A stretch of DNA of 64,000 bases, from the NCBI RefSeq assembly GCF_025971955.1, contig NZ_JAPDMX010000002.1, positions 186,001 to 250,000 on the forward strand. The letters are read 5' to 3'. Position numbers and translations under genes: made by a program. The DNA comes from Shewanella subflava (GTDB taxonomy: Bacteria > Pseudomonadota > Gammaproteobacteria > Enterobacterales > Shewanellaceae). Under the pieces are notes generated by a model. The model was not told where the DNA came from and ran no database searches. It was given only the letters and a program-made list of their open reading frames with translations. This document shows positions 1 through 64,000 of this stretch, piece by piece; the first letter of the stretch is position 1; the number at the start of each line of letters is the position of its first letter.

Positions 1-326
1 AATAATGCAAAAAACAACTGACGGCTATTGATGTCTTTATTCTACACCATTTGTGTGCAGGATGACCCATAGGGATGTAACCTACCAGCTTACAATTTCC
101 CATCACGATAATAGATCATGCATTTAAGCCGCTGCTTAAAAAATTAACTCCTTATTGAATATCTCTATGGTCCAGCCAATTTTATTAGCAACAAAGGCAG
201 CTTGTTTCTAGTTAGCGCTACAATTGTTATCGATTTGTTTTAACTGCATGTTTTACAAGCAATTTAGTATTAAATCTGACTGATTTATGCCATTATGCCT
301 CGCCGCTCCGTGTGAGGAACAACTCA
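1..326. other. Non-coding left edge
   Basis: I see no gene in this stretch. It is AT-rich and ends at the leader of the first chemoreceptor gene. No tRNA, repeat or convincing terminator was recognised. Confidence 0.5.
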
Positions 327-389
327 ATGTTCTCATCACTATATGAGCTTTTATCCACTTTCTTATATCTTGGTTATTATGATTTCTAA
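327..389 (+). CDS. Possible 20-codon leader ORF overlapping the chemoreceptor start
   Basis: An ATG at 327 is preceded by GAGG at 314-317, the best ribosome-binding site in this leader. It opens a 20-codon frame rich in Tyr, Leu and Phe that stops at 387-389, just past the ATG at 379 of the chemoreceptor. Neither possible start of the chemoreceptor (343 or 379) has a Shine-Dalgarno sequence of its own. Translational coupling through this short frame is therefore plausible. It may also be chance; there is no homology support. Confidence 0.3.
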
Positions 390-2250
390 TTCGTTAAAGC
401 AGAAAATTCTCGTTCCTGTAATCATTGCCCTTTCGATGGTGATTACCTTGTTATCTTGGCAGAGCTACTCGAATCAAAAAGACATGTTGCTGCAATCTAA
501 TCTTGAACAAGTTCAGCGATTGAGTGCCCAACAAGCTGAACGGATCAGTGAATGGCTAGCAACCCGTGAAGATATTATTAATGGCCTAGGTGACAAACTC
601 GAAAGCCAGCGATTAGATGCATTACAGCAAGCCCAAATATCAGGCCGATTTGAAGGCACCTATTTTGGTACGAATACCGGTGAGATGTTTGAAGATGACC
701 CTTCTGTAGACAATACGGGTTACGATCCACGCGTAAGACCTTGGTACCAAGAAGCGATAAGTCAGCAAAAAATGATCCTGACTAAGCCATATTTAGATAC
801 CGCTTATAACATCTTGGTTGTCACGCTAGCTAAACCTATATTAAATGGCGTAGTGGGCGGCGACTTATCAATCGACAGCCTAGTTGAAGGTGTGAATCAG
901 ATGACTCTGCCCTCTAATGGTTTTGCTATCATGATGCATAAAGACGGCACCGTGATTGCTTATAAAGATGCCAGTAAAGCCATGGGGCATATTCGCGCCA
1001 TTGACAATGATCTCGACTTCAACTTATTAAAACAACAACGCCAAGCCGACCAACTGCTCCAAATTCATTTTGATGCAGAAAATCGTGATAAATTAGTTTG
1101 GGCTGAAGATATCCCGAATACAGATTGGGAGTTAATTTTAGTCCTAGACAAAGACACTCTTGAAGCACCATTAAGTTCTTTGTTAATGACGCAATTAGCT
1201 ATTTCAGCGCTGGTATTGTTAATCAGTATGGCAATGATTTCATGGTTAATTAGTCAACTATTGGCACCACTAACACGCGTATCACAAGCATTGGCACGCA
1301 TTGCTGATGGCAATGGAGATTTAACCCAACGTATTGAAATTGATTCAAAAGATGAAGTCGGCATCCTTGCAAAAAGCTTTAATCGCTTTGTAGGTAACCA
1401 ACATCTACTGATCACTCAAATCCGTGGATTAGCACAGCAGCTTGATAAAGAAGCCGATGAAAGCCTTACCAATACCCATTTAGCAGAGAAAGAACTGCAA
1501 TCGCAGCAACAAGAAGTCACTATGGTTGCCACAGCAGTGACTGAAATGGCCTGCGCGACTCAAGAAATTGCCGCTAATGCAGAAAATACCGCCACAGCGG
1601 CACAGCAATCGAGCGACAGCAGCCAGCAAGGTCAGCGTTTGGTGAATAACACCCGACAATCAATCCACTTATTGGCAAATGAAGTCACTCAAGCAACCGA
1701 TGTGATTAGCGAACTGAGCCGCCATGCCAATGCTATTTCAAGTGTGCTGGCTACAATTCAAGGCATTGCCGAGCAGACCAATTTACTGGCACTCAATGCT
1801 GCAATTGAAGCAGCTCGCGCTGGCGAGCAAGGCCGTGGATTTGCCGTGGTGGCAGATGAAGTACGAGTACTGTCTCGTCGTACCCAAGATTCAGCACAAG
1901 AAATTCATCAAACAATTGACACCTTGCAACAAACCACATCGAATGCTGTGACATTAATGGAAAGTAGCCAAGCATTGGCAGACAACAGTGTTAAAGATGC
2001 AATAGAAGCGGCTGTCGCAATTGAGCAAATCACTCAGGCAGTAGCGTTAATTTCAGATATGGCCAGCCAAATTGCAACAGCAGCAGAAGAGCAAACTCAG
2101 GTCACGGGTGAAATTACTCAAAATACCGTCGCGATTAAAGATGTTACTGATGGTATAACTCAAGTAGCACAAATCAGTGTTCAAAAAGCACAAGAGTTAA
2201 AAGTGCAGGCAAAATCATTAAATGATTTAGTCGCTACCTTTATCCTATAG
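379..2250 (+). CDS. Methyl-accepting chemotaxis protein with Cache sensor domain
   Basis: Transmembrane chemoreceptor feeding the CheA/CheW pathway. A first membrane segment lies near the N-terminus. It is followed by a periplasmic Cache-type domain containing a YDPRVRPWY-like motif and a GGDLSID segment typical of dCache receptors. A second membrane segment, a HAMP region ([19 protein letters not shown]) and the cytoplasmic signalling domain follow, with the conserved hairpin tip [20 protein letters not shown]. The frame is open from 343, but the ATG at 379 puts a short charged stretch ahead of the first membrane helix, as is usual. The ligand cannot be told from sequence. It lies just left of a decayed integrase boundary and is monocistronic. 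Confidence 0.93.
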
Positions 2251-2289
2251 AGCTTGGTAAACATAGCTTATGAGGCAGGTGCTTGAATA

Positions 2290-2354
2290 AAGCCCTATTG
2301 TCACGATTTAGCTAAATAAATAGTAAACGACACGTTATTGAGGGCTCAGCTCAT
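2290..2354 (-). pseudogene. Relic of a tyrosine-integrase 5' end (third boundary copy)
   Basis: Read on the minus strand, about 20 codons here resemble the first codons of the integrase pseudogene at 15885-16343, with the start at 2354. The rest of the gene is gone. It sits in the same order as at the other two boundaries: integrase start, terminator hairpin, tRNA-Ser 3'-end copy. This supports an ancient insertion at the same kind of site. Confidence rests only on alignment by eye with 16273-16343. Confidence 0.55.
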
Positions 2355-2407
2355 GTGAAAGCAGGCACATTGTCTGAGTCAATCCTCTTGGAAAGCCTCT
2401 GTAACGC

Positions 2408-2437
2408 AAAAAAGCCGTAGATAATCACGGCTTTTTT
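2408..2437. terminator. Rho-independent hairpin (boundary copy)
   Basis: AAAAAAGCCGT pairs with ACGGCTTTTTT around a short loop, with T-runs on both strands. The same hairpin type occurs at 16405-16433 and 19703-19732. At 19703 it acts as the terminator of tRNA-Ser, so this one looks like a copied tRNA terminator. Confidence 0.75.
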
Positions 2438-2439
2438 CG

Positions 2440-3406
2440 TATTTAACATGAGGAATGGATAGTATTCTAAAAAAAGGAACACAATAAATTCGCTAAAATT
2501 AAATTTTAAATAAATTAGAATCAATAACTAATCGAAAGCCATGTATCAGATAGTGAACATTCATAGTCAATATATGAAATTAAGTATTTATTGGCTAGGT
2601 CATCAAAGATGGCGAACTGAGTTACTGATTTTCTTGCCTGTATTGTCCACATCATATGTCAGCAAAATCTGCTTCATTTATAACAATATACACTCATTCT
2701 TCTCTTACTGCATCAGGCAAAAAATGAGCGATAGCAATACTACCCATGTATTTGGCTGCAACCTAAAACACATCTAAACCATCAAACTCGATAGCATTAT
2801 TGATTTCATCACCCTTTGCATCAACCGCTCACTAAAACGATTTAAATTACCCATGTTGCGAATGATTCTGCGGACTGATCCGATAAACATTTTCTGCACC
2901 CATCATTAACGAAATCGTATAAAAAATGACTACTTTAGAAAGCAATGATGACTTCGAATTAAAGCAAAATTAATGCGAATTGATCATAAAGATAGACTGC
3001 ATGCAGATATGGCTGGCTATGATTACGATAGATAATTTTCATTGGCTTAGATGCCATATTTCATAATCCCACACTTAACTTAACTTGATTTAACTGCAGC
3101 ACATTCAAAACCAGCAATGACTCGCGTTATTTTCATCTTTTTTTTATCTTTTATTAACAATTATTATCTTTTTATTATCAAATGTAACACTCTGCATCAC
3201 ACAAAAACTAAGTGATCACTATCATACATAGTGTGATGAGATTAGATTAAGTTAATTACATTATGATAAGCGTCACTAGGATTAAATTTCTCAGGAAAAC
3301 GATTTGGCAACAAGAAAACCACCCACATTCGATGATTTATACAAAACGTCTCAAATTTTATATGGATGAATCGGCTATAAACTAACATTACGATTTATAA
3401 GGACAT
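2440..3406. other. AT-rich intergenic region upstream of the Aer-like gene
   Basis: Roughly 950 bp without a convincing gene. A 78-codon frame at 2541-2777 lies inside decayed boundary sequence and has no recognisable features. A palindromic element (CACTAT-CATAC-ATAGTG) occupies 3217-3233 and could be an operator for the downstream chemoreceptor. The DNA around 3140-3180 is extremely T-rich. Confidence 0.5.
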
Positions 3407-4960
3407 ATGAGAACAAATACACCCATAACCAAAAACGAAAAGACATTCCCTCCTAACACTAAGCTAATATCCGTTACTGATATCCAGGGAAACATTCTTG
3501 ACTGTAATGATGCCTTTGTTCACGTTAGCGGATTTGAAAAACACGAACTGGTTGGTCAACCCCATAATATTGTTAGACACCCAGAAATGCCTGGCGCTGC
3601 ATTTGCGGTAATGTGGGCACATCTCAAAGCAGGTAAGCCTTGGATGGGATTAGTAAAAAACCGTTGTAAAAATGGTGATTTTTATTGGGTTGATGCCTAT
3701 GTCACCCCAATGACAGACAAAGGGAAAGTGATTGGTTACGAATCAGTTCGTTCATGCCCTAAGCGTCAAGATGTAGCAAGGGCGGAAGTATTATATTCTC
3801 AAATAAATAACGGCAAGAGCACATCAAAATCACTTCATATTGCAACCGAATACTTATTACTACTTGCAACACTACTTTGCTCAGGCGGTCTCTTTATTTA
3901 CAACCAGCAAGCTATTTCTGAAATTGTACTCGTTCTTGGTGTAATCACATTCGCTGCAATGGTATTTTTTAAGAGTAAATCAACTATAAACGCATTGAAT
4001 GATATGCTTAGAAATAGTTTTTCCCATGAACTTGCTGCTAAAACCTATACCAACTCACATGGTGAATTGGGTTTATTAAAAGTCTCAATTTTAAGTTTAA
4101 ATGCACATTTAGGTACAATCTTAACCCGCATCGAAAATGCAGCCTTACACGTAAACAAAGGAGCAGAACAAGGATATCAATTAACTGTCAAAAACTGTGA
4201 CGAAATACAAAGACAGCAGGAAGAGACCTTACAAGTTGCAACTGCGATGAATGAAATGACAACAGCCATCGCAGAAGTATCTCAGCATGTGTCAGATACA
4301 GCCAATCATGCAGAAACAGCTCATAGTTTAGCCATTAAAGGCAATAAGGTTGCAGAGGTTACCAGACAATCGATACAAAAACTAAGAGATACGGTCTCAG
4401 ATATTAGCATATCAGTCAGTGAGGTTTCAGCACAAACAGCTTGTATTGCACAGGCTGCGCAGATAATTGAACAAATAGCTGACCAAACAAACCTACTTGC
4501 ACTTAATGCAGCGATAGAAGCTGCAAGAGCTGGTGAGCAAGGTCGAGGATTTGCAGTAGTGGCTGATGAAGTTCGCAATTTAGCCAAACGAACCCAAGAA
4601 TCAACACAAGATATCTACCTAATTGTGAAGGAATTAACCTCTAAAGCAAAGAATGCTGTTGATGCAGCAACACTTGGAACCCATGCCGCTGATGAGGGAT
4701 TGGGGAAAGTGGTTGAAAGTGGCCAAATGCTCAACGGAATATCTGTGGCGGTTGAACAGATAGCGCAAATGTCGACGCAAATGGCTACAGCAGTAGAAGA
4801 ACAAGCTCATGTTGCAGAAGATATTAACCGTCAAATTGTCAATATTTCTGATTTAGCAAATGACAGCGCTGCCAGTGCAAATTTAACATCAGACTCAATC
4901 ACACAACTTAAAAGCACAGCGGATGAATTAGAAGAGCTGGTTGCTCGCTTTAAACAATAA
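3407..4960 (+). CDS. Aer-like PAS chemoreceptor (energy/redox taxis)
   Basis: A 517-residue receptor. An N-terminal PAS domain (about residues 15-120) shows the Aer-type signature of DCNDAF, the IVRHPEMP segment and a [10 protein letters not shown] strand. These residues belong to the FAD-binding PAS family that reports redox or oxygen status. Two closely spaced hydrophobic segments (about 145-190) anchor it with almost no periplasmic loop. The C-terminal signalling domain has the [20 protein letters not shown] hairpin tip. It probably acts in aerotaxis through CheW/CheA. The next gene, a c-di-GMP protein 34 bp downstream, may be co-transcribed, which would link taxis to second-messenger signalling. 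Confidence 0.92.
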
Positions 4961-4994
4961 ATACTTTAATAGCAGTTAACAGAGTAGAATCATC

Positions 4995-7550
4995 ATGTTT
5001 AAATATGAAAAAGTATTTAATGAAGTTTCATTTCGCTATATTGTTGAGTCACAAGAGTGCGAATTACTTAAACAACTTCAAGAACTAAACATCGAAATAA
5101 ACGCAGATATTTTGTTTTTAGGAGTGAGAAATGGAACAGACGCTTCTACAATTATTGCATTAAATGAACAACAAAGAATTAGCAATTTTTCTTATAACTT
5201 ACAAGGCTCTCCCTGTGAGCAGGTATTAAATGAAGGTGTTTGCTGCTTTCCGAAAGATACCGCCAAGCTATTTCCTGATGATAAAGCCTTGTTCGAATTA
5301 ATGGTTGATGGCTATATGGGCTCATCAATAAAAAATGAAAATGATGTTCCTATTGGTATTCTAGTTGCTTTGTTTATTAAACAACAACCTGACTTACCTA
5401 AAAAGGTAAAATTATTCGACACCTTTTCCAAGTTTATATGCACTTATATACAGAAGTGCCACCTTAATTATCAAACTAATTCACATTTATCATTATTCAA
5501 AGAGGTTGAAATGATTTCCGCAACAGGTGCTTGGGAGTATCATGTTGAAACTAAGAAATTATTTTGGTCCGCAGAAATATATGCCATTTATCAAATTCCA
5601 GAAAGTTGTCCGATATCAGTAGACAAAGCAATATCGTTTTATGCTGTTCATGATCAATCAAGAATAACAGAAGTTTTTCAGAACACCTTAATACACGGAA
5701 TATCATTTAAAGAAGATTTCGAGTTTGTAGACAACAACGGTATAAATAAATGGGTAAGAGTTACAGGAAAACCCGTAATAGATGCTAATGGTCAAGCCAC
5801 TGGAGCTTATGGTGCTTTTGAAGATGTCACTACAGAAAAAAAACTTTTATTGGATGAGCATGAACGAACGCAAAAATTAGATAACATATTAAATAATATC
5901 AATGAAGCGGTATTTACAATTAATAGCGCAGGAATTATCCAGCATGTAAATCAAGCTGGATTAGATATATTCCAATATTCAGCTAACGAGATTTTAGGGC
6001 AAACTGTATCAAAATTAATGCCTGAACCTTATGCATCTCAACATCATCATTATATGAATGCATATGAAAAAACAGGTGTAGCTAAGATCATTGGAATTGG
6101 TCGCCAGCTTCCTGCAAAGCGCAAAAATGGTGAGATATTTCAAATGGAATTGGCAATTACCAAATCAATTTCATTTGGTGATGTTCAATATATAGGAGTG
6201 ATTCGAGATATCTCTGAGCGAATCTTAGCTCAAGACACCATCTATAATATTGCCTTTACGGATAGTCTCACACAATTAAAAAACAACCAATGGTTTGAAA
6301 AAGAATGTAAAAATTTAATGCATATTGCTTCGATTGAAAATAAATGTATTTATGTATTAATGTTAAACATTGATAAAATGTCACAAATAAATTTACAGTT
6401 TGGTTTCGAAAAAGGTGATATCGCCTTAAAAAAAATTGCAGAAAATTTAAATATAGCTATTGGCAGTGACTACAACATTTACAAATACAATGGTGATTCA
6501 TTTTTAATCTTATATAAAAAGCTTTTTTCAAAAACAGATGATGATAAAAACAATTTCAATTTAATCACAAACATTTTACTCGACCGTCAGCACTACAAAT
6601 TAAGCATAGATGATAGAGATATTGAAATCACCGCATCGATAGGTGCGGCAACCTTTGAACCGAGTAGGCAATCATATGAAAGTATGATGCATATTCTGGA
6701 GCATGCTGTACGCAAAGCTAAAAACCACGCACCATTTGGGCTACATCATATTTTTGAAGAAGGCGTTGATGAGTTTGACCGTTTTGTTCAATTACACAAG
6801 ATTTTAAAAAATATTACTGATAGCGACGAGTTATCCCTAGCATTTCAACCACAATATACCGATCAAGGTAAGCTAAATTCGTTTGAAGCGCTTATTCGTT
6901 GGCACTCTCCACTTTATGGATGGATAAGCCCTGCTGAGTTTATTCCATTAGCAGAAGAAACGGATGCCATCATAAAAATTGGAGACTGGGTATTAGAGAA
7001 TGTTTGTCTGGCTATTCAAGAGCTAATGCATTTAGGGTTAAAAACAAGTATTTCTGTAAATATTAGCGCCAAACAAATTGTGGAGCTTAATTTTTCAGAA
7101 AAATTAATAAACTTAGTAAATGCTATGCAAGTACCAGCAGAAATGTTGGTTCTTGAACTAACTGAAACCGCACTGATCGTTGATATCGCTTTAGTTAAGC
7201 ATGCAATGAATCAACTAAGTCATCACGGTTTTCGTTTTGCTATTGATGATTTTGGAACAGGTTATTCAAGTTTGGCTTATTTGAAAGAGCTGCCTATTTC
7301 TGAATTAAAAATAGATAAATATTTTATCGATGACATTGATGCTAATAATCTAAAAAATCAATACGTTATTGTAAATGCGATAATTGATATGGCCAACGCT
7401 TTAGGAGTAAGTAGTGTTGCAGAAGGTGTTGAAACTAAAGAACAGTACGAATACTTAAAGAGAAAAAACTGTAACCTTTATCAAGGGTACTATTTCTCAA
7501 AACCGGTCGACATGCCAACCTGGCGAAAGATGATAAGAATTAATGAATAA
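4995..7550 (+). CDS. PAS-PAS-GGDEF(degenerate)-EAL c-di-GMP protein
   Basis: An 851-residue cytoplasmic regulator. The N-terminal ~160 residues look GAF-like. Two PAS domains follow (about 175-290 and 295-415). A GGDEF fold carries NGDSF in place of GGDEF, so cyclase activity is unlikely. The C-terminal EAL domain keeps SFEALIRW, the DDFGTGYSSLAYLK segment and the EGVET segment, so phosphodiesterase activity is predicted. It lacks membrane segments and is unusually AT-rich. It lies 34 bp after the Aer-like receptor, suggesting a shared transcript. The sensed signal is unknown. Confidence 0.9.
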   Translation: MFKYEKVFNEVSFRYIVESQECELLKQLQELNIEINADILFLGVRNGTDASTIIALNEQQRISNFSYNLQGSPCEQVLNEGVCCFPKDTAKLFPDDKALFELMVDGYMGSSIKNENDVPIGILVALFIKQQPDLPKKVKLFDTFSKFICTYIQKCHLNYQTNSHLSLFKEVEMISATGAWEYHVETKKLFWSAEIYAIYQIPESCPISVDKAISFYAVHDQSRITEVFQNTLIHGISFKEDFEFVDNNGINKWVRVTGKPVIDANGQATGAYGAFEDVTTEKKLLLDEHERTQKLDNILNNINEAVFTINSAGIIQHVNQAGLDIFQYSANEILGQTVSKLMPEPYASQHHHYMNAYEKTGVAKIIGIGRQLPAKRKNGEIFQMELAITKSISFGDVQYIGVIRDISERILAQDTIYNIAFTDSLTQLKNNQWFEKECKNLMHIASIENKCIYVLMLNIDKMSQINLQFGFEKGDIALKKIAENLNIAIGSDYNIYKYNGDSFLILYKKLFSKTDDDKNNFNLITNILLDRQHYKLSIDDRDIEITASIGAATFEPSRQSYESMMHILEHAVRKAKNHAPFGLHHIFEEGVDEFDRFVQLHKILKNITDSDELSLAFQPQYTDQGKLNSFEALIRWHSPLYGWISPAEFIPLAEETDAIIKIGDWVLENVCLAIQELMHLGLKTSISVNISAKQIVELNFSEKLINLVNAMQVPAEMLVLELTETALIVDIALVKHAMNQLSHHGFRFAIDDFGTGYSSLAYLKELPISELKIDKYFIDDIDANNLKNQYVIVNAIIDMANALGVSSVAEGVETKEQYEYLKRKNCNLYQGYYFSKPVDMPTWRKMIRINE

Positions 7551-7621
7551 GAACTCATTAATGGTTTTATTGGCGTAACGTGTATTGAGCTTCTGAATAA
7601 GCTTCAGTACATCACTGTGCG

Positions 7622-7742
7622 TGACTAAGGCAATATCGCGAGACCAATTAACTTAGATAGTGTAGCGGCTTTGCTGCGTTCAGAGCACAGTGTTGATGGT
7701 GCGGTTTTGATTGGTCTAAATGCGAGGTTTACTTCGATATAG
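7622..7742 (+). pseudogene. Possible decayed C-terminal coding remnant
   Basis: The frame ending in a TAG at 7740-7742 reads as a plausible protein tail (about 35 residues containing NLDSVAALLRSEHSVDGA) with no start codon. The base use is richer in G and C than the preceding gene. It may be the tail of a gene lost when the minus-strand exporter cassette arrived. No family was recognised. Confidence 0.2.
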
Positions 7743-7771
7743 TGATTAACTGTTTGAGTCATTAGTAAGTG

Positions 7772-9124
7772 TTAACCCTGCAGTGAGGGCAACCATACTT
7801 TTACACTTAAACCGCCTTCAGGCCGGTTTTGCATGCTAATGCGGCCACCGTGGGCTTCAATAATCTCGCGGCATAATGGCAAGCCAATGCCAGTCCCGGA
7901 TTGCTTAGTTGAATAAAACGGTAACAAAGCTTGCGACAACACCTCGCTAGACATTCCACTTCCCTGATCTTCTACTTTAACGACTAATCCATTAACAGGA
8001 TGAGTCACTTCCTCAAACATTACCGACACAGTGTCTGCTGGCGTACCAGACTCATGGGCATTTTTAAGCAGATTGATAAAAACTTGCTCTAATTGCACAG
8101 CATCGAGTTTTATCGGCTTAACCGGTAAAGGGGATAACAGCTTAAATGCATATTGCTGCGCCAGTTGCTGGGTCATGTTAGCCCAATCAATCAGCTCCCT
8201 TTGAGGTTGGGGTAGTTTGGCAAACTGCGCATAATGCGAAATAAATTGGCTCAGGTGTGTGGTGCGATTTTCGATAGTATCAAAAATCAATTGCAGCTTG
8301 TTGTTTTCTAAATGCTGGGTTAAAAACTTGCCAGAATTAACCATAGAAGCAATGGGAGCCACCGAATTATTCAGCTCATGGCTAATAATCCTAATCACCT
8401 TTTTCCACACTGCCACCTCTTGGCGATTAAGCTCTTTGGTGAGTTGTTTAAGTAAAATTAAATGGTGCTGCTGATTATTTTGAGTAAAGCGGCCACGAGA
8501 AATATGCCAGGTTTCAACATCGCTGCTATCGGCAAGGTTACCACTGTCATCACCCGCACTATCACTGCTTGCCATCGAAAACAGCCCTTCTTGCTCACTT
8601 TGCAATGCTGCTTTTAACGCATCAGGCAACAACGAAGCAAGATCTGGCATTAACATGCCTTCTATTTTGACACCGTGATTGAACAAATGCCTGGCAGCCC
8701 CATTGGCGTAGACAACCCGCTGCGCGTCATCAATTAATAACATCACATTAGGCGAGTTCTGAATGACCTTATCGAGCATTAATTCACGCTGATAAATAAA
8801 CTGGCGCTCGCTACGCAATTTTGCCGAGGCTTGATTGTATAAACTCACTAATCTATCGAGTTGTGGCTCGCCGTAGGGATGCAATGACACACTAAAATCG
8901 TTGTCTTTAAAGTTAAGCAGACCGATTTCAAGCGCTTGCAGGCTTTCATTGAGTCGTTTGGTAAGCCACCTACTGCCAACATAGCACACCACCAGCATTA
9001 CAATCAGCGCCAACCACAAAGCAGCATCACCTAAACTAAACCACACTAACGCACCACACAGAACACCTAACAAACAGCTAAGCATATTGGCAATGACCAG
9101 TTTGCCTTGCAGCGACAACATCAT
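7772..9124 (-). CDS. NtrB/AtoS-like sensor histidine kinase
   Basis: A 450-residue membrane kinase. Two N-terminal helices (about 10-50) are separated by almost no loop, suggesting that it senses within the membrane or cytoplasm. A HAMP-like linker and a PAS domain (about 115-225) follow. The phosphoacceptor is His249 in the IRIISHELNNS box. The ATPase domain has an N box (INLLKNAHES), a DQGSGM motif and a GTGIGLPLCREI G2 box. Its start overlaps the response-regulator stop by 4 bp (ATGA), so the two are translationally coupled. It most likely phosphorylates the activator encoded just upstream and thereby controls the exporter. Confidence 0.93.
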   Translation of the reverse strand: MMLSLQGKLVIANMLSCLLGVLCGALVWFSLGDAALWLALIVMLVVCYVGSRWLTKRLNESLQALEIGLLNFKDNDFSVSLHPYGEPQLDRLVSLYNQASAKLRSERQFIYQRELMLDKVIQNSPNVMLLIDDAQRVVYANGAARHLFNHGVKIEGMLMPDLASLLPDALKAALQSEQEGLFSMASSDSAGDDSGNLADSSDVETWHISRGRFTQNNQQHHLILLKQLTKELNRQEVAVWKKVIRIISHELNNSVAPIASMVNSGKFLTQHLENNKLQLIFDTIENRTTHLSQFISHYAQFAKLPQPQRELIDWANMTQQLAQQYAFKLLSPLPVKPIKLDAVQLEQVFINLLKNAHESGTPADTVSVMFEEVTHPVNGLVVKVEDQGSGMSSEVLSQALLPFYSTKQSGTGIGLPLCREIIEAHGGRISMQNRPEGGLSVKVWLPSLQG

Positions 9125-10530
9125 GACTTTGTTTCTCGGATCCCGTATTTTTCCATACGGCGATATAAGGCTTGGCGGCTTAAGCCCAGGGATTTGGCCA
9201 CTCTGGCAATCACACCATTATGATCCGTTAATGCGGCTTCTATTTGCTGTTTATCAGGCTCATTAATCAAGGGAGCATTATCTTGCGACTTAGCCGATAA
9301 AGGTGCAAGAGATGGGCTCGGCTCATGGCTTGCAAGCGCTGTCATTTGCCCAACTAAGTGAGTGTTTAAGCCAAAATCGTCTATGGTTAATTGTGCTGAC
9401 TTAGCCAATAACGACGCCCTTTTACAGGCATTTTCAAGCTCGCGTACGTTACCAGACCAACAATGATTAATTAACGCCTGCTGGGTCGCTTTATCAACAA
9501 TAAACTGCTCACCCATAAAATGTTTTACCAAGGGTAAAATATCATCTTGGCGTTGTTTAAGTGGCGGCACACTCAGCTCAATCACATTTAAACGATAAAA
9601 CAAATCTTCACGAAAGCGCCCATGGGCAATGTCGTCGGCTAAATCAGCATTGGTGGCGCTAATGACTCGCACGGTGACTTTACGGGTTTGGTGGCTACCA
9701 AGGCGCTCAAACTCTCCCGTTTGCAGTACGCGCAATAACTTTACTTGGCCAGACAATGGCAAATTACCAATTTCATCTAAAAATAAAGTTCCCCCATCAG
9801 CGGCTTCAAAACGGCCCACGCGGGTTTTATTGGCCCCTGTAAACGCGCCCGCTTCTGCCCCAAACAGTTCGGCTTCTAATAAATCCATTGGTAGCGCACC
9901 AATATTGACCTTAATAAAGGGCTTATCTTTAAGCGGCGAGTTAGCCTGTAAAATATCGGCTATTTTGTCTTTGCCTGCACCATTGGGGCCGGTGATCATC
10001 ACCGACACGTCAGAACGGGCAACTTGCAGCGCTAAATCAACACAACGTTGCATGGCACCACTGGCAAACACCAATCCGCATAAATCAGCGCCATTAATAG
10101 CCGACATACGGTCACTGTGAATACGGTTTAATTGGCTATTTTGCTGAGACAAACGGTAAATAGACAACAAATTGCTAATACTGTTTAACAACTTAGCATC
10201 GTCCCATGGTTTACCCATGTAATCTGCGGCCCCCGCTTTAACTAACTCGACTGCGGTTTCTAATTGGGTCCAAGCCGTCATTAAAATAATCGGTAAATTG
10301 GGCTGTAACTGGCGCAATGCATAAAACAGCTGTTTACCCTCTTCGCCCGAGGTCGTGTCGCGGCTAAAGTTCATGTCTTGGATCACCAAGCTGATCTCTT
10401 TGTGGGTCACAATATCAATAGCCGCATCAGGTGAATGACAAAAAATGGCATGGTAATCATGCAACTCAATCATTAACGCAAGTGCTTGGCAAATGGCGTG
10501 ATTGTCATCAACAATTAAAATAGTATCCAT
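9121..10530 (-). CDS. NtrC-family sigma-54-dependent response regulator
   Basis: A 469-residue activator. The receiver domain (1-125) has the acidic pair DD8-9 and phosphoacceptor Asp52. The AAA+ domain (about 155-385) has Walker A GPNGAGKDK, the sigma-54 contact loop GAFTGA and Walker B GTLFLDEIGN. A Fis-type helix-turn-helix closes the protein (VAKSLGLSRQALYRRMEKYG). The GAFTGA loop means that it needs RNA polymerase with sigma-54, which matches the sigma-54 promoter found in front of the adaptor gene at 15665-15681. Its probable binding sites are the palindromes at 15745-15800. Confidence 0.95.
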   Translation of the reverse strand: MDTILIVDDNHAICQALALMIELHDYHAIFCHSPDAAIDIVTHKEISLVIQDMNFSRDTTSGEEGKQLFYALRQLQPNLPIILMTAWTQLETAVELVKAGAADYMGKPWDDAKLLNSISNLLSIYRLSQQNSQLNRIHSDRMSAINGADLCGLVFASGAMQRCVDLALQVARSDVSVMITGPNGAGKDKIADILQANSPLKDKPFIKVNIGALPMDLLEAELFGAEAGAFTGANKTRVGRFEAADGGTLFLDEIGNLPLSGQVKLLRVLQTGEFERLGSHQTRKVTVRVISATNADLADDIAHGRFREDLFYRLNVIELSVPPLKQRQDDILPLVKHFMGEQFIVDKATQQALINHCWSGNVRELENACKRASLLAKSAQLTIDDFGLNTHLVGQMTALASHEPSPSLAPLSAKSQDNAPLINEPDKQQIEAALTDHNGVIARVAKSLGLSRQALYRRMEKYGIRETKS

Positions 10531-10681
10531 TACGATGATGTTGTTCCCATTGAGTTATATCCAAATATCTGTATGTATTAGCCACGTTTACAAGCCTAAG
10601 ACAACATTCAATACATAAGCAATGATTGTCTCGCATAAACACAAGTTATTGCCTCACACAAAGTCTTTAGTGATGCGCCAT

Positions 10682-11890
10682 TTACACACTGCGCGTGGCC
10701 ATGGCGGGTGAAATATTGGCCGCTTTGGTCGCTGGCACTATTACCGCTAGAGTTGTCACAACCAGTAAACCAATAACAGACATAATAGGATAAATCACTG
10801 GCACCATAGGTAAGCTATATAAAGACATCAATTGCTGCCCAAGCACTAAAGCCAACACGCCACCAATCAGGCCGCCGACAATACAAATTAAGTAATTTTC
10901 AACCATAAAGTACTGAATAATATCGCGCTTACGAGCCCCAAGTGCTCTACGGGTGCCAATTTGTTTGGTGCGGCGTTGAATATTAAACATCACCATACCT
11001 GTTAATCCTAATGCGGTGATCAGTAGTAGCAACACAACCATCATACTTAATACTGTCGCCATTAATCTATGATTGCTGTAACTGAGGTTTCTAAGCTCTG
11101 CCACGGTTTGAAAGTTATCCAGTACACGGTTTGGGTTTTCGGCGTGTAACGCGCTACGAATTGCCTCTTCTAATGCAGGGATATGTTCTGGTAATGCCCG
11201 CACCATATACATTTTATTACTACTGCTACCGCCAAAATCAACATTTTGGATCACACTGTATTCAAAGTTTTCATGGTCGACCCATGCCCCTTGTAGTTTA
11301 TCAACCACACCAATAATGGTGACAGTTTGCGTCCCTTGGTACATGGTTTTACCCAATGGTGACTCATCTCCCCAAAAGGCTTTGGCCAAAGGTTGTGACA
11401 CTAACGCCAACATACCAGAGTCGTCGATATTGGTATTAATTTCGTCTGGATTAAAATTACGTCCTGCAACTAACTTAGCCCCCATCACATTGAGTAAATG
11501 ATCGTTACCCAAATAAAAAGCAAAACCTGGGGTACTTTTAGCGGTATCTTCGTTAGGCCCGTCAACGTATCGATCCATCCAACCACCACCACTTAATGGC
11601 AGCATATTACTGGAGCTGGCATCAATCACATTGGGTAAGGCACGTAAAATAAGTTGATCGACTTCATTTTGTTTAATGTTATCGATCGCGGGATCAAAGT
11701 TGTACACGCTAAAGGTGAGTATTTGCGCTTCGGCATAGCCCGATTCACGCTGCATTAACGATAAGCGTTCGTAAATAATAAAACTGGCATTAGCAACAAT
11801 AGCAACAGATAAAATAATCTGTAATAACAATAAAATGGGTGAACTTTTACTGCGCATCAAACTGGATAAAATCGGTTTAATATGTAACAT
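10682..11890 (-). CDS. MacB/FtsX-type ABC permease (second subunit)
   Basis: A 402-residue membrane protein with one N-terminal helix (about 18-42), a large periplasmic domain and three C-terminal helices (about 280-395). The GTRRALGARKRDI segment after the first of these is the FtsX/MacB cytoplasmic loop. It is the smaller of two tandem permeases and has a short N-terminal helix region. The pair probably forms a heterodimer driven by the ATPase at 13244-13942. MacB-like exporters of this layout move peptides, lipids or macrolides to the outside with an adaptor. The substrate is not inferable. Confidence 0.9.
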   Translation of the reverse strand: MLHIKPILSSLMRSKSSPILLLLQIILSVAIVANASFIIYERLSLMQRESGYAEAQILTFSVYNFDPAIDNIKQNEVDQLILRALPNVIDASSSNMLPLSGGGWMDRYVDGPNEDTAKSTPGFAFYLGNDHLLNVMGAKLVAGRNFNPDEINTNIDDSGMLALVSQPLAKAFWGDESPLGKTMYQGTQTVTIIGVVDKLQGAWVDHENFEYSVIQNVDFGGSSSNKMYMVRALPEHIPALEEAIRSALHAENPNRVLDNFQTVAELRNLSYSNHRLMATVLSMMVVLLLLITALGLTGMVMFNIQRRTKQIGTRRALGARKRDIIQYFMVENYLICIVGGLIGGVLALVLGQQLMSLYSLPMVPVIYPIMSVIGLLVVTTLAVIVPATKAANISPAMATRSV

Positions 11891-11919
11891 GGCGATGTCC
11901 TTTTTAACCTACACTGGCG

Positions 11920-13233
11920 TTATTGCGCTTTTAAATACACGCTAGGTTTAGTGCGGCACACAACCCATGCCGGATAAATGCCCGCGAGTACGGCTGTCGA
12001 AATGGCAATTAACGGTGTAACAACCCACATACTGGCATCAAGCCCAGTAACGCTTTGATCCATTGAAAAATAACGGTGTAGCGCGGTTAACGAACCCCAA
12101 GCCCATAACAAGCCTACCAGCCCACCAATAAAGCCTATCATGCCAACTTCAACCATATACTGACTAAATATCTGCCCGCGGCTGGCACCAATGGCACGAC
12201 GAACACCAACTTCTGGAGCGCGTTTTAAAAATTTAGTCAGCAATAACCCAAGAATATTCACCAAACACACACTTAAAAACAGCAAGCTGAGGCCAACGAG
12301 TATTTTGTTGTCTTGTGGCACCACATTATTGTCTTCAAGCCATTTATCGATATCACTAATTTGCACCGCTTCTGCTGCCGATTTAGCGGTATCAGTAAAG
12401 CGACCAATGGCGCGTTGCTGCTCAACATAGCGGGTGAGCCAGCTTTGATAATTTTGCTTTTCATCTTCACTGTTAAGCTCTGTCCAAAACTGAATCCACA
12501 CTTTTTCAGACGCTAAGCGGTCGCTGTAAGTGATCATGGGTTCGAATTTCCAACCACTGGTATTACCCCACACATCAAACTCTTCTTGAGCGGTCAACGA
12601 AAACGGAATAAAGATTTCTTCAGCGTCGTTAAAGGCACCATTAAGCGGATCATAATATTTAGGTTGGGGATTCCAGTGGTCAATCACCCCGACAATTTGA
12701 TACGGTTTACGGTCCAAAAATACCGTTTTACCCACACTGTTTTTGCCTTCAAAAAAGCGTAAGTTTAGCTTTTGGCTAATGACCACTTGATACGCTGGGC
12801 GTAAATCAACACTGGCGTCCCAATAGCTGCCGTATAAAAAGGGCACCGAGAAAATCCTAAAAAAATCACGGTCTGTTACCCTTACACTTTGTAAAACAGG
12901 TTCAATTTTTGGGTTGTCAGACTGTAACGCTAGACCGGTTCGAAAGGTCGCAGCTTTTAGGCTTAATTGCTGGTTATTACGCAAATTCATTGCGTCGATA
13001 TAGGTAATGTTTGAAATAAAATCATCCCAGGTATCTAAGCCTTGGCTCCAAAGCTGCACCGAGTTAATCACCTGGCTGCGATCGCCCGCTGGGTTATAAG
13101 ACATGGTTTTATACACATTTAACGTGGTGATGGTGATACCAATACCTATCGAAATCGCTAACACCATTAGCATTGATAACATTGGTGTTTTGCGAATACT
13201 TCGCCAGGCTAAATCACAATAATAAAAAAACAT
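11920..13233 (-). CDS. MacB/FtsX-type ABC permease (first subunit)
   Basis: A permease of about 437 residues with an N-terminal helix, a periplasmic MacB domain and three C-terminal helices containing VRRAIGASRGQI. The open frame runs to 13326, but that would overlap the ATPase by 83 bp. The ATG at 13233 follows a strong AAGGGGAA ribosome-binding site and gives the usual MacB N-terminus (FFYYCDLAWRSIRKTPMLS). It is 30 bp upstream of the second permease in the same operon. Confidence 0.9.
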   Translation of the reverse strand: MFFYYCDLAWRSIRKTPMLSMLMVLAISIGIGITITTLNVYKTMSYNPAGDRSQVINSVQLWSQGLDTWDDFISNITYIDAMNLRNNQQLSLKAATFRTGLALQSDNPKIEPVLQSVRVTDRDFFRIFSVPFLYGSYWDASVDLRPAYQVVISQKLNLRFFEGKNSVGKTVFLDRKPYQIVGVIDHWNPQPKYYDPLNGAFNDAEEIFIPFSLTAQEEFDVWGNTSGWKFEPMITYSDRLASEKVWIQFWTELNSEDEKQNYQSWLTRYVEQQRAIGRFTDTAKSAAEAVQISDIDKWLEDNNVVPQDNKILVGLSLLFLSVCLVNILGLLLTKFLKRAPEVGVRRAIGASRGQIFSQYMVEVGMIGFIGGLVGLLWAWGSLTALHRYFSMDQSVTGLDASMWVVTPLIAISTAVLAGIYPAWVVCRTKPSVYLKAQ

Positions 13234-13243
13234 GATGTTCCCC

Positions 13244-13942
13244 TTAACGAGTGCCGGTTGCAGCAGGTTGGTACATCGAAAAGTCACACACCTGGCCATC
13301 AACAATTTGAATATTACGCTGGGCACGGCGTGCTAATTCTGGGTCGTGGGTCACCATAATAATGGTGGTGCCTTGCTGATTAATCTTCTCTAAAAGCTCC
13401 ATTACTTGGCGCGCCATTAAGCTGTCTAGGTTACCGGTAGGTTCATCGGCGAGTAAAAAACGTGGTTCGCCTGCTAACGCCCGCGCAATGGCAACACGTT
13501 GCTGCTGTCCGCCAGACAATTGCGTCGGTAAATGCTGCATCCGTGCGCCTAAACCCACTTGCTCTAACGCTGACTCGACTCGGCGCTTACGCTCATTGGC
13601 ATCCATACCGCGATAACGTAGCGGCACTTCAACGTTTTCGGCTAAGTTAAGATCTGGAATTAAATTAAACCCCTGAAAGATAAATCCAATTTTTTCATTT
13701 CGTACTTTTGCGCTGTGGTTATCACTTAAATTAGACACATTCACGCCATCAAGGCTGAACTCCCCAGAAGTAAAGCCTTCAAGCAACCCCGCAATATTCA
13801 AAAAGGTGGTTTTACCTGAACCAGATGGTCCTGTTACCGCAACAAACTCACCTTCTTTCACTTCAAGGTTAAAGTCGCGTAGCGCATGGGTTTCAACTAA
13901 GTCAGTTTTGAACACTTTGTTGATGTTTTTCATGGATAACAT
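13244..13942 (-). CDS. ABC transporter ATP-binding protein (MacB/LolD-like)
   Basis: A 232-residue ATPase. Walker A is GPSGSGKTT at about 39-47, the signature is LSGGQQQR, Walker B is FLLADEPTGN, and the switch histidine lies in VTHDPE. The sequence is of the LolD/MacB class that powers mechanotransmission-type exporters. It sits between the small membrane protein and the first permease, and its stop is 11 bp before the permease start. Confidence 0.95.
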   Translation of the reverse strand: MLSMKNINKVFKTDLVETHALRDFNLEVKEGEFVAVTGPSGSGKTTFLNIAGLLEGFTSGEFSLDGVNVSNLSDNHSAKVRNEKIGFIFQGFNLIPDLNLAENVEVPLRYRGMDANERKRRVESALEQVGLGARMQHLPTQLSGGQQQRVAIARALAGEPRFLLADEPTGNLDSLMARQVMELLEKINQQGTTIIMVTHDPELARRAQRNIQIVDGQVCDFSMYQPAATGTR

Positions 13943-14082
13943 AATGGCTTCCTTGGTTTATTCGGTTGTTGCATCCCAGCGCTTAGGGCTGATAATGTGA
14001 ATCTTGCTAATCTGAATACAGTTGTTCTAAATACTTGTGTTTTTAATGCTATTGGCGTCAGTGTCATTAGCATTAGTCATCG

Positions 14083-14304
14083 CTAAAACAACAACTTAAT
14101 CTTGATCATGTCGCTAATATTAATATGCAAGCGAACAGCCGGATTAACATCACTTAACCGAGTCGATACTTGGCTGTTCATGTCGATTAACTGCAAACTA
14201 ACAGATAACCAATCTGTATGATTATCAATACGATAACTCACCGATATTGCGAGAATAAATAATGCGGCTAGCGCAATAAGCTGTCTACGTTGAATCAAAG
14301 TCAT
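14083..14304 (-). CDS. Small membrane-anchored protein of the exporter operon
   Basis: 73 residues: a basic N-terminus (MTLIQRRQL), one membrane helix (about 8-24), then about 48 residues predicted to face the periplasm. It lies 41 bp after the adaptor gene and before the ATPase, in the same direction. I do not recognise the family. Its place inside the operon suggests an accessory subunit, but the frame is short and could be spurious. Confidence 0.5.
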   Translation of the reverse strand: MTLIQRRQLIALAALFILAISVSYRIDNHTDWLSVSLQLIDMNSQVSTRLSDVNPAVRLHINISDMIKIKLLF

Positions 14305-14345
14305 TGAATATCCTTACTCAGTAGGGTGTCTTTTCATTAACATGT

Positions 14346-15605
14346 TTATCGGATTTGAATTGTGGGCTCATTTTTGAAGGTTTCGGTGCCAGATATCACC
14401 CACACATCGCCTACTTCACCACCCTCAATCACTTCAACCTGGCTCATACTGCGTGCACCCAATTTAACGGCTTTTTTATGTGCAATGGTGTCATTAACTT
14501 GGTATGCCACATCGCCTCCCATATTAAGAAAATCCCCGCGTTTCACTATCAATACATTGGGTCTATTTTCCAGTAAGACTCGAGCAGACAAACGCTGATT
14601 TTGACGTAACGATAAAGTGTTACTGTCAGCAAAACGCACTCTGGCAGTCACTTCACGATTACGCACTTCAGGTGAAATTGACGACAATTGGCCAACAACA
14701 TTTTCGCTACCAAAACTGAGCTCGACATCCATACCTAGGCCCAATTCATCGGCATAAGACTCAGGTACAGCAAGTTCTGCTTCAAAAGCGGTTAAGTCGA
14801 CCACTGTTAATATGGGTTGGCTGGCTGCAATGCGGGCTTTTTGTTCCACTAGCCAGTTACCTATAATACCACTCATTGGGGCAACAATATTAAGTGCATT
14901 GGCTTGGCGGGTGAGTTCTTGCACCACTAATGCCTGACGCTGAACCTCAAGGGTACGGTTTTTAATTTCAAAACTGAGGGTGTCGCGCATTAACTCGACT
15001 TCTTGCTGGGCATGCTTATGTAATAATTTGGCTTTGTGTAAATCATCTTTGCTTTTTTCAAAATCAATTTTGCTAATCAAACTCGACTCAATCAGTTGAT
15101 CGCCACGACGGCTTTCACGATCTGCGGCTTCTAAATCCACTTTCGCCATGTCTAAAATCTGGCTAACACGCAATTGCTCACGGCGGGCATCTAACTTGGC
15201 GCGCTCTAAACTGCCCTGCATCCCTTCGAGCATCGACTGCTGTTGTTGCAATTCATTTTGTAAACGCGGGCTTTCAATCTTGGCCACCACTTGCCCCAGC
15301 TCAACTTCATCACCAGGTTGATTTAATAGCGTCACCACACCTTCTTCCGTGCTATATAAAATTGGCGCATTGGCCGCCACAATTTTACCGGTAGTGGCAA
15401 TATCACGCACCAAAGTGCCACGGGTTAAGGTTGCCAAACGTAAATCGGCCCCATCAACCGAACGTTGATTACTGTCATGACTTAAACTCGCCCACACCAA
15501 AGCGCTCATTAAAATTGCAACGCAACCTATCATCAAGGGGAAGCGCAATTTACGACCTAACTTAGGCGCAATAACAGTATCTTGGCTACTTGTGTCTTTA
15601 ATCAT
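14346..15605 (-). CDS. HlyD/MacA-type periplasmic adaptor protein
   Basis: A 419-residue membrane-fusion protein and first gene of the operon. An N-terminal helix (about 20-42) anchors it in the inner membrane. A lipoyl-like half (GDEVELGQVVAKIESPRL), a long alpha-helical coiled coil (about 105-235), the second lipoyl half (IVAPMSGIIGNWL) and beta-barrel domains follow. It would bridge the MacB-like permeases to an outer-membrane channel. Its upstream region carries a sigma-54 promoter and three TGTCCG-type operator elements, so the whole cassette is probably induced by the NtrC-type regulator encoded at its end. Confidence 0.92.
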   Translation of the reverse strand: MIKDTSSQDTVIAPKLGRKLRFPLMIGCVAILMSALVWASLSHDSNQRSVDGADLRLATLTRGTLVRDIATTGKIVAANAPILYSTEEGVVTLLNQPGDEVELGQVVAKIESPRLQNELQQQQSMLEGMQGSLERAKLDARREQLRVSQILDMAKVDLEAADRESRRGDQLIESSLISKIDFEKSKDDLHKAKLLHKHAQQEVELMRDTLSFEIKNRTLEVQRQALVVQELTRQANALNIVAPMSGIIGNWLVEQKARIAASQPILTVVDLTAFEAELAVPESYADELGLGMDVELSFGSENVVGQLSSISPEVRNREVTARVRFADSNTLSLRQNQRLSARVLLENRPNVLIVKRGDFLNMGGDVAYQVNDTIAHKKAVKLGARSMSQVEVIEGGEVGDVWVISGTETFKNEPTIQIR

Positions 15606-15664
15606 CTCAGGTCCTTAGGTAACGCGCTGACCGCACCCACCTCTTCACATTTATACCAAGATAA

Positions 15665-15681
15665 AGCACAAGCCATGCCAA
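15665..15681 (-). promoter_or_regulatory. Sigma-54 promoter of the exporter operon
   Basis: On the minus strand the sequence is TTGGCATGGCTTGTGCT. The invariant GG (-24) and GC (-12) are exactly 10 bp apart, and TTGGCA matches the consensus. It lies 60 bp upstream of the adaptor start. The cassette's own regulator is a GAFTGA-type activator, which independently supports a sigma-54 promoter here. Confidence 0.8.
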
Positions 15682-15744
15682 TAGTTATTTATTGTTTATT
15701 TTCATAATGATAGATTTTAAAAAAATAATCGAACAGCCTAAAAG

Positions 15745-15800
15745 TGTCCGCGGACAGCGTTGAAAACTGTCCGGTCATTGATAAAGTGTCCGAGCGGACA
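15745..15800 (-). promoter_or_regulatory. Enhancer (UAS) with three TGTCCG/CGGACA elements
   Basis: TGTCCGCGGACA (15745-15756) and TGTCCGAGCGGACA (15787-15800) are perfect palindromes with 0 and 2 bp spacers. A half-like copy, TGTCCGGTCA, lies between them at 15768-15777. They sit about 65-120 bp upstream of the sigma-54 promoter, the usual distance for an NtrC-family enhancer. They are probably bound by the regulator at 9121-10530. The 43-bp centre-to-centre spacing places the outer two sites on the same helical face. Confidence 0.7.
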
Positions 15801-15813
15801 CTTTGTTTACACT

Positions 15814-15871
15814 TATGGCCTAAGGCCATATTCCAAACTTGCTTTGGGGCAAAGCCTTGTTAGCTTTGCCC
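15814..15871. repeat. Two perfect inverted repeats at the island/exporter junction
   Basis: TATGGCCTAAGGCCATA (15814-15830) is a palindrome. GGGCAAAGC (15847-15855) pairs with GCTTTGCCC (15863-15871) around a 7-nt loop. They lie between the enhancer and the integrase pseudogene. The second could be a weak terminator; no T-run follows it. Confidence 0.45.
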
Positions 15872-15884
15872 TGTTAAATACACA

Positions 15885-16343
15885 CACTTAACCGCCATAA
15901 AGCTTCAATCACGTTACCCACTTAAAATCGGGTGTTGAAGCGTTAAATTCAGCTGAGTGTAAAAGCCTTTTTAATTCGCTCGTATCCCAACGGTCTCTTT
16001 CTTGGTTTGGTTTGACTTTAGGCTTTTGCCCTACTGTCACGTTTTCAAAAGGATTGTGATTGCAATAGTTCATTAACTGGCACCATTTAAAAAACTGAAA
16101 GACGGCTGCTAGGTATTCTTTATTGCTTTTGTAACTTCTGCATTGTGTGAGTAGCTCATTTGAATTAATGATTCTTTTCAGTGTGCCAGCAACATCAATA
16201 TTGCGACCTCTTTACCAAGAGATGGCTTCTGCTCTGTCGCAAGTCAACAAAGAAACTTTAATATCGAAAGGAAAGCCTTTATCGCGTAACGATTTGGTTA
16301 AACAGATACGTGTGAAATACACGTTATTGGGGGCTCTGCTCAT
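15885..16343 (-). pseudogene. Truncated tyrosine-integrase pseudogene
   Basis: The first ~45 codons (start at 16343) match the N-terminus of the intact integrase at 18246-19646 (CLTKSLRDKGF versus LPVYLRDKGF, then DIKVSLLT). The sequence then jumps to a region matching the middle of that protein (EYLAAVFQFFKWCQL, then NPFENV and DFKWVT), meets stop codons, and ends where the catalytic domain would begin (LYGG). Both a large internal deletion and stop codons are visible. It occupies the same position relative to an att copy as the intact gene does, so it is the relic of a second, older element inserted at the same tRNA. Confidence 0.8.
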
Positions 16344-16404
16344 GTGAAAAGCGGGTACATTGTCTGAGTCAATCCTCTTGGAAAGCCTCTCTAACGCCAA
16401 AAAC

Positions 16405-16433
16405 AAAAAAAGCCGTTGATAATCAACGGCTTC
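16405..16433. terminator. Copied tRNA-Ser terminator hairpin
   Basis: AGCCGTTGAT pairs with ATCAACGGCT next to an A-run. It is homologous to the hairpins at 2408-2437 and 19703-19732 and sits just outside the att copy. Confidence 0.65.
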
Positions 16434-16443
16434 TTTCGTATTT

Positions 16444-16473
16444 AATATGGCGGAGGGATAGGGATTTGAACCC
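16444..16473. repeat. att copy: 30-bp duplicate of the tRNA-Ser 3' end
   Basis: These 30 bases are identical to 19741-19770, which hold the CCA end, acceptor strand and part of the T arm of tRNA-Ser. A partial tRNA end at the far side of an integrase-bearing segment is the classic mark of site-specific integration. The element between the two copies spans about 3.3 kb. Confidence 0.88.
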
Positions 16474-16603
16474 AAGGAATTCGCCATAACTAAAATTTAA
16501 AATACATTAAAATCAATAACTAATCGAAAAATCACCTTTCAGGTAGTGAACATTCGTAGTCGATATATGACATTTAAGTCTTTATCGATTAGGTTGTCAA
16601 TGA

Positions 16604-16677
16604 TTAACGCCCCGCGCATGCGCGCGAACTTGTGAGCGTCGCAAGGGCCGAAGGCCCTGAATGACGCGGTTTGTTAA
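16604..16677 (-). other. Integron attC-like recombination site after the PaiB-like gene
   Basis: On the minus strand, TTAAC-AAA-CCGCG at one end pairs with CGCGG-GGC-GTTAA at the other. This is the R''-spacer-L'' / L'-spacer-R' pattern of integron cassette sites. The central part holds its own hairpin (AGGGCC-TTC-GGCCCT). The first box contains the stop codon of the PaiB-like gene, as is typical of gene cassettes. The terminal GTTAATC departs from the GTTRRRY consensus at one position. No integron integrase is visible in the window. Confidence 0.55.
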
Positions 16678-17288
16678 CTGCCTTTACCAACATTACGCTT
16701 TTCCATGTAAGCACACAAACCGACAGCGTTTAAATCTGTAGATTTTTGCAAACCTGCAAATACGCCCTTTTGATCTTCTAGTTTACGATGTTGCCCCAAT
16801 TTTTCCTTTGCTTGTATTTCGTCGATAACAATTTTAAAACCGACAACACCGTTACGAAGCTTTAACTGATAATCAGCAGGCATAATTTCAGGATTATTTA
16901 GCAGCTCAGGTTCATATTTAACAATTAGGTCAGCCATAGCCTGCTGATTTTCATTGTCATCAAGGATAGTGAGGTAACCATAACAATGAACAGCCGAATA
17001 ATTCCAAGTGGGAACCGCTGGTTTAGTTACATACCAACTTGGAGAAATATAGGCATGTGGCCCTTGGAAAATGACGAGCACCCTCTGATTCTCAGCGATT
17101 TGCCAGTGCAGATTTGATTTTGCAAAATGACCAAATAACAAACCAAACCCTTCATCATTCGGTTCATAAATAAGTGGCAAGTGCGTTGCAGTAAGATCAG
17201 CACTAATGAGAGTTCCAAAGCCATTTTCAGCAATTAGCTCGCTGATTATTAATGGGTCTTTTACTTCAAGATTCTTGGGTATATACAT
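16674..17288 (-). CDS. PaiB-like FMN-binding protein
   Basis: A 204-residue protein of the PaiB/FMN-binding split-barrel family, with the typical N-terminus MYIPKNLEVKDP, the GHFAKSNLHW segment and the SPSWYVTKPAVPTWNY motif that lines the flavin site. Family members are annotated as negative transcriptional regulators (Bacillus PaiB) or flavin-dependent reductases; the true role is unclear. The gene ends inside an attC-like site and lies within the tRNA-Ser island, so it looks like a mobile gene cassette. No partner gene is beside it. Confidence 0.88.
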   Translation of the reverse strand: MYIPKNLEVKDPLIISELIAENGFGTLISADLTATHLPLIYEPNDEGFGLLFGHFAKSNLHWQIAENQRVLVIFQGPHAYISPSWYVTKPAVPTWNYSAVHCYGYLTILDDNENQQAMADLIVKYEPELLNNPEIMPADYQLKLRNGVVGFKIVIDEIQAKEKLGQHRKLEDQKGVFAGLQKSTDLNAVGLCAYMEKRNVGKGS

Positions 17289-17586
17289 AATTCTCTATCG
17301 CGATAGCAGTTAACAGCTTATTGAACGGCGCATCATTCAATGTCGGCCGATTAAGTTATTGATTAATAACATCCTACATTTGCTATCTTATTGATGTAAA
17401 GCAATTAATTGTATCAAGCAGACAAAAACAAACCGAGGTTGCGCGTAAAGAAAGATATGCCTTGACGGCAATAAAAATTAAAGCAAATAAAATCATATGA
17501 TTATGATTTATCTATTTTTAATACGATGCAACTAAAGAACGATTTTCAATCAATTTTTATCATAAATTGTTGAAACACCATTATAA

Positions 17587-17602
17587 CTGTACATAAAAAC
17601 AG
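17587..17602. promoter_or_regulatory. LexA/SOS-type box
   Basis: CTGT-ACATAAAA-ACAG fits the gammaproteobacterial LexA operator CTGT-N8-ACAG exactly, flanked by further symmetric TA bases. No umuDC, dinB or phage repressor gene follows. A 28-codon frame begins at 17625. The match could be what is left of a deleted SOS gene. Confidence 0.5.
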
Positions 17603-17624
17603 TACATACCATATAAAACTGGTA

Positions 17625-17711
17625 ATGCTGCTTTTGTCTTTAACGCTTTTGATTTTTAACATGCGCAGCATGTGGCTGTTGGGTTCAAAGGGGTACTCCC
17701 CTTGCCCGTAG
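17625..17711 (+). CDS. Possible 28-residue hydrophobic peptide behind the LexA box
   Basis: The frame starts MLLLSLTLLIF and continues with a short polar tail ending in SPCP. It begins 23 bp after the LexA-type box. A short hydrophobic peptide under SOS control would resemble TisB-like toxins, but there is no good ribosome-binding site and no homology support. Speculative. Confidence 0.2.
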   Translation: MLLLSLTLLIFNMRSMWLLGSKGYSPCP

Positions 17712-17758
17712 CTCCTATCCGACCTTTTGGAACAAAAGTGGGATAGGAGCGTACCGGG
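17705..17758. repeat. Long imperfect hairpin
   Basis: GCTCCTATCC (17711-17720) pairs with GGATAGGAGC (17741-17750). Inside, CTTTTG pairs with CAAAAG around a GAA loop, and outside, CCCGTA pairs with TACCGGG with one bulge. The whole fold covers about 54 nt. It does not end in a T-run, so it is not a simple terminator. It could be a folded recombination site, a REP-like element or a structured RNA. Confidence 0.55.
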
Positions 17759-17770
17759 TTACTATGTCAT

Positions 17771-17787
17771 CCCACTTTTTAAGTGGG
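17771..17787. terminator. Short hairpin CCCACTT/AAGTGGG
   Basis: A perfect 7-bp stem with a 3-nt loop follows the long hairpin directly. It could be a weak terminator; only a short T-rich stretch is present. Confidence 0.35.
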
Positions 17788-17866
17788 TTAATCTTGAAAG
17801 CTATTTATTGTTGTTATCAATATTCAAATAACACACTGTCAGTGTGATAAATCTGCCAGTTAGAGC

Positions 17867-18160
17867 CTAAAAACAGCGACTGTACGCGCTTAATTGCATT
17901 TTTATGGCCATCAAAAAACTAAGAATTAAATACACCAATTTTTGTACATTTTTTACTCTCATAGAGTGCGAAACATTTAATTTCTCAAAACTGCTCGCTC
18001 TCTGGTGTAGTGAAATGTTTACCGTTGTTCGTACCTGTCTGATGCCCTTAACCCGATAAAGGCCATTTACTGTCACATTTTGCGCCAATGTCGTTAATTC
18101 GTGTCGAATGGGTATTTTTGAGCCATTTTCAGCGATTATTTTTGCCCGTAGAGATGACAA
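17867..18160 (-). CDS. Hypothetical island protein (97 residues)
   Basis: I do not recognise a domain. The frame begins MSSLRAKIIAENGSKIP, is basic (many Arg and Lys), and has a hydrophobic stretch near the C-terminus (LVYLILSFLMAIKMQL). An AGAGG ribosome-binding site lies 8 nt before the ATG, which favours it over a chance frame. It lies downstream of the integrase in the same direction. Confidence 0.4.
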   Translation of the reverse strand: MSSLRAKIIAENGSKIPIRHELTTLAQNVTVNGLYRVKGIRQVRTTVNISLHQRASSFEKLNVSHSMRVKNVQKLVYLILSFLMAIKMQLSAYSRCF

Positions 18161-18245
18161 AAACCTCTGAATAAATCACCGTCAGTTCGATTTTTTTGCG
18201 TTATTTGAGCAAATTTATGGCTCTCAATTCGCTCAGATTTTGCAA

Positions 18246-19646
18246 TTAACGGGTTAATTTTAAGCGCTCTGGCGAAATAATTAGTTCAAATTGAATGCTA
18301 TCTATGACTGGTTTGAGTGTTTTGACATCAAACTTTTTGCCATAACGTCCGTAAGTGATGTTTTGATAAGCATGACCGACAATTTGTGCCACTAATGATT
18401 CTTCTATTTGCCGTTGTTTAAGCTCATCAATAAAAGTGTGCCTAAATGAGTAAGCTGTTGGGCGCTTGCCTGCTGTGAAGTTAAGTTGGTCGAGTAATTT
18501 GCCAAATTCACGGCAAAAGGTATGTGACCAGTTACCATCATGACTGGGTTGATAATGAAATAACGGCTTTGTTTTTGATGCCCGGTCAGCGCGTTTTTTT
18601 ACAAAATCCATAAACCCCAGTTCAATCAGTTGCTGGTGTATCGGTACTTTGCGTTTTGATTGCTCTGTTTTGAGTTGTTGGCCTGCACTGGCGTTAGTGA
18701 TGTTCATTAAAGTGACACCGTCTTTGACTTCAATATCATGAATATGCAACTGACAGGCTTCTGCTGGGCGTAAGCCGCCATACATCATGAGTAGCGTTAT
18801 CCATTTAAAGTCCTGGCTTTTGTCGATAAAGGCGGTTGAGTTTAAAACCTGCTTAATCTGGCTCGCTTGCCAGCGCAAACGCGCTAAATCGTGTCCAGCC
18901 TGATTAGCGGGTTTAGTGAGCTTGACTTCATCAAACGGGTTTTCAGTGGTGTAGCGCATGAGTTTGCACCATTTAAAAAATTGCGACACAGCAGCTAAGT
19001 AATCTTTGTTACTTTTATGGCTTCTGCCCTCCTCTAATAAACAGTCTTTATATTCCATTGCTTCTGCACTTGTTATCGCGCTGACATCATCTAAATGGGT
19101 GCGTTCAATGAAGTGACCAATACGTTGATTAAGCTGTTTGACCGTTAAGGCTGAGACAGACTGCTTTTGTTTGGAGGTAATAAATTTAGATAATGCGTTA
19201 CACAAATTTACATTAACCATTGAATATAAACTGCTTTTATTCTCTACTTTATTTAACGATACCCGATTATCGTTATAGGGATAATTGTCATATGTCGCAG
19301 TATTATGTGCTAATTGCGTTGGTCGAGTGGGTATAAATTGCGTAACTTCCCGCACTGGCTTGGCGTTATCATCAAGCGTATCTGTTACCCCTACAAAGCC
19401 TGCTCGGGCATCATTAATCAACGCATTAACCTGAGTTTTAAACTCATCGGGCTGTGATTGTGGCGTTAAGTTGCTGATTAATGGTCGTAAGATACCCGCT
19501 ATCACTAGGTTTCGGCCAATAGCGATAGAGCGTTGTTTGGTAAGCAGTGATACTTTGATGTCGGCAGAGAAGCCTTTATCACGCAGATAAACTGGCAACA
19601 CCATGCGGGTATAGTAGGTACAATTTGTGGCGCGAAATAAGTACAT
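18246..19646 (-). CDS. Tyrosine recombinase / phage-type integrase
   Basis: A 466-residue integrase placed next to the tRNA-Ser 3' end, transcribed away from it. An N-terminal SAM-like core-binding region (about 150-235) precedes the catalytic domain. In the catalytic domain the first Arg is in GGLRPAEACQLH, the second box is AYSFRHTFIDEL, a GHA motif follows, and the likely nucleophile Tyr is in NITYGRYG. The start at 19646 gives MYLFRATNCTYYTR, a P4-like integrase N-terminus. The gene appears intact, so excision of the 3.3-kb element is possible, although no excisionase was recognised. Confidence 0.93.
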   Translation of the reverse strand: MYLFRATNCTYYTRMVLPVYLRDKGFSADIKVSLLTKQRSIAIGRNLVIAGILRPLISNLTPQSQPDEFKTQVNALINDARAGFVGVTDTLDDNAKPVREVTQFIPTRPTQLAHNTATYDNYPYNDNRVSLNKVENKSSLYSMVNVNLCNALSKFITSKQKQSVSALTVKQLNQRIGHFIERTHLDDVSAITSAEAMEYKDCLLEEGRSHKSNKDYLAAVSQFFKWCKLMRYTTENPFDEVKLTKPANQAGHDLARLRWQASQIKQVLNSTAFIDKSQDFKWITLLMMYGGLRPAEACQLHIHDIEVKDGVTLMNITNASAGQQLKTEQSKRKVPIHQQLIELGFMDFVKKRADRASKTKPLFHYQPSHDGNWSHTFCREFGKLLDQLNFTAGKRPTAYSFRHTFIDELKQRQIEESLVAQIVGHAYQNITYGRYGKKFDVKTLKPVIDSIQFELIISPERLKLTR

Positions 19647-19702
19647 ATGTCTCAGTCATCCGTTTTTGGCCTGAGAATATGATTTTTCAAATGCTAGAAA
19701 GC

Positions 19703-19732
19703 AAAAAAGCCATTGATTATCAATGGCTTTTT
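19703..19732 (-). terminator. Rho-independent terminator of tRNA-Ser
   Basis: AAAAAAGCCATTGAT pairs with ATCAATGGCTTTTT just downstream of the tRNA on the minus strand. The same hairpin type recurs at the two other island boundaries. Confidence 0.8.
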
Positions 19733-19740
19733 CACTTTAA

Positions 19741-19770
19741 AATATGGCGGAGGGATAGGGATTTGAACCC
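19741..19770. repeat. att site within tRNA-Ser (30-bp direct repeat)
   Basis: Identical to 16444-16473. It covers the last 26 nt of tRNA-Ser plus 4 bp beyond, so insertion regenerates the full tRNA. Confidence 0.88.
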
Positions 19771-19834
19771 TAGAACGGGGTAAACCGTTGCCGGTTTTCA
19801 AGACCGGTGCATTCGACCACTCTGCCATCCCTCC
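19745..19834 (-). tRNA. tRNA-Ser(UGA)
   Basis: A 90-nt class II tRNA with encoded CCA. The acceptor GGAGGGA pairs with TCCCTCC, the anticodon loop reads CTTGAAAA (anticodon TGA), a long variable arm is present and the T loop is GTTCAAATC. It serves as the integration target of the neighbouring island. Confidence 0.95.
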
Positions 19835-20058
19835 GAACGCGGCAAATAATATAAGTATCTCGGGTGCTTGTAAACTATAAATTTAAAAATAAATGCTAAA
19901 TGTTCAGCATTTAACCGTAACGATGTGTTTTTATTCAAAACGATTAAACACTGGGCACATAATAACGGCTTGATAATCTAATTGCTTATCGGGTGTTGGA
20001 TTCATTTAAAGACTTTGCAGCGCATTATGCTACTATTTGAGTCATTATCTTTTGGTTA

Positions 20059-21831
20059 TTGTCCATTTATCACTTTATGAATTCAACATTACTTCCCAGT
20101 GCCAAACTTGCGCCGCAATTCCATGTGCCTAAAGAGGTGCCAAGTACTTTTTATCCTAGCCATTTGCTATTAGGGCAAGACAGGGTTGTTAGTAGTTTTA
20201 AATTAATGAGCAAACTTGCTGGTCAGCACTTCTTTTTAGCTGACTTTCCAGGCATTGATAGAGTCGATTTTATTGACGCATTGTGCACTCAAGTTGATAC
20301 TCCAACCGATCAATTTCTTGTGGCCACTAAACCCGCTGATGAGAATGCTGTTACCTTCAAATGGCAGCCTCAACGTCCTCCTGAAAATGTTGGCACGATT
20401 GCAAAGCAACAATCACTTTTTTGTTATTTACAGGGCCAGATTAAAAGGCATGACTTAATTGGGAAAATGCAAAAAACAGATAAAAGTAGTCAATATAAGG
20501 CTGGTGCGTTAGCCTCAAACCACTTTGTATTTATTTGTTTGCATTCAATCTGGAAACGCGAAGGACTTTGGGAACTGCTGTTACAAATCCTATCTGATGG
20601 TGAGTATCGCATAAATCAGGAGTTAGCGCCCATTCCGCTGAATTGTAAAATCATTCTGGTGGGCTCAGGCTTATCTTATAGTCATCTAAAAAATGAAGAT
20701 CGATTCTTCAGCCAGCATTTTCCATTGCTTGGCGAAATAAGCTATGAGCTAGATTTAACAAAATATTCAGAAAATCAGTACGTACAATGGTTGGCGACGC
20801 TGGCTAACAAGCAAGGAATTGAACTTGAGGAGTCAAGTATTTTGCCTCTACTTTGGTACAGCGCCCGATTAGTTGAACATCAACAAAGATTAAGTTTAAG
20901 TATGTTAGATATGCGTTTGTTAATGGCTCAAGCAAAAGCGCTATCACCAACTTCGTCATTAATGCCCACCAGTAATAGTATTAATAGCAATGCCGTTGCC
21001 AATGCCCTTGCACAGTTGAAATATAGGCATAATAGTTCTGAAATCTATTCAGCACAAAGCTTTGATGACAACTTCATTAATTTGCCAACTGAAGGTGCTA
21101 TGGTTGGGCAAATAAATGGATTAACTGTAATTGACTCCAGTGACTATTCTTATGGCGAACCTGCACGCATTACCACATCGGTACATTATGGTGATGGCGA
21201 AGTTGCTGATATAGAAAGAAAATCTGAGCTTGGTGGTAATATCCACACAAAAGGCATGATGATTTTATCTGCTTGCTTGTACCGCATATTCGGACGAGAT
21301 GCTCCACTCCATTTAAATGCCAACATTGTATTTGAACAATCCTACCAAGAAATTGATGGCGACAGCGCCTCACTTGCAGAATATTGCTGTTTAATGTCTG
21401 CTATTGCTGAACAACCTATTTTGCAATCGTTAGCACTAACAGGCGCATTAGATCAATTTGGTAATGTACAGGCCATTGGTGGCGTCAACGAAAAAATTGA
21501 AGGGTTCTTTAACCTCTGCGCTCGTCGAGGATTAACGGGGGAACAAGGGGTTATTATTCCTAAAGCGAATGTGCTGCAATTGAACCTTGAACCAGAAGTG
21601 ATTAAGGCTGTGTCCGATGGCAAGTTCCACATTTATGCGATAGAACATATGGACGAAGCTGTGGAGCTATTAATGGCTTTACCTGCTGGCGTGGCGAACG
21701 AAGATAATGATTTCCCGCCAGATACACTTTATGGCATGGTTCAACAACGTCTTGATCGATTAGCAGGGCAAGATGATGATGTTGAGCTAGGTTTTATTGC
21801 TAAATTATTAGCAAAGTTAAGAATTATATAG
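20059..21831 (+). CDS. Lon-like (LonH/YcbZ-type) AAA/S16 protease-family protein
   Basis: A 590-residue protein with a divergent N-terminal ATPase-like region (about 1-330) and a C-terminal Lon S16 domain. The S16 serine lies in DGDSASLAEY and the likely catalytic Lys in GGVNEKIEGF. Its position directly before fabA and its length match Escherichia coli YcbZ. The N-terminal Walker A motif is poorly preserved, so ATP hydrolysis is uncertain. The start may be the TTG at 20059 or the ATG at 20077; neither has a strong ribosome-binding site. Confidence 0.85.
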   Translation: MSIYHFMNSTLLPSAKLAPQFHVPKEVPSTFYPSHLLLGQDRVVSSFKLMSKLAGQHFFLADFPGIDRVDFIDALCTQVDTPTDQFLVATKPADENAVTFKWQPQRPPENVGTIAKQQSLFCYLQGQIKRHDLIGKMQKTDKSSQYKAGALASNHFVFICLHSIWKREGLWELLLQILSDGEYRINQELAPIPLNCKIILVGSGLSYSHLKNEDRFFSQHFPLLGEISYELDLTKYSENQYVQWLATLANKQGIELEESSILPLLWYSARLVEHQQRLSLSMLDMRLLMAQAKALSPTSSLMPTSNSINSNAVANALAQLKYRHNSSEIYSAQSFDDNFINLPTEGAMVGQINGLTVIDSSDYSYGEPARITTSVHYGDGEVADIERKSELGGNIHTKGMMILSACLYRIFGRDAPLHLNANIVFEQSYQEIDGDSASLAEYCCLMSAIAEQPILQSLALTGALDQFGNVQAIGGVNEKIEGFFNLCARRGLTGEQGVIIPKANVLQLNLEPEVIKAVSDGKFHIYAIEHMDEAVELLMALPAGVANEDNDFPPDTLYGMVQQRLDRLAGQDDDVELGFIAKLLAKLRII

Positions 21832-21845
21832 TGATCGGAGTTGTT
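21832..21845 (+). promoter_or_regulatory. FadR-like operator upstream of fabA
   Basis: TGATCGGAGTTGTT closely follows the FadR site known upstream of E. coli fabA (TGATCGGACTTGTT), with one difference. It touches the stop codon of the preceding gene and lies about 60 bp before the fabA ATG. In enterics FadR activates fabA from such a site. Confidence 0.65.
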
Positions 21846-21906
21846 TAGCGTACACGTGTTCGCTATCTTGTTGCCATCAAAAGTCATTCTAGTGGTATTG
21901 AGATAA

Positions 21907-22422
21907 ATGGAAAGAGCAAATAGTTTCACTAAAGAGCAACTCGTCGCCTGTGGGCATGGCAATCTTTTAGGGCCAAACCGCCCACGTTTACCAGTCGACA
22001 ACATGTTAATGATGGATAGAATTGTCACCATTAATGATCATGGCGGTGAGTTTGGTAAAGGTGAAATTATTGCTGAACTCGATATCACCCCAGATTTATG
22101 GTTTTTCGATTGTCACTTTATCACTGACCCTGTGATGCCCGGTTGTTTAGGTTTAGATGCGATGTGGCAATTAGTGGGTTTCTATTTAGGATGGGAAGGT
22201 GCTGATGGCAAAGGTCGCGCACTTGGCGTAGGCGAAGTTAAGTTTACCGGGCAAGTATTGCCCAATGCCAAGAAAGTGACCTACAAGCTTAATATTAAGC
22301 GTACAATACATCGCAAACTGGTGATGGGTATTGCTGATGCCACCATGGAAGTTGATGGCCGTCAAATCTATTCTGCGACGGATTTAAAAGTGGGTGTGTT
22401 TAGCGATACTTCCACATTTTAA
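21907..22422 (+). CDS. fabA: 3-hydroxydecanoyl-ACP dehydratase/isomerase FabA
   Basis: 171 residues, the standard length. It makes trans-2- and cis-3-decenoyl-ACP, the branch point to unsaturated fatty acids. Catalytic His70 (WFFDCHF) and Asp84 ([10 protein letters not shown]) fall at the same numbers as in E. coli. A FadR-like site precedes it and a clear terminator follows. Confidence 0.98.
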
Positions 22423-22444
22423 ATTAACCACATTTTCAAACAAA

Positions 22445-22468
22445 AATGCCCTCGTTAATGAGGGCATT
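22445..22468. terminator. Bidirectional terminator between fabA and rmf
   Basis: AATGCCCTC pairs with GAGGGCATT around a 6-nt loop, with A-rich and T-rich flanks. It serves fabA and probably the convergent rmf. Confidence 0.8.
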
Positions 22469-22496
22469 TCTGTTATTAAAGAACAAGTCGTTCAGA

Positions 22497-22673
22497 TCAC
22501 TTATTAAATAACCCACTCATTCTGCCATCAACGCCTTCGCGCCAACCACCAAGCCACTGCGAACGAGAGTCTAATCCAGCGTAGGGGCACAATTCCTTAG
22601 AGCGCCCTCCTACTCCAGCTTGGAATCCTTTTGAAAAAGCTCTATCTAAACGATCTCTTTTTTGTCTTTTCAT
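22497..22673 (-). CDS. rmf: Ribosome modulation factor
   Basis: 58 residues beginning MKRQKRDRLDRAF, with the conserved GRSKELCPY and RSQWLGGWREG motifs of RMF. It drives 70S ribosome dimerisation into 100S particles in stationary phase. It is convergent with fabA, the arrangement found in enterics. Confidence 0.95.
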   Translation of the reverse strand: MKRQKRDRLDRAFSKGFQAGVGGRSKELCPYAGLDSRSQWLGGWREGVDGRMSGLFNK

Positions 22674-22820
22674 GCAAGCGTCCTCGTTTGTTAATCAAAC
22701 AGACTTGGCTTAATGTCGTCAAGTCGGACTATAGGAATAGCTGTTTTTTTAAGCTAGATCAACTCAAAAAAACACCGATTATACTGGCTTTTGTTTAACA
22801 TATTGAGAATAAAAATAAAA

Positions 22821-22848
22821 AAAAATCGAGAAAAATTTCTCGATTTTT
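22821..22848. terminator. Terminator after the DUF3466 gene
   Basis: AAAAATCGAGAAA pairs with TTTCTCGATTTTT around a short loop. It lies 45 bp beyond the stop of the minus-strand gene at 22893. Confidence 0.75.
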
Positions 22849-22892
22849 TGGGTGTCATAGTCTACGAACTTCGTAAACTCATGAAGGAAAAG

Positions 22893-24800
22893 TTACTTTA
22901 ATGCGCGTCTTCTTAACCACAGTAAGGGCAATGCAAATAACCACGCAAAACTTGCAGCACCTTTACGTTCATAAGGTTTATCTTCTGGTACGTCAGTAAA
23001 AGTACAGGCTTCACCAGAGGTCGGTTTTAGCACAACCATACGCGGCAAATACGATGTAACCGGATCACCATTACCACTTAACTCAAATAATGGCTGTTTA
23101 GTAACCTCATCTAAAATAAGGTTGCCATTGATATCAAACTGATAACGCGGTTTACGAATAAATGCAGTACCTACAATAGTGCCATCTTCATTGATGCTAC
23201 TAGCTTCAACGACATAAATATCTGATTCATAGGTTAAGGTTTCACCTGTACCATCTTGAATCGTGATTTTTTTACGTTCCCAGGAATTATCACCTGTCGC
23301 GACATAACCTTTAGACTCACAAACTAAACGATCATTTAGGTTAGTAAACTCTTTATCGTTGTAATTAAATAAAAACCCTGCTTTTGGACGTGGCCTTTCT
23401 TTGTCATAAGTGACTTCAATATAACCTACAACCTGACCTTGGTTATTTATATCTTTAGCTTTACTGCTTAAGTCAGAAATACCGGGGGTAAAATCTGCAG
23501 GCGTGACGGGGGCCTCACCTGCTGTATTGGTATCTAACGTGAAAAATTTATCACGTAGATAACCACCAATGTATTTACGATAATTACCAATTAAAATGCC
23601 ATTATCATTGATATCGTAAGCCATAGAAGAATAGACTTCGTCATCATTAAAATTAACCCAATTGTATTTGTAGTCACCATTGGTATCTTTTTTCCAATAT
23701 GCGGCATCTTGACGTAATCTATCTGTATCACCATTACGGTATACGTGCGAACGTCCAACAACATCAGCGTTGTTGTTGATCCCTAATCCCTGTGCGGTAA
23801 AGACTAACGTTGAATCGGTAGGTGGCGTCAGGCCTAAAGGCAACTCTGTCACTAATGGATTACCAGCACTATCGATATTATTCAAGTCCCATACTAGTGC
23901 ACGGGTTTGATATTGGACATTACGACGATTGTTATTCACATCGGGATATTGATCTGCTTGAACACAAACATCGATCGGAACAGGAAATTCTGGTTGTGCA
24001 TTAAAATCATCAATACACCTATTGATTCTATCTTTACTAAAAGACGCTAAATCGGTACTACCGTAACCCACAGCAATATTGTTTTCATTGACAGCAGCGG
24101 CTGCAGACCAACCACCTAACTCTACGGTTGCGGCAGGTTTATCACCTTCAGCGACTCTTGAAAAAGTGGTATACGGCGGCACTAAAGGTAATTCAGCCGC
24201 GGGTTCTGTAGCAGTATTTACGGCAACTCCACGTAACTCAAAATCACGGTAATACCAAAAGTCTTGATCTTCTAAAGAGCCAACATAGGGTAACTTTTTT
24301 TCCGGCGCGGTGTATGAGCCAACTTTGACATTGTTACTATTTAAACCATAGAAAAAAGTGTCAATGGAATTAACAATCGGTGCGCCTTCGCTATCAGTTG
24401 AACCTGGTGCAGTTGTACCTGCAATACTGAAAAACTCAGGTTTCCAAGATTGGGCAGCATTGGCTGCAGCAGTAAAGGTAAAGTTGTTCGCTTCGATAGG
24501 TTTGAAAATTGAATAAGTGATCTTTTCTTCAGGTGCGATACCGTCTTCAACATCAACTATGCCATCATCAACATCATCGACATCGAGTTTCTTTTTACCC
24601 TTTGATATACCGACTAATTGATCATTAGCATCCACACCCATTGCATAACCATTGCGGGTGCCATCAAGCGTACCAAGCAAGTCATATGTGGTTTCATCTA
24701 AATTAACAATTTCATATACGGGTGCGGCTTGAGCATTACCAATAACGCCCAATACACCGATAGAAACAAGTGATAAGGCTTTGTCTAACTTTAACTTCAT
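22893..24800 (-). CDS. DUF3466-family exported protein with C-terminal sorting-like tail
   Basis: 635 residues. A signal peptide (about 1-25, ending AQA) is followed by repeated units in which phrases such as DINDNGILIGNYR, DINNQGQVVGYIE and SINEDGTIVGTAF recur. These are the typical HAF/DUF3466 repeat motifs. The C-terminus has a short hydrophobic helix followed by LRRRALK, as in GlyGly-CTERM-type proteins handled by rhombosortase, though a clear GG is missing. It follows uup by 26 bp on the same strand. Function is unknown; probably exported and surface-exposed. Confidence 0.85.
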   Translation of the reverse strand: MKLKLDKALSLVSIGVLGVIGNAQAAPVYEIVNLDETTYDLLGTLDGTRNGYAMGVDANDQLVGISKGKKKLDVDDVDDGIVDVEDGIAPEEKITYSIFKPIEANNFTFTAAANAAQSWKPEFFSIAGTTAPGSTDSEGAPIVNSIDTFFYGLNSNNVKVGSYTAPEKKLPYVGSLEDQDFWYYRDFELRGVAVNTATEPAAELPLVPPYTTFSRVAEGDKPAATVELGGWSAAAAVNENNIAVGYGSTDLASFSKDRINRCIDDFNAQPEFPVPIDVCVQADQYPDVNNNRRNVQYQTRALVWDLNNIDSAGNPLVTELPLGLTPPTDSTLVFTAQGLGINNNADVVGRSHVYRNGDTDRLRQDAAYWKKDTNGDYKYNWVNFNDDEVYSSMAYDINDNGILIGNYRKYIGGYLRDKFFTLDTNTAGEAPVTPADFTPGISDLSSKAKDINNQGQVVGYIEVTYDKERPRPKAGFLFNYNDKEFTNLNDRLVCESKGYVATGDNSWERKKITIQDGTGETLTYESDIYVVEASSINEDGTIVGTAFIRKPRYQFDINGNLILDEVTKQPLFELSGNGDPVTSYLPRMVVLKPTSGEACTFTDVPEDKPYERKGAASFAWLFALPLLWLRRRALK

Positions 24801-24826
24801 GAAAACTATTCCTGTTTTATTATTCT

Positions 24827-26743
24827 TTATTTTAATGACTCAAGCTCTTCCCAACGCTCAAAACATCTTTCTAAATCTTGTTCAGTGGTCGCCAATAATT
24901 GCAATGTAGTATTGACAACATCTTGTGCTTGACTGTAAAAGTCGCCATCACTGATTTTTGCCTGTAAGGCTTCAATCTCTTGCTCTAATTGTTCCATTCG
25001 AGCAGGCAGTTCGTCTAATTCGCGCTGCATTTTATAAGACAGCTTTTTGGCTGGTTTTTCAGCGGCCTTTACAGGCTTGATTTCTTTTACTGCAGGAGCT
25101 TCGACAACCGTTTGAGCTGCAGGTTCCTCAGAATAAAATTTAGCCCCTTGAGAAACCGCATCTTGGTAACCGCCAACATACTCACTCCAATGGCCGTTGC
25201 CCGCAAACCACCAGCTGCTGGTCACAGTGTTATCAATAAAGGCTCGGTCATGGCTTACAATAAGCAAGGTACCTTCAAAATCGGTAAGTAGAGACTCTAA
25301 CAACTCTAGTGTCTCAATATCAAGATCGTTTGTTGGCTCATCAAGAATGATTAAATTGGCTGGACGCAATAATAGTCGCGCAAGCAATAATCGGTTTTTC
25401 TCTCCACCAGATAAGGCTTTAACAGGGGTTCTGGCGCGCATTGGCGAAAACAAAAAGTCTTGCAGGTAGCTCAAAATATGGCGATCTTGGCCGTTTACCG
25501 TGACGGTGCTTTTTCCTTCACCCACGTTTTCTTCAACGGTTTTTTCAGGATCAAGCGCTTCGCGATATTGGTCAAAATAAGCCACTTCCAACTTAGTACC
25601 CACTTTAATTTCACCAGCTTGGGGTTTTAGCTGATCGATTAACAACTTAATTAACGTTGATTTACCGCAACCATTTGGGCCAATTAAGGCAATTCTATCG
25701 CCACGCATAACGGTTGAGCTAAAGTTTTTAACCAGATTTTTTTCTGGGATATTGTAATCAACATTTTGAATATCGAAAACCAACTTACCAGAACGCTGGC
25801 CATCTGAAACCACCATTTTGGCATTGCCTTGTCGATTTAAGCGCGCCATACGTTCTTGACGTAATGCTTGCAAGGCTCTAACTCGCCCTTCGTTACGTGT
25901 ACGACGAGCTTTAACGCCTTGTCTTATCCAAGTTTCTTCTTCTGCTAACTTTTTATCAAACTGGGCATTTTTCTCGGCTTCAACTCTAAGCCATTCTTGT
26001 TTGCCGTCAAGGTAAGCTTGATAGTTGCCAGGCCATGAGGTCACCACACCACGGTCTAAATCAACAATTCGCGTTGCCATACGTTGAATAAAGCCACGGT
26101 CATGACTCACAAACACGATTGCACCTTTAAAGCTCATCAAAAATTGTTCAAGCCATTCAATGGTATCAATGTCTAAATGGTTGGTAGGTTCATCAAGTAA
26201 GAGTAAATCTGGCTCGCTCACTAACGCCCGGGCAAGTGCCACTTTACGCTGCCAACCACCTGATAATTCCGTTAACGGTTTATCTGCATCAAGGCTCAAT
26301 AATTCGCATGTTTGTATGATGCGAGAATCTAATTGCCAACCATTATTATGATCAAGAATATCCTGAAGAGGTTGCATTTGCTTTAACATGCGCTCCATTT
26401 CTTCTGGGGATGCATCGGCAATGTCATGGGATAATTGATGATATTTTTCTAATGCTTCACCTATTTCCTGAAGCCCTGCGGCGATATAAGCATAGACGGT
26501 GCCGGTTTCAGCTTTAGGAGGATCTTGTTGTAAACGACTGACATTAACATCGTTTGAAATGTTAAATTCACCGTCATCGAGTAGTACATCACCCGACAAA
26601 ATTTTCATTAAACTTGATTTACCCGCCCCGTTGCGACCAACAATACACACTCGCTCACCGGGTTCAATGGTAAAGTCGGCATTTTGCAATAACGGCGTGT
26701 AACCATAGGCCAATGAGCCATTAGTAATTCGAACAAGACTCAC
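24827..26743 (-). CDS. uup: ABC-F family ATPase Uup
   Basis: 638 residues with two ABC domains and no membrane segment. Walker A motifs are GRNGAGKSS and GPNGCGKST, signatures are LSGGWQRK and LSGGEKNR, and Walker B regions end in DEPTNHLD and DEPTNDLD. A C-terminal coiled coil (about 575-635) is the Uup-specific DNA-binding extension. ABC-F proteins act on ribosomes; Uup affects precise transposon excision and replication-linked structures. It lies 1 bp from the glutaredoxin-like gene. Confidence 0.95.
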   Translation of the reverse strand: MSLVRITNGSLAYGYTPLLQNADFTIEPGERVCIVGRNGAGKSSLMKILSGDVLLDDGEFNISNDVNVSRLQQDPPKAETGTVYAYIAAGLQEIGEALEKYHQLSHDIADASPEEMERMLKQMQPLQDILDHNNGWQLDSRIIQTCELLSLDADKPLTELSGGWQRKVALARALVSEPDLLLLDEPTNHLDIDTIEWLEQFLMSFKGAIVFVSHDRGFIQRMATRIVDLDRGVVTSWPGNYQAYLDGKQEWLRVEAEKNAQFDKKLAEEETWIRQGVKARRTRNEGRVRALQALRQERMARLNRQGNAKMVVSDGQRSGKLVFDIQNVDYNIPEKNLVKNFSSTVMRGDRIALIGPNGCGKSTLIKLLIDQLKPQAGEIKVGTKLEVAYFDQYREALDPEKTVEENVGEGKSTVTVNGQDRHILSYLQDFLFSPMRARTPVKALSGGEKNRLLLARLLLRPANLIILDEPTNDLDIETLELLESLLTDFEGTLLIVSHDRAFIDNTVTSSWWFAGNGHWSEYVGGYQDAVSQGAKFYSEEPAAQTVVEAPAVKEIKPVKAAEKPAKKLSYKMQRELDELPARMEQLEQEIEALQAKISDGDFYSQAQDVVNTTLQLLATTEQDLERCFERWEELESLK

Positions 26744-26744
26744 A

Positions 26745-26975
26745 CTACTCTCCTAAAAATTGCGTCAATGCTGACGCATCAAATGGCCAACATAACTCGC
26801 GCTGACCACAAGCAAAAACCGGTATAGATGTACCATAACGCGCAGCTAATTCTGCTGATTCACAAATATCGACATGCTTAAAATGTACCTTTGCTTGTTC
26901 AACCAAGGCCAATGCCAATTCGCATAAATGGCAGCCATCGGTATGATACAAGACATATTTAATTTCATTTTGCAT
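26745..26975 (-). CDS. Glutaredoxin-like protein (DUF836 family)
   Basis: 76 residues with the thioredoxin-fold start [19 protein letters not shown] is the redox motif and the conserved cis-proline is in TSIPVF. It overlaps the rlmKL stop by 11 bp and precedes uup by 1 bp, so the three are co-transcribed. The partner is unknown. Confidence 0.88.
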
Positions 26976-29100
26976 GGGTAATTAGCCATACATTATGAAT
27001 ATGAGGATTACGTTTATAATCAAGCGGTAAGCATTGATCATCTATATTTACCACCTTCATACCCATCTTGGTGAGTAATTCGATATCCATTTTGAATTTA
27101 CGTTTGTTGTTGGAGAAGATGATCTCACCTTCAACGGCCAATAACTTGATCAAGTCACCCAGCATATTGACGTGATCACGTTGAACATCCCAGCTGTCTT
27201 CCATGCGTTTCGAATTGGAGAATGTCGGTGGGTCGATAAAAATCAATTGGTATTTTTTATCGCTGTTTTCTTTTATCCACTGCAAGCAATCTGCCTGAAT
27301 AAATTGATATTGCTTGCCGGATAAACGGTTTAACTCAAAGTTTTCTTTGGCCCAATTGATATAGGTATTTGACATATCAACCGTGGTCACTGACTTAGCA
27401 CCACCGAGTGCGGCGTGCACGGACGCTGAGCCAGTATAAGAGAATAAATTCAGTACATCGCGGTCTCGGGATTTTTCACCGACGAGTTTACGAGTCACTC
27501 GGTGATCGAGAAACAAACCGGTATCTAAATAGCCCGTTAAGTTCAGTTTAAAACGTGCGCCATATTCTTTGGTGATCACTTCTAACTTTTTATCATCCAA
27601 CTTTTCATATTGGCGAGTGCCTTTTTGACGTTCACGGGTTTTAAGGGTGATTCTGTCTGGGCTAATACCTAATGCGTTAGGTAAAGACAGCAATACATCA
27701 CTGACACGACGCTTAGTGACGGCTTCTGGAATCGTTGCTGGCGCGGAATACTCTTGAATAACAACGTAATCAACGTATTTATCGATAGCGACGTTATATT
27801 CGGGTAAATCCGCATCATAAAGGCGGTAACTGTCGATATTTTCTTTCTTTGCCCATTTTTCTAATTGCTTAACATTCTTTTTAATACGGTTAGCAAATGC
27901 TGGAGCGATATCAGCAATATCAACGCCTTCGGGTAACTCAGGCGCGGTGCGGCGAGTACTGTTCGCATGCAAGGTATAAAGGTTAAACACACATTCAAGT
28001 GCACCGTTAAACATTTTCATTTGTTTATCGGCCTTGAGTTTCAATGACGAAATAAGCTCAACATCACTACATAACATCGCGACTTTCCAGCCACCAAACT
28101 CTTTTTTAAGTTTGTCACCTAGCTGGTAATAAAGCTGTAATAGCTCAGTTACGCTACCAAGACGCTCACCATAAGGTGGGTTGGAGATCAAAAAACCTTC
28201 TGCCGCTGGCGGTTCAATGTTCAGCACATTGCTGACATTAAATTCAATAAGGTCATCGACACCGGCATTTTCAGCATTGCGTTTTGCTAATGCTACTAAG
28301 CGAGAATCAATATCTGATCCATAAAACTTAATGTTACATCGGCTTTTGCCAAGTGTTGCGCGTGCTTTGGCTTCATCTAAAATAGCTGTCCACATGGTTT
28401 TATTGTGACTACGCCAAAACTCAAAACCAAAGCGCTCGCGTTTAAGTCCTGGAGCAATATCCGACGCCATTAACGCAGCTTCGATGAGCACTGTGCCACT
28501 ACCACAAAACGGGTCCAGCAAGGTTACGGGCTGTTGTTGCCAACCAGAACGGACCAACATATTAGCGGCTAAGTTTTCTTTTAACGGCGCTTCACCAGTG
28601 GTTGAACGATATCCACGCTGGTGCAATGACGAGCCCGAAAAGTTCATCGCGATAGTGATTTGACCATTACGGAAATGCGCATCAATTTTAAAATCTGGAT
28701 TAACACGTTCAACATCTGGACGGTTATCACCATCATCACGGAAACGGTCTACGACAGCATCTTTAATTTTTAACGCACCAAACTGGGTGTTATTAATAAA
28801 ACCGCCAGTGCCATGAAAATCGATACTAAAGGTATTTTTATTCGAAAAATGCGATGGCCAATCAATACAGTAAGCGGCGTTATATAACTGCTCTGCTGAT
28901 TCACAGGCACCTTTATAGATAACCAATACAATTCGACTTGCTAGCCTTGTCCATAAAGTGATCCGATAGGCAAGTTCTAGCGGTGCAGAAAAATACACGC
29001 CCGCAACGCTTTCCTTTATGTCAAAAGCGCCAAACTCTTTTAGTTCACAGGCAAGGCTATATTCAAACCCTTTAGGGGAAGCAGCAAAAAAATTAAACAT
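26965..29100 (-). CDS. rlmKL: 23S rRNA (G2445-N2)/(G2069-N7) methyltransferase RlmKL
   Basis: A 711-residue fusion enzyme that methylates two guanines of 23S rRNA. A THUMP domain (about 45-155) leads into the RlmL Rossmann domain with [10 protein letters not shown] and the NPPYGER catalytic motif. The C-terminal RlmK methyltransferase has [15 protein letters not shown] and [10 protein letters not shown]. Length and order match the E. coli enzyme. It heads an operon with the glutaredoxin-like gene and uup. Confidence 0.97.
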
Positions 29101-29410
29101 AGGTTAGCTAGTCATCTTTACTCAATAAATTCTGACGCGCATTATACCTGCTCAAACCGATATCCCCAACGACTTATCGACTATGCCTGTGCTTCATTTG
29201 ACTCCGTTTTACATGTTAAGCACTGCAATTTACCTATTGATAACAATTATCGCTAGTTAAACAGGCAAACAGACTGCTTTATCAGCAAACGGGCTGTCAT
29301 TTCAAAAATAGACTTGCAAAGCGACAAGTCAGTCGTTATAGTTCGCCCCGCTTCGAAGAGCACCACAATCTTACAACAGAATGTGACTCCTCAAAGCGGC
29401 GTTTATCGGA
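29101..29410. other. Divergent spacer between rlmKL and the tRNA-fMet array
   Basis: No gene seen. It carries the tRNA array promoter (29314-29342) and presumably the rlmKL promoter on the other strand. Confidence 0.6.
29314..29342 (+). promoter_or_regulatory. Sigma-70 promoter of the tRNA-fMet array
   Basis: TTGCAA and TATAGT are separated by exactly 17 bp and followed by the GC-rich discriminator TCGCCCCGC, the pattern of stringently controlled stable-RNA promoters. The first tRNA begins about 60 nt after the predicted start. Confidence 0.75.
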
Positions 29411-29487
<77 letters not shown>

Positions 29488-29632
29488 ATTTAACAACGAG
29501 ATTTAATTTAGCTGGTATATCGGTTTTAGACCATATTACCCTCAAAATTTTCAGTTCCAATTCGGAACCAAAATCTAAAATTATTTGAAGTTGATTAAAT
29601 GCTTACGATAAACGAAGTGATTCAAATACAGT

Positions 29633-29709
<77 letters not shown>

Positions 29710-29734
29710 ATTTGATCAATATTATATTGGTTTG

Positions 29735-29802
29735 AAGATAATATCGGGCTCAGCTCTTATTATCCACAAAGGTCGTCGGTTCAAATCCGGCTCCCGCAAC
29801 CA
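29735..29802 (+). pseudogene. tRNA-fMet 3'-half fossil A
   Basis: From AAGGTCGTCGG to the CCA end (29769-29802) it is identical to the tRNA. The anticodon stem begins (TCGGGCTCA) and then runs into unrelated sequence (GCTCTTATTATCC), so the CAT anticodon is lost. The 5' half is absent, so it cannot fold as a tRNA. Confidence 0.85.
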
Positions 29803-29832
29803 ATTTGATAAAATAAAAGTAATAAATACAGT

Positions 29833-29909
<77 letters not shown>

Positions 29910-29933
29910 ATTTATAAACTACATTTTGGTTGA

Positions 29934-30001
29934 AAGATAATATCGGGCTCAGCTCTTATTATCCACAAAGGTCGTAGGTTTAAATCTGGCTATAGCAACC
30001 A
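29934..30001 (+). pseudogene. tRNA-fMet 3'-half fossil B
   Basis: Same structure as fossil A but more decayed: GTAGGTTTAAATCTGG in the T arm and TATAGCAACCA at the end. Confidence 0.8.
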
Positions 30002-30031
30002 ATTTAATAAAATAAAAGTAATAAATACAGT

Positions 30032-30108
<77 letters not shown>

Positions 30109-30132
30109 ATTTATAAACTACATTTTGGTTGA

Positions 30133-30200
30133 AAGATAATATCGGGCTCAGCTCTTATTATCCGCAAAGGTCGTAGGTTCAAATCCGGCTCCCGCAACCA
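30133..30200 (+). pseudogene. tRNA-fMet 3'-half fossil C
   Basis: Shares the left part of fossil B, but its acceptor end (CTCCCGCAACCA) is undamaged. One T-arm base differs from the functional tRNA. Confidence 0.82.
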
Positions 30201-30281
30201 ATTTATATTTCTGATTTATTTATACTCCCCTCGATTCAAATATCCCCCTTACAACTCTTGTTATCAATATATTTTTGTTTG

Positions 30282-30349
30282 TAGATAATATCGAACTCAG
30301 TTCTTTTTATGCGTAAAGCTCATCAGTTCAAATTCAGTTCCCGCAACCA
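30282..30349 (+). pseudogene. tRNA-fMet 3'-half fossil D
   Basis: Heavily mutated copy (TCGAACTCAGTTC, then CAGTTCAAATTCAGTTCCC) that still ends in GCAACCA. It lies 149 bp after fossil C with no full tRNA between. Confidence 0.65.
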
Positions 30350-30430
30350 AATTATATTTCTGATTTATTCTATGCCTTCGATATTCAAATTCATCTATTG
30401 CAACTCATTTTATCAATCTGGCTTTATTTT

Positions 30431-30475
30431 TAGACGTTATCGGGCTCAACTCTTATGCACACAAAGTTAACCCCA
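30431..30475 (+). pseudogene. tRNA-fMet 3'-half fossil E
   Basis: Only the left part survives (TTATCGGGCTCAACTCTTATG, here split over the anticodon region). It lies again 149 bp from the previous copy. The T arm and CCA are gone. Confidence 0.5.
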
Positions 30476-30658
30476 GATAACGAAAAAATATCTTAGGATA
30501 ATTTTATATTGGGCACATTCACTCCTGAATATGTTGAATGCGGTGAATGATAATCCACTAAAAAGTAAATGAGGGTAGGTATTGGAAACTTGAAGTGACA
30601 AATTCGATGCACAGAGCTGCAATGGCTCTGCAGTAAAAATATGAAATAAAACCTGCTG

Positions 30659-31270
30659 TTACACAGGTTTTTTCAGCCAATGCTTCACTCGAGTGCGATT
30701 ATTGTTATCGCGACTTTTCATGATGAGTTGATCATCGGTTTGATGTTCAGTTGATTTAGCAAGACGGTCGTATAACAGCACATTTACTGATGCGGCTAGA
30801 TTCATACAACCTTTTGTTGGCACATAAACGACATCATCGGCAGCATCGATAATTTGCTGTGGGATGGAACCATCTTCGGGGCCAAAGATATAAAATGCAC
30901 TTTCTGGATGGGTAAATTGCGGTAGAGGTATCGCCCCTACCACTAAATCTACACAAATAATCTTACTGTTAGCAGGTACTTGATCTAATAATGATTCAAC
31001 CCCCTGCAACGGGATGGTTCTCGCGGCTTGCTTTTTATCTACTTCATATTGCGCTTCAGCTTTAACGGCTAAATCATAACGTCTTCCAGTATAAAACACC
31101 TGATTGACGCCATAACAACCTGAAGCTCGCATAATTCCACCGACATTAACAGGCGTTTTAGGATTAACAAGGCCGATAGCAACATGCGCTTCATTCGAGC
31201 TAACACACTGGGCAGACGCTTGCTCAGCTTGGTTAATTGAGCAAGTGTCTAGGGATTGATTATCAGGCAT
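30659..31270 (-). CDS. SPOUT/TrmH-family RNA 2'-O-methyltransferase
   Basis: 203 residues. The SpoU motifs are NPKTPVNVGGIMRAS (motif 1), FYIFGPEDGSIPQQI (motif 2) and CMNLAASVNVLLYDRL (motif 3), which form the knotted AdoMet site. The RNA target is not evident; the enzyme is shorter than TrmJ. Its start overlaps the end of the yfcL-like gene by 1 bp, so it belongs to that operon. Confidence 0.92.
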   Translation of the reverse strand: MPDNQSLDTCSINQAEQASAQCVSSNEAHVAIGLVNPKTPVNVGGIMRASGCYGVNQVFYTGRRYDLAVKAEAQYEVDKKQAARTIPLQGVESLLDQVPANSKIICVDLVVGAIPLPQFTHPESAFYIFGPEDGSIPQQIIDAADDVVYVPTKGCMNLAASVNVLLYDRLAKSTEHQTDDQLIMKSRDNNNRTRVKHWLKKPV

Positions 31271-31548
31271 TAAGATACAGCTTCAACAATTCGACTGCGT
31301 AATTGCTGCCAAGCTTTTGCTACTAAAACATAATCAGCATCATTTAGCTCTTCATTGGCAAGAGCGAGGCACTGAATCACTTCATGGTCTAATGCATCAA
31401 GACCTTGATCAGCTTGAGCTTCCAATTTAGCCAACACCACAGCAATATGGCCTTGTAAGTAACCACTTGCAAAAAGTGCATCGTCATCACCATTACTGAC
31501 GGTTTCTTTTATCCAAGATTCCATCGCTGCATCATACTTTTCTAACAT
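31270..31548 (-). CDS. yfcL: YfcL-family protein
   Basis: 92 residues, the same length as E. coli YfcL. It shares the segment DDALFASGYLQGHIAV and overall acidity. It is found with aroC/prmB in enterics as well as here. Function unknown. Confidence 0.8.
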   Translation of the reverse strand: MLEKYDAAMESWIKETVSNGDDDALFASGYLQGHIAVVLAKLEAQADQGLDALDHEVIQCLALANEELNDADYVLVAKAWQQLRSRIVEAVS

Positions 31549-31552
31549 GGGT

Positions 31553-32734
31553 TTATTCCACCAAATCTGGGTTAGCCACTTGGTACATCACATAATCGTG
31601 GTAACCAGTAATCACTTTATAATAACCCGTGAGGGCTTTATCTAATTCAGGGTCGCCACTATCCACAATTAATGGGCGTCCATCAAGTGCTTTTAGCTTA
31701 GTTTTTGTGGCAACGATTAAAATATTGTCTTTCCCAAGCTGTTTTATTAATGCTGGCGACAATTGTTGATTGCCTCTCCCCAATATATGTCCCTGACCAC
31801 CAATTAGCGTGATCACCAATTTTGTCGGCTTATCTTGGGTAATATCAATTAATTGTTGAGCGGTAACATCACTGGCTATTAATTGCTTATCTTGAATAAC
31901 ATCAACTCCAAGTAGCGTGTTGTCGAGATATAAGTCATCCATGATCGCCGCAACAGTACTGCCAGAACCCATAATAAAGATTTCATCTTCCATTGACTCA
32001 ATTACGTCTGCAGCGATATCGGCTAACACCAGTTCGTCTACTTCCTTGCCACCCATTTTTACCGCTTGCACATACCGAGGTTCTGCAGGTACTAGCATTT
32101 CACCAAAACGCTTTGCTTTTACCGTGCCCTGCCTGAATGCGGTTTCATCAATATCCATCACATCAGCAGACATTAAGCTAACTAACTCACCATCAAGCAG
32201 CATTTTAACCACTAAACCTGATGCTTTAGGGGTTATGCCATAAACACCTGAATGGATTTTCACACCAGCGGGTACACCTAAAACAGGAATAGCATCATCA
32301 ATAACAGAATAGACATCTCTTGCTGTGCCATCTCCACCTGCAAATAACAGCAAATCGAGAGTTTCATTCATCAAAGTCTCAACAGCGTTACAAGTATCTT
32401 GCTGGGTTGTGCTAACGTTTGCCTGCTTCATTGATTCACGCACTGGCGCAACATTCGCATCATCCAGATTAGAGTGATGTTGATAGACAACATGGGTATC
32501 AAAACCCATATTTCGAGCGAGGTCCTCCCCCATGCAACCTGAAGCGGTAATCACTTGAATACGGGTCTGATAAGGTAACAACACCGCTAATGCTTGCTGC
32601 ATACGTAAATGAGCTTTGGGCTCGGCACCTTTGGCTAATGCTTCTTCTACTACACCGTCAGTGCCCTTTAGACCAACACTGCCACCTAAACCCGCTAATG
32701 GGTTAATAAGTAAACCTAAACGAAACGGTTTCAC
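31553..32734 (-). CDS. ATP-NAD kinase-like protein
   Basis: 393 residues with the N-terminus LGLLINPLAGLGGSVGLKG and the diagnostic GGDGTARDV motif of the NAD kinase/diacylglycerol kinase fold. The central part has VPAGVKIHSGVY. It is longer than NadK and belongs to the ATP-NAD kinase-related family of uncertain substrate. It precedes yfcL by 4 bp. Confidence 0.88.
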   Translation of the reverse strand: MKPFRLGLLINPLAGLGGSVGLKGTDGVVEEALAKGAEPKAHLRMQQALAVLLPYQTRIQVITASGCMGEDLARNMGFDTHVVYQHHSNLDDANVAPVRESMKQANVSTTQQDTCNAVETLMNETLDLLLFAGGDGTARDVYSVIDDAIPVLGVPAGVKIHSGVYGITPKASGLVVKMLLDGELVSLMSADVMDIDETAFRQGTVKAKRFGEMLVPAEPRYVQAVKMGGKEVDELVLADIAADVIESMEDEIFIMGSGSTVAAIMDDLYLDNTLLGVDVIQDKQLIASDVTAQQLIDITQDKPTKLVITLIGGQGHILGRGNQQLSPALIKQLGKDNILIVATKTKLKALDGRPLIVDSGDPELDKALTGYYKVITGYHDYVMYQVANPDLVE

Positions 32735-32783
32735 ATTGGCTCCTTTTATTTCAAGCAGTTAAATGTATCTAATACGTTAATGG

Positions 32784-33968
32784 TTAAGCCAGCTCAATAT
32801 CTTGGCGCGGTGTTTTACCGTTCATTTTGGGAATAAAAAGCACCAAGATGGCCGAAGCAAATGCACACGCAGCAGCAAATAGCCACACATGCATTGCGCC
32901 GCTGCCATCTCCCCAAATATGACCACTAATCCAAGTACCTAGCGCACCACCAACACCAAAACTAATGCTGGCATACATGGCCTGCCCTTTACTGCGGTGA
33001 TGAATGCCGAAATGTCGATGGATAAACTGAATCGACACCGCGTGGGTTAAGCCAAACGTAAATGCATGAAGCGCTTGGCTCAATAACAGTAACAGTAAAT
33101 TATCTGGATAGTACCCTAAAAGTAACCATCTTAGCGCGGTTAACAGCGTGCTTATGACTAACAACTGACGTAAACCATATTTGCCAATCAACTTAGATGC
33201 ATATAAAAAAATGGCTATTTCTGCCATCACACCAATAGCCACCATAATGCCCGCTACGGTTTCGGAGTAACCAATTTGTTTAAGGTAAAGTACAAAGAAA
33301 CCATAAAAAGGACCGACACTCATTTGCAGTAATAATGCGGAGAGCAAAAATAATACGATGGATTTATCCAACTGTAGCTTAGGACGTTCAGCAGCACTTA
33401 ACGCCACCGCCCTTGTTGATGGAAGTGGCAAAGCACATATGAGCAAACCCATAAACAGCATCATGCCAATATAAGGCAGTACTTCTGCACCAAAGCGTTC
33501 AATACCCATTCCAGCCGCCACAACCAGAACAATATAGCCTACACTGCCCCAACTACGGATAGCGCCGTATTGATTCGCTTTGTCACCTAAGGTTTCAAGG
33601 GTGATCACCTCAAGCTGAGCTAAAATCGCATTCCAAAAGAAGGTATATATTGTCAAACTGATGGCCAAATACCAAAAACCACCTTCAAAGAAAAAGCTGA
33701 TAAAAGTCAGTGCAGCACAAAATGCACCTATTTTGATTAAGTCTGCCCTCATACCTGTTCTATCGGCAACGATTGCCCATAGATTGGGCGCGACAATCCG
33801 CGTTGCCATTAAAATCGCTAATAAGGAACCTATTTCTTGTGCATCAAAGCCTCGGGCGTCAAAGAAAACCCCAAGATACGGCACTAACACACCTAAAATA
33901 GCAAAGAAGAAGAAATAACAAGCCCTGAGCCAGCGAAGCTGCAACTCAGGGCTAGAAGTGATTGGCAT
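32784..33968 (-). CDS. MFS transporter (HcaT/MFS_1-like)
   Basis: 394 residues with about 12 membrane helices. The start LRWLRACYFFFFAILGVLVPYLGVFFDARG is typical of the MFS_1-like (3-phenylpropionate/LacY-like) group. Its start abuts the aroC stop. The substrate is unknown. Confidence 0.88.
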   Translation of the reverse strand: MPITSSPELQLRWLRACYFFFFAILGVLVPYLGVFFDARGFDAQEIGSLLAILMATRIVAPNLWAIVADRTGMRADLIKIGAFCAALTFISFFFEGGFWYLAISLTIYTFFWNAILAQLEVITLETLGDKANQYGAIRSWGSVGYIVLVVAAGMGIERFGAEVLPYIGMMLFMGLLICALPLPSTRAVALSAAERPKLQLDKSIVLFLLSALLLQMSVGPFYGFFVLYLKQIGYSETVAGIMVAIGVMAEIAIFLYASKLIGKYGLRQLLVISTLLTALRWLLLGYYPDNLLLLLLSQALHAFTFGLTHAVSIQFIHRHFGIHHRSKGQAMYASISFGVGGALGTWISGHIWGDGSGAMHVWLFAAACAFASAILVLFIPKMNGKTPRQDIELA

Positions 33969-35063
33969 TTAACGCATTCCGATTACGGGGGTTTCACAGT
34001 GTACATCTTGGTTTTGTGCACGATGGCGTAATAGATGATCCATTAACACAATGGCTAACATCGCTTCTGCAATAGGTACCGCGCGGATCCCAACACAGGG
34101 ATCATGTCGACCTTTAGTAACAACGTCGGCAACCTCGCCTTGGGCAGTCATACTTTTACCCGGCACACTAATGCTAGATGTCGGCTTTAAAGCAATATTA
34201 GCAACAATAGGTTGGCCTGAAGATATACCACCCAGTACGCCACCAGCATGATTTGACTCAAAGCCTTGTGGCGACATTAAATCACGACCTTCTGAACCTT
34301 TTTGAGTCACCACACCAAAGCCATCACCAATCTCAACACCTTTGACCGCATTAATCCCCATCAAAGCATGGGCGATATCGGCATCTAAGCGATCAAATAC
34401 TGGCTCACCTAATCCCACAGGTACACCTGTAGCGGCGACAGTAATTTTGGCACCAATCGAGTCACCGGATTTTTTCAGTTCACGCATGTATTCATCCAGT
34501 GCATCCAATTTGCTGGCATCTGGAAAGAAAAAGGCATTTTGTTCTACTTGTGCTAAATCAATTTGCTCAGCACAAATAGGACCTAATTGCGATAAATAGC
34601 CATGAATTTCGATACCATGGACGGCTTTCAAATACTTTTTAGCAACCGCACCGGCGGCAACACGCATAGCCGTTTCACGGGCAGATGAGCGCCCACCGCC
34701 TCGATAATCGCGTAAACCATATTTTTGTTGGTAGGTATAATCGGCATGGCCAGGACGGAACAAATCTTTAATATTTGAATAATCTTGACTGCGTTGATCG
34801 GTATTTTCAATCAGTAAACCAATTGATGTTCCCGTAGTTTTGCCTTCAAACACCCCAGATAAAATACGCACTTCATCGGCTTCACGACGCGCGGTGGTAT
34901 AGCGCGATGTGCCAGGTCGGCGACGGTCTAAGTCATGTTGCATATCTTCAACGGTTAATTCTAGCCCTGGAGGACAGCCGTCAATAATACATCCAAGTGC
35001 CACACCATGGCTTTCACCAAATGTGGTCACTACAAAGTTTTGCCCGATACTGTTTCCTGACAT
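33969..35063 (-). CDS. aroC: Chorismate synthase AroC
   Basis: 364 residues. It converts EPSP to chorismate with reduced FMN, the last shared step of the shikimate pathway. Signatures are [26 protein letters not shown] and [20 protein letters not shown]. It lies between prmB and the MFS gene on the minus strand. Confidence 0.98.
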
Positions 35064-35125
35064 GCGCCCTTTATCCCTTCATAAATAAAAACTGAATAGC
35101 GTAATGCTACACTAATACAGCGTCA

Positions 35126-36070
35126 TTATTCACTATCTTTATAGATGGCGAAAAGTGATTCATTTTCAACTAACTGATCACGGGTTAATACAAACACCCC
35201 GTCACCGCCAAATTCAAAATCAACCCAGGTAAATGGTACATCAGGGAATTGTTCCATTAAGTGCACCATTGAATTACCCACCTCAACCACTAACAGGCCA
35301 TTCTCAGTCAAATAATCTGCGGCATTGGCTAAAATTCGCTTGGTTAAATCCAAGCCATCACGACCAGAAGCTAACCCAATCGCAGGTTCATGGTGATACT
35401 CGTTTGGCATATCGCCAATGTCATCCTCATCAACGTAAGGTGGGTTTGATACGATCAAATCGTAGTGCGGCCCTTTAGGAATAGCAGAGAATAAATCTGA
35501 CTGGATCGGGAACACACGTTCTAATACGCCAAGGGTCTCAATATTAATTTGAGCCACTTCTAGGGCATCTTCACTAATATCAAGCGCATCAACTTCAGCA
35601 TCTTCAAATGCATAAGCACATGCAATAGCAATACAGGCACTGCCGGTACACAAATCCATAATTCGATGAACAGGCTTGTTATACAGCCATGGGCTGAAAT
35701 GATTATTGATCATTTCAGCAATCGGCGAACGTGGCACCAATACGCGCTCATCAACAAAAAATTCTAATCCCGCAAAACGCGCTTTATTGGTCAAGTAAGG
35801 TACAGGCAAACGTTCACGTACTCGGCGAATAATTAACTCAACAATTTTATGCTTTTCACTGCTGGTTAAGTTTGAATGAATCACTTGCTGACCAATTTCT
35901 TCTGGTAGGTGTAATGCATGAAAAACTAATGCAATGGCTTCATCCCAAGCATTATCAGTACCATGGCCATAATAAATACCGGCATCGTTGAAGCGACTAA
36001 CAGCCCAACGAAGCATATCGCCAATGGTGCGCAGTTCAGTGACCGCTTCATCTACAAAAATTTTATCCAA
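35126..36070 (-). CDS. prmB: Ribosomal protein L3 glutamine methyltransferase PrmB
   Basis: 314 residues. It N5-methylates a glutamine of ribosomal protein L3. The AdoMet motif is [14 protein letters not shown] and the catalytic motif is [11 protein letters not shown]. Adjacency to aroC matches the enteric order. Confidence 0.96.
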
Positions 36071-36149
36071 AACACACTCCTACAAAATAGTTCTGCTGCA
36101 TTGTAACTGATGTCTATTAAGATGGCCTAGAATTCAATACAATATCACC

Positions 36150-36677
36150 ATGAATGACAAAAATATCACTGATTTCGAGTCGTTTAGTGATCTTGTTGCT
36201 GGTATCAAGCCAATTAAGCAACAAGCCCATCACTTCAAACAACCCGTAAAACCCAAACAACAAGTCGAAATAAAAGCGCAGCAAATTCATGCCAGCAGCT
36301 ACTTTTCTGACACCTATCAACCTTTACTTCCGGTAACGGGGCCGATGCGGTGGGCGAACGAAAATGTTGATAAGCTTGAACTTAAACGTTTACGCCGTGG
36401 GGATTATGTTCCTGATTTATTGCTGGATTTACATGGTTTAAGGCAGTCAGAAGCCAAGCTAGAACTGGCGGCTTTGATTCAAGCATGCGTGAAACAAAAC
36501 AGTATTTGCTGCAGCGTGATGCATGGATATGGCATGGGAATATTAAAACAACAAATACCCATGTGGTTAGCCCAACACCCCAAAGTAAGAGCGTTTCATC
36601 AAGCCCCTAAAGAATGGGGCGGCGATGCGGCATTGTTGGTATTAATCGATATTGGTGATCAACCACACAGAAGATAA
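36150..36677 (+). CDS. smrB: Smr-domain endonuclease SmrB
   Basis: 175 residues with a C-terminal Smr domain: [17 protein letters not shown] and the [14 protein letters not shown] loop. SmrB cleaves mRNA between collided ribosomes. It is divergent from prmB, as in E. coli. Confidence 0.94.
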
Positions 36678-36708
36678 TCGCTAAACTCTCAAAACGGGTT
36701 AATTAGCA

Positions 36709-37176
36709 TTAGCCTGCTAGGGGGTAATTCATCCCCACTAAACTCGCCACTTCCATATGCTTATCTATTTGCACAAAAGCGGATGTGGCAAAAATGGGAG
36801 GTTCAGCTCCCGCAACAAGCTCACTCACTAAAAAGCTAACAATTGGCATGTGAGTAATCACTAGCACGGTATCAGCTTTATATTGTTCTGCGTAAGCCAA
36901 AATAACATCGGCTGCTCTTCTTGGATCGCCAGAAGGCGTAATATCATCCAATACTATACACTTTCTCGCTTTAGGTAAGTGCTTACTCACTACCTGCCAC
37001 GTTTGCTGAGCACGCAGATAAGGGCTAACTAAAACCAAATCTAGCTGAGAGATATGGTTGCTAAGTAAACCGGCCATTTGACCTGTTTGATATCTCCCAT
37101 TATGCGTTAACATCCTTTCACGATCTGATGGCGCATCAAAACTGGCTTCACCATGACGCATCAAAAACAACTGCAT
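36709..37176 (-). CDS. sixA: Phosphohistidine phosphatase SixA
   Basis: 155 residues of the histidine phosphatase family, with the RHG motif at the N-terminus (LMRHGEAS, catalytic His8) and the second His in VITHMPIVS. SixA dephosphorylates phosphohistidine proteins such as those of the nitrogen PTS or ArcB. Confidence 0.93.
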   Translation of the reverse strand: MQLFLMRHGEASFDAPSDRERMLTHNGRYQTGQMAGLLSNHISQLDLVLVSPYLRAQQTWQVVSKHLPKARKCIVLDDITPSGDPRRAADVILAYAEQYKADTVLVITHMPIVSFLVSELVAGAEPPIFATSAFVQIDKHMEVASLVGMNYPLAG

Positions 37177-37365
37177 ACTACACTCGATTTCAATCTTATT
37201 AACTCGTGAACCAATTGTAGCCTCATTAACTCTGAGGCGAAACCGTACACAAACAAAAATTAACTCAACTTTAGTCGATAAATAAAATAAAAGTGATACG
37301 AGTTATTTGCTAAAAACTGATAACAATATCAATATATAACTAGAACCGTTACCTGGAGCCTTCAC

Positions 37366-40152
37366 TTGTCCGATTTTCCAGCAATACATAAAAGCCAGAA
37401 TGATCATCGCTTATATCGTTATATCCGTCTCTCAAATAAACTCCGGGTATTATTGGTTGAAGATGTTCAATCTAATCAAGCTGCTGCCTCTATGGCGGTT
37501 CAAGTCGGGCACTTTGATGACCCAGTTGAGCGACCTGGCATGGCGCACTTTTTAGAACATATGCTGTTTTTAGGGACAGAGAAGTATCCTGATCCTGGTG
37601 AATACCATGCTTTTATTAATCAACATGGTGGTAACAACAATGCCTGGACAGGCACTGAGCAAACTAACTTTTTTTATACTATTAATGCTGAAGTGTTTGA
37701 AGAGTCCCTCGATAGATTTAGCCAATTTTTTATCGCGCCAAAATTTGATATCGAATTAGTCGATAGAGAACGCCATGCGATTGAATCAGAATTCAGTCTT
37801 AAGTTAAAAGACGATATTCGTCGCGTTTATCAAGTGCAAAAAGAAACCACCAATCAGGCACACCCCTTTTCAAAGTTTTCGGTAGGCAATTTAACCACAC
37901 TCGATGGCCCAGAATCCGCTTTACGCGAAGAGTTACTGACATTCTACCAACAACAATATTGTGCAAATATCATGACATTGTGCTTGGTTGCCCCCGCTTC
38001 TTTAGACCAATTAGAAGCTTGGGCAAAAACCTATTTTGAAGCGATAGTTAATCGAGGAGTAAGTAAACACTACCCTGAAGCACTGCTGGTTACCGATGCC
38101 GAACGCCTGAAACAAATTGCCATTGTGCCTCTAAAACAACAAAAACGAATTAGTGTTAACTTTGCCCTTCCCGGTATTGACCAATTTTATAAACGCAAAC
38201 CGTTAACCTTCATCAGTCATTTACTGGGCAATGAAAGCCCAGGCAGCCTATTGTCTTATTTAAAAGAACAAGGCCTAGCAAATAATTTATCGGCTGGCGG
38301 GGGCATTAATGGGTTTAACTTTAAAGATTACTCTGTCAGCGTGCAATTAACCGACAAAGGTTATAAAGCTATTGATGATGTGGTGAAGTGTATTTTTGAA
38401 TATATTCAATTAATCAAACTCACCGGATTAGAGGATTGGCGTTATCAAGAACGCGCTAACCTATTAAATACTGCATTTCGATTTCAAGAGCAAATTAAAG
38501 CATTAGATCTTGCCAGCCATCTCAGTATTAATATGCATCATTATGCCGCAGAAGATGTGGTATACGGTGACTACCGCATGGATAATTTAGATGAAGTTGA
38601 GGCGCTTTCATTACTCAATTTAATGCACCCGCGCAACATGCGTTTGCAAATCGTCGCACAAGATCAAGATACCGATAAACAAGCAGCTTGGTATCATACC
38701 CCCTATAAAGTAACGGATATTGCCCCCTCAAGATTAGATTATTGGCAACAACCAGATATCAGATCTGAATTACTTCTGCCCCAAGCCAACCCTTTTATCG
38801 TGCCTAACCCGCAATCGAGACCAGAATTGAGCCAAACACCGGTTCCAGTAATTGTTGCTGAGGGTGAAGGGTATCGACTTTGGCATAGAAAGGATGATGA
38901 ATTCAATGTGCCCAAAGGACATTTGTACTTATCACTTGATTCACAAAAAGCCAGTATGTCACCTCGCCATGCGACGCTTACACGACTTTATGTTGAGTTG
39001 TTACTCGATTATTTAACCGAATCAACCTATCAAGCTGAAGTCGCTGGGCTGAACTACAATATTTATCCACATCAGGGCGGAATTACCTTACATCTCACCG
39101 GCTTTACTGGTAATCAAGAAAGCTTATTATCGTTAATCATTAACAAAGCACGTGAGCGTAATTTTACTCAGGACAGATTTGACATGATCCGTAAACAAAT
39201 TTTACGGAGTTGGCACAATGTCGCTCAGGCAAAGCCTATTTCACAATTGTTTACCAGTTTGACCGTTACCTTACAGAAACGCAGTTTTGAGCCAGCAAGA
39301 ATGGCAGAAGAACTCGAAACGATTACCTTAGATGAATTACATCAACACGTAAGCGACTTTTTTGAAAAGGTCTACTTGGAAGGCTTGGTTTATGGTGATT
39401 GGTTAGTCTCTGAAGCACAGGCTTTAGGGAAACGATTAGAGCATTTACTTTCTTTGGTATCAAAACCCAGCAATGAATCATCAAGAGAGCTTGTTAATTT
39501 ACAAGGTGTTGGTACCTTGCTACGGGAAAAAACCATTCAACATCAAGACAGTGCTATCATTGTTTATTATCAATCGTCTAAGGCGACTACTGAAAAGATG
39601 GCGCTATTTAGTCTGTTGAACCACACCATGTCATCAACGTTTTTCCATGAATTACGCACAAAGCAACAACTTGGTTATATGGTTGGCACAGGATATTTAC
39701 CCCTTAATCGACATCCTGGAATGATTTTTTATATTCAATCCCCAACGACAGGACCAAGAGTTTTACTGGAAGCCATTGACGAGTTTATTGCAGATTTTAG
39801 TTATGCCGTTATGCAAATAACCAATGAACAGTGGGAAAGTACCAAACAGGGCCTCATTAGCCAAATAATGGAACATGACGCTAACCTCAAAACCCGAGGA
39901 CAACGTTATTGGGTAAGTTTAGGCAATAGAGACTATCAATTTGACCAACGTGAAAGTGTCGCCGCTAAAGTTGAAACACTCACCAGAGCGGATTTAATTA
40001 AATTTATGATGCAACGTATGCGCAGCAAGCATTGCGATCGTTTAGTTTTGTTCAGTTGTGGAGAACAACACTCAAAACAGCAACTTATGTCTAACAACAT
40101 GATTTCAGACTTGAGGGCATTCAAACAAGCTGCAGAAAAGTTTCAATTTTAG
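37366..40152 (+). CDS. Pitrilysin/insulinase-type M16 metalloprotease
   Basis: 928 residues, close to E. coli PtrA. The inverted zinc motif HFLEH (His61, Glu64, His65) lies in GMAHFLEHMLFLGTEKYPDP, and the downstream Glu in ESEFSLK. It starts with TTG, preceded by TGGAG at a good distance. No signal peptide is seen, unlike enteric PtrA, so it may act in the cytoplasm. Confidence 0.93.
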   Translation: MSDFPAIHKSQNDHRLYRYIRLSNKLRVLLVEDVQSNQAAASMAVQVGHFDDPVERPGMAHFLEHMLFLGTEKYPDPGEYHAFINQHGGNNNAWTGTEQTNFFYTINAEVFEESLDRFSQFFIAPKFDIELVDRERHAIESEFSLKLKDDIRRVYQVQKETTNQAHPFSKFSVGNLTTLDGPESALREELLTFYQQQYCANIMTLCLVAPASLDQLEAWAKTYFEAIVNRGVSKHYPEALLVTDAERLKQIAIVPLKQQKRISVNFALPGIDQFYKRKPLTFISHLLGNESPGSLLSYLKEQGLANNLSAGGGINGFNFKDYSVSVQLTDKGYKAIDDVVKCIFEYIQLIKLTGLEDWRYQERANLLNTAFRFQEQIKALDLASHLSINMHHYAAEDVVYGDYRMDNLDEVEALSLLNLMHPRNMRLQIVAQDQDTDKQAAWYHTPYKVTDIAPSRLDYWQQPDIRSELLLPQANPFIVPNPQSRPELSQTPVPVIVAEGEGYRLWHRKDDEFNVPKGHLYLSLDSQKASMSPRHATLTRLYVELLLDYLTESTYQAEVAGLNYNIYPHQGGITLHLTGFTGNQESLLSLIINKARERNFTQDRFDMIRKQILRSWHNVAQAKPISQLFTSLTVTLQKRSFEPARMAEELETITLDELHQHVSDFFEKVYLEGLVYGDWLVSEAQALGKRLEHLLSLVSKPSNESSRELVNLQGVGTLLREKTIQHQDSAIIVYYQSSKATTEKMALFSLLNHTMSSTFFHELRTKQQLGYMVGTGYLPLNRHPGMIFYIQSPTTGPRVLLEAIDEFIADFSYAVMQITNEQWESTKQGLISQIMEHDANLKTRGQRYWVSLGNRDYQFDQRESVAAKVETLTRADLIKFMMQRMRSKHCDRLVLFSCGEQHSKQQLMSNNMISDLRAFKQAAEKFQF

Positions 40153-40435
40153 CGTTGTGGGCCTGTTCTTGAAAATTAAAATGCACATTTACAAGAACAA
40201 CCACATCAACACAAACCGCTAAATTTCAGTTTTATTACAGTGTAAATCGCTAAACAAGCATCAGTTTCGTTAATAAAATTTCATCCAAGATGAATACCAA
40301 GCACTTGAACACGGTACATAAAAACAACATACAACCCACTTTGGTTAACAGAATTTTGACAAACACCCTAGATTCTGAAAAAGTAGGCAACTAACTGCTT
40401 TTACTTGGCATCCGCGAGAACAAGAAAAATAAATT

Positions 40436-43400
40436 ATGCCTAAAATTTTATCTTTTTTACTGCTGATTATTACTATTTTCCAAGCATCCTACACTCATGC
40501 CATGTCTTTTTCTGACTTCAATGAAGAACAGCTAGATATTATCCTCAATTATGAATCCTATACAGTTGCCAACGGATTATCTCAAAACACAGTTACCAGC
40601 ATTGTTGAAGACAGTGAAGGATATGTTTGGATAGGTACTGTTAATGGGATTAATCGGTTTGACGGCGTATCATTCAAACAGTATTTTTTCAATGATGAAA
40701 AAAATGGACTACCAAGCTCGTTTATCAGAAATTTATTAATTGATGACAGTGGCCAATTAATAGTAGGCACCGATAGAGGTTTAGTTTTTTACAATAAAGA
40801 TAAAGATATATTTTATCAATCTAACAATATACATAACATATGGAAAGATGCTATTTGGTCAACATACTATAAAGATGGATACTATTACATAGGCACAGAC
40901 AACAACCTATACATTTTCAATAGCTTACTAACCAAACCAGTAAAGCACTATTATGATGAGAAAATTAAAGAAATAAAAAAGATACGAGTTAAAAATGATA
41001 CCATAATCATAAGAAACTATGACAATGAAATTATTCAAATAAATAAACAAAAAATAACACTAAAACAAACTAAAGTTTTTGATTTCGAAATATTAAATAA
41101 TAAAATAATCTCATCAAAACATGACGGCATCTACATTAATGGAGAGTTTAAAGATACACTTCCTAAAGAAATAAACACCATGTTAATTAACAACAAAGAA
41201 AATTCAATACAAGCTTTTTCCAAAGATTCTATATTCAGAATAATTAACTTAGATGATGAATTTACAACTGAAAAAATTGGCTCATTCGAAATTACACAGT
41301 CACCTAATGGACAATTTACAACGAACATAGGTGATGGCAAGATATTCATATCAAATCTTCTTGATGGATTTAAGATAATAAGCACCCAAAACAATCTAGC
41401 GAAAAAACTCAAATTAGACATAAAAAAAGTATGGTCAATTACGAACGATGAAAAAAAAATATATATAGCAAACGGTTCTGGAGAGGTAAGTGTTTTAAAT
41501 AAAGATCTAAAAATAATAGCAAAAATAAAAACACCAACAATACAAGGTCATAAAACTATTTCTGTCATAAAAAACAACTTGTACATTGGCTCTTCAAGTG
41601 GACTGTATATTTATGACCTTGTAACCAATATTACAAATAAAGTATCCAACGAAAACCTGATTAAAATATCCACAAATCATTCCAATGGAATATCAGCATC
41701 TTCGATAGATGGGAAAATATTAAAATTCAACTTTGATGGGTCATTAGAAAGTGTTTTTGATACTCAAACAAACCATCCAATTTATGATTTTATTGAGGAT
41801 TCAGAAAGACTTTTAATTGCATCACAAAAAGGATTGCTCAGTTACAACAAAACCACTAAAAAAACAAACATTATTTTTGATTCAGATTTTGTTTTCAGCA
41901 TTTTAATTAATAAAGATAACATTTTTCTGGGTACAAGAAGTGGGATTTACGCACTAAATAAGAGTTCAAATAGAATAACCGAGGTATTGAGAACAAATAA
42001 AACAATTTACTCTGTTAATTTTTTAGATGACATTATTATTGCCCCATCAAACACCGAAATAAATTTTCTAGATACTAGTACAGAAAAAACGTATACTATT
42101 AATGAACACAATGGCACCCAAGAAGACTACAGTACCCAATCAATGGTAACATATGGTTCTTCAGTACTAATTGGTGGATTAGATGGCTTAACTGTATTAT
42201 CACCGAAAGATTTAATTAATAAGCTAAATAACGATACTGGCATAAAAGTTGATATTTCAGAGATTTCTATTTTTAACGAAAAAATAAATGTTGGCGAATA
42301 TATATTAGACAAGCCACTTAAATACAAAAAAGGTATAAAACTTAAAAATTCTGACTATCCATTTTCACTATCTTTTAATGTTACAGGATTTAACTCAGAG
42401 AGATTCAATTTTTATTATTATTTAAAAGGTATCGACACAGATTGGCTTCCTAGCAAAGGAAACAATAGTGCTACATATACTAGCCTACCGCATGGTGAAT
42501 ATACTTTCCAAGTTTTTGTTATTGATAAATTAACCGGTAAAAAGTCAGAACCTACTTCCCTTTCTGTAATAATTACTCCCCCATGGTGGCTTTCAATAAA
42601 AGCTAAAATAATTTATAGCTTCATCTCACTTATAATAATATTGTTAATAACCAAGGCCATGTTGCGCCGTAGAGAAATTCAGCAACACATTGCTCTCAGT
42701 GAGGAACGTCTTAAACTATCCCTTTGGGGCAGCGGCGATGAAATGTGGGACTGGGATATTGAAACAGGTGAAATCTTTCGCTCAAACATTTGGGGAACGT
42801 TAGACTTTCCGCAAGATGGACGCAGATCAGGTAAAATCGGTGAAGAGAGTAATATCCACCCCATAGATCAACCCAGAGTTCAAAAAGCACTCAATGATCA
42901 TTTCAGCAATATCACAGATCACTTTGAAATAGCCTACCGTGTAAAAGGCAGAAATAATCAATGGATGTGGATCCTAGACAGGGCCAAAATTGTAGAGCGC
43001 GATCAGAAAGATTACCCCGTGCGTATGACTGGCACAATAAAAGATATTAACAACATCAAACAAGTCGAAGAGCAACTTAAACTCTTTGCTCGCGCGATTG
43101 AAAATATCTCTGAAGGCATGTTCATTTTAAATCAAGAATATGTTTTTGTAGAAGTTAATGAGGCCTGCTGTGAAATTGCATCCTGCAGTCGCGATAACTT
43201 TATGCAACAAAAGCTAGCATTTACCCGTTATCCTGAATCATATTCCGAGCAAATTAGAACGGCTTTACGTCAGCAAGGACGCTGGAGCGGTGAAATTGAA
43301 GCAAAAAAAGGCGATAACAATTTCTTTTTAATGGAATTAACGATTGATGCTATTTACAACGAGCAAGGCGAAACAAGCCACTATGTGGGCGTGTTTTCTG

Positions 43401-44758
43401 ATATAACCAGACGTAAGCAACATGAAGAAGAGTTACGTAAATTAACCAATAATGACTTATTGACAGGTTTACCCAACCGTTCGAGCTTGCAAGTTACCTT
43501 AAGTAATTTGGTCAAAAAAGATATCCATCACACTTTGATGGTATTAGATCTTGACAACTTTAAGCGCATTAATGACTCCCTTGGTCATCAAGTCGGTGAT
43601 GAGTTATTGATATCGGTTGCAGAACGCATTAAAAAGACAATTCCAAATCATGCCAGTTTATATCGCTTAGGCGGTGATGAATTCGCACTGCTTATTGATC
43701 AAAATCCAGATATTGGCTCAAGTGCCATGATTGCATCAAATATAATCCAATCTCTTAAACCAGCATTTGAGCTTAATGATGAAAATTTGGTATTAGGGAT
43801 CAGTATTGGCGTAGTACTTTATCCAGAAGATGAACAAAACGAACAAGCCTTATTGCGAAAAGCCGACATTGCGATGTATCACGCCAAATCGGCTGGCGGT
43901 AATCGTTATCAATTCTATTCTGAATCCCTGAATCAAAATGCATTACGACAACTTGAAGTCGAAAATTTAATTCGAGAAGCCCTAAAAGAAGATTATTTTG
44001 AGGTGTATTACCAACCTAAAGTCGATCTCAAAAATGACTGCTTAGCAGGGATGGAAGCATTAGTGAGATTAAATCATCCAAAACATGGGATCATTCCGCC
44101 AAATGATTTTATCCCACTTGCTGAAGAAAATGGCTTAATTGTCGAAATTGGTGACGTTGTACTGCGTAAAGCCTGTTTTGCAGCAAATAAGTGGTTAGAG
44201 CAAGGTTTGTTTAATGGAAGAGTGGCCGTCAATTTATCGTCACGTCAATTTGCACTGACTGATTTACAACAAAGAATAGAGTCAATTTTACGGCTCACTA
44301 AGTTACCAGCCAAACATTTAGAGTTAGAGATTACTGAGGGCACTGTTATTAAAAACCCTGAAAAGGCCATCAAAGTTATGCAACAGCTAGCCAAAATGGG
44401 CGTTAGTCTTGCTCTAGATGACTTTGGTACGGGTTATTCATCATTATCTTATCTTAAACGCTTCCCAATCAATTGCTTAAAAATTGACAAATCATTTGTT
44501 GATGATATTGATAAATCTGATCGTGATTTAAAAATGGTCGATTCCATTATCACAATTGCACACAATATGGGATTAACTGTTGTGGGTGAAGGTGTAGAAG
44601 AAAACGCTCAGCTTAATATTTTAAAAGCATTGAATTGTGAGGAAATTCAGGGGTATATATTCAGCAAGCCAGTACCTGAAGATGATTTCGAACAACTTTT
44701 AGCGACAGATACAGATAAGAGAAGCAAACTAAAGACACATAAATCAAACAAAAACTAA
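40436..44758 (+). CDS. Reg_prop/Y_Y_Y periplasmic sensor with PAS-GGDEF-EAL output
   Basis: 1440 residues. A signal peptide (1-22, ending THA) leads into two-component-regulator propeller repeats (about 40-610; e.g. EDSEGYVWIGTVNGINRFDG). A Y_Y_Y domain (about 640-710, HGEYTFQVFVIDK) and one membrane helix (about 720-742) follow. The cytoplasmic part has two PAS domains, an intact GGDEF (YRLGGDEFALLI) and an intact EAL (GMEALVRLNHP). It therefore senses something outside and adjusts c-di-GMP. The sensor half is very AT-rich and the output half is not, which suggests a domain fusion. It lies just upstream of the repeat-protein operon. Confidence 0.93.
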   Translation: MPKILSFLLLIITIFQASYTHAMSFSDFNEEQLDIILNYESYTVANGLSQNTVTSIVEDSEGYVWIGTVNGINRFDGVSFKQYFFNDEKNGLPSSFIRNLLIDDSGQLIVGTDRGLVFYNKDKDIFYQSNNIHNIWKDAIWSTYYKDGYYYIGTDNNLYIFNSLLTKPVKHYYDEKIKEIKKIRVKNDTIIIRNYDNEIIQINKQKITLKQTKVFDFEILNNKIISSKHDGIYINGEFKDTLPKEINTMLINNKENSIQAFSKDSIFRIINLDDEFTTEKIGSFEITQSPNGQFTTNIGDGKIFISNLLDGFKIISTQNNLAKKLKLDIKKVWSITNDEKKIYIANGSGEVSVLNKDLKIIAKIKTPTIQGHKTISVIKNNLYIGSSSGLYIYDLVTNITNKVSNENLIKISTNHSNGISASSIDGKILKFNFDGSLESVFDTQTNHPIYDFIEDSERLLIASQKGLLSYNKTTKKTNIIFDSDFVFSILINKDNIFLGTRSGIYALNKSSNRITEVLRTNKTIYSVNFLDDIIIAPSNTEINFLDTSTEKTYTINEHNGTQEDYSTQSMVTYGSSVLIGGLDGLTVLSPKDLINKLNNDTGIKVDISEISIFNEKINVGEYILDKPLKYKKGIKLKNSDYPFSLSFNVTGFNSERFNFYYYLKGIDTDWLPSKGNNSATYTSLPHGEYTFQVFVIDKLTGKKSEPTSLSVIITPPWWLSIKAKIIYSFISLIIILLITKAMLRRREIQQHIALSEERLKLSLWGSGDEMWDWDIETGEIFRSNIWGTLDFPQDGRRSGKIGEESNIHPIDQPRVQKALNDHFSNITDHFEIAYRVKGRNNQWMWILDRAKIVERDQKDYPVRMTGTIKDINNIKQVEEQLKLFARAIENISEGMFILNQEYVFVEVNEACCEIASCSRDNFMQQKLAFTRYPESYSEQIRTALRQQGRWSGEIEAKKGDNNFFLMELTIDAIYNEQGETSHYVGVFSDITRRKQHEEELRKLTNNDLLTGLPNRSSLQVTLSNLVKKDIHHTLMVLDLDNFKRINDSLGHQVGDELLISVAERIKKTIPNHASLYRLGGDEFALLIDQNPDIGSSAMIASNIIQSLKPAFELNDENLVLGISIGVVLYPEDEQNEQALLRKADIAMYHAKSAGGNRYQFYSESLNQNALRQLEVENLIREALKEDYFEVYYQPKVDLKNDCLAGMEALVRLNHPKHGIIPPNDFIPLAEENGLIVEIGDVVLRKACFAANKWLEQGLFNGRVAVNLSSRQFALTDLQQRIESILRLTKLPAKHLELEITEGTVIKNPEKAIKVMQQLAKMGVSLALDDFGTGYSSLSYLKRFPINCLKIDKSFVDDIDKSDRDLKMVDSIITIAHNMGLTVVGEGVEENAQLNILKALNCEEIQGYIFSKPVPEDDFEQLLATDTDKRSKLKTHKSNKN

Positions 44759-44772
44759 ACCATTTATCAACA

Positions 44773-44789
44773 TTGGCACAGGAAATGCT
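44773..44789 (+). promoter_or_regulatory. Sigma-54-like promoter of the repeat-protein operon
   Basis: TTGGCACAGGAAATGCT has TTGGCAC at -24 and GC at -12, with exactly 10 bp between the invariant GG and GC. It lies 64 bp before the ATG of the repeat protein and 15 bp after the preceding stop. The enhancer site and its activator are not identified. Confidence 0.55.
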
Positions 44790-44852
44790 TATTGATTGTT
44801 AGTTGTCAAAAATAACAATTTAATAATAACCCTGAGCCAAGAGAGATAAAAA

Positions 44853-45341
44853 ATGATTAAAGGAATAATTGCACTTTCGATACTGTCTGCGTTTTCATCT
44901 GTAGTTTTTGCTGACGACATTGATACTCAAATTGAAACACAAACTGCTGGCATCCCTGCTGTTAAAGTCCTAGAAACACAAACTGCTGGCATCCCTGCCG
45001 TTAAAGTCCTAGAAACACAAACTGCTGGCATCCCTGCCGTTAAGGTACTAGAAACACAAACTGCTGGCATCCCTGCCGTTAAAGTCCTAGAAACACAAAC
45101 TGCTGGTATCCCTGCCGTTAAAGTCCTAGAAACACAAACTGCTGGCATCCCTGCCGTTAAAGTCCTAGAAACACAAACTGCTGGCATCCCTGCCGTTAAG
45201 GTACTAGAAACACAAACTGCTGGCATCCCTGCCGTTAAAGTCCTAGAAACACAAACTGCTGGTATCCCTGCCGTTAAAGTACTAGAAACACAAACTGCTG
45301 GCATCCCTGCCGTTAAAGTCCTAAACACGCAAGTAGCTTAA
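44853..45341 (+). CDS. Secreted protein of ten identical 13-residue repeats
   Basis: 162 residues. A signal peptide (MIKGIIALSILSAFSSVVFA, cleavage after VFA) is followed by DDIDTQI, then ten perfect copies of ETQTAGIPAVKVL and a terminal NTQVA. DTQ at the start and NTQ at the end look like capping partial repeats. There is no Cys or dibasic site, and charge cancels within each repeat. The ribosome-binding site AGAGAG lies 7 nt before the ATG. I do not recognise a family. A constant TQT per 13-residue unit would suit a thin beta-solenoid (as in TxT ice-binding proteins); an amyloid/adhesive polymer or a multi-copy secreted peptide precursor are alternatives. Coupled to the small ORF that follows. 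Confidence 0.85.
   Translation: MIKGIIALSILSAFSSVVFADDIDTQIETQTAGIPAVKVLETQTAGIPAVKVLETQTAGIPAVKVLETQTAGIPAVKVLETQTAGIPAVKVLETQTAGIPAVKVLETQTAGIPAVKVLETQTAGIPAVKVLETQTAGIPAVKVLETQTAGIPAVKVLNTQVA
44934..45323 (+). repeat. Ten tandem 39-bp repeats within the secreted protein
   Basis: Units are 39 bp with no spacers. The few base differences (GCT/GCC in unit 1; AAGGTA for AAAGTC in units 3 and 7; GGT for GGC in units 5 and 9; GTA in unit 9) are all synonymous. The order A-B-A-C occurs twice (units 2-5 and 6-9), showing a past 156-bp block duplication. Copy number is likely to vary between strains. Confidence 0.97.
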
Positions 45342-45352
45342 GGAGTTAGACT

Positions 45353-45469
45353 ATGTTTACTTCATTAAAAATTGCATTGGGTTTAGCCAAACCAGCACGT
45401 AAAAAAGTCAAATTACCTGCGGGATTAGAGCATTTAGAAGTGATTCAAGCTAAAGCTTGGTGGAAGTAA
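45353..45469 (+). CDS. 38-residue basic peptide downstream of the repeat protein
   Basis: Starts MFTSLKIALGLAKPARKKVK and ends IQAKAWWK. AGGAG at 45341-45345 gives an excellent ribosome-binding site 7 nt before the ATG and overlaps the repeat-protein stop. The N-terminal part is amphipathic and basic (about +6 net), with a Trp-Trp-Lys end. It has no clear signal peptide. A terminator follows 15 bp later, so the two genes form a closed operon. Function unknown: regulator, membrane-active peptide or assembly helper are all possible. Confidence 0.7.
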   Translation: MFTSLKIALGLAKPARKKVKLPAGLEHLEVIQAKAWWK

Positions 45470-45484
45470 TAACACCAATCAAAC

Positions 45485-45511
45485 AAAAAAGGAGCTAATT
45501 GCTCCTTTTTG
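45485..45511 (+). terminator. Terminator of the repeat-protein operon
   Basis: AAAAAAGGAGC pairs with GCTCCTTTTTG around TAATT. It lies 15 bp after the small ORF stop. Confidence 0.85.
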
Positions 45512-45640
45512 TTTATGTAAATCAATGACTTTTAAACCACTAACTAGTACTGATCAATATCTGACTAATCACGTTTATAAAAAAGCGCCTTGATATATTG
45601 CTTTTAAAAATCTTAGTCACTTTTTTGGCTTCAAGACAGC

Positions 45641-45856
45641 TCACATACTTAATCTATGTGAATCAACACCCTCTACTTTACGATGGGCTAGATGTTTATG
45701 TGTGGTAAATAGCGGATAAGCTATAGGCCCTAAAACCGCACCAATAAAAGCCCAACGTTTAACGGCTAGTCCAGCATAATAAGCTGAGAAACCTAAAAAC
45801 AACCCACTCACCAACAGCACTAATGGTAATAATAACCACTCTAATTGAAATATCAC
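45641..45856 (-). CDS. Small two-helix membrane protein
   Basis: 71 residues with two predicted helices (about 5-27 and 35-52) and a basic C-terminus (HKHLAHRKVEG). Family not recognised. It stands alone, convergent with the repeat-protein operon. Confidence 0.6.
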   Translation of the reverse strand: MIFQLEWLLLPLVLLVSGLFLGFSAYYAGLAVKRWAFIGAVLGPIAYPLFTTHKHLAHRKVEGVDSHRLSM

Positions 45857-46167
45857 TGAAACCTCTTTTTACACTCAGCTAACTACATTCCATGATGACA
45901 ATTACTGAACATGCCATGGGGCAATCCATTTCAGCGCTAAAAATAATGACAATTGAACCACAATACATTATGAAACAAGCTATTGAGCCAATCATTTTGC
46001 ACAGTTGAACAGCCACTTAATACTAAACAGCTAAAAACAGCCCACATTATACCCTAAAGACAATGCTTTTTGGTTAAAAATAAGGCAAAAGTATTCCGAT
46101 GAGGCAATAAAAAACGGCAAGTTATTGCCGTTTTTTTAATCTATTCAGGTTAACTCAACCCAATTAA
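45857..46167. other. Intergenic region
   Basis: No gene seen. It contains the fadJ terminator at 46109-46137. Confidence 0.6.
46109..46137 (-). terminator. Terminator of fadIJ
   Basis: AAAAAACGGCAA pairs with TTGCCGTTTTTTT around GTTA, 31 bp beyond the fadJ stop. Confidence 0.85.
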
Positions 46168-48294
46168 CTAGTTCGAATGAAAGCTGTTGCCTTCTGTTGC
46201 CATGCTTTTAAGCATTTCACAAGGCGTAAAACGGTCACCATATAATTTTTGATAACGCGTTAATGTATCGACTAAGTTTTTAGCACCTAGGCTATCGATG
46301 TATCTGAACGGGCCACCAAGGAATGGAGGAAAGCCAATACCAAAAATAGCACCAATATCACCATCTCTAGGATTAGCAATAATCCCCTCTTCTAAACAAC
46401 GCACCGCTTCATTCAGCATTTGAATAGTACAACGCTCAGCAATCTCTTTTGCTTCTTTATCTGAAGCAGCTTTGATCCCTAACACGCCATATACGGATTC
46501 ATCAACCAACTTAGCTTTTTTGGCTTTCGGGCCATATTGATAAAAACCTTTACCGTTTTTACGACCTTTACGATCATCGGCAAGTAATTTATCAAAAGCT
46601 GCTGGAGCAGAAAAACGATCGCCAAGTTCTTTTTCTAAAATGGGTGAAATTTTTGCTCCAACATCGATACCCACTTCATCAAGTAAAGTCATCGGTCCAA
46701 CGGGGAAACCAAACTTGACTAAGGCATTATCAAGGTGCTCAACACGCTGCCCTTCAAGCAGTAGTTGCGCCGCTTCATTCATATACAAAGCAAGAATACG
46801 ATTAACATAAAATCCTGCGCCATCTTGAACAACAATCGGTGTTTTACCCTGCTTACGCGCAAAAGCTACCGTAGTTGCAATCGTTTCTGCCGAGGTGGTT
46901 TTATGGGCAATCACTTCAACTAACGGCATTTTTTCTACTGGGGAGAAATAGTGCAAACCAATGACATTTTCAGGACGCGCTGCAGCTTGTGCAATTTGGC
47001 CAATCGGCAATGAAGAGGTATTAGATGCAAAGATAGTGTGTTCACCGCATTCACGCTCAACATCTTTCACCATTTGGTGCTTCAAAGCTAAATCTTCAAA
47101 TACTGCCTCTACGACGATATCAGCATCTTTAATGCCCTTATAATCGGTAGTGGTGGTCATCAAAGACATAATATTGTCACGAACCGCCGGAGTCATGTGA
47201 CGGCGTTTCACACCTTTATCTAATAGTTTATAAGCATAAGCTAGCGCATTACTCAACCCTTGCTCTGATATGTCTTTAACTCGAACCGGAATTTTAGCTT
47301 TCGTTGTCGTTACCGAAGCGATACCGCCCCCCATTAAACCACCGCCTAACACCATGGCTTTTTTCACTTTACGAGGCTCAGCACCTACTGCACCGGTTTC
47401 TTTTTTCATTTCGGTCGTAGCAAAGAAAATACTACGCAAAGCGGCAGATTCTTTAGACATGACAAGGTTGCCAAAATGAGTCGCTTCAACCTCTAAACCT
47501 TTGGCCATACCTTTATTTAAGCCCTGGCGAACACAGTCAATAATTTTAGCTGGGGCAGGATAATTGCCCGCCGTTTTCTTTTCGACTTGTTTACGCGCCT
47601 GATCAAACATGATGTCACGGGTAAATGAGGTTGACTCTAGAAATTGATTCAACTTTGACTGTTTAACCGGCTTGGCTGCACTTTTCCCTTTTTTAGCCAG
47701 CTCAATTGCGGTAGTAAGCAAAATTGAATTAGGAACAACATCATTCACTAAGCCCATTTTTAATGCTTGTTTGGGACGCACTTGCTTACCGGTTAACATT
47801 AAATCTAGGGCCGTTGCGACTCCCACTAAGCGTGGTAAGCGCTGGGTTCCACCGCCACCGGGTAACAAACCTAATTGCACCTCCGGTACACCGAGTACCG
47901 TTTTGTTATCATCGCTGCATACCCGTAAATGACACGCTAAAGCAAACTCTAACCCGCCCCCTAAGCAAGCACCATTTATCGCGGCAACCACAGGAATATT
48001 CATGTTTTCAAGCGCGTTAAATACCACATGACCTTGTTGTGATAACTCTTTAGCATGTTGTTCGCTGGTACAAGCCGCTAACATACTGATATCAGCACCT
48101 GCAACAAATGAGTCTTTTTTACCTGAAACAACCACTAAACCTTTAATGCTAGAGTCGCTTTTTACTTCAGCGATGATTTGCGATACTTCAGGGCCAAATT
48201 CAGGCTTTAAGGTGTTCATGGTTTCACCAGGAACATCCATAGTTAGGATAGCAATACCGTCTTCGCGGCGTTGTAAGTTAAAAGTCTTTTCCAT
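46168..48294 (-). CDS. fadJ: Fatty-acid oxidation complex alpha subunit FadJ
   Basis: About 708 residues with an N-terminal enoyl-CoA hydratase ([32 protein letters not shown]) and a C-terminal 3-hydroxyacyl-CoA dehydrogenase with NAD motif [12 protein letters not shown] and the [15 protein letters not shown] segment. The frame is open to 48348, but the ATG at 48294 gives [11 protein letters not shown] and lies 5 bp after fadI. The FadI pairing marks it as FadJ rather than FadB. Confidence 0.95.
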
Positions 48295-48299
48295 TGTTA

Positions 48300-49610
48300 T
48301 TACTCCACTTCCACGATCATTGCTGCACCTAAACCACCTGCGGCACAAGCTGTTGCTAAACCAGTACCACCGCCACGACGTTTAAGCTCTTGACAAACTT
48401 GAGTAATTAAACGCGTACCTGTAGCAGCAAAAGGATGACCATAGGCTAATGACCCACCTAAAACGTTAAACTTACTCATGTCGATTTCACCAATTGCACG
48501 ATTTCGGCCTAGCTTTTCTTCAGCAAATTTTTTCGAACCAAACATCTGCATGTTAGCTAAGGTTTGTGCTGCAAATGCTTCATGCATTTCAACTAAAGTA
48601 AGATCTTCTAATTCCATACCTGCGCGCTTCAATGCTAATGGTGTCGCATAAGATGGTCCCATAAGCATGTCTTGCCATACGTCAATGGCAGTAAAGGCGT
48701 AACTCTTAATGTAACCAATAGGCTGATAACCTAATGCTTTCGCACGACCTTCACTCATTAAAATGATGGCAGATGCGCCATCGGTTAACGGTGTACTGTT
48801 TGCTGCCGTTACCGAGCCATGCTTGCGATCAAACGCTGGACGCAGTTTTGCATAAGATTCAAGCACTGAATTCTCACGAATGTTGTTATCACGGTCGATA
48901 AACTGTTTATAGGGCGGAATGTGTGCCGCCATCACTTCTTGCTGTAACACCCCTGAATTCCAGGTTTGGGTCGCAAGCGTATGTGAACGATGCGCTAATG
49001 CATCCTGATCGGCACGGCTAATACCGTAGGTTTTAGCCATTTGCTCTGCGGTTTGTCCCATTGACAAACCTGTTGAATACTCAGCAACCGCAGGGGGAAC
49101 GGGCATGAGATCTTTTAAACCTAAACGACGCATAATCGCAAATTTTTGCTGGAATGTTCGTGCTTTATTTAAATCAACTAATGCATGTGCTAGCTTTTTA
49201 GATACGCCAATAGGTAACACTGATGAAGAGTCAGCACCACCAGCAATACCAATTTCAACATTGCCTGTCATGATTGATTCAGCAACGTTAACCGCCGATT
49301 GAAAAGATGTCGCACAAGCGCGCGTCACACTGTAGGCATCGGTAGAGACATCCATCCCCGTCCCTAAGACAATTTCACGGGCAATGTTTGGTGCAGCGGG
49401 CATCTGAACAACCTGGCCATAGACTAATTGTTCGATGGTTTTAGGGTCTAATTCTGAGCGAGACAACAACTCATTCACCACCATTTTGCCCATATCTAGC
49501 GCTGATACGCCATGGAATGCTGTAGCCTGCTTTGCAAAAGGCGTTCTTAAACCTGCGACGATAGCTATACGCTCACCGCGGGCATTTGTTACTTGTTGTC
49601 TATCACTCAT
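48300..49610 (-). CDS. fadI: Acetyl-CoA acyltransferase (thiolase) FadI
   Basis: 436 residues. Thiolase with nucleophilic Cys99 ([12 protein letters not shown]), the [10 protein letters not shown] motif and the C-terminal Cys in [16 protein letters not shown]. It cleaves 3-ketoacyl-CoA with CoA as partner of FadJ. FadR-like and PsrA-like sites lie upstream. Confidence 0.96.
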
Positions 49611-49682
49611 TTTTCACCCTCTTCTTATCGTTAACCTGGCGATACAAGCTCAAGTTGTAAATATCCGTTTCTGCCTAAACAG

Positions 49683-49693
49683 TGGTCAGACCA
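49683..49693. promoter_or_regulatory. FadR-like operator upstream of fadI
   Basis: TGGTCAGACCA is a perfect palindrome matching the FadR core TGGTCNGACCA. It lies about 73 bp before the fadI start, suiting repression in the absence of long-chain acyl-CoA. Confidence 0.65.
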
Positions 49694-49732
49694 TCAAAAT
49701 GTGATCTGATTCTAACTTTTTATTTGCAGGTT

Positions 49733-49748
49733 TTAAACACCTGTTTAG
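49733..49748. promoter_or_regulatory. PsrA-like operator upstream of fadI
   Basis: TTAAACACCTGTTTAG is an inverted repeat resembling the PsrA consensus (AAAC-N4-GTTT). PsrA co-regulates beta-oxidation genes in this group of bacteria. The match is short. Confidence 0.4.
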
Positions 49749-50141
49749 ATATATCTTTAAATGTGCCCATCCAGTGCTTAAGCCACTGAGTAAAAGTAAC
49801 TATCAAACAGGCAGTTTAAGCGCATTTTCTAAAATGATTAAATAATGAACATGCAAATACGATTGAAAAAAGAGATAACCGTAAATGAATCCAAAGTTGT
49901 TAATTCATCTGATTATGCCCCTTACGACAAGCTTATAAATAAATCCATAACGGCCAATAATGTCTGTGTGATGTGAAAAAACTGCACAAATAAGCTCATA
50001 AACTAGCATGGCCGAATCTACTAACGTATCTATAAAAAAGTTAATAGTTTCATTGAGGGTTAAAATCTGTTAATCCTACTAGCCAAATCCATAGAGAATT
50101 CATAACATAAGCATCATTGTGTTTATGTTATTAGCAAATTA

Positions 50142-51110
50142 TTGAGTAACTGTATGCCTTTAAGCCGATTTCATTCTTTAAGAACTTATCTCGACAGCGT
50201 CATTTTAGGCCAACCCGTATTGACTGAAAATCTATTAATTGCATTGGTCGCTGATGGTCACTTACTCGTTGAAGGACCACCAGGTTTAGCAAAAACCCGG
50301 GCAGTAAAAGCCTTATGCGATGGCGTTGAAGGTGAGTTTCATCGCATTCAATTTACCCCTGACTTACTGCCAGCTGATTTAACCGGCACCGATATTTATC
50401 GCCAGCAAACAGGAACGTTTGAATTTGAAGCAGGGCCAATATTCCATAATTTAATTCTTGCGGATGAGATTAACCGGGCTCCGGCTAAAGTGCAGTCAGC
50501 ATTATTAGAAGCCATGGCAGAAGGACAGGTCACAGTAGGTAAAACCAGTTACCCGCTGCCGAAACTGTTTTTAGTTATGGCCACACAAAACCCATTAGAA
50601 AACGAAGGAACGTACCCGTTACCTGAGGCACAATTAGACCGTTTCTTAATGCACCTGAATCTTGATTATCCAAGTGCTGAAACAGAATGCCTTATTTTAC
50701 GCCAGTCACGCAAGGAAGCGATTAGCCATCAACTGCCCAGTATTGAACCTGTTGCGCAATCAGATGTGTTTGCTGCACGCGATGAAGCATTAGAAATTTA
50801 TCTTGCAGAGCCGCTTGAGCAATATATCGTTGAAATCGTGATGGCTACGCGTCAACCCGAGCGTTACAGTCCAGAATTAGCCAAATGGTTAGAATATGGC
50901 GTCAGCCCACGCGCCACTATTTCGTTGGAACGATGCGCCCGTGCAAGAGCTTGGCTACAAGGTCGTGATTTTGTGTCTCCAGAAGATATTCAAGCTGTTG
51001 CACCAAATGTGCTGCGTCATCGCTTGTTACTTAGCTATCAGGCACAGGCTGAAGGCGTGACTGCTGATCGGGTTATTAACAGTATTTTGTCTCAAGTCGC
51101 AGTACCTTAA
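50142..51110 (+). CDS. MoxR-family AAA+ ATPase
   Basis: 322 residues. Walker A is GPPGLAKTRA and Walker B is LILADEINRAPAKVQSALLEAM, followed by ATQNPLENEGTYPLPEAQLDRF. MoxR ATPases act as chaperones with the von Willebrand-domain proteins encoded after them. The TTG at 50142 or the ATG at 50154 could be the start. First gene of a six-gene operon with very tight spacing. Confidence 0.93.
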   Translation: MSNCMPLSRFHSLRTYLDSVILGQPVLTENLLIALVADGHLLVEGPPGLAKTRAVKALCDGVEGEFHRIQFTPDLLPADLTGTDIYRQQTGTFEFEAGPIFHNLILADEINRAPAKVQSALLEAMAEGQVTVGKTSYPLPKLFLVMATQNPLENEGTYPLPEAQLDRFLMHLNLDYPSAETECLILRQSRKEAISHQLPSIEPVAQSDVFAARDEALEIYLAEPLEQYIVEIVMATRQPERYSPELAKWLEYGVSPRATISLERCARARAWLQGRDFVSPEDIQAVAPNVLRHRLLLSYQAQAEGVTADRVINSILSQVAVP

Positions 51111-51113
51111 CCC

Positions 51114-52049
51114 ATGAGCTTAGCAGCATTATCACTGCCATTATTTAGCGATGGCATGAACTTGAATGAGCAGGAGTTAATTGCCTGCCAAAGCTTGTCT
51201 CATGTTATTGCCGATAGAAAAACGCGAGCAAAGGCATCGATGTCCGGTCACAGGGCGAGCTTAGTTAAAGGCCGAGGTATGGAGTTTGCTGAAGTACGTC
51301 ATTATCAAAATGGTGATGATGTGCGTTCTATTGATTGGCGAGTAACAGCAAGAACAGGTGTTGCCCACACCAAATTGTTTATCGAAGAACGTGAACGCCC
51401 TATTCTGCTATTAGTGGATTTAAGCCATAGTTTGTATTTTGGCTCGCAACTATTATTACAAGCAGTGCAAGCGGCACATGTTTGTGCGACTCTTGCTTGG
51501 AGCGCCGTGCAACATGGCGATAAAATCGGGGCATTAATTGCTAGTGAAACTAATCACTTAGAATTAAAACCCCGCAGTCGTAGACAAGGTATGTTGCAAT
51601 TATCTTCAGGGCTGATTGATGTTCATCAAAAACAACTGAATCAATTTGATAATCTCCCTCAAGATCCAGACCATATTTTCAAAGCCTGCCAGCGACTTCA
51701 ACGTATTGCCAAACCTGGTTCATTGGTATGGATCATTACCGATGGCCATCATTTCAATCCGCGCTGTTTAGCGCCCTTAACCCAACTTAAACGTCATTGC
51801 GATATTGGCGCTTTTGTGATCACAGATCCACTGAAACAAGGCACCTTAGCTTTGCCTAAGCAATTTACTTTTCCGGTAAGAGATGGCAAACAACAGCTGA
51901 CATTAACCCGTGAGAGTTATCAAAAATGGCTGGATGAGCAACAAGCGTCGCAAAATGAATTTACCCGATTAATGAAGCAACTTAATGTACAGCCCAAATT
52001 TATTGATGCGGGTAAGCCTCTGTGTGATCAATTGGAATTATTACGCTAA
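51114..52049 (+). CDS. DUF58 protein
   Basis: 311 residues with the DUF58 core GRGMEFAEVRHYQNGDDVRSIDWRVTAR and a von Willebrand-like strand PILLLVDLSHSLYFGS. It always accompanies MoxR. It starts 3 bp after the moxR stop. Confidence 0.9.
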   Translation: MSLAALSLPLFSDGMNLNEQELIACQSLSHVIADRKTRAKASMSGHRASLVKGRGMEFAEVRHYQNGDDVRSIDWRVTARTGVAHTKLFIEERERPILLLVDLSHSLYFGSQLLLQAVQAAHVCATLAWSAVQHGDKIGALIASETNHLELKPRSRRQGMLQLSSGLIDVHQKQLNQFDNLPQDPDHIFKACQRLQRIAKPGSLVWIITDGHHFNPRCLAPLTQLKRHCDIGAFVITDPLKQGTLALPKQFTFPVRDGKQQLTLTRESYQKWLDEQQASQNEFTRLMKQLNVQPKFIDAGKPLCDQLELLR

Positions 52050-52631
52050 ATGTTACCTCTTTTATTTAACTCATTGATGGCATCTGCAACCTCAAGTGTG
52101 CCGCTCCCAGAAGTTAATCAGGCTGCCTCGCCTTTAGCTCAAATGCATGACATTGCATTACCAGAAACTGTGTCATCATTACCAATCGCGCCGGGCTACT
52201 GGATGGTATTGCTACTGATTGTGGCAATACTCAGCTGGATATTGAAAAAAGGACTTAAAAAGTACCGCTATCATGCACCGCGCAGAATGGCATTAGCCAT
52301 GCTTAACGCCATGGACAGCAATGCCAATACATTTGCATCAGAAGTGAATAGTTTATTAAAACGCACTGCAATGACATATTTACCAAGGCAATCATTAGCG
52401 CATTTAAATGGCCAACCGTGGTTTGATTGGTTAGATAAAAGACTGCCTACTCATCATCAGGGGATGATAGGCCCATTACTTTTTAAACGCCATCAACAAA
52501 ATGGCCTTACCCGCGAAGATAATCAACAGTTGCTTACATTGGCAGTGCTCTGGCTGGCAAACTCATCCCCTTTTGAGCAAGTGCCTATTTCCACAACAGA
52601 CAAACAAACGATGCCGGAGGTGCAATGTTAA
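52050..52631 (+). CDS. DUF4381 membrane protein
   Basis: 193 residues. A periplasm-facing N-terminus, one helix (about 50-68) and a cytoplasmic domain with the RRMALAML motif characterise DUF4381, the usual third gene of these operons. It starts immediately after the DUF58 stop. Confidence 0.85.
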   Translation: MLPLLFNSLMASATSSVPLPEVNQAASPLAQMHDIALPETVSSLPIAPGYWMVLLLIVAILSWILKKGLKKYRYHAPRRMALAMLNAMDSNANTFASEVNSLLKRTAMTYLPRQSLAHLNGQPWFDWLDKRLPTHHQGMIGPLLFKRHQQNGLTREDNQQLLTLAVLWLANSSPFEQVPISTTDKQTMPEVQC

Positions 52632-53629
52632 GTTTCACTTGGCCTTTAGTATTGTTATTACTGCCGTTACCGCTCTTTTTTAGACAAGCTAAAAATGTCG
52701 CTCAGGGGGGGCATCTGCAGCTTCCTGGTGTCAGCCATGCCATCAAAAATCAAAGCAGACAAAACGTCAAGCACTCCCGTAAATTATATTGGCTGATGTG
52801 GCTGTTGTTATTATTAGCCGTAGCTAGGCCGCAATGGCTTGGCGAACCTATTGAACTCCCCTCTAAAGGGCGTGACTTAATGATGGCGGTAGACTTATCC
52901 GGCAGTATGCAAATTGAAGACATGGTGATTGAAGGCAGAACCGTTGATAGATTTACACTCATTCAACATGTCTTAGCTGATTTTATTGAACGGCGAAATG
53001 GCGATCGACTCGGATTAATTTTATTTGCCGACCATGCCTATTTACAAGCGCCGTTAACCCAAGATAGACGGTCTGTGGCCAAGTTTTTAACCGATGCGCA
53101 AATCGGCTTAGTCGGTAAACAAACAGCTATAGGTGAAGCCATTGCACTAGCAGTAAAGCGCTTTGATATGGTTGAAGAAAGTAACCGAGTGTTAGTGTTA
53201 CTTACTGATGGCTCTAATAATGCTGGCAGTATAGAACCCGAAACCGCCGCAGAAATTGCTGCAAAGCGCAATATTACGATTTACACCGTGGGCGTAGGAG
53301 CCGAGCTACTCGAACGTCGTACCATTTTTGGTAAAGAGCGCATTAATCCATCGATGGATTTAGATGAAACACAATTACAAAAATTAGCTGATATGACCAA
53401 TGGTCAATATTTTCGCGCTCGCAGCAGTGAAGACCTTGAGCGGATTTATCAGACCATAGATCAATTAGAACCTGTAACCCGCGACCAATTAAGCTATCGT
53501 CCTAAAAAAGAATTGTTTTATTGGCCTTTATTGATGTCTTTACTATTGAGCATGCTAATCAGTTGTCGACAACATTTTCAAGCTGGAATGGTGTTACCTT
53601 CATTCAAACGTGGAGTTAAAACACAATGA
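52625..53629 (+). CDS. BatA-like von Willebrand factor A protein
   Basis: 334 residues with membrane helices near the N-terminus and at the C-terminus. The VWA domain between them has the metal-binding motif VDLSGSM (DxSxS) and LLTDGSNNAG. It overlaps the preceding gene by 7 bp and the next by 4 bp. Confidence 0.92.
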   Translation: MLSFTWPLVLLLLPLPLFFRQAKNVAQGGHLQLPGVSHAIKNQSRQNVKHSRKLYWLMWLLLLLAVARPQWLGEPIELPSKGRDLMMAVDLSGSMQIEDMVIEGRTVDRFTLIQHVLADFIERRNGDRLGLILFADHAYLQAPLTQDRRSVAKFLTDAQIGLVGKQTAIGEAIALAVKRFDMVEESNRVLVLLTDGSNNAGSIEPETAAEIAAKRNITIYTVGVGAELLERRTIFGKERINPSMDLDETQLQKLADMTNGQYFRARSSEDLERIYQTIDQLEPVTRDQLSYRPKKELFYWPLLMSLLLSMLISCRQHFQAGMVLPSFKRGVKTQ

Positions 53630-55692
53630 TCCATTTTATCCGCCCAGAATGGTTATTTGGTTTAATACCACTCATTTTATTAAGTGCCTTGTTTTGGCGT
53701 CGCCATCAACAACAATCGGCCTGGAAACAATATATCGCGCCACATCTGAGCCCAATGTTGATAAGTGACAGTGTAGAGCAAGGTCGTAAGCCTCAATGGA
53801 TACTCGCCTTTTGCTGGATCATTGCAGTATTGGCATTATCAGGCCCTGCGATAACCAAGCAAAACCTACCGGTTTTTGCCACTGAGCAAGGACGAGTGTT
53901 AGTGATGGACATGTCTTACTCCATGTACGCCACCGACCTAAGCCCCAACCGTTTATCACATGCGCGCTTTCGCGCCACCGACTTATTAGCTGAAATTAAA
54001 GAAGGTGAAACAGGTCTTATCGCATACGCAGGTGACGCCTTCACTATCAGCCCACTCACCCGAGATAACGCCACATTATTAAACCTACTGCCGACATTAA
54101 GTCCAGACATTATGCCGTCAAGAGGTTCTAACTTAGCTGCGGCAATCACCCTTGCTGAACAGTTATTAGCCCAAGGGGGACACATCACTGGCGACATTAT
54201 TTTAATGACAGATGGTGTGTCAGATGATCAATTCAATCAAGTATTTGGCCAACTCAAAAACAGCCGCTATCGCTTATCCATTTTAGCGTTTGGGAGCCAA
54301 AACGGTGCCCCAATTCAGTTAGCCGACGGTCAATTGATGCGCGATAGCAGCAATGAAGTGGTTGTCGCCAAAACAGATATTCATTTATTGCAAAAGCTTG
54401 CCAAACGTGGAGCGGGAATAGTGATCCCCACTCAGGCAGATGGCAGCGATGTAAAGCAATTAACCCAGTGGCTAGCAGAAGACGGTCAAGCCAAAGCCAC
54501 CGAACTTGAGGGGGAGTCATGGCAAGATTTGGGGCCTTACATCGCCTTGCTACTGATTTTACCTATGCTATTTAGTTTTAAATATGGGGTATTACCCAAC
54601 ATTGTGCTGCCTACTGCATGGTTACCTTTGGCCGGCTTGATAGGGCTACTCACCCTGGGCAGTACTTACAGCCCTCGTGTTGACGCAAGCGTGTGGGACG
54701 ATTTGTGGTTGACCAAAGATCAACAGGCTCAGCAAGCTTTTGAGCAAGGTGATTACCAACAGGCCGCTAAAAAATTTAGTGCTTCAAACTGGCAAGCATC
54801 TGCCCATTATAAAGCCAAAGATTATCAAAAAGCCCTCGAAGGGTTTGAACAAGATAACTCTGCACAAGGATTATACAATCAAGCGAATAGTCTGATGCAA
54901 CTTTCTAATTTACCTGAAGCGATCAAGCGATATCAAAATGCCTTATCGTTACAACCTGACTTTACTGAAGCGCAAGAAAACCTTGCTCTAGCGGAAGAGT
55001 TACTCAAGCAACAGTCGCAAAATGATCAACAAAATGGTCAACAAGGCGAGCCGCAAAGTAATGAGCAAAACAGTGAAGAGCAACAAGGTCAGCAACAGGA
55101 TCAGCAACAATCAGGTTCAAATACAGATCCCAATGGTCAGCAAGGCAAGGATGAGCAACCACAAAACCAGCCACAGAATGCACAATCACCTGATAACGCT
55201 GATCAAAGTCAAGATCCTAAAACAGATGAACAAGAGCAAGGTACTGAGGCCAATAACCAATCCACAAATGATCAACGATCATCGAAAAATGAATCGGATG
55301 AGCAATCTAAGCAACAATCAGATGACGAGCAATCTGAAGCCTCTGCTTCAAATGAGTCAACAGGTTTAGATGAACAATCTCCAGAAAATGAAGCCAGCAT
55401 GCAAGCGAATACAGAATCGCAACAGCAAGCGGATACCGAAGGCGAAAAGCAGCAAAATGAAGTATCGCAAGCTGTTGAAGCATCCGATGACAGCAGTGAC
55501 AAAGACGCTAAGCCAATTGAGCAGGCAATCAGTCCGACTACATTAGGTCAGGAGCCATTACCAGAAAATATGGAACGCGCATTACGTGCAATAAGTGAAG
55601 ATCCACAAGTATTAATACGCAATAAAATGCAGTTGGAATATCAAAAACGCCGTCAACAAAATCAACAGGTAAAGGAAACAGAGCAGTGGTAA
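53626..55692 (+). CDS. BatB/BatC fusion: VWA plus TPR with long low-complexity tail
   Basis: 688 residues. Two N-terminal helices, a VWA domain (DMSYSM metal motif, MTDGVSDDQ) and a further helix pair (about 305-350) are followed by TPR units (about 370-460). The last ~200 residues are a repetitive tail rich in Gln, Asn, Ser, Glu and Asp. In other bacteria BatB and BatC are separate genes, so this is a natural fusion. The tail is probably periplasmic and disordered. Confidence 0.9.
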   Translation: MIHFIRPEWLFGLIPLILLSALFWRRHQQQSAWKQYIAPHLSPMLISDSVEQGRKPQWILAFCWIIAVLALSGPAITKQNLPVFATEQGRVLVMDMSYSMYATDLSPNRLSHARFRATDLLAEIKEGETGLIAYAGDAFTISPLTRDNATLLNLLPTLSPDIMPSRGSNLAAAITLAEQLLAQGGHITGDIILMTDGVSDDQFNQVFGQLKNSRYRLSILAFGSQNGAPIQLADGQLMRDSSNEVVVAKTDIHLLQKLAKRGAGIVIPTQADGSDVKQLTQWLAEDGQAKATELEGESWQDLGPYIALLLILPMLFSFKYGVLPNIVLPTAWLPLAGLIGLLTLGSTYSPRVDASVWDDLWLTKDQQAQQAFEQGDYQQAAKKFSASNWQASAHYKAKDYQKALEGFEQDNSAQGLYNQANSLMQLSNLPEAIKRYQNALSLQPDFTEAQENLALAEELLKQQSQNDQQNGQQGEPQSNEQNSEEQQGQQQDQQQSGSNTDPNGQQGKDEQPQNQPQNAQSPDNADQSQDPKTDEQEQGTEANNQSTNDQRSSKNESDEQSKQQSDDEQSEASASNESTGLDEQSPENEASMQANTESQQQADTEGEKQQNEVSQAVEASDDSSDKDAKPIEQAISPTTLGQEPLPENMERALRAISEDPQVLIRNKMQLEYQKRRQQNQQVKETEQW

Positions 55693-57302
55693 TTCGAATT
55701 TTATTAAGCCTGGTGCTGCTTATTATTGCCCCTTCTGTCATGGCACTGAGTCAGGTAGAAGCCAGTATTGAGAAAAACCCCGTTATTGAAGGTGAATACT
55801 TTGTATTGAATGTCACTGCCGATGATGATCTTAATGCCGGTGCATTAGACACATCAGCATTATTAGAAAACTTCATAGTAGGCAGAACCAGTGTGGGTAG
55901 AAGTACCCAAATGATTAATTTCAATACCACTAAAGAAACCCGTTGGCAGGTATTAATCGCTGCAAAATCGTCGGGCAATATTACTATTCCGGCATTTAAC
56001 ATTGAAGGCGTGAGTTCATCTCCCATTGCACTGCAAGTTGCTCCTGCGGGCAGCCAACCTCAACAAATGCAGAATCTCTTCATTGAAGCAAGCACAAACG
56101 TTGACGAAGCTTATGTTGGGCAATTGATTAACTATAAAGTGAAATTATATCTAGCCGTTGAACTGCAACGCGGTGTCCTTAGTGCGCCAGTGGTGAAAGG
56201 CGCACAAATAAAACAAATTGGTGAAGACACCGACAGCACTGAAATTGTTAATGGCCGTCGTTTTAGAGTGATCGAACGTAATTACGGGATCGTTGCGGGG
56301 TTACCGGGTGAGATCATCATCGATGGTGCGACTTTTTCAGGCGATGTGTTGGTTGAATCGCAACGTCGCGGCGGCATGTTTGGCTTTAATGAAAGTATTC
56401 CAATGCAAACCGAAGCCGAGCGTAAAGTGATCCAAATCAATAGTTACCCTCCAAGTTACCAAGGGGAATGGCTAGTCAGTGATTTAGTGTCATTACGTGA
56501 AGTGTGGCCAGATACTCAAACCACTTTTGAAGCGGGCAGTCCGATTACCCGAACCATTAGTTTAATTGCCATGAATGTGGATGAAAATAGTCTGCCAGAA
56601 TTGGCAATGCCTACCACAGAAGGCCTAAGAGTTTATCCTGAAAAGCCACTTCGTCAAACGGGTATTCGTGATGGCCAAGTCATATCACAATACAGTTTAA
56701 CTGCTGCGATTGTGCCAACAAAGCCTGGCACCTACACACTGCCTGAATTAAAAGTACCTTGGTGGAATACTCAGTTAAAGCAACAGGAATATGCCATTTT
56801 ACCCGCAAAAACAATTACGGTTATCGCCGGTCAAATGGCTGATAATGCATTAACGATTACACCACAACAACCCTCGTATCCGTATGCGAGTTTGTGGCCA
56901 TGGTTAACAGGATTGTTTGCGATATTGTGGTTAATCACACTGATATTATGGCGTAAAACTGTCTCACAACAGCGTCTTGTGACGACACAAACCACTCAGC
57001 GCCCTGTTGCAGATGTCGTCAGCCTAGCAACAATTACCGAGGCATGCGATCGTAATCATGTCAGCGATGTCATTAGTGCATTACAAAAATACTTTTCAGC
57101 ATTATTAAACCGTCAAGTCACATTAGCTGAGATCAGCCAGTTATCGGAGCCACTTGGCCAAGCGGTAGCCGATTTACAACAAGGTCGGTATAGCCAACAC
57201 ACCAGTGCGATCAACAAGCAGCAGTTAATGAGTGCGGTAAAGTCGTACCATCCTAGCAATAATACACCTTCCCACTCCGTTATTACCCCGCTTAACCCCT
57301 AG
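55686..57302 (+). CDS. BatD (oxygen-tolerance) family protein
   Basis: 538 residues starting with GTG. A signal peptide (ending VMA) is followed by several beta-sandwich repeats, one C-terminal helix (about 400-420) and a cytoplasmic tail. It matches BatD in layout and position. It overlaps the BatB gene by 7 bp and ends the operon. Confidence 0.9.
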   Translation: MVIRILLSLVLLIIAPSVMALSQVEASIEKNPVIEGEYFVLNVTADDDLNAGALDTSALLENFIVGRTSVGRSTQMINFNTTKETRWQVLIAAKSSGNITIPAFNIEGVSSSPIALQVAPAGSQPQQMQNLFIEASTNVDEAYVGQLINYKVKLYLAVELQRGVLSAPVVKGAQIKQIGEDTDSTEIVNGRRFRVIERNYGIVAGLPGEIIIDGATFSGDVLVESQRRGGMFGFNESIPMQTEAERKVIQINSYPPSYQGEWLVSDLVSLREVWPDTQTTFEAGSPITRTISLIAMNVDENSLPELAMPTTEGLRVYPEKPLRQTGIRDGQVISQYSLTAAIVPTKPGTYTLPELKVPWWNTQLKQQEYAILPAKTITVIAGQMADNALTITPQQPSYPYASLWPWLTGLFAILWLITLILWRKTVSQQRLVTTQTTQRPVADVVSLATITEACDRNHVSDVISALQKYFSALLNRQVTLAEISQLSEPLGQAVADLQQGRYSQHTSAINKQQLMSAVKSYHPSNNTPSHSVITPLNP

Positions 57303-57312
57303 CCTATTAGTT

Positions 57313-57351
57313 GTCCTCCCGAGAGTGAATCACTCAAACGCTCGGGAGGAC
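57313..57351. terminator. Strong hairpin between batD and the sigma-factor gene
   Basis: GTCCTCCCGAG pairs with CTCGGGAGGAC (11 bp), and AGTG/CACT can pair inside the loop. No T-run follows. It could be an attenuator, an mRNA-end structure or an operator for the next gene. Confidence 0.55.
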
Positions 57352-57422
57352 ACCACAATTTGTGATTGCGGTATTCTGTTGAACCAGTAAGCTGTAGCTA
57401 ACAATTCTAAGAAATTTTAAAA

Positions 57423-57986
57423 ATGTTTGAAATTCTGCGAAAGAAAAAGACCGACGCTACGGTCTTATCTGACATGGTAAATAAACAACGACGTTACGAT
57501 AGCCTTGTCAGGGCACTTCATACCGACATTTTTCGTTATGCCTTTTGGTTATGTGGCGATAAACATGTGGCTGAAGATATCACTCAAGAAACCTTCCTGC
57601 GGGCATGGCGATCTTTGGATTCTTTAAATGATGACAAAGCGGCTAAAGCATGGTTAATCACAATTTTGCGCCGCGAAAATGCGCGTCGATTTGAGCGCAA
57701 GCAATTCGATTACAGTGATGTTGAACAAGAACAACTTGAAGATGTGTTCTCAAGTAGCACCGAAGATGAAACAGAACAGTATTGGTTACGCAGGCAGATT
57801 GCTAAGCTTGATATCGAATATCGTGAGCCTTTGTTGCTCCAGCTCATTGGTGGATTCAGTGGTGATGAAATTGCAGACATGTTGGCATTAAATAGAAATA
57901 CCGTAATGACAAGACTATTTCGCGCCAGAAACCAGCTTAAAGATGCATTAGACACACCAGAGGTAAGAGGTCAATCAAATGGATGA
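57423..57986 (+). CDS. ECF-type RNA polymerase sigma factor
   Basis: 187 residues. Sigma region 2 is in FRYAFWLCGDKHVAEDITQETFLRAWRSL and region 4 in LQLIGGFSGDEIADMLALNRNTVMTRLFRARNQL. It overlaps the DUF3379 gene by 8 bp, the usual arrangement of sigma and anti-sigma factors. The regulon is not evident. Confidence 0.92.
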   Translation: MFEILRKKKTDATVLSDMVNKQRRYDSLVRALHTDIFRYAFWLCGDKHVAEDITQETFLRAWRSLDSLNDDKAAKAWLITILRRENARRFERKQFDYSDVEQEQLEDVFSSSTEDETEQYWLRRQIAKLDIEYREPLLLQLIGGFSGDEIADMLALNRNTVMTRLFRARNQLKDALDTPEVRGQSNG

Positions 57987-58686
57987 TCTACAATTTCGTC
58001 GCCAAGCCTATGGCGATCCTAATAATCAGTCACATGACTTTTTGCAACATATGGCAAACCACCCTGATGATGCTAAATTGGTTAAAGATTTGAAGTCCCT
58101 TGATAATCAACTAACTCAAGCGCTTAATATTCCTGTTCCGGAAGATTTAGCGGAAAAGTTACTGTTACGTCAGCAATTGAACCAGCACCAACAAACGCAA
58201 AAACGTACACGCTATTTAATGGCAATGGCAGCATCAATCGCGTTTATCGTCGGTGTAAGCTTCAGCATGTTACGTTTTACCCCAATTGACTTATCTGAGC
58301 ACGCATTAGCCCATGTATACCATGAAACAAAAGCACTGCAGATAGAGCAAGACATTGGTTTTAATGATGTTAACTTTAAACTTGCGAATATGTCAGGTTT
58401 GCAACAGTCTAAATTTATTCAACAGCCTGGTCGGGTATTTTATACTGCCTACTGTGATTTTCAGGGGGTTAAGTCACTTCATTTGGTGATGCAAGATGAG
58501 AATGGCCAGAAAGTCACTCTGTTTATTGTGCCTGCAGAAGAGCGCTTAAAGTTAGACAGCGTTTTTGCTGATGCGAAATATAAGGGCCAAGGTTTTCAAT
58601 CGGCTGATGCTTATATGTTACTTGTCGGTGAACAACACTCTGATCTTAATTACGTTAAACGTGAAATTGAGCAAACTTTTATTTAG
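57979..58686 (+). CDS. DUF3379 protein, probable anti-sigma factor
   Basis: 235 residues with a cytoplasmic N-terminus, one membrane helix (about 75-95, LMAMAASIAFIVGVSFSML) and a periplasmic domain. Topology, the 8-bp overlap with the sigma gene and known DUF3379 pairing suggest that it restrains the sigma factor. No zinc HxxxCxxC motif is seen. Confidence 0.82.
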   Translation: MDDLQFRRQAYGDPNNQSHDFLQHMANHPDDAKLVKDLKSLDNQLTQALNIPVPEDLAEKLLLRQQLNQHQQTQKRTRYLMAMAASIAFIVGVSFSMLRFTPIDLSEHALAHVYHETKALQIEQDIGFNDVNFKLANMSGLQQSKFIQQPGRVFYTAYCDFQGVKSLHLVMQDENGQKVTLFIVPAEERLKLDSVFADAKYKGQGFQSADAYMLLVGEQHSDLNYVKREIEQTFI

Positions 58687-58718
58687 ACCTTCAACCCTAG
58701 TTTAACAAGCTTAAATAA

Positions 58719-58753
58719 GCAGCCACACTTTACAGCGTGGCTGCATTTTTTTT
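58719..58753 (+). terminator. Terminator after the sigma/DUF3379 operon
   Basis: GCAGCCAC pairs with GTGGCTGC, followed by A and a run of eight to nine T. Confidence 0.88.
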
Positions 58754-58834
58754 AATCAAGCGCACAGCTAAAGTGTGAACCAGCTCAAACTTCTGCTAGC
58801 ATTGTCCCCATAATGATAACTAGACGGGATATTC

Positions 58835-60298
58835 ATGGAAATTCAAGCACCAATTTTAATCACTTTTATTGGCTATTTAGCCGTAATGATGGGCATAGGC
58901 TTTTGGGCATATAAAAAAACAGACTCCGTTGATGATTATATTCTCGGCGGCCGAAAAATGGGACCTGCGGTTACCGCGCTAAGTGTTGGCGCATCCGACA
59001 TGTCAGGCTGGTTGTTACTTGGTCTTCCCGGCGCGGTCTACTTAGGGGGGTTAGGAGAAGCTTGGATTGGCTTCGGACTGATTTTTGGAGCCTGGCTAAA
59101 TTGGCTTTTTGTCGCCAAGCGATTACGTATTTATACTGAAATGGCAGATAACTCGCTTACCCTTCCTGACTTTTTTGAACATCGATTTTATGATAATCAT
59201 GGCTTATTAAAATTAGTCTCAGCCATAACCATTTTAATCTTTTTTACCTTCTACGCTTCATCAGGCATGGTCGGCGGTGCGATCTTATTTGAAAAAGTGT
59301 TCGGCCTAGATTACACCTTAGCTCTGGTCATTGGCTCAGTTATCATTGTTTCTTATACTTTTGTAGGCGGATTTTTCGCTGTTAGTTGGACAGACTTTTT
59401 CCAAGGCTGTTTAATGCTAATCGCCTTAATTATTGTGCCGATTGCCATTTTTAATGACACAGAAACACAGGCGAACATCAATACGCTAGATCCTGCCATG
59501 CTGACATTCATCGGCGAGAATACCACCATAATCGGTTTGATATCACTGCTTGCATGGGGATTAGGCTATTTTGGTCAACCGCACATTTTATCGCGTTTTA
59601 TGGCCATAGGTAGTGCAAAAGATTTACGCTTATCACGTCGTATTGCAATGAGTTGGATGGCACTGGCATTGATTGGGGCATTAGCCACAGGTATTGCTGG
59701 CATGTTATATTTTGCCAAGGCGCCACTTGATAATCCTGAAACGGTATTTATCCATCTGGCCCATGCCGCTTTTAACCCTTGGGTTGGCGGCTTACTGATT
59801 GCCGCTATTTTATCGGCCATTATGAGCACTATTGACTCTCAGTTATTGGTTTGTTCAAGCGTGATAACAGAAGACTTTTATCGTAAATGGTTGCGTCCTA
59901 AGGCAAGTAGCAAAGAGTTAATGCTAGTGGGTCGAATAGGGGTGATTGCTATTGCCTTGATTGCAGGCGTGATCGCGCTGAATCCACAAAGTAGTGTACT
60001 CGGTTTAGTCAGTTATGCATGGGCCGGATTTGGTGCAGCATTTGGCCCTGTGGTAATTTTGTCGCTATTTTGGCGTGGATATAGTCGCAATGGTGCTATC
60101 GCAACTATTGTCGTTGGAGCCGTTACGGTTGTGGTATGGAAGCAATTAACTGGCGGTCTATTTGATCTCTATGAAATCGTCCCTGGCTTCTTGTTTGCAA
60201 CTCTCGTTGGGGTGGTTTTCAGTAAATTATCTCCCCCAAGAGCGGAAGTGAAAATGCAGTTTAGTGAGTTTGAACAAAGTTTATTGAGCCAAAAGTAA
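58835..60298 (+). CDS. putP: Sodium/proline symporter PutP-like (SSS family)
   Basis: 487 residues with about 13 membrane helices. The signatures are YILGGRKMGPAVTALSVGASDMSGW and the LAWGLGYFGQPHILSRFMAI stretch of Na+/proline symporters. It has its own terminator. No putA gene lies nearby. Confidence 0.92.
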   Translation: MEIQAPILITFIGYLAVMMGIGFWAYKKTDSVDDYILGGRKMGPAVTALSVGASDMSGWLLLGLPGAVYLGGLGEAWIGFGLIFGAWLNWLFVAKRLRIYTEMADNSLTLPDFFEHRFYDNHGLLKLVSAITILIFFTFYASSGMVGGAILFEKVFGLDYTLALVIGSVIIVSYTFVGGFFAVSWTDFFQGCLMLIALIIVPIAIFNDTETQANINTLDPAMLTFIGENTTIIGLISLLAWGLGYFGQPHILSRFMAIGSAKDLRLSRRIAMSWMALALIGALATGIAGMLYFAKAPLDNPETVFIHLAHAAFNPWVGGLLIAAILSAIMSTIDSQLLVCSSVITEDFYRKWLRPKASSKELMLVGRIGVIAIALIAGVIALNPQSSVLGLVSYAWAGFGAAFGPVVILSLFWRGYSRNGAIATIVVGAVTVVVWKQLTGGLFDLYEIVPGFLFATLVGVVFSKLSPPRAEVKMQFSEFEQSLLSQK

Positions 60299-60356
60299 TC
60301 ACTCAATAAATTAACAACTTAGCCACTGAAACTGAACAAAAAATCTACTTCAAAAT

Positions 60357-60386
60357 AAAAAGCGTACAGATGTACGCTTTTTTTAT
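60357..60386 (+). terminator. putP terminator
   Basis: AAAAAGCGTACA pairs with TGTACGCTTTTTTT. Confidence 0.85.
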
Positions 60387-60563
60387 ATTTTTAAATTCAC
60401 ATCACCGCCGTTTGAAAACAACATTGCGTTAACATGCGTCACAATCAAAAAGAGTCTTAACATTATGCTAAATAAGCCTTTTTATAGAAAAACATACCTA
60501 GCCCATCCTAGTTCATAAAAACACTGCTTTTGAATTAACTCAATATTAACAATAACTAACATG

Positions 60564-60577
60564 TGGTCGGAGTTGTT
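60564..60577 (+). promoter_or_regulatory. FadR-like operator upstream of fadL
   Basis: TGGTCGGAGTTGTT matches the FadR consensus form TGGTCNGACCTGTT with two differences and is nearly the same as the fabA site in this window. It lies about 100 bp before the fadL start. Confidence 0.6.
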
Positions 60578-60678
60578 GCATTCGCTAGGCTTACCTAAGA
60601 TGCCTGCAAATTCAAAGCTGCAATGGTGTCATTTCAAATTCGGCATCCATAACATAACAGCAAATAATAGGTAAAATC

Positions 60679-61935
60679 ATGACCACATTTAACAAGACTC
60701 TTCTCGCAATCGCTGTCACATTAGCAAGCACTCAAGCTTCTGCAGCTGGTTTTCAACTTAATAGCCAATCAGCAACCGGTTTAGGCCGTGCAATGGCTGG
60801 AGATGCTATCATCGCTGACAATGCATCGGTATTAGCCCGTAACCCTGCAGCTATGGCATTATTTGATAAAACCGAAATTTCTGTTGCTGGTGCATATGCA
60901 GACGTCAATGTTGAAGTCAGTGATGTTATGGTTGGTAATAACAGCTTAGGTGGCTTAGATAATGCTGCTGAAGGTAAACCCATTCCAAGTTTTTACTACA
61001 TCAACCCAATCAGCGACAAATGGGCTTTTGGTATCGCTGCATTTAGTAACTATGGTACGGGTACTGATTTATCACCGCTAAATACGGATAAAGACTTCAA
61101 CACCCCTATCGATTTATTAGGCAACACAGAAGTCACTACCATCAACTTTAACGCTAGTGTGTCATACCGTATTAATGACTCATTTAGTATTGGCCTTGGT
61201 ATTGATGCGATTAAAGGTATGGGGACACTGACACGCTCTGGCGACTTCACACTCCCAGTTTTTGGTGAAGTGCCACTTAACCTTGTTGATATCGATGCTG
61301 ATGGTTGGGCTTTCGGTGGTATTGTTGGTTTAGCCTATGAAATCAATGAAAATAACCGTTTAGGCTTAAGCTATCGTAAAAGTCCGAACATGAAGGCTTC
61401 AGGTGATATTGCTTACAACCCACCGTTTAAAGCAGAAAACTTTGGTGAGATTGATATTCCTATGGCGGATATCGCTCAGTTTGCTGGTTTCCACCAAATC
61501 ACTGAAAAATTTGCGCTTCACTACACTGCACAGTGGACTAACTGGAGCAACTTCGACAACATTGAGCTGACTGACGGTGAGAACGGTACAGATAGCCACA
61601 TCCTTAAGCATTATAATTGGGAAAACTCTTGGTTTTTAAGCTTAGGTGCGACTTATGATATCAATGATAAGTGGACTGTAAGAGCTGGTATCGCGCGCGA
61701 TCAAGGCGTTGTAGGTGAAGTGTCTTCTTTATCTATTCCTGACTCTGATCGTACATGGTACTCAGCGGGCTTTACTTATAACATTAACCCAAAATCAAGC
61801 ATTGATGTTGGTTACACGTTAGTGGCAGGCGAGAAAGTACATGTACTCGAAACCAGTGAACTTGTTGGCCCTGTAAGTGCTTACACAGAATCAGGTGCTA
61901 ACTACTTCTCATTACAGTACAACTACCGCTTCTAA
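60679..61935 (+). CDS. fadL: Outer-membrane fatty-acid porin (FadL/OmpP1 family)
   Basis: 418 residues. Signal peptide ending ASA, mature N-terminus AGFQLNSQSATGLGRAMAG and the NPAA motif (RNPAAMALFDKTEIS) of FadL hatch domains. The C-terminus ends YNYRF, the aromatic signal for outer-membrane assembly. It imports long-chain fatty acids. A FadR-like site lies upstream. Confidence 0.95.
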   Translation: MTTFNKTLLAIAVTLASTQASAAGFQLNSQSATGLGRAMAGDAIIADNASVLARNPAAMALFDKTEISVAGAYADVNVEVSDVMVGNNSLGGLDNAAEGKPIPSFYYINPISDKWAFGIAAFSNYGTGTDLSPLNTDKDFNTPIDLLGNTEVTTINFNASVSYRINDSFSIGLGIDAIKGMGTLTRSGDFTLPVFGEVPLNLVDIDADGWAFGGIVGLAYEINENNRLGLSYRKSPNMKASGDIAYNPPFKAENFGEIDIPMADIAQFAGFHQITEKFALHYTAQWTNWSNFDNIELTDGENGTDSHILKHYNWENSWFLSLGATYDINDKWTVRAGIARDQGVVGEVSSLSIPDSDRTWYSAGFTYNINPKSSIDVGYTLVAGEKVHVLETSELVGPVSAYTESGANYFSLQYNYRF

Positions 61936-61959
61936 TTCGGTGTTTCACTGGCGATAATT

Positions 61960-61993
61960 AAAGCCATACTCATTGATGAGTATGGCTTTTTTA
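61960..61993 (+). terminator. fadL terminator
   Basis: AAAGCCATACTCAT pairs with ATGAGTATGGCTTT and is followed by T residues. Confidence 0.88.
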
Positions 61994-62142
61994 TGATCTG
62001 CGCACCTATAAGTTCCCCTCATACTCAGCTATAGTAAACTGTCCAACAAGCCTACTATATGAATTTTTTCTAATAAATAGATTGTAGTTCTCTCACACAT
62101 CCATTAGAATTTTCTTATAGACTTTTTGTGAGGTTCAACATA

Positions 62143-63225
62143 ATGCTTTCAACGACTCAATCTTCGCTCAGTTTCCTTAGCCGAAATGTCATCCTTTTAT
62201 CAGCTTATTTAGCTTCAAGCTTCAGCTTTGCTGCAGAAATGCCACTTGAAACCATCACAGCCAAAAGCACATCACAAACTCAATACCTGCAACTTGATGC
62301 CAAAGTTGAGCCGATAAAGTCTGCAACAGTTGCGGCGCAAACCTCTGGTCGAGTATTAGCCATTCATTATGATGTCAATGATATGGTGCCTGAAGGCGCA
62401 CCTTTAATAGAGATCACCAGCAAAGAACAAGGTGCAGGCTTAGCCGCAGCTGAAGCTGAATTGGCTAAGGCACAAGCACAAAATTTTGAAGCACAAGCGC
62501 AATTTGAACGTTATAAAGCGTTATTTCCACAAGGGGCCATATCCAAAGGAGCCATGGACGAGGCAACCTCTTATGCAAAATCAAGTAAACAGGCTGTCAG
62601 CGCGGCTAAAGCAAAACTCATCAGCGCAAAAGAAAATGTCAATTACACCATTGTTAGCGCGCCATTTTCTGGCAGAGTCACAGCAAAGTGGGTAGAGCAA
62701 GGGGAAACCATCAGTTACGGGCAAGCCTTATTATCAGGCTATGCCACCGACAAATTACGCGCGGTATTTTATGTACCACAGCAATACCGTAAACAATTAA
62801 CCGCCCTAGATAGCATTAATTTATCTGATGATTATCAGCAATATCAAAGTGACAAAATCAATAAGTTCAATTTTAGCACTCAAGCTGACCAAAGTATTGA
62901 AGTGCGTGTACAACTTAACAATCACCAAGACACATTGCAAGCCGGTCAATGGCTAAAAGCGGCATTACCCATTGCCACAACTGAAGCAATTTACTTGCCC
63001 AAGTCAGCGATTTTTCAAGTAGGTGAATTAACGGCGGTATATCGCAAGCAAGGTGATAAGTATCTGCAAACCCAAGTGCGTCTTGGCAAGCAATTAACCG
63101 GTAACCAGCTCACAACAGGCCAAGTAACCCAAGTAGAAGTGCTATCAGGCGTTATGGATGGCGACAATATTATCAATGATGCTGCCACCTATGTGCTGTT
63201 CCTTAATCAAGCGCACGCTAACTAA
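62143..63225 (+). CDS. RND efflux periplasmic adaptor subunit
   Basis: About 360 residues. Signal peptide ending SFAA, lipoyl half-motif SGRVLAIHYDVNDMVPEGAPL, a short coiled coil (about 95-150), second half VSAPFSGRVTAKWVEQGETI, then beta-barrel domains. A GTG at 62128 is in frame, but GAGG at 62129-62132 suits the ATG at 62143. It precedes the pump gene by 15 bp. Confidence 0.93.
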   Translation: MLSTTQSSLSFLSRNVILLSAYLASSFSFAAEMPLETITAKSTSQTQYLQLDAKVEPIKSATVAAQTSGRVLAIHYDVNDMVPEGAPLIEITSKEQGAGLAAAEAELAKAQAQNFEAQAQFERYKALFPQGAISKGAMDEATSYAKSSKQAVSAAKAKLISAKENVNYTIVSAPFSGRVTAKWVEQGETISYGQALLSGYATDKLRAVFYVPQQYRKQLTALDSINLSDDYQQYQSDKINKFNFSTQADQSIEVRVQLNNHQDTLQAGQWLKAALPIATTEAIYLPKSAIFQVGELTAVYRKQGDKYLQTQVRLGKQLTGNQLTTGQVTQVEVLSGVMDGDNIINDAATYVLFLNQAHAN

Positions 63226-63240
63226 TAGGAGAGATGATAA

Positions 63241-64000
63241 ATGAATAATCCAAACTCTCCTGAATTGGGCTTGTCAGGTACTATCGCAAAAACCTTTCAA
63301 GCCAGTGCGATTACTCCCCTACTTGCACTTGTTGGCTTGTTATTAGGCATTTTTGCGGTAATTATCACCCCAAAAGAAGAAGACCCGCAAATTGATGTCA
63401 CTTTTGCCGATGTGTTTATTCCTTTTCCGGGGGCAACGCCAAGTGAAGTACAAAGCCTAGTGACGCTGCCTGCTGAACAGATTATTTCTGAAATCAAAGG
63501 CGTTGATACCTTATATTCATTTTCTCAACCTGATGGCGCATTGATCATCACCATCTTTGAAGTTGGCGTACCTCGCGATGAAGCGGTAGTGAATATTTAC
63601 AATCAGCTATTTTCTAATCGCGATAAATTTAATCAAGCCGCTGGCATTGGTGAGCCATTGATAAAACCGAGGGGTATCGACGATGTGCCTATTGTCAGCT
63701 TAACCTTATATTCTGATTCAACCGACATCGGTGCTGAAGCCTTAACCCATGTTGCCGCCAATTTAGAAACCGAATTAAAGCGTATCCCTGGCACCCGAGA
63801 AATTTATACCCAAGGCCGTCATGACATGGTACTAAATGTCAGATTAGACAGCGTGAAAATGAATGCGTTTGGGGTGACCATTAATCAAATAGAACAGCGT
63901 TTACAGGATAATAACCAAGTATCCATGCTTAACTCATGGGTGCAAAATAACCAACAAATTAAAGTGCGCGCAGGGCAATTTATTAATTCGGTTGATGACG
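63241..64000 (+). CDS. RND-family efflux pump, 5' part only
   Basis: At least 253 residues; the frame runs off the window. An N-terminal helix (about 22-43) is followed by a periplasmic porter domain with FIPFPGATPSEVQSLVTLPAE, typical of HAE1/AcrB-like pumps of the YegN/MdtB sort. AGGAGA precedes the ATG. Co-transcribed with the adaptor. Confidence 0.93.
   Translation, partial: MNNPNSPELGLSGTIAKTFQASAITPLLALVGLLLGIFAVIITPKEEDPQIDVTFADVFIPFPGATPSEVQSLVTLPAEQIISEIKGVDTLYSFSQPDGALIITIFEVGVPRDEAVVNIYNQLFSNRDKFNQAAGIGEPLIKPRGIDDVPIVSLTLYSDSTDIGAEALTHVAANLETELKRIPGTREIYTQGRHDMVLNVRLDSVKMNAFGVTINQIEQRLQDNNQVSMLNSWVQNNQQIKVRAGQFINSVDD

Follow-up and report, generated by a model that had tools for sequence, protein, structure and literature searches.

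The ten-unit tandem repeat gene described here, from a 64,000 nt stretch of the Shewanella subflava genome (contig NZ_JAPDMX010000002.1, positions 186,001 to 250,000; hereafter, the window), probably encodes a multi-copy ligand of the receptor specified by the neighbouring gene, and the two would form a polymorphic peptide-to-c-di-GMP signalling pair. Comparison of related genomes reveals a conserved locus, a promoter motif, purifying selection on the repeat unit and co-switching of the unit with the propeller of the receptor. Ligand and receptor is the simplest reading of these features: change is confined to the two parts that would come together outside the cytoplasm, and it affects both jointly.

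Organization of the Locus

The order of genes and sites at the locus is conserved, and consists of an M16 peptidase, a GGDEF-EAL membrane protein with a periplasmic propeller, a sigma54-type promoter, the repeat gene, and the gene for a 38-residue protein (Table 1). The M16 gene adjoins the receptor gene in Shewanella, in the sister genus g32 and in families f15 and f20, and the receptor gene lies directly 5' of the peptide gene in the Shewanella loci with upstream sequence and in three other genera or families; the order M16, receptor, peptide gene extends to other families. Between 37 and 50 kb of the window, the genes flanking the array are those for the M16 peptidase, the GGDEF-EAL protein, FadJ and FadI (Pfam). 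Elsewhere in the window (29411-30108) there are four consecutive tRNA-Met genes, the last three of which are carried by a tandem repeat of ~199 bp.

Table 1. Features of the repeat-peptide locus in the window.
Feature	Position	Strand	Remarks
M16 (pitrilysin/insulinase-type) peptidase	37366..40152	+	Pfam; H-F-L-E-H zinc motif; signal peptide not obvious
Proposed receptor, 1440 aa	40436..44758	+	Signal peptide, Reg_prop propeller and Y_Y_Y, TM helix, PAS, GGDEF, EAL
Hypervariable receptor part (propeller, residues 80-640)	40673..42355	+	Mean p-distance 0.70
Sigma54-type promoter (putative), TTGGCAC-AGGAAA-TGCTT	44773..44790	+	GG-N10-GC; 79 nt 5' of start codon
Signal peptide MIKGIIALSILSAFSSVVFA (20 residues)	44853..44912	+	By inspection; kept between sister species with different arrays
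Pro-region DDIDTQI	44913..44933	+	Differs among species
Array, ten 13-residue units ETQTAGIPAVKVL	44934..45323	+	39 bp each; TRF score 724; proposed multi-copy ligand
C-terminal NTQVA and stop	45324..45341	+	Finishes last unit GIPAVKVLNTQVA
38-aa protein MFTSLKIALGLAKPARKKVKLPAGLEHLEVIQAKAWWK	45353..45469	+	Conserved partner, 11 nt 3' of repeat gene
Intrinsic-terminator-like hairpin	45486..45510	+	10 bp stem, T tail; 3' of two-gene transcript

A strict TGGCAY-N6-TGC motif is found 5' of the repeat gene in 100 of 105 loci, compared with 0.05 expected in shuffled upstream sequences. Within the window alone the sigma54-type motif occurs three times against 1.8 expected, which is not significant, and the evidence for a promoter is the conserved position across loci and not the lone window match. 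The hairpin search returned two matches against 1.4 expected, and is weak on its own.

The gene for the 38-aa protein is present in 120 of the 130 genomes of the genus; it also occurs in a second genus of the family and in two further families of the order. Beyond Shewanellaceae and the two related families, nothing convincing was found in 395 genomes of the order and 369 of the class, and the protein has no family match in NCBIfam. Six of the ten Shewanella genomes without this gene are also without a full-length receptor orthologue. Two of the six were examined, and in both the M16 gene lies directly against fadJ, the entire cassette being missing. The other four, a Shewanella subclade (L226-L229; genomes G018, G056, G161 and G165), retain the receptor and the promoter motif; there, a single-copy 60-residue peptide with a conserved Cys and an RFPIVIF-like C-terminus is found instead of the array. 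In a different subclade (L160, L162, L158, L174 and L166; genomes G132, G140, G153, G155 and G156) the 38-aa gene is tandemly duplicated.

The Repeat Gene and its Unit

Translation of the forward strand at 44853-45341 gives a protein of 162 aa consisting of MIKGIIALSILSAFSSVVFA-DDIDTQI, ten copies of ETQTAGIPAVKVL and NTQVA before the stop codon, so that the original prediction, of a signal peptide followed by ten identical 13-residue units, was exact. The claim that the 39-bp units differ only silently was also borne out: they vary solely at four codon alternations (GCT/GCC, GGC/GGT, AAA/AAG and GTC/GTA), with pS = 0.136 and pN = 0 between units. No described family had been recognized, and the searches agreed, with none above the curated cut-offs of Pfam or NCBIfam; weak matches of the repeats to mIF3, PhaM and GspN were judged spurious. 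A plasmid search gave no match.

The natural unit is probably GIPAVKVLETQTA, shifted from the boundary originally drawn for ETQTAGIPAVKVL, since the C-terminus of the protein falls at precisely that point (...GIPAVKVLNTQVA*). Most family members (111 of 118) terminate in alanine. For several species, cleavage of the signal peptide at AFA|AAPNVKF would yield an N-terminus matching that at a unit boundary (ELA|AAPNVKF). Together, the protein end at a unit boundary and the matching N-terminus suggest, without proving, that the array is cut after Ala. No protease or exporter for the repeat peptide was identified.

Distribution and Selection of the Repeats

A search with the repeat protein matched named Shewanella records and 50 of 99 related genomes. 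The units differ by species (for example TAGIPAVKV, VAGHPYVKF, LAAAPNVKF, TAALPWVKV and VAGLPNIKF) and are near-identical within one protein, but share the core A-[GAS]-x-P-x-[VI]-[KR]-[FVLY], in which the proline is invariant, the next-but-one residue is V, I or L, and the one after that is K or R. Their period is 9, 11, 12, 13, 14, 15 or 16 and more residues. Copy number, which it had been proposed to compare among relatives, runs from 1 to more than 30, with some homologues having one unit or none; counts from draft assemblies (L012, L070, L072, L074, L076 and others) are lower bounds, since these break inside the array. The exported peptides of family f15 are about 40 residues long and carry no repeats.

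These comparisons undo the earlier suggestion of a TxT beta-solenoid with an ice-binding or surface-templating function. TQT does recur at a fixed 13-residue period in the window repeat, as was observed originally, but across Shewanella it is not conserved: most homologues are without TQT, which is confined to the relatives of the window sequence, and the register common to the homologues is instead the core given above. The period is not fixed (9-16+), some relatives have a single unit, and there is no Pfam match above cut-off, to an ice-binding family or any other. A single-sequence AlphaFold model of the repeat protein is beta-rich but, for lack of an alignment, of low confidence (pLDDT 50, pTM 0.28), and is uninformative on a solenoid fold. 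As TQT is not a feature of the family, the ice-binding idea loses its basis, and we consider it very improbable.

Across 109 arrays from the genus, the medians are 0.28 for pS, 0.014 for pN and 0.07 for pN/pS, with pN below pS in 105 of them and pS reaching 0.6. Such low pN at a median pS of 0.28 indicates that the repeat peptide is kept by selection over substantial divergence. Selection and very recent expansion had both been offered for the silent variation; the first is favoured, and neither chance nor recent expansion alone accounts for the pattern. Nor do the repeats drift freely among homologues, as species differ while the units are homogeneous within each array. A functionless, slippage-prone tandem repeat hitchhiking beside the sensor gene would give copy numbers that differ among species, as found, but can scarcely be reconciled with a pN/pS of 0.07 where pS extends to 0.6, with the conservation of the promoter or with the way in which array and receptor co-vary.

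The Proposed Receptor

The periplasmic Reg_prop and Y_Y_Y part of the receptor occupies residues ~30-720 (Pfam), and its relatives in the PDB, by sequence, are 4a2l, 3v9f and 3ott, with a phmmer E-value of 5.5e-48 to sensors of the Bacteroides HTCS (e.g. BT4663, 4a2l). The AlphaFold model of the sensor domain, likewise from a single sequence, is of low confidence for lack of an alignment (pLDDT 36). Variation is concentrated outside the cell membrane, with a mean p-distance in the propeller (Table 1) that contrasts with 0.14-0.26 in the cytosolic domains (0.14 in EAL), and sister species with near-invariant cytosolic domains may have propellers that are 55-70% different. The GGDEF, EAL and DDFG motifs are intact in all 87 aligned receptors.

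In three loci (L283, L258 and L320; genomes G048, G102 and G133) the receptor frame is broken or shortened and the array and 38-aa gene are kept; these frames may be pseudogenes or assembly errors. Two loci (L351 in G101 and L352 in G055) represent an additional paralogue of the receptor, full-length and with 48-49% identity to that of the window, that has neither a peptide gene nor a sigma54-type site downstream.

Co-variation of Unit and Propeller

Co-variation was analysed in 87 loci, with one genome per species. In clades drawn from the cytosolic part, unit distance correlates with propeller distance (r = 0.73, 98 pairs, P = 0.0002 by permutation), and the correlation persists in a partial Mantel test that controls for the cytosolic part (r = 0.23, P = 0.0002). 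The number of permutations sets a floor to these P values, and distances of 60-70% are near saturation. When the propeller is controlled for, the unit retains some correlation with the cytosolic part (r = 0.35), of the kind expected from shared ancestry. The 38-aa protein does not co-vary with the receptor (partial Mantel with the propeller, r = 0.04, P = 0.10), though its gene is only a few bases from the array. Propeller and array are some 2 kb apart, and the coding sequence between them is conserved; linkage alone therefore fails to explain the joint change.

Where propeller and cytosolic part disagree on relationships, the unit sides with the propeller in 29 of 29 triplets, which perhaps reflect about five switches by our estimate, as triplets share species and are not independent. 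Of the discordant triplets, 24 could be tested for the M16 neighbour, and in every one it sides with the cytosolic part; on this ground introgression of the cytosolic middle of the receptor alone was rejected. When M16 is used to define the triplets, the unit again goes with the propeller, in 49 of 49. Peptide type and sensor type thus appear to be co-inherited against the genome background. Phage, predators or some other outside agent could select on array and propeller alike, driving variation in both without contact between the two, and the variable parts are indeed both extracytoplasmic; we regard this as improbable, since independent targets would not stay matched in all of the discordant triplets when the genome background points elsewhere.

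Pairs of loci with identical units have propeller distances below 0.48 in 17 of 18 cases, the exception being L278/L303, with divergent propellers (0.59). For sisters with the same unit, dS is often similar in the propeller and the cytosolic part. For sisters with different units, propeller dS is saturated while cytosolic dS is 0.15-0.8, indicating allele replacement rather than drift where units differ. In these pairs, the promoter, signal peptide and 38-aa gene are 75-99% identical, and the mature array alone differs alongside the propeller. At the level of residues, unit positions -1, +1 and +7 from the proline have mean Z scores of 2.1, 1.2 and 1.5 with propeller columns, compared with 0.3, 0.25 and 0.5 with cytosolic columns, though a few of the latter also score high. 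The signals are broad and not pocket-like in this divergent alignment, and so no contact map is claimed.

Proposed Mechanism

We propose that the sigma54-type promoter would drive a two-gene unit of the repeat gene and 38-aa gene, and that the signal peptide would export the repeat product. With between 1 and more than 30 copies of the short motif AGxPx[VI][KR]h, this product would either display the copies or be cut into them. The periplasmic propeller of the adjacent, upstream-encoded GGDEF-EAL protein would recognize this motif, and the protein would then alter its c-di-GMP output; many identical units would increase the dose or valency of the ligand. Propeller and array would be swapped as matched pairs, leaving the cytosolic domains, promoter, signal peptide and 38-aa protein unchanged. 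Physical binding, processing, c-di-GMP output with its direction, and action within or between cells are steps that we infer. Of the ideas originally put forward, that of a repeated peptide precursor is the best fit, though here the neighbouring gene would encode the receptor.

The array might instead remain a polymer in the periplasm or at the surface, whether as a scaffold, an adhesive or an amyloid-like fibre, with the propeller sensing the state of the matrix and no diffusible signal involved. Copy numbers of more than 30, the near-identity of units and the beta-rich, if low-confidence, single-sequence model would suit a polymer, co-variation with the receptor fits as well, and c-di-GMP enzymes commonly control the biofilm matrix. 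This is nevertheless unlikely, as linkers of variable length (9-mer to 16-mer) and single-unit relatives are ill suited to a regular fibre, and the 37-50 kb region flanking the array has no secretion or nucleator genes of Curli or Fap type. The amyloid idea as such explains none of the receptor co-variation.

A peptide ligand with a matched receptor could serve self-recognition throughout the genus, each Shewanella lineage secreting its own 9-16-residue peptide in many copies, reading it with its own propeller receptor, which would set c-di-GMP, and thereby distinguishing kin from non-kin in choosing between biofilm and swimming, with alleles exchanged in pairs. This extension is tentative, and we give it slightly less than an even chance.

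Comparison with Known Systems

The agr AIP-AgrC, ComX-ComP and CSP-ComD pherotypes resemble the Shewanella locus in the adjacency of peptide and membrane-receptor genes, in a hypervariable extracytoplasmic sensor joined to a conserved cytosolic core, and in the joint exchange of matched peptide and sensor alleles. They differ in that the Shewanella output is GGDEF-EAL (c-di-GMP) with no histidine kinase, the sequences are unrelated, and the precursor has a Sec-type signal peptide followed by many identical units, in a Gram-negative locus with a sigma54-type promoter where a dedicated exporter or modifying enzyme is not seen. Membership in agr, ComQXPA or CSP proper was rejected on the Reg_prop-Y_Y_Y-PAS-GGDEF-EAL architecture of the receptor and its M16 peptidase and fadJ/fadI neighbours.

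The periplasmic Reg_prop propeller and Y_Y_Y sensor are shared with the Bacteroides HTCS (e.g. BT4663, PDB 4a2l), histidine kinase/AraC hybrids found beside glycan genes, unlike the Shewanella protein with its PAS-GGDEF-EAL output and adjacent peptide gene. The known propeller sensors of the HTCS bind oligosaccharides, not peptides, and this counts against a peptide receptor. Yeast alpha-factor and fungal KEP precursors also have a signal peptide, a pro-region and tandem identical units, but the Shewanella array is bacterial, is adjacent to its proposed receptor and lacks dibasic Kex2 spacers, consecutive units being joined directly, at A|G or A|A. LapD/LapG similarly couples a GGDEF-EAL membrane protein to a periplasmic partner, but the Shewanella protein has intact EAL and GGDEF motifs and a propeller as its sensor, and its proposed partner is a polymorphic peptide repeat.

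Significance

In a literature search of partial coverage, which took in few subscription papers, we found no published description of the locus of S. oneidensis MR-1, nor of peptide/c-di-GMP receptors or pherotypes of this kind, and on that basis signalling by repeat peptide and propeller is apparently new. MR-1 (G131) appears to carry the system, with 11 units of AGHPYVKFKPFEV, and direct testing is therefore possible; another species of the S. oneidensis group (L260 type) has a different unit, GAPNVKFKPVELA. If the proposal is right, a peptide ligand feeds straight into c-di-GMP metabolism through matched alleles in a Gram-negative genus, one that is used in bioelectrochemistry and biofilm work. 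One of the many orphan GGDEF-EAL receptors would gain a ligand, propeller sensors would reach beyond glycans to peptides, and matched and mismatched ligand-receptor pairs would become available for studies of specificity. It would also provide a concrete, testable answer to why a bacterium maintains ten identical peptide units under selection.
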